This document shows, piece by piece, positions 1-43,066 of a DNA stretch of 43,066 nucleotides; the first letter of the stretch is position 1; each line of letters opens with the position of its first letter. The position numbers and the translations under genes were made by a program. The stretch covers positions 1-43,066 of the forward strand of contig JAPOYD010000017.1 of assembly GCA_026706735.1 (NCBI GenBank), given 5' to 3'. The DNA is from Nitrospinota bacterium. Its GTDB lineage: Bacteria; UBA8248. The notes beneath the pieces were generated by a model that did no database searches, was not told where the DNA came from, and saw nothing but the letters and a program-made list of their open reading frames with translations.

Positions 1-1
1 A

Positions 2-106
2 TCTGTTACTGCAGTGGTTGCTTTTATTATCTGTTTGGCGGCGACACTTTATCCTGCGTGGCGAGATTCTCGCGTCGATCCGGTAGAAAACCTCCGTTAT
101 GGTTGA
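2..106 (+). CDS. C-terminal tail of LolC/LolE-type lipoprotein-releasing ABC permease (truncated by window start)
   Basis: Open frame reads SVTAVVAFIICLAATLYPAWRDSRVDPVENLRYG*, the typical FtsX/LolE C-terminus (YPAWRASRxxPVExLRYE), and overlaps lolD. Confidence 0.8.
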   Translation, partial: SVTAVVAFIICLAATLYPAWRDSRVDPVENLRYG

Positions 107-122
107 TTCGGGCACATTGGAG

Positions 123-833
123 ATGAGTGAGTCTGCTTCACCAGAGGGTGTGTTGCCGCAGGTCATCGTCACCAGGGGACTGGAAAAATCATACCCCATG
201 GGCAGCGGCGAGGTGATGGCTCTGAGCGGAGTCGATCTCGAAGTTGGTCATGGAGAGATGGTGGCCATCATGGGAGTCTCCGGAGCGGGGAAAACCACCT
301 TGCTCCACCTATTGGGAGCACTCGACAGACCGACGAAAGGCGAAGTGATTCTGGAGGGCAAGAGCCTCCATGAGCGCTCTGAAGCCGAGTTGGCTCGATT
401 GAGAAATCAGTATGTGGGTTTTGTATTCCAGTTTCATCACTTGCTGCCGGAGTTTTCCGGGCTGGAAAATGTTATGATACCCGGGTTGCTTCATGGCGCC
501 CGGAAAAAAGAGGTGGAGGAGCGGGCGAAGGAATTGTTGAGCCGGCTAGGGTTGGCCGATAGATGGGATCATCGGCCTGGAGAACTTTCAGGCGGTGAGC
601 AGCAAAGGGTTGCTATTGCACGCGCGTTAATTAACAATCCTTCTGTGGTGCTCGCGGATGAACCAACGGGGAATCTGGATTCATCGACTGCAGAAACGAT
701 CTTTGAATTGCTTCGAGAAATTAACGAAAGAAGCAGACAAACGATTTTGGTGGCGACGCACAATAGTTCGATGGCGAAAAGAATGGATCGTGTGATCGCC
801 GTGGTGGACGGAAAAATAGCTCATAAAAAGTAA
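123..833 (+). CDS. lolD: Lipoprotein-releasing ABC transporter ATP-binding protein LolD
   Basis: Walker A GVSGAGKTT, signature LSGGEQQRVAIARAL, Walker B VVLADEPTGNLD; follows the lolC/E tail. ORF open from 99; start at 123 (MSESAS) is plausible. Confidence 0.9.
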   Translation: MSESASPEGVLPQVIVTRGLEKSYPMGSGEVMALSGVDLEVGHGEMVAIMGVSGAGKTTLLHLLGALDRPTKGEVILEGKSLHERSEAELARLRNQYVGFVFQFHHLLPEFSGLENVMIPGLLHGARKKEVEERAKELLSRLGLADRWDHRPGELSGGEQQRVAIARALINNPSVVLADEPTGNLDSSTAETIFELLREINERSRQTILVATHNSSMAKRMDRVIAVVDGKIAHKK

Positions 834-843
834 GGAGGGCCGT

Positions 844-3288
844 ATGTTCAAGCGATTCACCGAGCGCGCCCGCAAAGTCATTATCCTGGCCAGAGAGGAA
901 GCGGAACACTACCGGCACGAATATCTGGGAACCGAACACATACTGCTTGGTGTGCTGAAGGACGGAGGCGGAATCGCCATCGCCGTTTTGCAGAAGCTGG
1001 GGGTCGACCCCAAACAGCTTCGCCTGGAGCTTGAACGCAACTTGCCCAAGAGTTTGAGTGGCCCCGTGGAAGGGGATATTCCGTTTACCCCGAAGGCGAA
1101 AAAAGTACTTGAATACGCCGTCGAAGAAGCCCGACTGATGGGCCACAACTATATCGGCACCGAACATCTGTTGTTGGGTATCGTTAGAGAGAAAGACGGA
1201 TTGGCGGCGAAGATTCTGGCCAGCTTCGGCGTGAAGCTCCAGCAAACGCGAGAGCAGACCATCAATCTCCTCAGGGAACCGGTGGCGGCGCGTTCTCGCG
1301 AGAAGAGCAAGACGCCCGCGCTCGATGAATTCGGGCGTGACCTCACGGAGTTTGCGGATGAGGGGAAACTCGATCCCGTCATCGGGCGGGAGCAGGAGAT
1401 AGAGCGCGTCATACAGATTCTCGCGAGAAGGACGAAAAACAACCCCGTCCTGATTGGAGAGCCCGGCGTCGGAAAAACGGCGATTGTCGAGGGTTTGGCT
1501 CAATCGATTATGTCCAAGGAAGTTCCCCAGATTTTGTACAACAAGCGCGTGGTTCAGCTTGATCTGGGCGCTTTGGTGGCGGGAACGAAATACCGCGGAC
1601 AGTTCGAGGCGCGCTTGAAAGCCATCATGAAGGAGATCACGCAGAGCCAGGATGTGATTATCTTCATCGATGAGTTGCATACATTGGTGGGCGCGGGCGC
1701 GGCGGAAGGCTCGATTGATGCTTCGAACATGCTGAAACCCGCACTCAGTCGTGGAGAAGTCCAGTGCATCGGTGCCACCACGCTTGATGAGTATCGGAAG
1801 TACATCGAGAAAAACGGCGCTCTGGAGCGTCGTTTCCAGACTGTCATGGTGGATCCGCCGTCCGTGGATGATACGGTCAGCATACTGAAGGGCCTGAGAG
1901 ACAAGTATGAAAAACACCATCGCGCGCAATTGACGGATGACGCGCTTGTCTCCGCAGTTCGCTTGTCGTCCCAATACGTATCGGATCGTTTCTTGCCGGA
2001 TAAGGCGATAGACGTCATTGATGAGGCGTGCAGCAAGGTTCGCCTCGAGAAAGAAACTTTCCCGACCAACATTCGGGATCTTCAGCGCCAAATTGAAGAA
2101 ACGGTTCGCACCAAAAAAGACATGATCGAAAAACAGGATTTTGAAAAGGCCGTCGAGTTGCGCGATCAGGAAGAGCAGGACAGGAGCAGACTCGACGAGT
2201 TGAAAACGGAATGGGAAGCGGGTCAAACGGATGAAGAACCGTATGTCACCGACGAGGATGTGGCCTATGTGGTCAGCCGGATGACCGGGATTCCGCTGCA
2301 GCGCATCGGGGAAGTGGAGAACGAACGTCTTCTTCGGATGGAAGAGGAGTTGAACAGCCACATCATCGGGCAAGAAGAAGCCACGCGTGTCTTGACGAAG
2401 GCGGTTCGCCGGGCGCGAGCGGGCCTGAAGGGGCCGAAACGCCCGATCGGCAGTTTCTTGTTCCTGGGTCCCACGGGTGTGGGCAAGACCGAGATGGCCA
2501 GAATGCTCGCTCAGTTCATGTTCGGCGATCCCGGCGCCCTCATTCGCATTGATATGAGCGAGTACATGGAGAGATTCAACGTCTCCCGCCTCACCGGAGC
2601 GCCTCCTGGATATGTCGGTTATGAAGAGGGCGGACAACTCACCGAGCGTGTTCGCAGAAAGCCTTATTCCGTCGTGATGCTCGATGAACTCGCGAAGGCG
2701 CACCCCGATGTCTACCACGTCTTGCTGCAGGTGATGGACGATGGTCTCCTCACGGACAGCTATGGCCGCAACATAGACTTCAAGAACACCATCATCATCA
2801 TGACTTCGAATTTGGCGGCGCGTGCCATTGAGAAAGGGACATCCCTCGGCTTCCAGAAGGTGGACACGGGCCTCGGATTCGACAAGATGAAGGACAGTAT
2901 TCGTGATGAGTTGAAGCGCACCTTCAACCCTGAGTTTCTGAACCGGATTGATGATGTCATCATCTTCCGGCCATTGACCCATGAAGACATCCTGAAAATC
3001 GTGGATATCGAAATAGCCAAAGTCAACGAGACGCTGAACGAAAAGGAAATGACGATTGAACTGAGCGACGAAGCCAAGGACTGGCTTGCCAAACAGGGGT
3101 TTGAGCCGGCTTATGGGGCGAGGCCTCTGCGTCGCGTCATCCAAAGACACATAGAAGATACCCTCAGCGAAGAAGTTTTGCATGGTAAATTCCAGGATGG
3201 GGGAACGATCCTGGCGAAGTTGGCTGGGGATGAATTGGTATTCGAACTGAAAGAAGACACGGAAGTGCTCAGTGTCCAAGACCTATAG
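844..3288 (+). CDS. clpC: ATP-dependent Clp protease ATP-binding subunit ClpC
   Basis: N-terminal Clp_N repeats ([20 protein letters not shown]), two AAA+ modules ([30 protein letters not shown]) and a UVR-like middle segment ([13 protein letters not shown]). Confidence 0.93.
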
Positions 3289-3340
3289 TTTCACTGCAAA
3301 ATTGAAACTTGTTTCCCCTTTTTTCTCAGGGGGTGGTCTT

Positions 3341-5656
3341 ATGCGTGGTGCGGCGAAGGTTTTGGCCTGCGCCGTTTTGGCCTTCCTGTTTCTTGTTGCT
3401 GTTTCTCATGAGGCGATAGGGCAGTCGGCTTCACCGGCCATCACGGTACGGGCTATTGAAGTTAAGGGGAATCGCCGGGTCGATCGTTCCACGGTTCTTT
3501 TTTACGTTCGGCTGAAAGAGGAGCAAAACTACACCAACACAGAATTGGTCAAGCAAATCCGCGCGGATGTCCGAGCCATATACAAACTGGGATTTTTCCG
3601 GGATGTGAAAGTTCGGGTAGAGTCTCTTGAAGGGGGGCTCCGCGTAATATATCAACTCAGCGAAAAACCCACGATCAACCAGCTCGAAATCATCGGAAAC
3701 AGCAACCTGGACCTCGAGGAAATCCGCGATCGCATGACGGTGAAGGTTCAGACTATCGTCAACGAATCCATCCTTAAAGAAACTGTCCGAGATATCCGAA
3801 AACTATATCAGGAAAGCGGCTATTATTTCGCGAGCGTAGAAGCTGTTCTGAAAGAAAGTGGCCAGAACACGGTGGCCGTTACGTTCGTAATAGATGAGGG
3901 TGAAAAGGTAAGCATCGGTGGAATCAATTTTGAAGGCAACGAAAATGTCTCAAAAAGGGATTTGCTCAAAGCCATAGAAACCAGCGAAATGGGCATTTTC
4001 TCATTTTTTACGGGTTCTGGGATCTTTGACGAAGATGAACTGCAAAGGGATTTGGTACGGATTCGCTTATTGTATGAGAGTCGCGGATACGCAAAAGTTC
4101 AGGTTGGGCAGCCCGTTATTCGAGAGGAGCGAGAAAGAGGCCGGATATACATAACAATACCCATTAGCGAAGGTTTGCGTTACAGAATCGCGAAAATTGA
4201 TATACGCGGTGGAGAGGATGTTATCCCCCAGGAAGAGATCAGAAGGAAGTTGCATCTTTTTGTTGGCGATGTTTTCAATAAAACCCGCTTACTCTCCGAT
4301 GTGCAAGCGATAACGAATCAATTTTCGAACCGTGGCTATGCGTTTGCAGATGTCAATAGTTTCACGAAAACAGACGACAAGAAGAAGACGGTCGACGTTA
4401 TTGTGCGAATCAATAAAGGGCGTAGAGTATACATCGGAAAAGTGGGGGTGAAAGGCAACACCCGCACTCGTGAGAATGTAATTCGACGGGATGTCCGGGT
4501 TATAGAGGGGTCTCTCTACAGCAAGAGAGGATTGGATTTAACGCGTCAGCGTCTCGTCCGTAAGAATTATTTCGAAACGGTGAAAGTCGTTGAAAAACGG
4601 CGTCCTGACAGTGATGAAATACTCGACATCGAGATTGAGGTAAAGGAGAAACCGACCGGCTCAATAACGGGCGGCATCGGTCTGAACAGCGACGAGGGCG
4701 TTTACGGGCAAGGTGAATTAAGAGAGTCGAATTTATTCGGTAAGGGTTTGGTTGCTTCAATTTTCACCAGAATTTCTTCCGAGCGTTTTGATTTGGTGAC
4801 GGAATATTTTGATCCCAATTTCCGGGACTCAGGATACTCGCTTGGGGGCAGCCTGTTTTTTGTTGATCAGGAATATGACACTTTTGATAACCAAAAAAAG
4901 GGTGGACGAATAACGGTTGGCAAGGAATTTCAGGATTTCCTGAGGGGTTTCCTCTCTTATGAGATTGCGGAATCGGAAATCAGTAACGTTTCCGACACGG
5001 CGATAACCACGATTCTCGAGCAGGAAGGAGAAACTTTTCTCGAAAGCAGCATCATTCCAAGGCTGATCTACGATAGCTTGAACAGGCCAATTTTCCCGAC
5101 GGATGGCACGTACTGGAGTATCGCCTCCACGATCTCTACTTCTCTATTGGGCGGAAACGTCGACGTACTCACAGCAGAAGCGGAATTCAGGCAATACTAT
5201 AACATCGGGGAGCGTTTCCGGATCCGCGTTTTGCGGGATTTGGTTTTGAGTTTGAGGGGCAATGTCCGCTACGTTGACTCACTCAAGGGCGTAGTGCCTG
5301 CGTTCCGTCGTTTGTACGCCACCAGAAGGTACACCGTTCGAGGTTTCACTTCCAGCGACCTGGGTCCGAAGGATATGCAGGGAGAAGCCATAGGTGGATT
5401 CTCCGCCGCTCTCGCCTCTGTTGAATTGACGCATCCTTTCATCGGCCCGACTCAAGTCGCGGTTTTCTTTGATATGGGGAACATCTGGGATGAGGATAAT
5501 GCGTTCGATGTCGGGGAATTGCGATACGGCGCCGGAATCGGCTTGCGCATCGTGACGCCAATCGGTCCCATGCGGCTCGATATCGGATACAAGCTGGACA
5601 GAAAAGAGAACGAGCGCAGGAGGGAAGCGCACTTGGGAATCGGGGCTGCTTTTTAG
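3341..5656 (+). CDS. bamA: Outer membrane protein assembly factor BamA
   Basis: Signal peptide MRGAAKVLACAVLAFLFLVAV, POTRA repeats (IEVKGNRRVDRSTV, GNSNLDLEEIRDRM, INFEGNENVSKRDLL, GVKGNTRTRENVIRRDVRV), C-terminal beta-barrel with VRGF and terminal Phe. ORF is open from 3272. Confidence 0.92.
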   Translation: MRGAAKVLACAVLAFLFLVAVSHEAIGQSASPAITVRAIEVKGNRRVDRSTVLFYVRLKEEQNYTNTELVKQIRADVRAIYKLGFFRDVKVRVESLEGGLRVIYQLSEKPTINQLEIIGNSNLDLEEIRDRMTVKVQTIVNESILKETVRDIRKLYQESGYYFASVEAVLKESGQNTVAVTFVIDEGEKVSIGGINFEGNENVSKRDLLKAIETSEMGIFSFFTGSGIFDEDELQRDLVRIRLLYESRGYAKVQVGQPVIREERERGRIYITIPISEGLRYRIAKIDIRGGEDVIPQEEIRRKLHLFVGDVFNKTRLLSDVQAITNQFSNRGYAFADVNSFTKTDDKKKTVDVIVRINKGRRVYIGKVGVKGNTRTRENVIRRDVRVIEGSLYSKRGLDLTRQRLVRKNYFETVKVVEKRRPDSDEILDIEIEVKEKPTGSITGGIGLNSDEGVYGQGELRESNLFGKGLVASIFTRISSERFDLVTEYFDPNFRDSGYSLGGSLFFVDQEYDTFDNQKKGGRITVGKEFQDFLRGFLSYEIAESEISNVSDTAITTILEQEGETFLESSIIPRLIYDSLNRPIFPTDGTYWSIASTISTSLLGGNVDVLTAEAEFRQYYNIGERFRIRVLRDLVLSLRGNVRYVDSLKGVVPAFRRLYATRRYTVRGFTSSDLGPKDMQGEAIGGFSAALASVELTHPFIGPTQVAVFFDMGNIWDEDNAFDVGELRYGAGIGLRIVTPIGPMRLDIGYKLDRKENERRREAHLGIGAAF

Positions 5657-5691
5657 CAGTATTTGAGTCGATATTGTCTTTGAGATGGAGG

Positions 5692-6270
5692 ATGTTTGAC
5701 GTGAGGCGGCATGGCCCTGCTATTTTGCTCCTTTCGATATTTTTCATATTTGCCTACGCAGGCCATTCGGAATCGGCAAGTGTGAAATACGGCGTTGTCA
5801 ACATTCAGCGTGTATTACAGACTTCAAAAGGCGGACGCGCCGCTAGTTCGTCTTTGGAAAGGGAGAGAAAGAGGCTCCAAGGCACGATACAGAAAAGGCG
5901 CGATGATTTAGCTAAAATTGCGAATAAAGTGCGGGATTTACAATTGGAGATCGATCAGAAAAGCGCGATTTGGCGGCAAGAGGAAAAAGAACGCAAGGCG
6001 TTCGAGTTGAGATCCCAGAGGAGAGAATTTGCGCGTGAACAGGACAATCTGAGACGATTGGTGCGAGAGAGCGAACGAGACCTTCAAGATCGCCGAAGAA
6101 TAGCCACAGAGAAGGTTTTGAAAGAAGTTCGTGGCATTGTTGAGGAGATCGGGAAGAAAGAAGGTTTGGATGTCATTGTGGACAATGCATCCGGCGGCGT
6201 TTTGTTCGTCAACCCGAGAGTGGATCTCACAAAGAGGGTGATCAAGCTATACGACCAGAAGAAGAAATAA
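5692..6270 (+). CDS. skp: OmpH/Skp family periplasmic chaperone
   Basis: Signal peptide, then [33 protein letters not shown] coiled coil; sits between bamA and lpxD. Confidence 0.85.
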
Positions 6271-6271
6271 A

Positions 6272-7279
6272 ATGCTTCTCGCAGACATCGCTAATCTGCT
6301 TGGCGGTGAATTGATCGGTGACGGGAACGTAGATCTACAAGATGTAGCAGCTTATGAAGAGGCCTCACCGAAAGATTTGAGTTATGTGGAGTCGGCGAAA
6401 AAACTGAACACGCATTCTGATGCGGGCGCCCTCATCGCTCCCCGGGGTCTGGAAATTGGCCGGCCAGGTATTTCTACAATAAATCCTCGTTTATCTTTTG
6501 CCCGCGCAGTCTTGTTGTTCCGCCCACCCCGAAAATTCCAGCCGGGAATTGACGCCAACGCCAGTATCTCCGAGACGGCCCTTGTGGGAGATGGCGTGTA
6601 TGTAGGGCCATTCGCATCTCTTGCCAGTGGTGTTGTGGTAGGGGGCGGTTCCTATGTCGGGGCGGGTGTCCATATCGACCAGAATGTGAGGATAGGCTCT
6701 GGATGTCATATTTATCCGAATTGTGTTTTGTACGCTGATGTAGAGATAGGGTCTCGGGTGATCCTCCATGCGGGAGTCGTCGTCGGAGCAGATGGGTTTG
6801 GATATATTCCTGATGAGGAGGGTCGTATTTTCAAATACCCGCAAACGGGAAGAGTTGTCATTGAAGATGATGTGGAGATCGGTGCGAACAGCACGATTGA
6901 CCGCGCTACGTTGAAAGAGACGAGAATCGGCCGTGGAACGAAAATCGACAACCTGGTGCAAATTGCGCACAACGTCGAGATTGGGGAGGATTGCATACTG
7001 GCGAGCCAGGTGGGCATCTCGGGTAGTGCGAAAATTGGGCGGGGCGTCATGATGGGCGGCCGTGTCGGGGTAGCGGATCATGTTGAAATTGGTGATGGTG
7101 CGAAACTGGGAGCGGAGACCGGCGTTCCGAAGAGTCTGGAGGGAGGAAAAATGTATCTCCACACTCCGGCGACGGAAATTCACGATGCGCGCAGGCGAAT
7201 TGCGGTTCTGAGGAATTTGCCAAAGATGGCAGAGAGAATAAATGAACTCGAAAGAAAAATTGGTAAGTTAGAATCATGA
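6272..7279 (+). CDS. lpxD: UDP-3-O-(3-hydroxyacyl)glucosamine N-acyltransferase LpxD
   Basis: Hexapeptide repeats, GADGFGY motif, [11 protein letters not shown] catalytic His region. Confidence 0.94.
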
Positions 7280-7713
7280 TGGATAGGCAGCGAATACAAG
7301 AGTTGATTCCGCACCGGGATCCATTTCTTTTCATTGATCGGGTAACAGAGCTTGACCCGGAAGAAATTTCTATCGTAGCTCAGAAAAAAATCTCGAAAGA
7401 TGAACCATATTTAGATGGTCACTTCCCCGGGAATCCCATCATGCCGGGCGTGTTGGTCATAGAAGCGTTGGCGCAAACCGGTTTGATTTGCCTGTTCGAT
7501 TTGAAATTGATTGATCCGGACGGAGAATTTTTCTTCACCGGAATCGAGCAGGTAAAATTCAGGCATCCGGTTGTCCCGGGCGATTTGTTGCAGCTGCACG
7601 CAAAACTCCTGAAAAACAAAAGGACTATATGGAAATTTGAAGGACGGGCGTTTGTAGGGGAGCAAATCGCCGCCGAAGGTCTTTTCACCGCCTATGCTAC
7701 TCCCCGCTCTTGA
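7276..7713 (+). CDS. fabZ: 3-hydroxyacyl-ACP dehydratase FabZ
   Basis: [14 protein letters not shown] and [20 protein letters not shown] hot-dog signature; ATGA overlap with lpxD. Confidence 0.95.
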
Positions 7714-7719
7714 TAGACA

Positions 7720-8502
7720 TTGAACGATATAGCCCCCACTTCTCATATCGACCCGGAAGCGCAAATCGGGCATGGTTTGAAAATCGGCCCGGGAGCTTTT
7801 GTGGGCGCAAACGTGATTCTTCGAGATGGATGTGAAATCGGGCCGAACGCGACCATTCAAGGACCTGCCGTTATAGGTGAAGGGTGCCGGATTTTTCCGA
7901 ATGCCGTTATCGGCTTGGAAGCGCAAATTGTCGATTTGCCACAGGATTCAGGCGGGGTCGAAATTGGAGCGGGTACGGTTATCCGTGAAACGGCGACAAT
8001 CCACCGTTCTATGTATCAGGGTCAAAACACGGTAATAGGCGGAAAATGCTACATCATGGTCGGTGCGCATGTGGGTCACGATTGCCGTGTGGGTGATGAG
8101 ACGGTCCTGGTGAATCATTGTTCGTTGGGAGGGCATGTGGAAGTCGGGGAAAAATGTTTCATATCCAATTTCATCGGCGTGCATCAGCGTATGCAGGTTG
8201 GTGAGGGTTCGATTCTGGTAGGTCCCATTGCGGTGAGGAAAGACGTGCCTCCGTTCGTTAAAATGGCGGGCACTCCTTTTCGCGTGGTTGGACTGAATGT
8301 GGTCGGTTTGCGCAGAAGAGGCGTTTCGGCTGAAGTGAGAGCTGACATCAAGAGGGCGTATAAAATCCTTTTCAACGAAACCGGTACAATGGCGCAAAAA
8401 ATAGAAATAATAGAAGCGCAAGCGCCGTTAGGAGCGGAAATTCAATCCGTGGTAGAATTCGTGCGCAATTCGAAGAACGGCATCTATCAAGGTCGCGTAT
8501 AA
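7720..8502 (+). CDS. lpxA: UDP-N-acetylglucosamine acyltransferase LpxA
   Basis: Left-handed beta helix hexapeptides; IMVGAHVGHDCRVGDETVLVNHCSLGGHVEVG catalytic His motif; TTG start. Confidence 0.94.
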   Translation: MNDIAPTSHIDPEAQIGHGLKIGPGAFVGANVILRDGCEIGPNATIQGPAVIGEGCRIFPNAVIGLEAQIVDLPQDSGGVEIGAGTVIRETATIHRSMYQGQNTVIGGKCYIMVGAHVGHDCRVGDETVLVNHCSLGGHVEVGEKCFISNFIGVHQRMQVGEGSILVGPIAVRKDVPPFVKMAGTPFRVVGLNVVGLRRRGVSAEVRADIKRAYKILFNETGTMAQKIEIIEAQAPLGAEIQSVVEFVRNSKNGIYQGRV

Positions 8503-8531
8503 GGGCAGGTTTTTTAAGAGGTTAAAAGCCC

Positions 8532-9503
8532 ATGCTGGATTCTCTGCGAGTTGGCGTCGTTGGTGTTGGCCATATGGGTAGTTATCATGTGGCTGCGCTT
8601 TCCGAGCTTTTGGAGGTGAATTTGGTAGCTGTTTGTGACTTGGTTCCCAGTCGCGCTCGGGAACTGGCTGATAGATATGGAGCGGAGGCGTTTTCTGATC
8701 CCGTCGATCTGATCGGTCGTGTGGATGCGGTTGCTATCGCTGTTCCCACCTTGCAGCATTTTGAGGTGTCCCGGATATTCCTTGAAAATCACATTCATGT
8801 ATTGGTGGAGAAGCCCATTTGTACAACGATGGAAGATGCTCGCAAACTGTTCGACATGGCCACCAAAAACAATCTGGTTCTTCATATCGGACATGTGGAA
8901 CGGTTCAACGGGGCCGTTCAGGAGTTGGGCAACATTGTAGATGCTCCCACCCTGATTGAATGCCGCAGGTTAGGGCCCTTCTCGCCGAGAGTTAGGGAAG
9001 ATGGAGTTGTCCTCGACTTGATGATCCACGATCTCGACATCGTTTTAAGGCTGGTGGATGAGGAGATCGATTTGCTCTCGGCAACTGGCGCGAGTGTTTT
9101 GTCTGATCGAGATGACGTGGCGAATGTGCAGATTTGCTTTGCCAATGGATGTCTGGCGAACCTTACAGCAAGCCGGATGACGCAGAACAAGATCAGGACA
9201 CTTTCCGTATCTCAACCGGACGCGTTTATTACGCTCGATTATGCGGACCAGGAACTCCGAATTCACCGTCAGGCGATGAGTGAACACCAATTGACCCGTG
9301 AGGAACTCAAATATCGCGAACAATTTCAAGTTGAAAGGGTATTTGTTCATAAAGGCAATCCGCTCAAGCTGGAATTGCGGCATTTCTTGCAATCGGTGCA
9401 GCTCCTGAATGTTGTTTCTGATCCGGAAAAAGAATTACGGTCTTTGGAGGTTGCCCTTCGTGTCGTAGAGATGCTGAAAAGCACGATGCCCTCGACTCAC
9501 TAA
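8532..9503 (+). CDS. Gfo/Idh/MocA family oxidoreductase (GnnA-like candidate)
   Basis: N-terminal Rossmann GVGHMGSYHVAAL, EKPICTTMEDA motif, ending in a C-terminal Gfo/Idh domain; immediately downstream of lpxA. Confidence 0.85.
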   Translation: MLDSLRVGVVGVGHMGSYHVAALSELLEVNLVAVCDLVPSRARELADRYGAEAFSDPVDLIGRVDAVAIAVPTLQHFEVSRIFLENHIHVLVEKPICTTMEDARKLFDMATKNNLVLHIGHVERFNGAVQELGNIVDAPTLIECRRLGPFSPRVREDGVVLDLMIHDLDIVLRLVDEEIDLLSATGASVLSDRDDVANVQICFANGCLANLTASRMTQNKIRTLSVSQPDAFITLDYADQELRIHRQAMSEHQLTREELKYREQFQVERVFVHKGNPLKLELRHFLQSVQLLNVVSDPEKELRSLEVALRVVEMLKSTMPSTH

Positions 9504-9511
9504 CACTTCCC

Positions 9512-10342
9512 ATGTCGGATTCCCCAGAGAGAATTGGCCTCGTTGCAGGCTCAGGCGGTTTGTCTTCCGAGTTTGTTTCCTGCGCGAAAAAACAGGGCAA
9601 GCATGTGTCCGTTGTGGCTTTGTCCGCTGAAATCGAGGAAACGTTATCATGTGAGGCGGATTCCGTAATCCACATCCCTCCCACCCAGCCGAATAAAATC
9701 ATCCGGTTTTTCAGTGATGAGGGCGTTGAAGAAATAGGGCTCGTTGGAAAGGTGGAGAAAAGCATTTTATTTCAATCTTTGCGCTTCGATTTCACCGCTT
9801 TGCGCTTCATGAAAAGCGCCAGGAATACGGCCGATGCAACGATCATGGATGCCGTTATTGAGTTTGTGGAAGAAAACGGGATGAAGGTGATAGCCCAAAC
9901 GAAATATCTCGAGCATCTCATTACCCCATCGGGGAGTATAACGAAAAAGAAGTTGCGCCAAAATCAACGAAAAGACGCCGAGTATGCGTTTCAGATGGCC
10001 CGGAGCGTTGCGGCGCTGGATATTGGCCAGACCGTGGTGGTCCACAAGGGGACGGTGGTTGCCGTGGAAGGTGTCGAAGGTACGAATGAGGCGATTCGAA
10101 GGGGATGCGCTCTCGCCGGGAAAGGGGCTGTTGTTTGTAAGGTGGCCCGTCCGAAACAGGATATGCGCTATGACGTTCCTGCAGTGGGACCCGAGACCTT
10201 GCAAGTGATGCGCGAAGGTGGCGTTTCGGTATTGATTCTGGAAGCGGAGCGAACATTTCTCATCGATCGCGAGCGCTTGATACGGGAAGCCGACGCAACG
10301 GGCATCATCGTTGTCGGCTGGTCGGAAAATGAACAGGGATGA
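9512..10342 (+). CDS. lpxI: UDP-2,3-diacylglucosamine diphosphatase LpxI (DUF1009)
   Basis: IGLVAGSGGLSSEFVSCAKKQG N-terminus; DIGQTVVVHKGTVVAVEGVEGTNEAIRRG motif; adjacent to lpxB. Confidence 0.9.
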   Translation: MSDSPERIGLVAGSGGLSSEFVSCAKKQGKHVSVVALSAEIEETLSCEADSVIHIPPTQPNKIIRFFSDEGVEEIGLVGKVEKSILFQSLRFDFTALRFMKSARNTADATIMDAVIEFVEENGMKVIAQTKYLEHLITPSGSITKKKLRQNQRKDAEYAFQMARSVAALDIGQTVVVHKGTVVAVEGVEGTNEAIRRGCALAGKGAVVCKVARPKQDMRYDVPAVGPETLQVMREGGVSVLILEAERTFLIDRERLIREADATGIIVVGWSENEQG

Positions 10343-11507
10343 ACGTTCGACAAACGATGTCATTGTTGTCGCCGGAGAGCCATCTGGAGATGCTCACGCC
10401 GCGAATTTAGTAAAAGCGCTTGCCGCCAAGATACCCAACCTCCGATTATCCGGGATGGGTGGGCAATTGATGGCCGAGGCGGGTGTGGAATTATTTCATG
10501 ACATCGGTGATATATCTATCGTTGGTTTCGCCGGCATTCCCCGAGTTTATCCCAAGCTGCGAAGAATCAAGAAAAATTTGCTGAACAAGATTTCGAATCA
10601 AAAGCCGAAAGCAGTCATTTTTGTAGATTATCCGGGATTCAATCTTTCGTGCGCGCGTTCTGTGCGCAAACTGCCGCAAACGCCAAAATGCATATATTTC
10701 ATCACGCCGCAGGTATGGGCCTGGTGGAAAGGCCGCGCTCGCACCATTGCGAATGATTTTGATCTGGCCTTGAACATATTTCCGTTCGAACCTCGTATTT
10801 TTAACGACTTGGGCGGGAAAGCCGTGTTCATTGGTAACCCCATCGCCTATGAACTTCGAGATGCGCCTTCGAAAGAAACGGCCAGGCGCACACTGGGCAT
10901 ATCGATGAGCGACAAGGTGATTTCGCTTCTCCCGGGTAGCCGCCTCAAGGAAATCGACTCTCACGTGGGTGCCATGATAGATGCGATAAAGATAATTCAT
11001 TCGGAAACGCCGGGATTGCGCTTTTTGATTTCAGAGGCGATTTCGTTGCCTGAAGGGTATGTTTCGAACCGCTTGAAACTATCTGGGTTAGAAATACGGC
11101 CTGTCAGGGGTGATTCAAAAAAAGTGATTCGCGCAGCCGACGCCGTAGTCGTAGCGAGCGGCACGGCTTCTCTCGAGACGGCTCTTCTGGGTGTGCCGAT
11201 GGTTGTTCTGTATGCCGCCGATATTCTTTCGTATACGCTGGTCAAGTATTTTTTGATTCGGGTGGATTATGTGAGCTTGGTGAATTTATTGTCCGGCCAT
11301 GAGGCGGTTCCCGAATTGTGTCAAAACCAGGTGCGCGCGCAGCCTATTGCAAACGCCTTGAGAAAAGTGCTTTTGAATGATGGGGTGAGAGCAAGGCAAT
11401 TCAGTGTTTTCGAGAGGATTCAAAACGCCCTGGAAGGGATGAACCCCTATGCATGCGCCGCAGCGCATATCGCGGCGGAACTCGGTTTTGAAGCGCAGGA
11501 CGCGTAG
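10329..11507 (+). CDS. lpxB: Lipid-A-disaccharide synthase LpxB
   Basis: VAGEPSGDAHAANLVKAL, FVDYPGFNLSCA, ITPQVWAWWKGRA motifs. Confidence 0.94.
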   Translation: MNRDERSTNDVIVVAGEPSGDAHAANLVKALAAKIPNLRLSGMGGQLMAEAGVELFHDIGDISIVGFAGIPRVYPKLRRIKKNLLNKISNQKPKAVIFVDYPGFNLSCARSVRKLPQTPKCIYFITPQVWAWWKGRARTIANDFDLALNIFPFEPRIFNDLGGKAVFIGNPIAYELRDAPSKETARRTLGISMSDKVISLLPGSRLKEIDSHVGAMIDAIKIIHSETPGLRFLISEAISLPEGYVSNRLKLSGLEIRPVRGDSKKVIRAADAVVVASGTASLETALLGVPMVVLYAADILSYTLVKYFLIRVDYVSLVNLLSGHEAVPELCQNQVRAQPIANALRKVLLNDGVRARQFSVFERIQNALEGMNPYACAAAHIAAELGFEAQDA

Positions 11508-11508
11508 C

Positions 11509-12240
11509 ATGAATGAAGATTCAATCGCTTATGATGAATGGGGCCGGAATCCCGACGCGCCGCTTTCTGCTTGGCTGGGCGGGGTGGTCATCGCGGGTTA
11601 TCTGAAAGCGGTATACGCCACCTCGTCTATGGTTTTGCCGAATACGGAATCGAATAAAAGAATGAGTTGCAAGCTTGGTGAAAAATTTATCTGGGCGCTC
11701 TGGCATTGTCATTTGGGACTGCCCCCCTTCTTCTACCCGGATAACTATCACCTTACATGTATGGCTAGCAGAAGCCGGGACGGAGAATTGCTCGCCCAGA
11801 TAATGTCACGGCTCAATACCCATTGCGTGAGAGGCTCTTCCTCTGTGTTGGATGGAAGGGATAAAGGTGGAGCAGCCGCGGTTCGGCAGATGATCAGGGT
11901 GGCGAAAAAAGGGGAGCACCAACTCGTCATCACGCCTGACGGCCCGAAGGGACCGCCTCAGAAAGTAAAAATGGGTGTCATAACTTTAGCGAGCCTCACA
12001 GGATATCCAATTTGCCCGGTCGCTTTCGCGGCATCGCGCTTCTTCACCATCCCCACATGGGACAAGACGATTTTCCCTTTGCCGTTCGGGAGAATCGCTG
12101 CTTGTTGTGGAGAGCCTCTGGAAGTTCCACGAACCCGGGACAAGGGAGTGTTGGAGGCGAAGCGCGCAGAAATCGAAAAGCGGCTCATCCATGCGAATGA
12201 GGAGGCGCAGTACTACCTGAAGAACATGGAGGGGAAATAA
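11509..12240 (+). CDS. DUF374 / LPLAT-superfamily acyltransferase (possible non-canonical late lipid A acyltransferase)
   Basis: SRSRDGELLAQIMSRL, VRGSSSVLDG and VITPDGPKGPPQKVKMGVITLASLTGYPICPVAFA, characteristic of DUF374; lies between lpxB and waaA. Start chosen at 11509, just after the lpxB stop. Confidence 0.85.
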   Translation: MNEDSIAYDEWGRNPDAPLSAWLGGVVIAGYLKAVYATSSMVLPNTESNKRMSCKLGEKFIWALWHCHLGLPPFFYPDNYHLTCMASRSRDGELLAQIMSRLNTHCVRGSSSVLDGRDKGGAAAVRQMIRVAKKGEHQLVITPDGPKGPPQKVKMGVITLASLTGYPICPVAFAASRFFTIPTWDKTIFPLPFGRIAACCGEPLEVPRTRDKGVLEAKRAEIEKRLIHANEEAQYYLKNMEGK

Positions 12241-12247
12241 GCCGCTC

Positions 12248-13519
12248 ATGTTGTTTCTCTACAATGTCGTCATTCTTCTCATCTCGCCCGCATTGCTCGT
12301 GTATTTTTTGATTCGCCTGTGGCTTCGGGGGTTTGATCTCAGGGCTGTACGTGAAAGGTTCGGGTTTCTGCCCGACTTGCCCGATGCGGGGGGAGGGCGT
12401 CTTTGGCTGCACGCCGTCTCCGTGGGGGAAGTGGGTGTGGCCGCCGTCTTGATACCTGCGCTTTTGAGAAAGAAGCCGAAGCTCAAAATCGTTCTTTCCA
12501 CGGTGACCCAGACGGGCAGAAACGAGGCCGGAAAAATCTCAGGCCTGGAGCATCTCATTTACTTGCCCCTGGATTTCCCTTTGATAGTCCGTTCCGCCAT
12601 GGAGCGCATCCGGCCGTCTATGATCGCGCTCATCGAGACGGAGATATGGCCGAATCTCGTGGCGGAGGCCGCAAGGAGAAATATCCCGGTATCCATTATC
12701 AACGGGAGGCTTTCTGAGCGTTCGTATCATCGCTACAAACGCTTTCAGTATTTTTTTTCTTCGATTCTCAGGTGTTTCACAGACGTGCTGGTGCGCGGGG
12801 AAGGGGATGCCGAAAGGTTTCTGGGTTTGGGCGCGACTTCCGTGCGGGTTGCAGGGAACATCAAGTTCGACGCGCCTGTGCCGCTTCAGGAGCCCCCGCA
12901 TGGGGCGTATGGCCTGGGCGCGTGTCGGCACATCGTCGTGGCCGGCAGCACGCACCCTGGAGAAGAGAAACTGATTGGAGAGGTGATGGCATCCATTCAT
13001 CGGAAAATGCCGGAAGTGGGTCTCCTCCTCGCGCCCCGCCATATGGAAAGGGTGGCCCAGGTAGAAGCGGACTTGCAAAACGCAGGCATTTCTCCCGTGC
13101 GGTGGAGCCAGGTTAAAGATACGAGCGGTGAGCATCAAGTGGTCATTCTGGATGTGATGGGAGAGCTCGCAGACGCCTATGGGTGCGCGGCGATGGCGAT
13201 CATCGGCGGAAGTTTTATTCCCCATGGCGGTCAGAACCCCATAGAAGCGGCGCGCTGGGCGGTGCCATGCCTGTGCGGCCCCCACATGGAGAATTTCGCC
13301 GAGGTCATGTGCGAGATGGTCAAACAAGGCGGCGTGATTCAACTGAACGGGCGGGAGAATCTGGAGGGCGCCGTCATGAAATGGCTGGACGATCCGGAAT
13401 CGCGGAGCAGGGCAGGTGAAGCGGCCCGCCGGGTAGTGCAGAACAACCAGGGCGCCTCCGAGCGAACTGCGGAATACATCGTCCAGGTCCTGGCGGGCTC
13501 GGATAAGGGCGCCGCATGA
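12248..13519 (+). CDS. waaA: 3-deoxy-D-manno-octulosonic acid transferase WaaA/KdtA
   Basis: LWLHAVSVGEVGVA, STVTQTGRNEA, ALIETEIWPNLVAEA and GGSFIPHGGQNPIEAA motifs. Confidence 0.94.
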   Translation: MLFLYNVVILLISPALLVYFLIRLWLRGFDLRAVRERFGFLPDLPDAGGGRLWLHAVSVGEVGVAAVLIPALLRKKPKLKIVLSTVTQTGRNEAGKISGLEHLIYLPLDFPLIVRSAMERIRPSMIALIETEIWPNLVAEAARRNIPVSIINGRLSERSYHRYKRFQYFFSSILRCFTDVLVRGEGDAERFLGLGATSVRVAGNIKFDAPVPLQEPPHGAYGLGACRHIVVAGSTHPGEEKLIGEVMASIHRKMPEVGLLLAPRHMERVAQVEADLQNAGISPVRWSQVKDTSGEHQVVILDVMGELADAYGCAAMAIIGGSFIPHGGQNPIEAARWAVPCLCGPHMENFAEVMCEMVKQGGVIQLNGRENLEGAVMKWLDDPESRSRAGEAARRVVQNNQGASERTAEYIVQVLAGSDKGAA

Positions 13520-14601
13520 GTTTTCGGCGCGGAATCCTGCAGGCCTGGGAGGGCAATCCCTCATCTCCTGCCTGGTCTCGTATATTGACGAAGGGCCTCG
13601 GCCCCCTGGGAAGTCTCTATGGCGCTGCAATGGCGCATCGACGCCGGCGTTATGAATCTGGGAAGGCCGGTGTCTCGAAAAATCCCGTACCTGTCATTTC
13701 GATCGGGAACCTCACGCTTGGGGGCACGGGAAAGACGCCCACAGTCGCCTGGCTCGTGGAAAAACTGACCTTGGGAGGCCGAAAGCCCGCTGTCGTGAGC
13801 AGGGGTTATGGCGGGAGGCCCAAGGATGTGATGGTTGTGGGCGACGGGAAGGGAAGCCTGATGGCCGCGCCGCCGGCCGCCGATGAGGCGGCGATGCTTG
13901 CCCGCCGCTATCCCGACCTCCTCGTTTTAACGGGTGCGGACCGTTCGTTCGTTGCGAAAAAGGCGGTAGAGGAATTCGGAGCGGATGTTGTTGTCCTCGA
14001 CGATGGGTTTCAGCATCTGGCTCTTCACCGGGATATGGATGTGGTGGTTTTGCGCGGGGATTGTCCTTTTGGAAATGGCCGGGTGATCCCGGCGGGTGTC
14101 CTCAGGGAGCCGGTTTCGGCCCTGAAGCGCGCAGACGCCGTTTTGGTGACGGGCGAATGTGCCGGCCATACGAGAGAGGAAATCCAGTCTCTTATCCCGG
14201 ATATCCCGATGTTCACAGGCCACCTTGAGCCCGATGCGCTCCTGGATTCACGGGGCGAGAAAATAGGCTTATCGGATGAATTGAAGGGCGCCAGGGTCGT
14301 AGCTGTCAGCGGCCTGGGCAATCCGCATGGTTTCGAGAAAATGCTTGAAACACTGGATGTCGAGGTCATGGTGCATCACGAATATCCCGATCATGCCCGT
14401 TACGCGTTGGCGGATGGCGTGCGGCTCGTTTCGTCGCTGCGGAAGACCGGGGCCGATTTCATTCTCACTACGGAGAAGGATGCGGCGAAGCTGTCTCCTT
14501 TGTTGAGTAAAGCGCCGCTTCGTGTCCTTCGCGTTGTGATGAAGATTGATGATGAGATGAATTTGGCAGGTTTGATCGAAAAGAAAGCATTTTCGTCTTG
14601 A
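13516..14601 (+). CDS. lpxK: Tetraacyldisaccharide 4'-kinase LpxK
   Basis: PVISIGNLTLGGTGKTPTVAWLVEKL P-loop, VVSRGYGG, VVVLDDGFQHLALHRDMDVV; overlaps the waaA stop. Confidence 0.95.
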   Translation: MSFRRGILQAWEGNPSSPAWSRILTKGLGPLGSLYGAAMAHRRRRYESGKAGVSKNPVPVISIGNLTLGGTGKTPTVAWLVEKLTLGGRKPAVVSRGYGGRPKDVMVVGDGKGSLMAAPPAADEAAMLARRYPDLLVLTGADRSFVAKKAVEEFGADVVVLDDGFQHLALHRDMDVVVLRGDCPFGNGRVIPAGVLREPVSALKRADAVLVTGECAGHTREEIQSLIPDIPMFTGHLEPDALLDSRGEKIGLSDELKGARVVAVSGLGNPHGFEKMLETLDVEVMVHHEYPDHARYALADGVRLVSSLRKTGADFILTTEKDAAKLSPLLSKAPLRVLRVVMKIDDEMNLAGLIEKKAFSS

Positions 14602-14610
14602 GTTGGCGCG

Positions 14611-15699
14611 TTATTCCCTGATGGAGGCGAGAAAGTAAGTCCCTCCCACGAGAAAAATCGCATTGGGCCCCCAGGCCGCCAGGATGGGTGGCAAGCGTCC
14701 GGCATGTCCGAACGAAAGACTTGCATGGAAGAAAACGAGATATATGGCGCCGATTCCGATTGCGGTAGCAACTCCCAGAGCGGCTCCTCCGCTTCTGCTG
14801 TTTCGAATGCAGAAAGAAACACCCACGAATGCCAATACGAAACTGATGAATGGAGCAGAAATTTTTGCCCACATATCTACGATGTAGCGGGTCGGGTCCA
14901 CACCATTTTTACTCAAGCTTTTAATATAGCGAGTGAGTTCCTGGTAATTCATCGTCTCCGGGTTTCTGTCTGTTTTTTTGAAATCATCGGGTTTCTCCTC
15001 AAGCGCAAAAACTTTTTTCTCAAAAATTTCGCGGTTGATTTTCCCCTCTTCAGAAAAGTCATGGATTGCGCCTTTGTGGAATTCCCAATGCTTATTCAAA
15101 GGCGCCCAAACTACCTCATCCGCGTCAATACGTTGCGTTAAGCGATTGTGCGGATCCATTCGGTACAGGGTAACGCCTCTCATTTTTTCTGAAGACGGAT
15201 CATAGTGCGTAATGTGCCAGATTGTGTTGTTTTCCGAGCGATACCAGACTTTGTCTCTCTGGATATGCGTTCGCAAACCAATTTTTTGGATCTTGACCCG
15301 CCGGATGTATTCTCCGCGCTTGTTGGCGAATGGAACAATGTATTCATTCGCCAAGAAGGTGAGGATGCTGATTCCCAGGCTGACGATGAGGATGGGCGCA
15401 ATGATTCGGTAGAGACTTAAGCCCCCTGCGCGCATGGCGAGAACCTGGTTTTCTCTGGAGAAAAGAATCAGCGTGAACGTGCTCGCAAGCAGAGTGGTGA
15501 GCGGTATGGAGAGAAAAACGAGATGGGGTATCTTGTACAGAAAATACAGGGCCGCGTCGGTCAGGGTCGCGTTCGCTTCGAGAAAATCATCGATTCGCTC
15601 GATAAACTCCGCTATCAGAAAAAGGGTGATGGCTCCCGACTGACAAAGAAACACCATTCTTAAAAACTGTTTCAGGACATAGCGGCTCAGTATGGTCAT
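14611..15699 (-). CDS. lptG: LPS export system permease LptG (YjgP/YjgQ family)
   Basis: YVLKQFLRMVFLCQSGAITLFLIAEFIERIDDF N-terminal TM; YjgP/Q topology; paired with the adjacent lptF. Confidence 0.85.
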   Translation of the reverse strand: MTILSRYVLKQFLRMVFLCQSGAITLFLIAEFIERIDDFLEANATLTDAALYFLYKIPHLVFLSIPLTTLLASTFTLILFSRENQVLAMRAGGLSLYRIIAPILIVSLGISILTFLANEYIVPFANKRGEYIRRVKIQKIGLRTHIQRDKVWYRSENNTIWHITHYDPSSEKMRGVTLYRMDPHNRLTQRIDADEVVWAPLNKHWEFHKGAIHDFSEEGKINREIFEKKVFALEEKPDDFKKTDRNPETMNYQELTRYIKSLSKNGVDPTRYIVDMWAKISAPFISFVLAFVGVSFCIRNSRSGGAALGVATAIGIGAIYLVFFHASLSFGHAGRLPPILAAWGPNAIFLVGGTYFLASIRE

Positions 15700-15708
15700 G
15701 GCGGGAAT

Positions 15709-16926
15709 CTATGATTTGCTTCGGCTGAAGGGGGAAAAAGGTTTGAGGAACAGACCCCGGATGTCAATGGTGTTGCGCAACCCTGCGGTTCGTACCAGGT
15801 ATCCCGCAAGCAGGGCCAATAATACGTTCGGACTCCAGACGGCGACGGCAACGCTGATTTGTCCGCTTTCCGCCATTCCCTCGGCGAAGGTAACGAGCAG
15901 GTAATAGAGGATCAGAACGCCCAGGCTCAGGGCGAAGCCGCCGTGACGTCCCGAGCGCTTGTTCTGTACGCCGAGAGGCGCCCCCAGGAACGCCAGAATG
16001 AGGCAGGTGAATGGTACCGCGAATTTCTTGTATAGCTCCACGAGAATGGCGTTGTACCTGCTGGTTCCCGGCTCGTGTTCTTTTAGTTTGTTTCTGAGTT
16101 CATGTAACGGGAAGGATCGCAGGCTTCTCCGAAGCGCTTTTGTCTTTCCGATGGTTTTCGTGAGATCAAAATTGAGATCGTAGTTTCCGAAGCGCGCGAT
16201 TTGATAATTGTTTCTGGAGGGAGAAGAGCCGTCATGCCTGCTGGTTTTCCTGCTTGAGACCTTCTCGGGCTCGCTGATCGTGTGGATGGTTCCTCTGGTG
16301 AGACGCAGCCATACTTTGGCAGATGTGGTGGATTTGATCAGCATGCCGCGATCGGCAAAGATGACCCGGTTTTTCCCGGCCTCTCTCATGTCCGAAACCA
16401 TGATGCCTTTCATTACTTTGCCCGACGATTCGATTTCGCGCACATAGAACATGATTCCATCGAAATCGTCATGAAAAACCTGTTCTTGAAGGTCGAATGT
16501 AGCGACTCGACTGTGAAGCATCTGTTGGCGGACTTCCAAAGTGGTGGTTTGACTCCAGGGAAGCCCGAACATCATGAGGAAACCGCTCAGGAGGGCGGTG
16601 GCTACTCCCACCACTCCCACGGGGATGAGTTGAGAATAGAAGGTCATGCCTGAAGCGGTCATCGCCAGGGATTCGCTGTCGCTCGAAAGGCGGCTGAACA
16701 CCATGATGCTCGAAATCAGGGTGGACATCGGCAAGGTGACAAGGAGAAGAACGGGCAAGGCGGCGAAAAGAAATTGCGCCACGATTGATAGTGGAATTCC
16801 GCGGTTCACCACCAAATCCGTGAACTGGAGCATTTTATGAAGCAGGAGTATGAATGTAAGAAAAAACAAGGTGATGAGGAGATATGACACCAATTCACCC
16901 AGGATATATCGGTGCAAGGTTTTCAA
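15709..16926 (-). CDS. lptF: LPS export system permease LptF (YjgP/YjgQ family)
   Basis: LHRYILGELVSYLLITLFFLTFILLLHKML; LPVLLLVTLPMSTLISSIMVFSRLSSDSE; LGAPLGVQNKRSGRHGGFALSL. Confidence 0.87.
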   Translation of the reverse strand: MKTLHRYILGELVSYLLITLFFLTFILLLHKMLQFTDLVVNRGIPLSIVAQFLFAALPVLLLVTLPMSTLISSIMVFSRLSSDSESLAMTASGMTFYSQLIPVGVVGVATALLSGFLMMFGLPWSQTTTLEVRQQMLHSRVATFDLQEQVFHDDFDGIMFYVREIESSGKVMKGIMVSDMREAGKNRVIFADRGMLIKSTTSAKVWLRLTRGTIHTISEPEKVSSRKTSRHDGSSPSRNNYQIARFGNYDLNFDLTKTIGKTKALRRSLRSFPLHELRNKLKEHEPGTSRYNAILVELYKKFAVPFTCLILAFLGAPLGVQNKRSGRHGGFALSLGVLILYYLLVTFAEGMAESGQISVAVAVWSPNVLLALLAGYLVRTAGLRNTIDIRGLFLKPFSPFSRSKS

Positions 16927-17085
16927 GGGAAATCCTCTGGGAGATGGGCACTCAATGCTCTTGCATCACACTATATGAGCATTTGCTGGATTGCAAAACG
17001 TGTTTTCATGCTCATTGACGCCCATGACATCGGTTGATAGCGTTGAAAATAGGGCAGTTTTAGTTGCTTTTCCCCGTGACTCAAG

Positions 17086-18168
17086 GTGCGGAGACGCATC
17101 GGGGAGGTATGGAGTTTGTCCGGCGATGCCGATCGAGAGGAGTTGCACCTTGTAGTGGCGCCCACATGGATAGGTGATACGGCGATGTCCGCCCCTTTTT
17201 TTTCATCCTTGAGGCGAGCACACCCTGGGGCGAGAGTGATGGCGGCGGCAGGTCCCTGGACTTCCGGGCTGCTCCGCAGTTTTCCCTGGGTCGATCGGGT
17301 CTTGTCTCTCGATGCGGGGAAATGGAGCAGCTTCTTTTCTTTGAGGAGAATGTTAAGAAACGAGTCGGTAGATTGTGCGTGGATTCTGCCCAACAGTTTT
17401 CGTGCGGCCCTCATGGCGAAATGGACAGGAGCAAGGCGGCAAGTCGGATATGGGAGCGATAGCCGGGGCTGGCTTTTGAGCAACCGCGTGGCTCTTCCGA
17501 GAGATGTTTCTCATCTGGTGGATCGGTATCTTTACCTTCTTCAGGCGGAAGGACATCAAACCCGGGTTCGGGTTGATGATTACTTCATCAGACCAGAGGC
17601 GCAACAATTCGCGGAGAGTTTATTGATAGCGCACCACGCGAGGAAAAATGCACCTTTGGTGGGAGTTCATCCCGGGGCCTTTTTCGGTGAATCCAAGATG
17701 TGGCCGCTGGAATACTTCAAAAAACTCATTCACCGGCTCGTGGATCACGAGGGGGCGCAGGTCTTCATATTGGGCGGGCCGGATGAGCTGGCGCTGACGG
17801 GGCAATTGTCTCAGATGTCCGGGGGACGAGCGGTGAATCTGGCCGGAAAAGATACTTTGGAGACGCTGCCCGCCTTGCTGTCTCGGCTGGATGTCTTCAT
17901 CTCCGGCGATTCGGGTCCGCTTCATGTAGCGGCGCTCGCCGGGACCGCGACGATTGCGCTGTTCGGTTCCACGGACTATCGTCGAACGGCGCCGAGAGGC
18001 CCTTGGAGCCGGAATATTCATAAGGATCTCGATTGCAGCCCGTGCTTCGCGAGAAAGTGCCCTCTCCGTCATCACGAATGCATGAAACAGATTACGCCCG
18101 AAGAAGTGGCAGGCGAAGTCATTGAGTTGCTGAGCAAAAAACCGGGGATCGGCAAGGATGGAAACTGA
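17086..18168 (+). CDS. waaF: ADP-heptose:LPS heptosyltransferase II (WaaF, GT9)
   Basis: VVAPTWIGDTAMSAPFFSSL; VGHPGAFFGESKMW-like GT9 core (VGVHPGAFFGESKMWPLEYF); SGDSGPLHVAALAGT; CSPCFARKCPLRHHECMKQITPEEV. GTG start. Confidence 0.9.
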   Translation: MRRRIGEVWSLSGDADREELHLVVAPTWIGDTAMSAPFFSSLRRAHPGARVMAAAGPWTSGLLRSFPWVDRVLSLDAGKWSSFFSLRRMLRNESVDCAWILPNSFRAALMAKWTGARRQVGYGSDSRGWLLSNRVALPRDVSHLVDRYLYLLQAEGHQTRVRVDDYFIRPEAQQFAESLLIAHHARKNAPLVGVHPGAFFGESKMWPLEYFKKLIHRLVDHEGAQVFILGGPDELALTGQLSQMSGGRAVNLAGKDTLETLPALLSRLDVFISGDSGPLHVAALAGTATIALFGSTDYRRTAPRGPWSRNIHKDLDCSPCFARKCPLRHHECMKQITPEEVAGEVIELLSKKPGIGKDGN

Positions 18169-18760
18169 GAAAAGCGCCGCAAAGAGGCCAGCGGTATTTT
18201 TTGACAGGGACGGAACCCTGAATCGGGACGTGGGCTATGTCACTCACCTCGACGTGTATGAGCTCCTTCCCAGGGCGGCGGCGGCCGTCCGCAAGGTGAA
18301 CGAGGCCGGGTGGCTCGCCATCCTGATCACGAATCAGGCCGGCGTGGCGCGTGGTTACTTCTCCGAATCCATGATCGAAAAGGTGCATCGGAAGCTTCAG
18401 GATGAACTGGGCGGCAAAGGCGCGCGCCTCGACGCCATCTACTATTGTCCGCACGTTCCGAACGGAGAAAATCCCGAATATGCGATTGACTGCAAGATGC
18501 GGAAACCCTTTCCCGGCATGATTCTGAAAGCGGCGGCGGAGCACGACGTCGATTTGGGAAAATCCGTCTTGCTGGGAGACAAGTATTCCGATTTGGAAGC
18601 GGGCTGGCGTGCGGGTTGCAGAGCGGGCCTTGTGCTCACAGGGTACGGGCGGGGAGAAAGAGAGCTTCGTGGAGAACAATGGCCCCGCCAGCCCGATTTC
18701 GTGGCGCAAGACGCCTATCATGCGGTGGAAATCATCTTGAACGAGAGCGGGAAGCACTAA
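18158..18760 (+). CDS. gmhB: D-glycero-D-manno-heptose 1,7-bisphosphate 7-phosphatase GmhB
   Basis: HAD motif FFDRDGTLNRDVGYV; LITNQAGVARGYFSE; YYCPHVPNG; LGDKYSDLEAGWRAG. Confidence 0.9.
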   Translation: METEKSAAKRPAVFFDRDGTLNRDVGYVTHLDVYELLPRAAAAVRKVNEAGWLAILITNQAGVARGYFSESMIEKVHRKLQDELGGKGARLDAIYYCPHVPNGENPEYAIDCKMRKPFPGMILKAAAEHDVDLGKSVLLGDKYSDLEAGWRAGCRAGLVLTGYGRGERELRGEQWPRQPDFVAQDAYHAVEIILNESGKH

Positions 18761-18761
18761 T

Positions 18762-19754
18762 ATGAATTCATCGCTGGAGAAATATATTCAAGGATTCTCG
18801 TCTGTCCATGTGGCGGTGATTGGTGATTTCATCGCGGATGAATTCATTCACGGCGCCACTTCTCGCATCAGCAGGGAAGCGCCGGTTCTTGTTCTGGATT
18901 TCATCCGTCGCGAGGTCGTTCCCGGCGGCGGGGGCAATGCGGCGATGAACGTGGCGGCCCTGGGCGGAAACGTTACGGCCATCAGCGCGTTGGGGACCGG
19001 TGAAGCGGGCGAGGAACTCCGCCGTACGATGGGGAAACACAGAATAGATACCAGGCTGTTGTTTGAAGATTCTGGGCGCGTCACCCCCACGAAAACGCGG
19101 GTGATGGCGGGAGGCAGAAACACCAAGCGCCAGCAGGTGATTCGGGTGGATCACGAAATGAAACTGGATTTGAACGAGACGCTCGAATCTCGGTTCATCC
19201 GTGAGCTCGAGAGGCTGGCGAATGACGGTCTGGATGCTCTATTGATTTCAGACTACGGCTTGGGCGTCATTACGAAAGGGGTCAAAGAGGCGATTCGGGA
19301 AATATCCACCGAACTCATCGTCACGGTGGACAGCCGCTATGCGGGAGATTCGTTTCTGGGGGTCACGGCCGTCACGCCCAATGAGGAGGAAATGGCAGGT
19401 CTTCTGGGTTATTGGCCCGATGAAGAGCGTCTCGATGAAGCGGGAGCATCTTTGCTCGAAAAAACGGGAGCCCGGGCGATATTGCTCACCCGGGGAGACG
19501 AGGGCATGAGTCTCTTTGAAAGAGATACTCCAAGAACGGATATTCCTATCTACGGGTCGGATCAGGTGCTCGACGTGACCGGAGCGGGGGATACGGTGAT
19601 CGCGACGTTCACACTCTCACTGGCTGCGGGCGCCTCGATGCGCGAGGCGGCGGAACTCGCGAATCGAGCGGCGGGGTTGGTGGTGATGAAGGCGGGAACG
19701 ACGGTCGTGGAACCCCGGGAGCTTCTGGCGACGTTCGAGAGGGAGGGCGCGTGA
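18762..19754 (+). CDS. D-glycero-beta-D-manno-heptose-7-phosphate kinase (HldE domain 1 / RfaE1, PfkB family)
   Basis: VAVIGDFIADEFIHG; PGGGGNAAMNVAALGG; DVTGAGDTVIATFTLSLAAG; AANRAAGLVV-type ending (ELANRAAGLVVMKAGT). No adenylyltransferase domain. Confidence 0.9.
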   Translation: MNSSLEKYIQGFSSVHVAVIGDFIADEFIHGATSRISREAPVLVLDFIRREVVPGGGGNAAMNVAALGGNVTAISALGTGEAGEELRRTMGKHRIDTRLLFEDSGRVTPTKTRVMAGGRNTKRQQVIRVDHEMKLDLNETLESRFIRELERLANDGLDALLISDYGLGVITKGVKEAIREISTELIVTVDSRYAGDSFLGVTAVTPNEEEMAGLLGYWPDEERLDEAGASLLEKTGARAILLTRGDEGMSLFERDTPRTDIPIYGSDQVLDVTGAGDTVIATFTLSLAAGASMREAAELANRAAGLVVMKAGTTVVEPRELLATFEREGA

Positions 19755-19870
19755 GCATCCGTGAAAAGGCTTATCGGCGGAAATGGATGCGGGTGAATTT
19801 CCTGAAACCGGTTTCGGAGAAATTGAGCGAAAACGGCAGGCGCATCGGGAGAGCGGTCGCGGATGGGTGA
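19751..19870 (+). CDS. Small basic hypothetical protein, 39 aa (MSIREKAYRRKWMRVNFLKPVSEKLSENGRRIGRAVADG)
   Basis: GTG start overlaps the hldE1 stop (gcGTGA); its stop overlaps the waaC start by 8 nt. Same strand, fills the only gap between two cotranscribed genes. Confidence 0.4.
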   Translation: MSIREKAYRRKWMRVNFLKPVSEKLSENGRRIGRAVADG

Positions 19871-20951
19871 GCGAATCCTCATCATTCGCTTGGGTGCAAT
19901 TGGTGATGTCGTCCATACGCTGCCTCTGGCGTCAGCCATCAAGGATGCGCGGCCTGATTCCCATATCACATGGGCGGTCGAGCCGGCCCCGCGAGAGATT
20001 CTGCTCGGGAATCCAGATATAGATGAAATCTTGACCATTGACACAAAGAGGTGGCGGAAGAACCTGTTCTCCGGCGGATTCTCCGCTCTCAGACGCGACC
20101 TGCTCACCGTCAGGAATACAGGCGCCGACGTAGCGCTGGATGCCCAGGGGCTGCTGAAAAGCGGTTTTCTGGCATGGGCGTCGGGAGCGCCCGTTCGCAT
20201 CGGATTTGAGCATCGTTTTTGCAAAGAAGGAATGAACGTTCTTTTCACGACGCATCAAGTGCTGCCCCCGCAAAACCCCCACCACGTGGTGGAGAAGAAT
20301 TTATCTCTTCTCGGTCCATTGGGTTTGCCGATTCCGTTGAAGGAGCAATACCGCTTTCCTCTTCATGAAACGCAGCAGGAGAGGGAGCAGGCGGAAAAGT
20401 ATTTTGAGAACGTGAACCAACGGAACGGGGGCCAGCTTCTGGTGGTCCATCCCGGGGGCGGGTGGGTGACAAAACGCTGGGACCCGACTCGTTTCGCGCA
20501 ACTCGCCGATGACTGGCATGTGAATGGCAAGGGGGACGTTCTGCTGATATGGGGCCCGGGAGAGGAAAAGATTGTGGAAGAGGTGATGGACGCCATGAAA
20601 ACGCAGCCCCATGTATCGCCTGCGACGAGCATTCGCGAAATGATGGCCTTGATTCGGCGTGGTTCTTTTTTTGTGGGAGGCGATTCGGGTCCCATGCATC
20701 TGGCTGCCGCTATGGGGGTTCGATGTCTGGCGATCATGGGGCCAACGGAACCTGTGAGAAACGGCCCATGGGGCGCAGAGCATTTGGTTTTACATCATCG
20801 ACTCGCTTGTAGCGGTTGTTATGCGAGAAAATGTCCTGATATCGAGTGTCTGGAACGCGTGAGAATCGCAGAGGCGGTAGACGGGCTGAACCGGCTATGC
20901 CTGGCCCATGAAAAACATGGCGAGATATGCGAAACTAACCAAGTTTATTGA
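19863..20951 (+). CDS. waaC: LPS heptosyltransferase I-like GT9 (WaaC)
   Basis: ILIIRLGAIGDVVHTLPLASAIKDARPDSHITWAVE; GGDSGPMHLAAAMGV; CSGCYARKCPDIECLERV. Confidence 0.85.
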   Translation: MGERILIIRLGAIGDVVHTLPLASAIKDARPDSHITWAVEPAPREILLGNPDIDEILTIDTKRWRKNLFSGGFSALRRDLLTVRNTGADVALDAQGLLKSGFLAWASGAPVRIGFEHRFCKEGMNVLFTTHQVLPPQNPHHVVEKNLSLLGPLGLPIPLKEQYRFPLHETQQEREQAEKYFENVNQRNGGQLLVVHPGGGWVTKRWDPTRFAQLADDWHVNGKGDVLLIWGPGEEKIVEEVMDAMKTQPHVSPATSIREMMALIRRGSFFVGGDSGPMHLAAAMGVRCLAIMGPTEPVRNGPWGAEHLVLHHRLACSGCYARKCPDIECLERVRIAEAVDGLNRLCLAHEKHGEICETNQVY

Positions 20952-21053
20952 AAGAAGCGGTCGATGTTTCAGTTTTCGTCGTGGTGTAACCAATGACTTC
21001 GAAGCGTGGATGTCGTTTCTGGAGTTCGTTTGAAAATTGGAGATAAGCGTAAG

Positions 21054-21251
21054 ATGAGCGTGGATAAAGAGTTGTTGGAGATTTTGGCATGTCCTGTAAC
21101 CAAGACCCCGCTTGAATTAAGCGGAGATGGAAATTTTTTAATCGCCCGGGAATCGGGTTTGGTTTACAAAATCGAAGATGGCATTCCCATCATGCTAGTG
21201 GACGAAGCCATCCCGCTCGACGAGTGGGAGAAAGCCCAAGGGAAAGGTTAG
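21054..21251 (+). CDS. Trm112/YcaR family small protein (UPF0434)
   Basis: MSVDKELLEILACPVTKTPLEL...LVYKIEDGIPIMLVDEAIPL, typical of the family; ORF extends upstream to 21006. Confidence 0.9.
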   Translation: MSVDKELLEILACPVTKTPLELSGDGNFLIARESGLVYKIEDGIPIMLVDEAIPLDEWEKAQGKG

Positions 21252-21255
21252 AAAG

Positions 21256-22080
21256 ATGTCTGGCTTGGCGGAAACATCTGCCGAAGCCGGCACAGAAAGG
21301 GAGCTTGTCTCTGGATCGACAAGGAAACCGATTAGCGTCACGATTGTTGCCCACAATGAAGCGAAACGCATCCGTGCATGCATCGACAGCGTTTCCTGGG
21401 CGGATGAAATTATTGTGATAGATGCAGGTAGTACGGATGGTACTCGGGAGATATGCCAAAAACGTGGAGCGTTGGTCCTTCAACATCCTTGGCAAGGCTA
21501 TGCGGCACAAAAAAATTTCGCTATCTCGAAAGCGAGTCATTCCTGGATATTGAGTCTGGATGCGGATGAACGCGTAAGTCCTGAGCTCGCAAAAGAAATT
21601 CTCTCCGTTTTGTCTAACGATACTCCTGTTTCGGGGTATCGGATACCCCGAAAAAACATATTCTTTGGCCGCTGGCTCCGCCACGGCGATCTTTGGCCGG
21701 ATTATCAGATACGATTGTTCCGGCGCGATGCGGGAGTGTTTAGAGAGAAAAGCGTCCACGAGTCCGTGGTGGTTCAAGGGCTTGTTGATGTATTTTCATC
21801 CCCCCTGGAACACTATAGCTATGATTCACTTTTCGATTTTTTCCAAAGACAGGTGAAATACGCCAAGTTGTCGGCGGAAGACCTGTTTTCCAGGGGAGCG
21901 AGGCCTGGAATAGGTGATTTTGTCATTCGTCCACTTTGGCGTTTTTTCAAGAGCTATATCCTGAAAATGGGCCTTCGGGATGGCGTGAACGGATTATGGG
22001 TATCAGCTGGCTCCGCCTATTATGTGTTCATGCGCGCCGCCTTTTTATGGGAGTTATGTCGGGAACGTGAACGCTCTTAG
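21256..22080 (+). CDS. Family 2 glycosyltransferase (LPS core type, WaaE/KdtX-like)
   Basis: ITVTIV-type GT2 start (ISVTIVAHNEAKRIRACIDSVSWADEIIVIDAGSTDGT); SWILSLDADERVSPEL; YRIPRKNIFFGRWLRHGDLWPDYQIRLFRRD. Confidence 0.9.
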   Translation: MSGLAETSAEAGTERELVSGSTRKPISVTIVAHNEAKRIRACIDSVSWADEIIVIDAGSTDGTREICQKRGALVLQHPWQGYAAQKNFAISKASHSWILSLDADERVSPELAKEILSVLSNDTPVSGYRIPRKNIFFGRWLRHGDLWPDYQIRLFRRDAGVFREKSVHESVVVQGLVDVFSSPLEHYSYDSLFDFFQRQVKYAKLSAEDLFSRGARPGIGDFVIRPLWRFFKSYILKMGLRDGVNGLWVSAGSAYYVFMRAAFLWELCRERERS

Positions 22081-22282
22081 TGTTGCAGATACAGAAGCCT
22101 CCCCGGTAATGGGCGGAAGAGGGAACAGAATTCTCCTGGAGTCCACTTCTCATGTCGAATGTGGGCGCAAGGTTCTACTGACCGGGCAGCCGAACGGCGA
22201 ATTAAAGACCAATCAAGCAGGTATGGCTTTTGAGCCGGCTTGGCCGACACCAGAGTCCTATCTTGAAGAGAATCTGGGATGA
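22067..22282 (+). CDS. Small hypothetical ORF, 71 aa, between GT2 and msbA
   Basis: GTG start overlaps the GT2 3' end; TGA stop overlaps the msbA start (ATGA). No recognised family; weak SD. Confidence 0.25.
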   Translation: MNALSVADTEASPVMGGRGNRILLESTSHVECGRKVLLTGQPNGELKTNQAGMAFEPAWPTPESYLEENLG

Positions 22283-24066
22283 GCCGCACCCGGGTTTATC
22301 TTAGGCTCCTGAAATATTTGCGGCCGTACCGTTTTCGGTTCGGCATCGCCGTCGCCTGCACAATCGTTGTGGGCGGTCTGAATGCGTATCCCGCGTACCT
22401 CGTTCAGCATGTCATCAATGATATTCTAATCTCGAAGCGAGCCGACATCGTCCTTTTGATTTGTCTGTCTCTCGTTGTCGTCTATACGGCAAAAGGCATA
22501 GCGGCTTATTTCCAGACATATTTCATGCATTGGGTTGGTCAACATGTGGTGATGGATATCCGGAATGAGCTTCATCGGCATCTTCTTAATTTGCCGCTTC
22601 GGTTTTTTGAGGTGAAGACAACCGGGGAACTGATGTCGAAAGTCATTTATGACATCTCTTTGATGCAACATGCGGCGACAGACGCCGTACGGGATTTGCT
22701 CCGGTATGGCTTCACCTTTATCGCTTTGCTTGGTGTGGCCATTTACCAGAGTCCAAAAATGGCGGTGGTATTCATCTTGATCGTTCCCTTGGTGGCATTT
22801 TTGGTTTTGACGATGGGAGAGAAGATTCGCCGAATCACACGGAGAAGCCAGGAGCGCATGGGCGACATGAGCAACTTGATGAAAGAAACCTATGTGGGCA
22901 TTCGCGTCGTCAAAGCGTTTGGAGCGGAAAATGAGGAAAGAAGCCGTTTTGTGCGGGCCACACGCTCCTTTTTTGACACTGTAATGCGGGCCATGCGGGT
23001 TCGCTCGCTCGCACCTCCAATGGTGGAGATCATCAGCGGTATTCTGGGTGCGGGGATTTTGTGGTTCGGGGCAAGGGCAGTCATCCAGGGGAGTATGGAT
23101 CCAGGCAAACTCACGAGTTTCGCGGTCGCTCTTGGCATGGCCTATGGCCCACTGAAATCCTTCACTCGTGTATTTCATAACCTGGTAGAAGGGATTGCGG
23201 GCGGCCAGGCGGTTTTTGAGATCATGGACGAGCATGTTCCAGAGAACAAGAATCCCGATGGCGAAAGGATGGAGCGGCTTTCCCGGCATGTTCGATTCGA
23301 GGGTGTGCACTTTTCCTATACAGATGAAGTTACGCTGGAGGATATCGATGTCGAGGTGCCGGCAGGTTGCATCCTGGCCATTGTAGGAATGAGTGGTGCG
23401 GGAAAAAGTACATTGCTGGATTTGATTCCGCGCTTTTATTTGCCCAGCCGGGGAAGTATTTCCTTCGATGGGAAAGAAGCGTCTGAATATTCACTGAGCA
23501 GCTTGCGCGCCCAGATCGCCGTAGTAACCCAGCAAGTCATTTTGTTTAATGATACGGCGGAAAACAATATCGCCTATGGCGTGAAGAATCCCGTCAGCCG
23601 AGAAGAAATAATCTCGGCGGCCAAAGCGGCCAATGCCCATGATTTTATTATGGAACTTGAAAATGGGTATGAGACCATGCTGGGTGAGGAGGGAGTACGT
23701 CTTTCCGGCGGTGAGCGCCAGCGCATCGCCATTGCACGCGCGATTTTGAAGGATCCTTCTATTTTGCTGCTCGATGAAGCAACGAGCGCGCTCGACACGG
23801 AAAGCGAGCAGTTGATTCAGGAGGCTCTGGAGCCTTTAATGAAGGGCCGCACCACGTTCGTGGTGGCTCACAGGCTCTCTACGGTCCGAAACGCTGATTT
23901 AATCGTCGTACTTAATGGGGGACGTATTGTGGAAAGGGGGACGCACGATGAGTTGATGAAGAGGGGAGGCTTGTACCATAGGCTCTACGAGATGCAGTTC
24001 GCGAATGAGGAAATGTCCCTTTCCAGTGAAATCAATAGTGCAACGAATGGTGGGAATATATCGTAA
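22279..24066 (+). CDS. msbA: Lipid A export ABC transporter MsbA
   Basis: ABC exporter fused TMD-NBD: GMSGAGKSTLLDLIPRFY, LSGGERQRIAIARAILKDPSILLLDEATSALDTESE. Confidence 0.9.
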   Translation: MSRTRVYLRLLKYLRPYRFRFGIAVACTIVVGGLNAYPAYLVQHVINDILISKRADIVLLICLSLVVVYTAKGIAAYFQTYFMHWVGQHVVMDIRNELHRHLLNLPLRFFEVKTTGELMSKVIYDISLMQHAATDAVRDLLRYGFTFIALLGVAIYQSPKMAVVFILIVPLVAFLVLTMGEKIRRITRRSQERMGDMSNLMKETYVGIRVVKAFGAENEERSRFVRATRSFFDTVMRAMRVRSLAPPMVEIISGILGAGILWFGARAVIQGSMDPGKLTSFAVALGMAYGPLKSFTRVFHNLVEGIAGGQAVFEIMDEHVPENKNPDGERMERLSRHVRFEGVHFSYTDEVTLEDIDVEVPAGCILAIVGMSGAGKSTLLDLIPRFYLPSRGSISFDGKEASEYSLSSLRAQIAVVTQQVILFNDTAENNIAYGVKNPVSREEIISAAKAANAHDFIMELENGYETMLGEEGVRLSGGERQRIAIARAILKDPSILLLDEATSALDTESEQLIQEALEPLMKGRTTFVVAHRLSTVRNADLIVVLNGGRIVERGTHDELMKRGGLYHRLYEMQFANEEMSLSSEINSATNGGNIS

Positions 24067-24286
24067 GTCGTTTGCACGATGGTTCATGTAATTGGGTGAA
24101 AAACTGTCCCACGTCCCAAACTGGCTTTTGGGCTGAAAAGTTCAATTTAGACGTCTGTTATACATCCTTATTCTGAATTTCTACCTACTCGCCTTGATTC
24201 CATATATTATCCCAAAGAAAGCGGGTATTGTTTTGCCCGGAAAAAGCGGCCAAATTCTTTTGGTGCTGAGGCGAGAGAGCAACTTG

Positions 24287-25507
24287 ATGAATGAGTTAAA
24301 AGGCTCTTTCATAGAATTGGGTGGGCGCCTCAGGAGACGCTCAACTGTCTCTCTGGTGGCGTTCGGCGGGCTTTTGGGTTTTGTCGTCAGTGCGCCTTTC
24401 TCGATATCAATCGCTCAAATTTGCGTGTTTACCGCCGTGGTGGCATGGCTGGCTTCCATGACCAAGGCGGCGCCCTTGCTGACCCAGAAATTTCCTTTGT
24501 GGGGTCCCTGGCTCCTTTTCGCACTGTTTACTCTTGCCAGCGCCTTTCACGCGCCAGATTCGCTCAACAGCCTGATCAAGTCGAGAGAATTGACGCAAAT
24601 CATGATTTTTTATTTGGCCATGAACGTCGTCCAGGATGACTGGGAAGCGCTTTGGTTGGTGAAAGCGCTCTTCGTGGCTGCGAGCGTGGCCGCTTTGTAC
24701 GCCTTGGGAGTTTCGCTGCAGGGAGTATTATCTCTGGCGAATCGCCCGTCGGGCTTTTTCAGCATATACATGACGTTCGGCGGTTTTCTGCTGGTAGTCG
24801 GTCTTTTGGCGTTCACATACCTCCTGGTGCCGACTCGGGAACGCAAGAGCAAGTGGGTCTATGCGTCGGCCCTCCTGATACTCACTGCGTTGATCACGAC
24901 TTTGAGTCGCAGCGCCTGGGTAGGCCTTGTCATCGGGGTGGCGGCTGTCGCAGTTGCGAGCAGGCGCAAGATAGTGAGTTTGTGTTTGGCGCTGGCGGTG
25001 GTGCTTGCGATTTTCATGGCGCCTCATTCTATCCGCCAGCGCGTGAAGAGCATGGTGAATCCCCGGGACAAGACGGCAGTGGAGCGGATCAACATGTGGA
25101 AGGGCGGCATCAAAATGTTCGTGGATAAAAAACTTCTGGGTTTTGGCCCCGGGCAAATCAAATACAATTATGCTCACTATGCGAACCCCGATGCGGCCTC
25201 GAAACCTCCGTCCCACCTCCACAACAACGTCGTTCATTTGGCTGCCGAGCGGGGAATTTTTGCTCTGGGCGCTTGGATTTGGGTCTGGATCGGATATTTC
25301 GTCCTGGTGATTCAGCGAATTCGGGATACGAAAGACGCGCCTTTCGGGACGCGGTTTCGAATGATAGGCGGTTTGGCCGTAGCGGCAGGTTTTTTAAGCG
25401 CCGGGATGTTCGAATACAACTTCGGTGATTCCGAGGTGGTGATGCTCATGTTTATGGCGATCGCTCTGCCATTCATAGGCAGGACGAACGAAGTTCATTC
25501 AGGATAA
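24287..25507 (+). CDS. O-antigen ligase family protein (WaaL-like)
   Basis: Multi-TM; LITTLSRSAWVGLVIGVA; LGFGPGQIKYNYAHYANPDAASKPPSHLHNNVVHLAAERGIFALGAWIW Wzy_C-type periplasmic loop. ORF open from 24194. Confidence 0.87.
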   Translation: MNELKGSFIELGGRLRRRSTVSLVAFGGLLGFVVSAPFSISIAQICVFTAVVAWLASMTKAAPLLTQKFPLWGPWLLFALFTLASAFHAPDSLNSLIKSRELTQIMIFYLAMNVVQDDWEALWLVKALFVAASVAALYALGVSLQGVLSLANRPSGFFSIYMTFGGFLLVVGLLAFTYLLVPTRERKSKWVYASALLILTALITTLSRSAWVGLVIGVAAVAVASRRKIVSLCLALAVVLAIFMAPHSIRQRVKSMVNPRDKTAVERINMWKGGIKMFVDKKLLGFGPGQIKYNYAHYANPDAASKPPSHLHNNVVHLAAERGIFALGAWIWVWIGYFVLVIQRIRDTKDAPFGTRFRMIGGLAVAAGFLSAGMFEYNFGDSEVVMLMFMAIALPFIGRTNEVHSG

Positions 25508-25525
25508 TTCGATTTGCGTTGCAGC

Positions 25526-26710
25526 TTACCAGAATTGTATCAAAGATTGAAAAAAGCCTAATTTTTTGACCGGTTCAGCGGCCACGAGGTCGGTCCCGCC
25601 GATTTTGTTGCCTCTCAATTCATAGGTGATGCGGCCCACCTTTTGACCGTTGCGGATGGGTGCGGATATCTCTGGAGGCAACTCTACGTTCATGGAAATA
25701 CGCTTTCCGTCGCCCCTCCTCACCAATGCCTCGACACTATTTTTCAGCCGGATGCGGACTGTCCGCTTCTGCCCGCTCAGGACCTTGATCTGGCGGCGTT
25801 CCGGTTTTTTGATTTGGGCCAAATCAACCCAGCGGTATTGGGTGAACCCCCATGCGAGCAAGCGCTTGGCCTCTTTGAATCGGCGCCTGGAATGACTCGA
25901 GCCCATCACGACGGCGATGAGTCTTAAGTTTTTGCGTTTGGCCGTGGCGACGATGCTGAACCCGGCTTTTCGGTGGTAGCCTGTTTTCAGACCATCCATT
26001 CCGCGAAACCGCCCCAAAAGAGTGTTCGTGTTGGTCAGGATGAAGCTCCCGTTCCGGAAAGGAGCATTCCTGGTGGCGCTCCACTTCATGATGAGCGGAT
26101 ATTTTATCAACTCACGGGCAAGAATGCCGGCATCTCGCGCGCTCATTCGATTGGTCGGCTTGTTTCTGCCTGGGGGAAGTCCGTTGACGTTAACGAAATG
26201 GGTGTTCGTCATGCCGAGTTCTTTTGCGCGCTGGTTCATCAGCTCGACGAAGGCTTCGGCGTCTCCGGCAATGTGTTCCGCCACGGCGTAAGAGGAATCG
26301 TTTGCCGAACTGATGATGATGGATTTCATCAAATCTCTCAGAGAGAATTTTTCTCCTTGCTTCAAATATACTTGCTGGCCTCCGATACGGGAGGCGCTTC
26401 TGCTGGTGGTGATAATTTCATCGAGATGGATGATGTTTCTATTAATTTGTTCCATGGCGATTAAAGCGGTCATCATTTTCACAATGGAGGCGGGTTTGGT
26501 AGGAAGCCGCTCGTTTTTTGCTTTCAGGGCTCTGCCTGTTTTCGCTTCGAGTAACAAGATCGAGCGATAGGGGATGACCGCTTTACGAGAGCGTTTTCGA
26601 CGCGCGGAAGCCGAATCGACGTCGAGCGTCAGAGAACATATGAACAAAAGCAGCGGGAATACGGTGATGGACAAGCGGAATCGCCGACGACGGTCCAGAG
26701 CGAGCAACAT
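25526..26710 (-). CDS. D-alanyl-D-alanine carboxypeptidase (PBP5/6 family, S11)
   Basis: SIVK (SxxK) in PTKPASIVKMMTALIAME, SAN in SIIISSANDSSYAVAEHIAGD, KTG in DGLKTGYHRKAGFSIVATAKR. Confidence 0.93.
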   Translation of the reverse strand: MLLALDRRRRFRLSITVFPLLLFICSLTLDVDSASARRKRSRKAVIPYRSILLLEAKTGRALKAKNERLPTKPASIVKMMTALIAMEQINRNIIHLDEIITTSRSASRIGGQQVYLKQGEKFSLRDLMKSIIISSANDSSYAVAEHIAGDAEAFVELMNQRAKELGMTNTHFVNVNGLPPGRNKPTNRMSARDAGILARELIKYPLIMKWSATRNAPFRNGSFILTNTNTLLGRFRGMDGLKTGYHRKAGFSIVATAKRKNLRLIAVVMGSSHSRRRFKEAKRLLAWGFTQYRWVDLAQIKKPERRQIKVLSGQKRTVRIRLKNSVEALVRRGDGKRISMNVELPPEISAPIRNGQKVGRITYELRGNKIGGTDLVAAEPVKKLGFFQSLIQFW

Positions 26711-27083
26711 GCGCTTTCCTTACATTCCAGGCGATGCGGGTGGGTTGGAAAAAGCTCCAAGGGTAATAGATGATCTCCTTGAATTTGAAACAATTAAAGA
26801 CGTTTTCCATGTGCTTGTCAAAGCGAGAAGATGATGGGGTGCCAGGGAAGTCCCATTATGTGAGTGTATCTCAGCTTTTAATGGCGGTTATTCAGCCCGT
26901 GCGGCATCCTTAAATTCCATTTCTTGCGTCTGTTAGGTTGCTCTGATAGGATTTGCGCTACCAAAGGGGTATGGAATCGAATCCTCGGTTCACAATGGAG
27001 ATACACGTCAAGCGTGCCCTGTATGAAAATGGGGTATGACATTCTTTTTTGCCGCATAGGCGGAAGGAGAAGGAGGTCTTCTC

Positions 27084-27977
27084 ATGTTTAAGGGTTCTTA
27101 TGTCGCGATGGTAACTCCGTTCCGCGACGGTAAGCTCGACGAAGAGGGCATTCGCTCTCTGGTGGAATTTCATGTTGAAAATGGAACGCATGGGATTGTG
27201 GCGTGTGGAACCACGGGAGAGTCCGCCACGCTGAGCCATGAAGAGCACGACCGGGTCGTAGAGTTGGTGATCGAGCAGGTAAACGGAAGAATCCCGGTCA
27301 TCGCCGGCTCCGGCTCGAACAGCACCGCGGAGGCCGTTCAGCGCACCCAGTACGCCAAGCGGGCCGGCGCGGATGGCGCGCTCCTGGTAGCTCCTTACTA
27401 CAACAAGCCTACCCAGGAAGGCCTTTATCAACATTTCCGGGCTATTGCGGAATCCGCTGACATCCCGATCGTTCTCTACAACGTGCCGGGCCGAACGGTG
27501 GTGCAGATAGCGCCCGACACGGTGGCGCGCCTCTCGGAGATTCCCAACATCGTGGGCATCAAGGAGGCGACCGGGAATCTGGCGAATTGCTGCGACATCA
27601 TATCCCGCGTGCCGGACGATTTCATTGTGCTTTCAGGCGATGACTTCGTCACGCTGCCGATGATGGCGATGGGTGGCGTGGGGACGATTTCGGTGACGGC
27701 GAACGTGGCTCCCGCGGACGTGGCTCAGATGTGTCAGGCCCATCTCGATGGGGACACCGCCACGGCGAAAGCGTTGCATTACAAGATGTGGGAACTCAAC
27801 CACATGATGTTCTGCGAGACGAACCCGATCCCGGCGAAAGCGACTTTGGCCATCATGGGGCGTATTGCGCTGGAATACCGGCTGCCGCTATGCGCTCCGT
27901 CTGACGCCAACATGAGCAAACTGGAGACGTTCGCCAGGGAATACGGACTGGTCGAAGAAGCAGTGGCGGCGTCGTAA
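27084..27977 (+). CDS. dapA: 4-hydroxy-tetrahydrodipicolinate synthase DapA
   Basis: GSYVAMVTPFRDGKLDEEGI; GTTGESATLSHEEH; VLYNVPGRT; GIKEATGN; strong SD (ggaggtcttctcATG). Confidence 0.95.
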   Translation: MFKGSYVAMVTPFRDGKLDEEGIRSLVEFHVENGTHGIVACGTTGESATLSHEEHDRVVELVIEQVNGRIPVIAGSGSNSTAEAVQRTQYAKRAGADGALLVAPYYNKPTQEGLYQHFRAIAESADIPIVLYNVPGRTVVQIAPDTVARLSEIPNIVGIKEATGNLANCCDIISRVPDDFIVLSGDDFVTLPMMAMGGVGTISVTANVAPADVAQMCQAHLDGDTATAKALHYKMWELNHMMFCETNPIPAKATLAIMGRIALEYRLPLCAPSDANMSKLETFAREYGLVEEAVAAS

Positions 27978-28007
27978 ACGTACGCTGAACGACAGAATCA
28001 CAAAGAA

Positions 28008-28039
28008 AAAGCGGGAGTTATCAAAGCTCCCGCTTTTTT
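28008..28039. terminator. Rho-independent terminator, probably bidirectional
   Basis: aaaGCGGGAG ttatcaaag CTCCCGCtttttt between convergent dapA and the amidohydrolase gene; A-tract on one side, T-tract on the other. Confidence 0.88.
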
Positions 28040-28052
28040 CGCCTTTAGATTC

Positions 28053-28931
28053 TTATTTTTCCAGACCCAGAACCTTGAGAGCGTTTCCGCCGAACCAGAG
28101 TCGTTTCACGTCGTCTTTCAGCGGAAACTTCTCGAACTCCGCCAGGCTTTCCCCCGGGTTGATCATCGGCCAATTCGATGCCCAGAGAATCTTGTTCTTG
28201 AGCAGCGAGTTCCCGTAGCGGAGCAGAGGCTCCCAGCCGGTGTCGGGCGTGGTGATGTATTTGGGCATCGTGCCGCTGACTTCGATATACAGATTGGGGT
28301 GCCGCCAGCTTACGGCGATCATCTCCAGTATCCACGGCCAGCCTCCGTGCACCGCCACGATGCGAAGCTCGGGAAAATCTCTCGCCACCTCGTCCAGATA
28401 GATCGGACGACCGAAATCGAGCAGATTTGAGCTGGAGAGATTCATCGATGTGTGGAGCAAAACGGGGATGCCCAGTTCCACGCATTTGGCGTAAATGGGA
28501 TAGAACTTCTTGTCGTTCGCATGGAGTCCGAGTTCCCATGGCCCCATATTCACGCCTCGGAGGCCGTATTCCTTCACGTCGCGCTCCAGATCGCGCAGCG
28601 CGTCCATGCCGCGAAAAGGGTCGCACCCGGCCGTTCCAATCAGGCGATCCGGGTAATCCTTGATGTATTCGTACAAGACATCGGCGGGAAATTTCGTGCC
28701 CGAGATCGTCGTCATGTCGGAAGTCTTGATCACCGCCTTGTCCACCCCTTGTTCGTCCAAAAAGGCGACGAACTCCTCCGGTTCCAAGTAGCGGTGTTCT
28801 TCCTCGTTGCCGAATACCCTGTCCCCATAATGTTTGGCGTAATCCACTAAGCGGCCGGTCGGTTTCAAATACCTGTCCAGACCCTCGGGAATGGGGCATG
28901 AGACTCTGAAATCGATGATCGGCGTCGGCAT
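28053..28931 (-). CDS. Amidohydrolase family protein (Amidohydro_2, TIM-barrel)
   Basis: Decarboxylase-type amidohydrolase features: IGTAGCDPFRGMDALRDLERDVKEYGLRGVNMGPW, LGIPVLLHTSMNLSS, RIVAVHGGWPWILEMIAVSWRHPNLYIEVSG, ILWASNWPMI. Confidence 0.87.
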   Translation of the reverse strand: MPTPIIDFRVSCPIPEGLDRYLKPTGRLVDYAKHYGDRVFGNEEEHRYLEPEEFVAFLDEQGVDKAVIKTSDMTTISGTKFPADVLYEYIKDYPDRLIGTAGCDPFRGMDALRDLERDVKEYGLRGVNMGPWELGLHANDKKFYPIYAKCVELGIPVLLHTSMNLSSSNLLDFGRPIYLDEVARDFPELRIVAVHGGWPWILEMIAVSWRHPNLYIEVSGTMPKYITTPDTGWEPLLRYGNSLLKNKILWASNWPMINPGESLAEFEKFPLKDDVKRLWFGGNALKVLGLEK

Positions 28932-29080
28932 CCGTAAGCTCCATGAAATTTGAATCTTATTTGAGCGCAGAGTACATCAGGACGCTCGTTTTCGGATAGT
29001 CGCGAATGGAAAGCTCACTCCCTCGCCACAGTTCGTTGAATCCTTTATTCTCATTCTCATTTTGGAATCAGAGGATTTGT

Positions 29081-30349
29081 ATGAAAAAGAATGACGGAAC
29101 ATCAACCCACTGGCTTTGGGTGATTTGCGCGGCCCAAGTGCCGATGATGTTCGTCTATGCGAACTATGTGGCGGCGCTTCCGCTGTTCAAGGCGGAATGG
29201 AATCTCACGAACGTGCAGGCCGGCACGATTTATACGGCGTTTTACGTGGGTTACATCCTCGCCTCGGCCGTTTTGGCGACCGCGACGGATTACATGAGCG
29301 CGAAAAAGATATATCTGGTCTCGAGCCTTTGGCTGGCGCTCCTGAATTTCATGTTCCCGCTCTTAGCCGATGGTTTCATCAGCGCATCGGTGTTTCGCGG
29401 TCTCACGGGCGTGGGGCTGGCCGGCACGTATGCGCCTGCGCTTCGGCTGGTGGCGGAGTATGCCCCGGAGGAGAGGCGCGCCCGGATGGTGGGGATGTAT
29501 ACGTTTTTTTATACCGTAGGCGTCGCCACATCTATCTATGTGACGGGCATGCTTGTTGCGAATTTCGAGTGGCGCACGGCGTTCGCGTTGACGTCTCTGG
29601 GACCCGCCGCCGGTTTCTTGGCCATGGTGTTTCTGCTTCCCACCCTGCCTTCACCGAGGGGAGATGGAGACGCCGGATTTGAATTGCCCAGACTTCCGGC
29701 TCCCGTGTGGGTGCTCATGGGCGTTGTGGGCGCGCACAGGTGGGAGGTGTTCGCATTCAGGGGCTGGATAGTCACCTTCCTGGCGGCGTCCCTGGTGATG
29801 ACGGGAGCGGAGACGCGCGAGAGCGCCCTCCAGGTCGCCTCCACGTCCGCTGCACTGATCATCGGGCTGAGCGCCGTCTCGAAACTCATTGGCGGCTGGT
29901 GCGCCGACCGTATCGGCAGGCCGCCCACGATAATCGCGAGCCTGTTTCTGAGCGGCCTGATTTCAGTTTCCATCGGGCTCGCATTCGGGGCGCCTTTCAC
30001 CACCTTACAGATTCTCTGCCTGGTCTGGGTGATCGTCATGCACGTGGATGCCCCCGTTCTGGTCGTGTTGACCACGGAACTCACGCCCAGACGCCACCTC
30101 GGTTCCGCATTGGGAATTCAATCGGGTTTGGGTTTTCTGCTTGGTTCCCTCGCGCCCATGGTGGTGGGGAAATTCCTGGACATGAGCAACGACTCGGGCG
30201 ACGGCGCTCTTCCCGTGAACTGGGACTGGGCGTTCATCGGGCCGGGTGTTGCGGCTATTCTGGGAGCGGTCGCCACCATTTTCGTCACGCGGCGTTTTAT
30301 TACCGGGGGAAAGCCGCTAGAGGGCGGAGCAGATGCTTCACGGCCATAA
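29081..30349 (+). CDS. Major facilitator superfamily transporter
   Basis: 12-TM MFS pattern; YMSAKKIYLVSSL, LRLVAEYAPEERRARMVGMYTFFYTVGVA; ADRIGRPPTIIASLFLSG. Confidence 0.88.
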   Translation: MKKNDGTSTHWLWVICAAQVPMMFVYANYVAALPLFKAEWNLTNVQAGTIYTAFYVGYILASAVLATATDYMSAKKIYLVSSLWLALLNFMFPLLADGFISASVFRGLTGVGLAGTYAPALRLVAEYAPEERRARMVGMYTFFYTVGVATSIYVTGMLVANFEWRTAFALTSLGPAAGFLAMVFLLPTLPSPRGDGDAGFELPRLPAPVWVLMGVVGAHRWEVFAFRGWIVTFLAASLVMTGAETRESALQVASTSAALIIGLSAVSKLIGGWCADRIGRPPTIIASLFLSGLISVSIGLAFGAPFTTLQILCLVWVIVMHVDAPVLVVLTTELTPRRHLGSALGIQSGLGFLLGSLAPMVVGKFLDMSNDSGDGALPVNWDWAFIGPGVAAILGAVATIFVTRRFITGGKPLEGGADASRP

Positions 30350-30550
30350 GCCCATACGCTCGATATGCGGGTTCCACCCCACAATATCATCGGCTTGACG
30401 ATGTTCGCAGTTTTGATATGATTCGCCTCACCTCTTGGAAAGCATCTTACATTTAGGTGAGCGGTTAAATGAAGCGTGCTCTTTAGTTTCTTGCAGTAGA
30501 TTATCTGCGCACTTTTCGAACTGCTACTTAACGAGCAAAGGAGAACAAAA

Positions 30551-31564
30551 ATGCTGAAAGGAATCATTGCTGGTCTGTTGGCGGTGGCTCTTCTGAGCGC
30601 ACCGGCGTTCGCGGCGGACGACGCTACCATGCGCGCCGCCAAGAAAGAGGGGAAAATCACCTGGTATTCCTCTCTCACGATCAATATCGCGCAGGATATA
30701 TGCAACCGCTATAACAAGAAAAAAACAGGTATCAAATGCATCCTCCACCGAGACGGATCGGGCAAGCTCTATCGTCGTTATCTGCAAGAGCGTAAAGGCG
30801 GCATTTACGTCGCCGACGTGGTTCACACGTCGAACCTGGGCCATTTCCTGAACCTGAAAGCCAAGAAAATCATCACGCCCTACAAACCCGCCGGGACGGA
30901 CAACTTCAATGAGAAGTTCGTGACCAAGGACAACTACTGGACGATTCTTCGCGCGGGCGTTCTGATGCCCTTCTACAACACCAAGAAAGTCAGCGAGAAA
31001 GACGCGCCCAAGACGTATGCGGATTTCCTCGACCCCAAGTGGAAAGGCAAAATCATTCAATCACACCCCAGCTACAGCGGGTTCGTCACGAACGGCATGA
31101 TCAACATCGTGAACAGGTTCGGCTGGGGTTATTATGAGAAGTTGGCCAAGCAAAAGCCGAAGATCGTGCAATCCGCGGCTGGCAGCGTTCCTCTCATAGC
31201 GCGCGGGGAAGCTTTGATTGGTACGGGTACGACATCTTATACGCTCCTCAAGCAAATGCAGAAAGGCGAGCCTCTCAAGCCCGTAATCCCGCCGGCGGGT
31301 CTGGCTTTGGTGACCTCACCGAACAGCGTGTTCACGAAGGCGCCGAACCCCAACGCCGCGCGCGTGTTCACCGATTATCTGTTCAGTCAGGAGACCATGC
31401 AGCTTCTGGCGGATTACTTCCTTTATGTGGGCAATCCGAATGTGAAGTATCCAAAGGGATTGCCGGCGCTCAAGGACATCAACTTGATGGCCATCGGCGG
31501 AGACGAACTGAAGAAGAAGAACAAGCCGACGCGCGCGAAGTTCAAAAAGCTCTTCGGCGTGTAA
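30551..31564 (+). CDS. ABC transporter substrate-binding protein (Fe3+/AfuA-FbpA type)
   Basis: Signal peptide MLKGIIAGLLAVALLSAPAFAA; EGKITWYSSLTINIAQDICNRYNKKKTGIK; TYADFLDPKWKGKIIQSHP; upstream of permease and ATPase genes. Confidence 0.88.
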   Translation: MLKGIIAGLLAVALLSAPAFAADDATMRAAKKEGKITWYSSLTINIAQDICNRYNKKKTGIKCILHRDGSGKLYRRYLQERKGGIYVADVVHTSNLGHFLNLKAKKIITPYKPAGTDNFNEKFVTKDNYWTILRAGVLMPFYNTKKVSEKDAPKTYADFLDPKWKGKIIQSHPSYSGFVTNGMINIVNRFGWGYYEKLAKQKPKIVQSAAGSVPLIARGEALIGTGTTSYTLLKQMQKGEPLKPVIPPAGLALVTSPNSVFTKAPNPNAARVFTDYLFSQETMQLLADYFLYVGNPNVKYPKGLPALKDINLMAIGGDELKKKNKPTRAKFKKLFGV

Positions 31565-31575
31565 AAAAAGAATGG

Positions 31576-31627
31576 GCGGGGGCGGTTTCTTACGCAAAAC
31601 CAAGAAATCGCTCCCGCTTCGTTATTT
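31576..31627 (+). terminator. Hairpin/terminator or attenuator after SBP gene
   Basis: GCGGGGGCGGTTTCTT-acgcaaaacc-AAGAAATCGCTCCCGC, 16-bp stem with two G-T pairs, followed by ttcgttatttt. Lies between the SBP and permease genes. Confidence 0.75.
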
Positions 31628-31681
31628 TGATGTTTAGAATAGGTTGAAAACCACTTAACGCCTGGAAGGACAAATGCGCAT

Positions 31682-33427
31682 ATGACGCAAGATGCTCAAC
31701 AGCTTCCCGGAATGATCTCGGGAGGCGAGCCCTCTGCCACCAGGAAATTCGACTACACCATAATCGTTTGGGTGGTATTATTTATTCTGCTGGTCATCCT
31801 GGTGGCGAATCCCATCTTCCAGCTCTTCAAGGAAAGTTTCTTCGTTTCCGAGGACGAGGCCGGCGGCTTCACCTTCCAGAACTACATCGACGCTTTCGAG
31901 ACCGATGAATACTACAAGCCGATGTACATCACGATGATGCTAGCCATCTCGGTGGGCTCCATATCCCTGGTGGTGGGCGCCGTCATGGCCTGGGTGGTCA
32001 GCCGAACGGACATCCCTTTCCCGAATTTGATCAGAAACGGCATTCTGGCTTCGTTCGTGACCCCTCCCTTCCTGGGCGCCATAGCCTGGATATTCCTGGC
32101 GGGCCAAAACGAAGGGTGGCTGAATAAATGGATTCGCGGGTTATTTGGATTGAGTGAAGAGTTTTATCTGTTCGACATCTTCACAATGAAGGGCGTCATA
32201 TTCGCCATGTCGCTCTACACGTTTCCGCTCGTCTTCATCGTCGTTTTAGCAGGCCTGAACAATATTTCCTCGGACGTGGAAGACGCTGCCAACGTGGCGG
32301 GCGGCGGAACGTTCCACACCATGTTCAGCATCACTTTGCCGCTCGTAGCGCCCTCTCTGTTCGCGGGTTTCATCCTGGCGGCGCTCGAAGCGATGATTCT
32401 TTTCGGCATCCCGGCGGTGTTGTCGATTCCGGCGGGCCAGCACACGATGACGACCCAGCTTCGCGCCTTCATGGTTTCCGAAGACGACCTGCTCGGTCTG
32501 GCCTCTGCCTACGCGATGCCCATGCTCGTTTTGGCTATAGGCATGGTCTGGACGCGGGGCATTGTTCTGGGCAGAAGAGGCTACGCCACCGTCGGCGGCA
32601 AGGGAGGCCAGAGACGTCCGCAAAAGCTGGGTGTTTGGCGTATACCGATATTCATACTCTGCATGATTCCGCTCGTGTGCGCGATTGTGTTGCCTGGATT
32701 CGCTTTGCTGACCACGTCGTTCATGAGAAACCTGGGCGGTGGATTGGTATGGGCGAACTTCACCTTATGGAATTATCACTTCATCCTGACGAACGATGCG
32801 GTGAGGGTGTCGATCTATAATACGATTCTCCTGGCCATCATGGCGGCGACCGGCGCCACGATCGTGGCTGCGGTTTCCGCTTTCATCGCGCAACGCAAAC
32901 TCATCAAGGGCCATCAATATATGGGATTCATGGCGACCGCGCCCATCGGAATTCCCGGCATCGTCCTTGCGGTGGGCCTGTTCGCGGCCTATACGAAACA
33001 GCCCTTCGTGCTGTACGGAACGCTTTGGATCATGTTCCTGGCGTATCTCACCAAGTACCTGCCCCTTGCGTATCAGACGGCGAATGCGGGTCTCTCGAGC
33101 ATTCATCCTGAACTCGAGGAGAGTTGCCGCATCATGGGCGCGAATCGCCTTCAGGTTTTCAAGGACGTGACGGTGCCTTTGTTCAAGACGGCCGTCATCG
33201 CGTCATGGATATTGGTGTTCATGCCCTCGCTCAGGGAATTGAGCGCTTCGGTTCTGCTGTGGACGACAAATACGAAGGTCATCTCGGTGGTCGTCGTAGC
33301 TTTTTACGAGGAATCGCTGTTGGGTCCCATATCGGCCCTGGGCGTCCTGCTCCTACTCATCACTTTGGTGGCGATTGTGGCCGGATTCCGTCTGGTGGGC
33401 AGGGACTTCATGAGTTCCAGCGGATAG
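31682..33427 (+). CDS. ABC transporter permease, fused two-domain (FbpB/ThiP type)
   Basis: Two BPD-transp repeats: VEDAANVAGGGTFHTMFSITLPLVAPSLFAG and LEESCRIMGANRLQVFKDVTVPLFKTAVIASWILVFMPSLRELSAS. Confidence 0.93.
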   Translation: MTQDAQQLPGMISGGEPSATRKFDYTIIVWVVLFILLVILVANPIFQLFKESFFVSEDEAGGFTFQNYIDAFETDEYYKPMYITMMLAISVGSISLVVGAVMAWVVSRTDIPFPNLIRNGILASFVTPPFLGAIAWIFLAGQNEGWLNKWIRGLFGLSEEFYLFDIFTMKGVIFAMSLYTFPLVFIVVLAGLNNISSDVEDAANVAGGGTFHTMFSITLPLVAPSLFAGFILAALEAMILFGIPAVLSIPAGQHTMTTQLRAFMVSEDDLLGLASAYAMPMLVLAIGMVWTRGIVLGRRGYATVGGKGGQRRPQKLGVWRIPIFILCMIPLVCAIVLPGFALLTTSFMRNLGGGLVWANFTLWNYHFILTNDAVRVSIYNTILLAIMAATGATIVAAVSAFIAQRKLIKGHQYMGFMATAPIGIPGIVLAVGLFAAYTKQPFVLYGTLWIMFLAYLTKYLPLAYQTANAGLSSIHPELEESCRIMGANRLQVFKDVTVPLFKTAVIASWILVFMPSLRELSASVLLWTTNTKVISVVVVAFYEESLLGPISALGVLLLLITLVAIVAGFRLVGRDFMSSSG

Positions 33428-33442
33428 AAAGGGAGATTTGCG

Positions 33443-34522
33443 TTGGCTGTTCTCGATCTGAAAGGCCTGTTGAAGATATTCGGCACTGACGTCCGGGCGG
33501 TGGATGAAATTGACCTGCATATCGAACATGGGGAGTTGATTTCTCTTTTGGGACCCTCTGGTTGCGGCAAGACGACGACTCTGCGCCTCGTTGCGGGTTT
33601 CATCGATCCGAACGCCGGAGAAATCGTCATGGACGGAGAGGTCGTATCGAATGCCAGCAGCGTCATTCCACCCGAGCGCCGCAACATGAGCATGATTTTC
33701 CAGAGCTACGCCATCTGGCCGCATAAAACGGTCTCCCAGAATGTCGGCTATGGGTTGAAATTCCGTGGTATCACGGGTGCTGAGGCGGATAAGCGCGTGA
33801 AAAGCCTGCTTTCCGTCGTGCAGATGGATCATCTGGGCGCCCGCTATCCGTCAGAACTCTCGGGCGGCCAGCAACAGCGGGTAGCCTTGGCCCGCGCACT
33901 CGTGGTCGAACCGGCCGTATTGTTGCTCGATGAGCCGCTCTCGAACCTCGACGCCAACCTGCGCGAGGAGATGCGTTTCGAGATCAGGCGCCTGCACGAT
34001 GAATTCAATATTACGAGTATTTACGTGACGCACGACCAGGCCGAGGCCATGGTCACCAGCGACAGAATCTGTGTTATGAACAGTGGCAAGATCGAGCAGG
34101 TGGGCAAGCCGTCTGATATATACGATATCCCGGCGACGAAGTTCGTGGCCGAATTCGTCGGCGTGACGAACTCGATTCCAGGGAAAATGAGCGCTCCGGG
34201 TCTTTTTGAGGCCAGTGACGGCGCCAAGTTCATGATGAATTCAGATGGTGGAAAAACGGGAGAACTCGTCTCCATCCGGCCCCACCGCATTCAGGTGCAT
34301 TCCGAGAATGCGGACGTGGGCGGCGCGGACTCTCAGAACGTGCTCGATGGCGAGGTGACGCGCGGGTATTATTTTGGAAGCACGGTGGATTACCTCGTTA
34401 AGGTGCCGGGCTTGGAAGAGCCGCTTCGCGTCATCGGCGACCCGCACCAGTTCTTTGGTTTGGGCAGCAAGGTCCGGTTGACCATCGAAAAAGCGGCGGT
34501 CATTCTTGTGAGCGATAGTTAA
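33443..34522 (+). CDS. ABC transporter ATP-binding protein (FbpC/PotA type)
   Basis: LGPSGCGKTTTLRLVAGF; LSGGQQQRVALARALVVEPAVLLLDEPLSNLDANLREEMR; C-terminal TOBE region; TTG start. Confidence 0.94.
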   Translation: MAVLDLKGLLKIFGTDVRAVDEIDLHIEHGELISLLGPSGCGKTTTLRLVAGFIDPNAGEIVMDGEVVSNASSVIPPERRNMSMIFQSYAIWPHKTVSQNVGYGLKFRGITGAEADKRVKSLLSVVQMDHLGARYPSELSGGQQQRVALARALVVEPAVLLLDEPLSNLDANLREEMRFEIRRLHDEFNITSIYVTHDQAEAMVTSDRICVMNSGKIEQVGKPSDIYDIPATKFVAEFVGVTNSIPGKMSAPGLFEASDGAKFMMNSDGGKTGELVSIRPHRIQVHSENADVGGADSQNVLDGEVTRGYYFGSTVDYLVKVPGLEEPLRVIGDPHQFFGLGSKVRLTIEKAAVILVSDS

Positions 34523-34532
34523 AGCCTCATCG

Positions 34533-35495
34533 ATGCAAATCGTTATTCCCGACGATTGTTTCCGTTTGTTTGAAGATTCAGAAGCCCTTGGGCGACTGCG
34601 CGCCTTCGGCGACGTGCATTACTACGTCGAAAACGCCGAAAGCGAAGAATTGCTCCGCGAGCGCCTGAAAGACGCGGAAATCATCTTGACGACCAGGTAT
34701 CAGACCGACTTCAAGACAACCGATTTGCTGGATCATATTCCTCACCTCCGGATGATTTCCGTAATGGGCACGCGCCCGCGCATGATTGACATGGATCGCG
34801 CCAATGAACGCGGCATCGTGGTGAGTACGACGCCCGCCGCGAGCGCCTCGTCCGTGGCTGAGCACACGATGATGCTGATCCTGGCGCTCGCGAAAAGAAT
34901 GCCGCTCATGTTCCCCGCCATGAAAGAGGGCGGCTGGCCCCAGGATCTAGGAGTCGAACTTGCCGGAAAAACTTTGGGCCTCATCGGTTTCGGTCATATT
35001 GCACACCTGGTTTGCCGCATGGCCCTGGGTTTCGGTATGCGGGTCACCACCTGCTCGCCTTCGATGACGCCCGAACGCGCACAGGCGGAGGGGGCGGAAG
35101 CGGCCTCCGTAGAGGAGTGTCTTGCGTCCGACGTGGTGTCGCTTCACCTTCATTTGCCGGCGGGGGCCGCGCCTTTCATGACGAGAGAGAAATTCGCGCA
35201 GATGAAAAAGACGGCGTTTTTCATCAACACGGCGCGCGCTCAAGTTGTGGATGAGGATGCGCTGCTGGATGTCTTGCGAAACAGGCGCATCGCAGGTGCT
35301 GGTCTCGACGTTTTCGAGCCTTTCGAGCCGTTGCCGAAGGATTCGATATATCGTTCTCTGGATAACGTCATCATCACGCCGCATTCTGCGTGGATCACGG
35401 ACGGCACGTATGCGAGGTTCCGCGACGTTCCAGTAGCGAACATCGAAGCGTTTTTGAGGGGTGCGCCTACGAATATCGTCAAAGAAAACGCGTAA
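34533..35495 (+). CDS. D-2-hydroxyacid dehydrogenase family protein
   Basis: TLGLIGFGHIAHLVCRMALGFGMRV; FINTARAQVVDEDALLDVL; GAGLDVFEPFEPLP; VIITPHSAWIT. Confidence 0.9.
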   Translation: MQIVIPDDCFRLFEDSEALGRLRAFGDVHYYVENAESEELLRERLKDAEIILTTRYQTDFKTTDLLDHIPHLRMISVMGTRPRMIDMDRANERGIVVSTTPAASASSVAEHTMMLILALAKRMPLMFPAMKEGGWPQDLGVELAGKTLGLIGFGHIAHLVCRMALGFGMRVTTCSPSMTPERAQAEGAEAASVEECLASDVVSLHLHLPAGAAPFMTREKFAQMKKTAFFINTARAQVVDEDALLDVLRNRRIAGAGLDVFEPFEPLPKDSIYRSLDNVIITPHSAWITDGTYARFRDVPVANIEAFLRGAPTNIVKENA

Positions 35496-35507
35496 GCAAA
35501 CCACGCG

Positions 35508-35546
35508 AAATAGCCCCGGCTGTCTACACGTACCGGGGCTATTTTT
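35508..35546. terminator. Bidirectional rho-independent terminator
   Basis: aaatAGCCCCGG ctgtctacacgta CCGGGGCTattttt between convergent genes. Confidence 0.88.
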
Positions 35547-35550
35547 AGAC

Positions 35551-36231
35551 TTATTCTCTTTTAATCAATATGTTGTTGTACACTAGGGCCGCCGCCACGC
35601 CGCCGATGATGGGCCCTATCCAGTAGACGAGGTGGTTGATGCCGTCGAAACCGCCTCCGGCCAGGGCTGGGCCGAATGTGCGCGCCGGATTCATGGATGC
35701 TCCCGTGAGTGGACCTCCCATCAAAATATCCGCGGCGATGGTGAGGCCGATCGCGAAGCCGCCCACGTCGGGGTGTCTGTCATCCACGGCGGAGCCCCAG
35801 ATAGCGGTGACGAGGAAGAACGTGAGGATGATCTCGATCAGAATCCCCATGCCGAAGCTCACGTCACTTGCCAGGGTCGGTGTTCCCAGATTCACCTTTT
35901 GCCAGACGTCGGCGTCGAAGATGATTCTGAGCAAGATGCCGGCCACGGTTCCGCCCACGAGTTGGCTGATGATGTAGGAAACGCCTGTGCCGCCGTCTGT
36001 CTTCTTGGTCACCATAAAGCCGATAGTCACGGCTGGATTGAAATGACCTCCCGAGACGTGTCCCATCGCGGAAATCATGACCGAGAGGATCAGCCCATGG
36101 GCCAGGGCGATGCCGATGAGGCCCACGGCTCCACCCGTTTTCTGGTTCAAGATGATGGCGCCCGCACCGATGAAGCACAGCGCAAACGTGCCGATGGCTT
36201 CCGCTACGCAGGCCCTTCCTGTAGGACTCAT
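35551..36231 (-). CDS. MIP family aquaporin
   Basis: Two NPA boxes: GHVSGGHFNPAVTIG and LTGASMNPARTFGPAL; six-TM pattern. Confidence 0.93.
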   Translation of the reverse strand: MSPTGRACVAEAIGTFALCFIGAGAIILNQKTGGAVGLIGIALAHGLILSVMISAMGHVSGGHFNPAVTIGFMVTKKTDGGTGVSYIISQLVGGTVAGILLRIIFDADVWQKVNLGTPTLASDVSFGMGILIEIILTFFLVTAIWGSAVDDRHPDVGGFAIGLTIAADILMGGPLTGASMNPARTFGPALAGGGFDGINHLVYWIGPIIGGVAAALVYNNILIKRE

Positions 36232-36348
36232 TTTCTTCTCCTTATTCGTTCGGGCGAAAGAATGGGAGGAAAATTCATGCCGCTATTGATTCGACTTGAA
36301 GGACTCCAAGCGAAAATAGCAGTCAATCCATATGCTCATTATAGCAAA

Positions 36349-37308
36349 TCATGATGAATGCACCACGTTTTGAGGAGCACCAGAGAGTGCGGCAGCAACA
36401 TTTTCCACCGACATCAAAAGGCCCGCTTCGGTCACCTCGGGCGTGATGCCCGCATTGTGCGGAGAGAGCACCACGTTGTTCAGCTTTCCGAGGGGATGGT
36501 TCGGGGGCAGAGGCTCCTGATCGAATACGTCGAGACCAGCTGCAGCCAGTGCTCCATCTTCCAAAGCCGATATGAGCGCCGCTTCATCTACTATGGGTCC
36601 ACGGGCGGTGTTCACCAAAATTGTGTTTGGACCCATTTGGGAGAACGCCTCGGCGCCGACCATGCCGATTGTGTCCGCCGATTGCCGTACGTGTATCGAG
36701 ACGACATCGGCCCGTTCATACAAAGTGTTCAAATCGACGAACTCGAGCCCTACTTCCGCAGCGAAATCATTGTCCGGATGAAATGTCCAGGCGATGAGCT
36801 TCATTCCGACCCCGGCGGCGATGCGGGCCGTCTGGCGGCCGATGGCGCCAAGGCCGATGAGGCCGAGCGTTTTTCCGTTCAATTGCGTCATCTGTCCCCG
36901 AGGCCACTCGCCCGCCCTCATGGCGGAATCGTTTCCGGGTATCTGGCGCGCCGCCGCCATCATCAGGGCCAGGGTGTGTTCGGCCACGGAAACGGCGGCC
37001 ACGCCAGGTGTGTTCGATACGATGACGCCTGCGTTCTCGGCTGCCTTCAAATCGACGTGGTCCGTCCCCGTGCCCCAGATCGAAAGTACCTTGAGATCGC
37101 TGCAATTCGAGAAAAAATCCGCGTCGAACTTGCAAAAAGCCCGGATGTTGATGATTCCATCGGCCCCGGAAACGCGTCTCAGCAGTTCTTCGGACGTTTG
37201 CGGGTTTGAGGTATGGATTTCCGCATCCCCGATCTCCCGTAGTCGGGTTTCAGCGGTGCTGCCCATAAAAACGGAAGGGTAGTCATCTGGCACGGCGATT
37301 CGGTTCAC
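36349..37308 (-). CDS. D-2-hydroxyacid dehydrogenase family protein
   Basis: KTLGLIGLGAIGRQTARIAAGVGMKLIAW; ILVNTARGPIVDEAALISALEDGALAAAGLDVFDQEPLPPNHPL; VVLSPHNAGITPE. ORF open to 37377; internal GTG start (VNRIAVPDD) likely near 37308. Confidence 0.88.
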   Translation of the reverse strand: MNRIAVPDDYPSVFMGSTAETRLREIGDAEIHTSNPQTSEELLRRVSGADGIINIRAFCKFDADFFSNCSDLKVLSIWGTGTDHVDLKAAENAGVIVSNTPGVAAVSVAEHTLALMMAAARQIPGNDSAMRAGEWPRGQMTQLNGKTLGLIGLGAIGRQTARIAAGVGMKLIAWTFHPDNDFAAEVGLEFVDLNTLYERADVVSIHVRQSADTIGMVGAEAFSQMGPNTILVNTARGPIVDEAALISALEDGALAAAGLDVFDQEPLPPNHPLGKLNNVVLSPHNAGITPEVTEAGLLMSVENVAAALSGAPQNVVHSS

Positions 37309-37427
37309 GAAATAGCCCCTTTTGATCACGAGAAAACGAGTGCTCTGGCGGTTCTCTTGCACCGCCCTTGTGTGCATAATAGCGCTTTTCTTCTGCCATT
37401 CTTATGACACCAAAGGAGACAAGACAA

Positions 37428-37982
37428 GTGGAACCTCTCGATCCGCGTAAAGACAGCGCCGTTCCCGGTGAGCGCGCCATCGACAAGCCCGAACTGCCTA
37501 CGCAGGGCTATGCCTTCACCATGTCCGCCGACACCGAAACGATAGAGGGAAAGGGCCAACTCAAGCTGGGGACGCACAGGCATTTCGAGGTGTATTGCGA
37601 TGAGCCGCCCCGTATCGGCGGAGAGGATTCCTACCCCCAGCCGCTTTGCTACATTGCTATGGGAGTGGGGTTCTGACTCCTCACCCAGCTTGCGCGGTAC
37701 GCGCACATGATGAAAGTGTCCTTCACGCACGCCAGGGTACACGTGGATTTCGATTATTTTTTAAGTGGCTCTGTTCTCAAGGGCACGGTAAATTCCGGCT
37801 GCAACGAGGTTCGCACGCACTTTGAGGTGGAATCCGATGAACCGGCGGAGAAAATACTGGCGGTCATCAAGAATGCGAAGCAAGGATGCTTCGCCGAACA
37901 AATGGTGACGGCCGCCGTTCCGCTGAAAAGCGCCGTGAACTTGAATGGCGAATCGGTCTCGTTGAGCGGAATTACGGCATGA
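37428..37982 (+). CDS. OsmC-family protein, probable selenoprotein with in-frame TGA (Sec) at 37674-37676
   Basis: ORFs 37404-37676 and 37707-37982 share one frame; only TGA at 37674 interrupts. Joined text: ...GTHRHFEVYCDEPPRIGGEDSYPQPLCYIAMGVGF[U]LLTQLARYAHMMKVSFTHARVHVDFDYFLSGSVLKGTVNSGCNEVRTHFEVESDEPAEKILAVIKNAKQGCFAEQMV..., OsmC-like with U at the first conserved Cys and GC at the second. SD AAAGGAG at 37412-37418 before GTG 37428 (ATG 37404 also in frame). Confidence 0.8.
37677..37710 (+). other. Candidate bacterial SECIS hairpin
   Basis: Downstream of TGA: UGCGC-GGUAC-GCGCA (37691-37705), 5-bp stem, loop with G at positions 1-2 and a U; apical loop begins 19 nt after the UGA. UGA is followed by C. 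Confidence 0.55.
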
Positions 37983-38088
37983 AACGCATGACTACCTGAC
38001 TTTGAAAGCAAGTTTTTGCTTCCGGTGATTCTAGAAGCCCGTGACTTGAGCCTGAAGAGGGCCGCTTCGTCCTCCCTGGAAGGGGGAT

Positions 38089-39597
38089 TTACGCGGTGTC
38101 CGCGTTAGCCCTGGCGGCGCGCTGCCCCGCTGCGGTGCCCGCCAACTTGCCGTAGACGGAGCCCAAGGTCAGCCCTGCGCCTCCCGGGTAGTTGAAATAG
38201 TAGACGCCGCCTACGAGTTCTCCCGCGGCGAACAGCCCGGGGATTATTTCGTTTTCGGTGTTCATGACTTCCGCTTTGGGCGTCACGCGGATGCCGCCGA
38301 AGGTGAACGTGATTCCCGTAGTGACGGCGAATCCGAGATAGGGCGGTTCGTCGATGGGCAGCGCCCAGTTCGATTTCGGGGGGTCGATGCCCTTCGTGCA
38401 TTTGCCGTCTTTGATGGTCGGATTGTATTCACCTGGCTGAACGGCGGCGTTATATTCCTGAACGGTTTTAACGAATTCATCGACATCGATCTCGAGTTGC
38501 CTGGCGAGTTCTTCCAGCGTGTTGGCCTCGGCCTTGGTGACTTCACGGATGCGATATTCGTCGCGCAGCATATGGACCGTTTTCTGATCGAATATCTGAA
38601 AGGCGGCCCTCTGGGGCTGCTGAAGAATGTTCCGGCCATATTTTGCGTAAGTGTAGTTTCTGAAATCGGCTCCCTCATCCACGAAGCGATTGCCATCGAT
38701 GTTCACGATGATGCCGAACGGATAGGAGTGTTTCTGGTAGGATTCTCCTACAGTGAGGTCACCGAAGGGCGGGGCGTTCAAATCCCAGGCGACAGCGTGA
38801 CAGCCGCTCCAGTTCCCGTATGGCTGCGCGCCGATATCGAGGGCCATCTTGATGCCGTCCCCCGTGTTGTAGGGAGTGCCGCGCACTTTTGCCAGTTCCC
38901 AGCCCGGACCCAGGTACCGGCAGCGCATCTCGGCGTTCGCCTCGAAACCACCAGATGCCAGAACGACTCCGTGCGTCTCGACTTCGTAAGGCCCATCAGG
39001 ACCTTTGACTTCGACACCCGTTACGCCGCCCATCGGGTCCGTGAGCAGGCGCATCGCCTTCGATGCGTAGCGAATCTCGACTCCGGCATTGTTTGCGGCA
39101 TCAAGGAGTGAATCGATGAGACCGCGCCCGCCACCGACGATCTCGAGAACCAGACCACCCCAGAAGCGCATCTTGCCGTCTACCTTGAAGGCTTGTCGGC
39201 CGCTTGCCAGGATCAGCCGCAAACCCTTTGACTGCATCCATTTCAGTGTCGGAAACGACTCGTGGATGAGGACGGAAGCGAGGTCGCCGTCCGTCTGGTA
39301 TTCAGTCAGAAGAGCAAGATCGTCAAAGAATTTTTCCGATGTATAGGGGTCGATCTCGATGTTTTCTTTCTCGGCGTCGGAAAGATCGGGCACGAGCGAG
39401 TAGATGTCCTCGATGCTATGGAAGGCGAAGCGAAAAAGACCGCCTGAAAAAGCCGAATTGCCGCCACGCCAGGCCTCGGGCGCTTTTTCGAGCACCAGAA
39501 CCTTCGCCCCCTGATCTCTCGCTGCAAGCGATGCGCAAAGGGCAGCGTTTCCGCAGCCCACGACGACGACATCGTATTTCTCTGTAGCATTCAGCAT
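38089..39597 (-). CDS. FAD-dependent dehydrogenase, TcuA (tricarballylate dehydrogenase)/fumarate reductase flavoprotein-like
   Basis: YDVVVVGCGNAALCASLAARDQGAKVLVLEKAPEAWRGGNSAFSGGLFRFAF FAD-binding N-terminus; GIIVNIDGNRFVDEGADFRNYTYAKYG; C-terminal GLFAAGELVGGVYYFNYPGGAGLTLGSVYGKLAG. Confidence 0.87.
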   Translation of the reverse strand: MLNATEKYDVVVVGCGNAALCASLAARDQGAKVLVLEKAPEAWRGGNSAFSGGLFRFAFHSIEDIYSLVPDLSDAEKENIEIDPYTSEKFFDDLALLTEYQTDGDLASVLIHESFPTLKWMQSKGLRLILASGRQAFKVDGKMRFWGGLVLEIVGGGRGLIDSLLDAANNAGVEIRYASKAMRLLTDPMGGVTGVEVKGPDGPYEVETHGVVLASGGFEANAEMRCRYLGPGWELAKVRGTPYNTGDGIKMALDIGAQPYGNWSGCHAVAWDLNAPPFGDLTVGESYQKHSYPFGIIVNIDGNRFVDEGADFRNYTYAKYGRNILQQPQRAAFQIFDQKTVHMLRDEYRIREVTKAEANTLEELARQLEIDVDEFVKTVQEYNAAVQPGEYNPTIKDGKCTKGIDPPKSNWALPIDEPPYLGFAVTTGITFTFGGIRVTPKAEVMNTENEIIPGLFAAGELVGGVYYFNYPGGAGLTLGSVYGKLAGTAAGQRAARANADTA

Positions 39598-39883
39598 TTC
39601 TCAAAACCTCCTCGAAGCCGTCTGTTCAAGGCGACTCGCGCTTTTACGGAATTAGGGATGAGGCCATTTCACGGGGGTTTTCCATCAAGTCCGTAAGTGA
39701 GGAAAACTGGCTCTTAACTAGCATAATGACGGGGCCTGGTCAAAAACTCCCGGGATAAGACGATTATTCACGGCATCGTGCTGCTTCCAGAAACGTGGAT
39801 CCTGCCGACATCTGATTGGTTGACCACGCCGGTCGGCTCCCATAGAATTTTCTACTCATTTACCATCCTCATGAAGGAACGCC

Positions 39884-41200
39884 ATGGAAGCGACTGTCTA
39901 CCGGAGTTTCATGGAAGAGCGAATCACCCAAATCACCGAAGCCTGTACGCATTGCGGGAAATGTTATGAAGTCTGCCCGATGGTCGAGTATTCACAAGCC
40001 AAAGGTGCGGAGCCCGAACGGGTGACGAAATCCGTGCTCGACATCATCAACGATCGCCCCTACGAACCGGAAGGGGCGCTTTGGGCCAAAGCCTGTCAAA
40101 AAAGCGGAATTTGCATCGAGGCCTGCCCGGAGGACGTCAACCCGCGTGAAATGCTCACCTACGCCAAGCTCAAGCTTCAGAATATCGAAATAAAAGAGTC
40201 GGAAATTCAAGAAGCCGGCAGGTCGTATTTTCAGGAACTTAGCCGGAAGATTCGCTTCATGGCAGCACTCCAACTCGAGCCCGAGCTGTTCAGGAATCTC
40301 ACCGCCGTGCGGGGCTCCGATGCAAACAAAGCAGATGCGGTGTTTTACTTTGGATGCAACATTCTCCAGACGCCTCACATCCTGCTCTCCTGCATCGATG
40401 TTTTCGACCGTCTCGGACTGGACTATGAGGTCGCCGGCGGCGTGGGCCATTGTTGCGGCATCAACCACATCAGGCGTGGGGATCTGGAGGCGGGCGCGGC
40501 GATGGGCGCGCGGTCCTTGGAGTATTTCAAATCATATGCGCCTGAGAAAGTCATCACTTTTTGCCCGACTTGCCAGATGCAATACTCCGAATATCAACAC
40601 CTCTACACCGGAAAGCCGGTTCTCCCCATGGCGGGTGATTCGAAACATAGCGAGGAGGAAATCCTGCCGTTTGTCCACATCACGCAATATCTGGCGGATA
40701 ATCTGGAAACCTTGCGGGGAGAATTCACGCAAAAAGTGGAAAAACGCGTGGCCGTGCACCTGCATGGGGGGAGCGATGGCGTTGAGGAAAACGTCTTGAA
40801 AATTCTCCGGGCGGTTCCGGGGATCGAGTTCGTGGAGATTGAACAGCTATCTGATCATGCCTATCAGTGTCCCACGCTCGTCATTCCCGAGGCGAAGAAG
40901 GCGATGCGGAAAACACTTCTTGACTCGGCGCGCCGCGCTGGGGTCGACTCTTTACTAACCGTTTATCACAGTTGTCACCGTGAACTATGCGGTCTGGAAA
41001 AGGGTGAATCCTTTGAAATCGAGAATTTCATGACGATTCTTGGCCAAGCCATGGGTTTCGAGTATCCCGACTACACGAAGACGTACAAGATCTATGAGGA
41101 TATCGACCGGGTCATTCATGAGGCAGGCGACACGCTGCGCGCTTTTGGAATGGCGCCTGAAAAAATGCGTGAACAGCTTCAAACGGCGCTCTATAGCTGA
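39884..41200 (+). CDS. (Fe-S)-binding CCG-domain protein, HdrD/GlpC-like
   Basis: CTHCGKCYEVCP and CQKSGICIEACP ferredoxin motifs; CCG-type segments GGVGHCCGINH and HSCHRELCGLEKG. Confidence 0.87.
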   Translation: MEATVYRSFMEERITQITEACTHCGKCYEVCPMVEYSQAKGAEPERVTKSVLDIINDRPYEPEGALWAKACQKSGICIEACPEDVNPREMLTYAKLKLQNIEIKESEIQEAGRSYFQELSRKIRFMAALQLEPELFRNLTAVRGSDANKADAVFYFGCNILQTPHILLSCIDVFDRLGLDYEVAGGVGHCCGINHIRRGDLEAGAAMGARSLEYFKSYAPEKVITFCPTCQMQYSEYQHLYTGKPVLPMAGDSKHSEEEILPFVHITQYLADNLETLRGEFTQKVEKRVAVHLHGGSDGVEENVLKILRAVPGIEFVEIEQLSDHAYQCPTLVIPEAKKAMRKTLLDSARRAGVDSLLTVYHSCHRELCGLEKGESFEIENFMTILGQAMGFEYPDYTKTYKIYEDIDRVIHEAGDTLRAFGMAPEKMREQLQTALYS

Positions 41201-41220
41201 GCGTTGGGCCTTTCGGGTTT

Positions 41221-41912
41221 TTATTGTTTCCGTACCAAAACGATATTGAAATTACCCAACTCGTACGTTTTTCCCCAGGAAACCTTTTTGAGCGCTATGA
41301 TCAAAGAGGGTCTGGCGCGTTCATGGTCGCCCAATCTCGGGTCGCCCTGAAAATATAGTTGCGTCACCAGGGGCTGGTAATCGGGATGGCGGATGTAAAA
41401 ATGAATGTGTGACGGCCTCGCCCAGAAGCCGAAGCCGTAACGTCCCGGATGCACGGTTTCGAACTGATACAGGCCGCGCCTTGTGGTGCGCATACGCGCT
41501 CTGTAGAGATAATTCTCCTTCTCGTCCATGCCGTGTGGTAGCTGCCGCTGTCATCCGCCTGCCATACGTCGATAGTCGCGCCCTCGAGCGTTTTCTGGGT
41601 GTCGTGCCCATAGACGCGGCCGCGGATGACCATCGGCGTGCCCGGTGCGTCTTTGGGCATCAAATAGCCGCGATAAGGAGCTCCTTCTTTGTAATAGGGT
41701 CCCATGGAGTCCGAAGCGGTCGGCCTACGCGCATTGGACGGCGCCTCATCCGGTTTTTTGCCTTGCGCGATCAGGAATTTTCCGAATTCCCCCAACTCTC
41801 CATAGGCGGGCGTGGGGGCGAGGGTTTCCCGAAGCGCGAAGGCCCCCGTGCCGAGGGCGGTCAGGCCGAGCAGGGAGTTTTTCAGCAGTTCCCGTCTGTT
41901 CCATTTTCTCAT
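41221..41912 (-). pseudogene. Intradiol ring-cleavage dioxygenase with Tat-like signal, interrupted by a frameshift near 41527-41535
   Basis: N-part MRKWNRRELLKNSLLGLTALGTGAFALRE...MVIRGRVYGHDTQKTLEGATIDVWQADDSGSYH in one frame; C-part DEKENYLYRARMRTTRRGLYQFETVHPGRYGFGFWARPSHIHFYIRHPDYQPLVTQLYFQGDP in another. Confidence 0.8.
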
Positions 41913-42107
41913 GGCGAAATCCCCGGCGGCGGGGCGAAGCTTGTCAGGGAAGATTACCATTTCAGGGCAGGAAGGTTCCAGCGCTGGAAATTCACACGCC
42001 ATATACCTGCCAGGGCGCTACCTCACCGCTGGCGCGAGAGTGCTTGAAAATACAGGCTTTCCGGCGCACTCACTGCCCCGACGCGCCTCATTGCGGAGAA
42101 AACGAAA

Positions 42108-42494
42108 TCAGCCGCGCTGGGCCATCTCGATGCTGATGTTGTCAGGACCCTTGATGAAGGCGATTTTCACTCCCGGGCGTATCTCCCAGGGTTCGCAAAT
42201 CCATTCCGCGCCCTTTTCGGTCAACTCTTGTTGCGCCTCGTCCATGTCGTCGACCAGGAGTCCGAAATGATCCAGCCCGTAGCGGGGTTCGGAGCCGGTC
42301 CGCACCGGGTCTTCTCCCTCCGCCCTGCCCGAGACGAGAAACACCATGCCGTTCAGGTCCATGTTGAACGACGGAGCACCGCCCAGCTTTCTTTCCTCCA
42401 GGACGGTGGCGCCGAACATGTTGATCCAGAAATCGCGGGCGGCGTGCGGGTCTTCGCTTCTGAAGTGAAGATGGTCGTATGAGAATTTGGCCAT
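42108..42494 (-). CDS. VOC (glyoxalase/bleomycin-resistance fold) family protein
   Basis: FSYDHLHFRSEDPHAARDFWINMFGATVLEERKLGGAPSFNMDLNG; GLDHFGLLVDDMDEAQQELTEKGAEW; AFIKGPDNISIEMAQRG. Confidence 0.88.
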   Translation of the reverse strand: MAKFSYDHLHFRSEDPHAARDFWINMFGATVLEERKLGGAPSFNMDLNGMVFLVSGRAEGEDPVRTGSEPRYGLDHFGLLVDDMDEAQQELTEKGAEWICEPWEIRPGVKIAFIKGPDNISIEMAQRG

Positions 42495-42619
42495 GCGGGA
42501 ATCCCCTCTCGATAAGCAGTGAACCTCGGGTTTGATGAGGTGTATGGTTGTTTATCGGCTTGATTGGTCTTGGATTGTAAGGATTGCGTCTGGGAGTGGC
42601 AAGGGGCTTGAAGCTCGGT

Positions 42620-43066
42620 CTAACCGGGTCCGCCCTCTTCCTCTTGAATGAGTTTTTCCGCCTCGGCCATCTCGTGGAAAAGCGCGCATGTGGCCGAGAA
42701 ATCCCTTTCCAGCTTGTCGAAAAGCTTCTTGATCTGCTCGGGTGAGGCGACTTTCGAGAGCCTGCCATGGACCGCCTGCCAGGCGAGCGTACCGTGGTCG
42801 CCGCGCTGAAAATCCGTTTCTTCGCTCGCCGTTATGGCGTCGTAGACCTCGTGTTCGTGTTCGAGTATATCCCGGAGGACGGGCTCATAGTTCGGGTCGT
42901 CGGATTCAAGATACCGCATGAGGTAGCGCCTGAATTCGGGCTCTTTATCCACCGGCTGCGGGTCGGGCATCTCGCGCAGGATTTGGCACGTGGCGGAGAA
43001 ATCCCGCTCCAGGCGCTCGAAGAGCTGCTCGATGTGAAACGGGGTGAGAATGTCCGTAAGTTCCGT
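42620..43066 (-). CDS. Hypothetical protein with ~100-aa internal repeats (truncated by window end)
   Basis: Frame continues upstream of the annotated ATG to the window edge: TELTDILTPFHIEQLFERLERDFSATCQILREMPDPQPV..., repeated downstream as VASPEQIKKLFDKLERDFSATCALFHEMAEAE. Confidence 0.65.
   Translation of the reverse strand, partial: TELTDILTPFHIEQLFERLERDFSATCQILREMPDPQPVDKEPEFRRYLMRYLESDDPNYEPVLRDILEHEHEVYDAITASEETDFQRGDHGTLAWQAVHGRLSKVASPEQIKKLFDKLERDFSATCALFHEMAEAEKLIQEEEGGPG

Follow-up and report, generated by a model that had tools for sequence, protein, structure and literature searches.

An OsmC-like selenoprotein of the UxxT family predicted from an in-frame TGA in a Nitrospinota genome

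Gene organization of the locus

The window analyzed here is the entire stretch of 43,066 nucleotides represented by contig JAPOYD010000017.1 of a Nitrospinota bacterium (assembly GCA_026706735.1; 3.79 Mb, 94% complete). On the forward strand, positions 37404-37982 comprise a single frame that is open throughout except for a TGA at 37674-37676. As recognized in a preliminary description of this DNA, this codon is all that parts two short ORFs in the same frame, one of 90 aa (37404-37676) and the other of 91 aa (37707-37982). The TGA corresponds to residue 91, counted from 37404, and is followed by codons for Leu-Leu-Thr, so that a selenocysteine (Sec) in this position would yield the motif ULLT (UxxT). 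Further downstream, TGC at 37887-37889 encodes Cys162, the predicted resolving cysteine, in the sequence KQGCFAEQ. Residue numbers (Sec91, Cys162) are counted from ATG 37404; Sec91 is Sec83 when counted from GTG 37428.

The preliminary description placed the coding start at ATG 37404, and this part of it is not upheld: inspection of the sequence reveals no Shine-Dalgarno sequence before this ATG, and the most likely initiation codon is GTG 37428 instead. The start is placed there because a Shine-Dalgarno-like AAAGGAG (37412-37418, forward strand), which is kept in the relatives from the same genus, lies 9 nt upstream, and because equivalent start codons are found in other relatives, namely, ATG behind a purine-rich site in locus L064 and TTG in L065. 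The revised coding sequence of the predicted OsmC-like selenoprotein spans 37428-37982 on the forward strand (184 aa, Sec83) and ends with a TGA stop at 37980-37982; the N-terminal extension at 37404-37427 is probably 5' untranslated.

The divergent neighbor, on the reverse strand (36349-37377), encodes a D-isomer 2-hydroxyacid dehydrogenase (PF02826/PF00389), and a gene of this family adjoins the OsmC gene in close relatives as well as in L066 and L068. Also on the reverse strand is a gene for a MIP-family channel (35551-36231, PF00230) that is found near the orthologous gene in several genera (L059-L065, L068, L075 and L132). A plasmid search gave no match. Elsewhere in the window, an intradiol-type dioxygenase (41221-42002, reverse strand) is present in two pieces, both matching PF00775, with an apparent frameshift between them; homologous sequence occurs at this site in relatives.

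Family assignment and predicted fold

Comparison with profiles bears out the proposal that the joined ORFs make up one full-length OsmC-like protein. The fused sequence scores 181 bits against the NCBIfam model NF041052, OsmC-related (seleno)protein (OsmC_like_Se, cut-off 95), compared with 55.6 and 103.8 bits for the halves alone, and its match to PF02566, OsmC (48 bits), spans the TGA. In an AlphaFold model built with 28 relatives (pLDDT 89.5), Sec is located in the long central helix (70-92 in the model numbering), and the second Cys lies between two helices further along the chain. The best PDB fold matches of this predicted model are OsmC/Ohr proteins, with approximately 9-20% identity.

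OsmC-like selenoproteins are, as the preliminary description stated, an established bacterial class, which was reported in 2005 in a Sargasso Sea study (PMC1088965) and is now covered by the NCBI model; a family with the UxxT motif appears in later lists (PMC9312934, PMC13188914). Judging from its sequence, the product of the locus is a member of this already described UxxT family (NF041052). The fold, the UxxT motif and a bacterial SECIS after the UGA are all common to the family and the locus protein, and nothing marks the latter as a new type; compared with the family elsewhere, this member comes from the Nitrospinota/Tectomicrobia lineage, in which there are several copies per genome.

The TGA occupies the column of the catalytic Cys, as had been proposed: Cys is found there in PDB 3cje, an OsmC-like protein, and in three distant OsmC homologs from the same genome (L026, L027 and L028), which have TGC or TGT at the Sec column. 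Like the locus protein, 3cje has xxT after the reactive position (CxxT) and GCFxEQ around the second Cys, with Cys aligned opposite U91 and GCFLEQ opposite GC162FAEQ, but it is of the Cys type and the overall similarity is far lower (40 bits).

Conservation of the TGA and of the flanking sequence

The occurrence of TGA at this position in other genomes, which was suggested as a check, is general among the relatives: TGA is present at the same codon in all 125 places aligned by tblastn and in 163 of 163 members of a wider relative set. These sets have members in common, and some loci represent one gene drawn from two collections; one further match in the wider search, not counted among the 163, is the C-terminal fragment of L132, which is frameshifted. 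L132 (positions ~4244-4330) is an OsmC selenoprotein relative on a low-coverage metagenome contig, with the frameshift 28 codons past the Sec-TGA. After the removal of duplicates, the 125 places amount to 95 distinct sequences. The relatives come from Nitrospinota/Tectomicrobia, Betaproteobacteria and one representative of Dehalococcoidia, although the taxon labels of a few records look wrong.

All 95 distinct relatives contain the ULLT motif, and the invariant residues are U91, L92, L93, T94, Q95, R98, A100, K104 and C162, the last being the second redox Cys to which the preliminary description had drawn attention. No close Cys form of the family was found among the 163 copies, which adds to the interest of the relative set. 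In comparisons of genus members, dN/dS is well below 1 both before and after the TGA, which indicates purifying selection on the 5' and 3' parts alike and agrees with the earlier impression of coding-type sequence on either side. Decay of the 3' half, raised as a possible refutation, is not seen in close relatives, all of which keep the TGA, with purifying selection past it.

A SECIS-like hairpin downstream of the TGA

A bacterial SECIS (bSECIS)-like hairpin, tgcgcg-GTA-cgcgca, is located at 37691-37705 on the forward strand, with the apical loop at 37697-37699, 20 nt past the TGA; the preliminary description makes no mention of it. The bSECIS model specifies a loop of 3-9 nt, a stem of 4-16 bp, a G within the first two loop positions and a location 16-37 nt past the UGA (PMC13188914); the 6 bp stem, the GTA loop and the 20 nt distance all fall within these ranges. 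An equally strong hairpin is found by chance after approximately 3.4% of the TGAs in the window (53/1565), so that finding one in a single sequence carries little weight, and single-sequence minimum-free-energy folding of the 51 nt past the TGA detects no extra stability compared with shuffled sequences (z -0.57). Given this chance rate and the unremarkable single-sequence fold, the case for a SECIS rests on comparison. By their coordinates, the other TGA-interrupted frames of the window that are accompanied by a hairpin lie inside ordinary genes in other frames.

The hairpin is present in 95 of the 95 distinct relatives, with the 20 nt spacing in 94. The codons that form the stem and loop are near-frozen (GCG for A97 in 79/79, CGG for R98 in 95/95 and TAC for Y99 in 93/94), whereas for R24, G73 and C162, residues that are likewise conserved, the codons are mixed. 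Codons 97 and 100 form the pairs GCG/GCG, GGG/GCC, GAG/GCT and AAG/GCT, with all the changes in codon 100 silent. The covariation score is 0.365, compared with 0.107 for shuffled alignments (0 of 500 shuffles as high) and 0.066 or less in slid registers; it was obtained for 20 sequences picked to include variants, a choice that inflates the score but leaves the pairing pattern unaffected. Among all 78 distinct 48-mers, pairing is found in 447 of 468 cells, whereas shuffles average 416 and do not exceed 429. Conservation and covariation together are strong comparative evidence for the predicted hairpin, and the relatives provide an unusually clean view of a bacterial SECIS, with silent compensatory changes within coding sequence. 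An Rfam search of the locus with a permissive threshold yielded nothing relevant, only one sub-threshold mir-60 match on the opposite strand.

Selenocysteine machinery

The preliminary description recommended a search for selA, selB, selC and selD in the same genome, and all were found: a tRNA-Sec with a UCA anticodon, SelA (578 bits, contig C22), SelB (383 bits, encoded near selA on C22) and a Sec-type SelD (334 bits), in which the sequence GGUGSK contains Sec. Among the genomes of the phylum that were searched, selA is present in 11 of the 11 near-complete ones and was missed only in three assemblies that are 67-79% complete. A SelD-like paralog (L025, 2176-3231; L017 on G000:C4), which scores 89.7 bits against selD, below the cut-off, is encoded by the gene that immediately follows the second OsmC selenoprotein copy. 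The literature searched contained no account of a Nitrospinota selenoproteome.

Interpretation of the in-frame TGA

Taken together, these observations very probably identify the gene as encoding an OsmC-fold UxxT selenoprotein, in which UGA 37674 is predicted to be read as Sec by SelB and tRNA-Sec under the direction of the hairpin. The computational checks that the preliminary description put forward as possible refutations were all carried out, and none spoke against this reading. Three other readings have to be considered. As a standard stop, the interrupting codon could be a nonsense mutation, or a miscalled TGC or TGT, ahead of a decaying 3' half, and one relative (L132) indeed carries a frameshift past the TGA. 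However, with the same codon conserved in 163 of 163 relatives, with dN/dS indicative of selection on either side and with a covarying hairpin, a pseudogene appears extremely improbable, and because the TGA recurs in genomes assembled independently of one another, a sequencing error is implausible as well.

The availability of an ATG just past the TGA (37707), where Met is kept in most relatives, would also be compatible with two separate short proteins, but we give this reading very little credence: the preliminary description is correct in that the C-terminal ORF lacks a good Shine-Dalgarno sequence of its own (none precedes 37707), the residues LLTQ.ARYA encoded between the TGA and this ATG are among the most conserved, and both halves are needed for the OsmC fold. 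Decoding of the TGA as another amino acid (e.g., Trp), through an altered code or generic read-through, would account for no more than the frame being open once the TGA counts as a residue. Such decoding is hardly to be expected in a genome with complete Sec machinery, for a gene that has a SECIS-like hairpin and uses TGA as its own ordinary stop at 37980, and whose distant homologs have Cys in this column, never Trp. Routine annotation would break this gene in two or overlook it, with the result that too few redox proteins are credited to these uncultivated bacteria.

Predicted mechanism and comparison with Ohr

In Ohr, the central-helix Cys is peroxidatic, a second Cys resolves it, and lipoylated proteins re-reduce the enzyme (PMC5962072). 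The locus protein shares with the Ohr/OsmC Cys peroxidases, such as XfOhr, the OsmC fold, the reactive residue in the central helix and the downstream redox Cys, but has Sec where these have Cys. In the predicted mechanism, SelB and tRNA-Sec would decode UGA 37674, and the hairpin at 37691-37705 would direct the insertion, a role suggested by its conservation. Sec would thereby be placed in the central helix, in the position of the reactive thiol of the Cys-type OsmC/Ohr proteins, and would most likely act as a redox selenolate that attacks an oxidized or electrophilic substrate, perhaps a hydroperoxide. By analogy with Ohr, Cys162 would resolve the oxidized Sec91 with the formation of a selenenylsulfide, which a cellular thiol donor would presumably re-reduce.

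Nevertheless, the classical catalytic triad of Ohr is not evident in the predicted protein. In Xylella Ohr, Glu51 is located 10 residues before the reactive Cys61 (PMC5962072); with ungapped spacing relative to the XfOhr numbering, position -10 from Sec is occupied by Leu81. None of the Ohr profiles matches the locus protein above the cut-off (e.g., 14 bits against 240 for NF052637). With no triad Glu at the expected spacing and no match to the Ohr models, the protein is not considered an Ohr; given the absence of this Glu, peroxidase activity should not be assumed.

Further Sec-bearing OsmC clades and copy number

Two additional, more distant clades of OsmC homologs in related genomes also contain TGA at the catalytic Cys column. 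In L029 (G000:C103:2294-2788) and its six orthologs (L139-L144), which are 67-95% identical, TGA is found at the catalytic Cys column within the motif UGLYTLL or UGLLTLL, and the second Cys is in the sequence ANCPIHN. The clade has a strong bSECIS-like hairpin, cgctgct-GGG-agcagcg, 17 nt past the TGA; L029 scores 57.9 bits against NF041052, below the cut-off. In L145, L146 and L147, TGA is part of the motif UMM or UMT (the UMM..VLEFC clade), and the stem of the hairpin at 19 nt varies between copies with the pairing kept. The Cys sisters of this clade (L153, L154 and L156) have TGT or TGC at the column and a stem of 4 bp at most. Comparison of these sequences suggests that the lineage probably uses Sec in three OsmC clades, namely, UxxT, UGLYT/ANCPIHN and UMM..VLEFC. 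The latter two were not found in the published selenoprotein family lists examined and may be undescribed Sec subfamilies. The difference between L145-L147 and their Cys sisters likely represents a Cys/Sec exchange; if so, the exchange would be traceable, and the two further clades, one of which is accompanied by Cys-type sisters from related genomes, would make it possible to study such exchange within one fold.

The OsmC_like_Se family is represented in all 18 genomes of the phylum that were searched (searches at the phylum and class levels gave the same 18 genomes), and each copy above the cut-off contains exactly one TGA. The three copies in the host genome are all of the Sec type and group in different clades, each of which includes orthologs from other genera, so that the duplications are old. 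Across the class, including G015, the number of copies per genome ranges from 1 to 11, with fragments counted. Adjacent pairs of OsmC_like_Se genes are found in G001:C69, G002:C177, G010:C4 and G015:C120, all of the Sec type.
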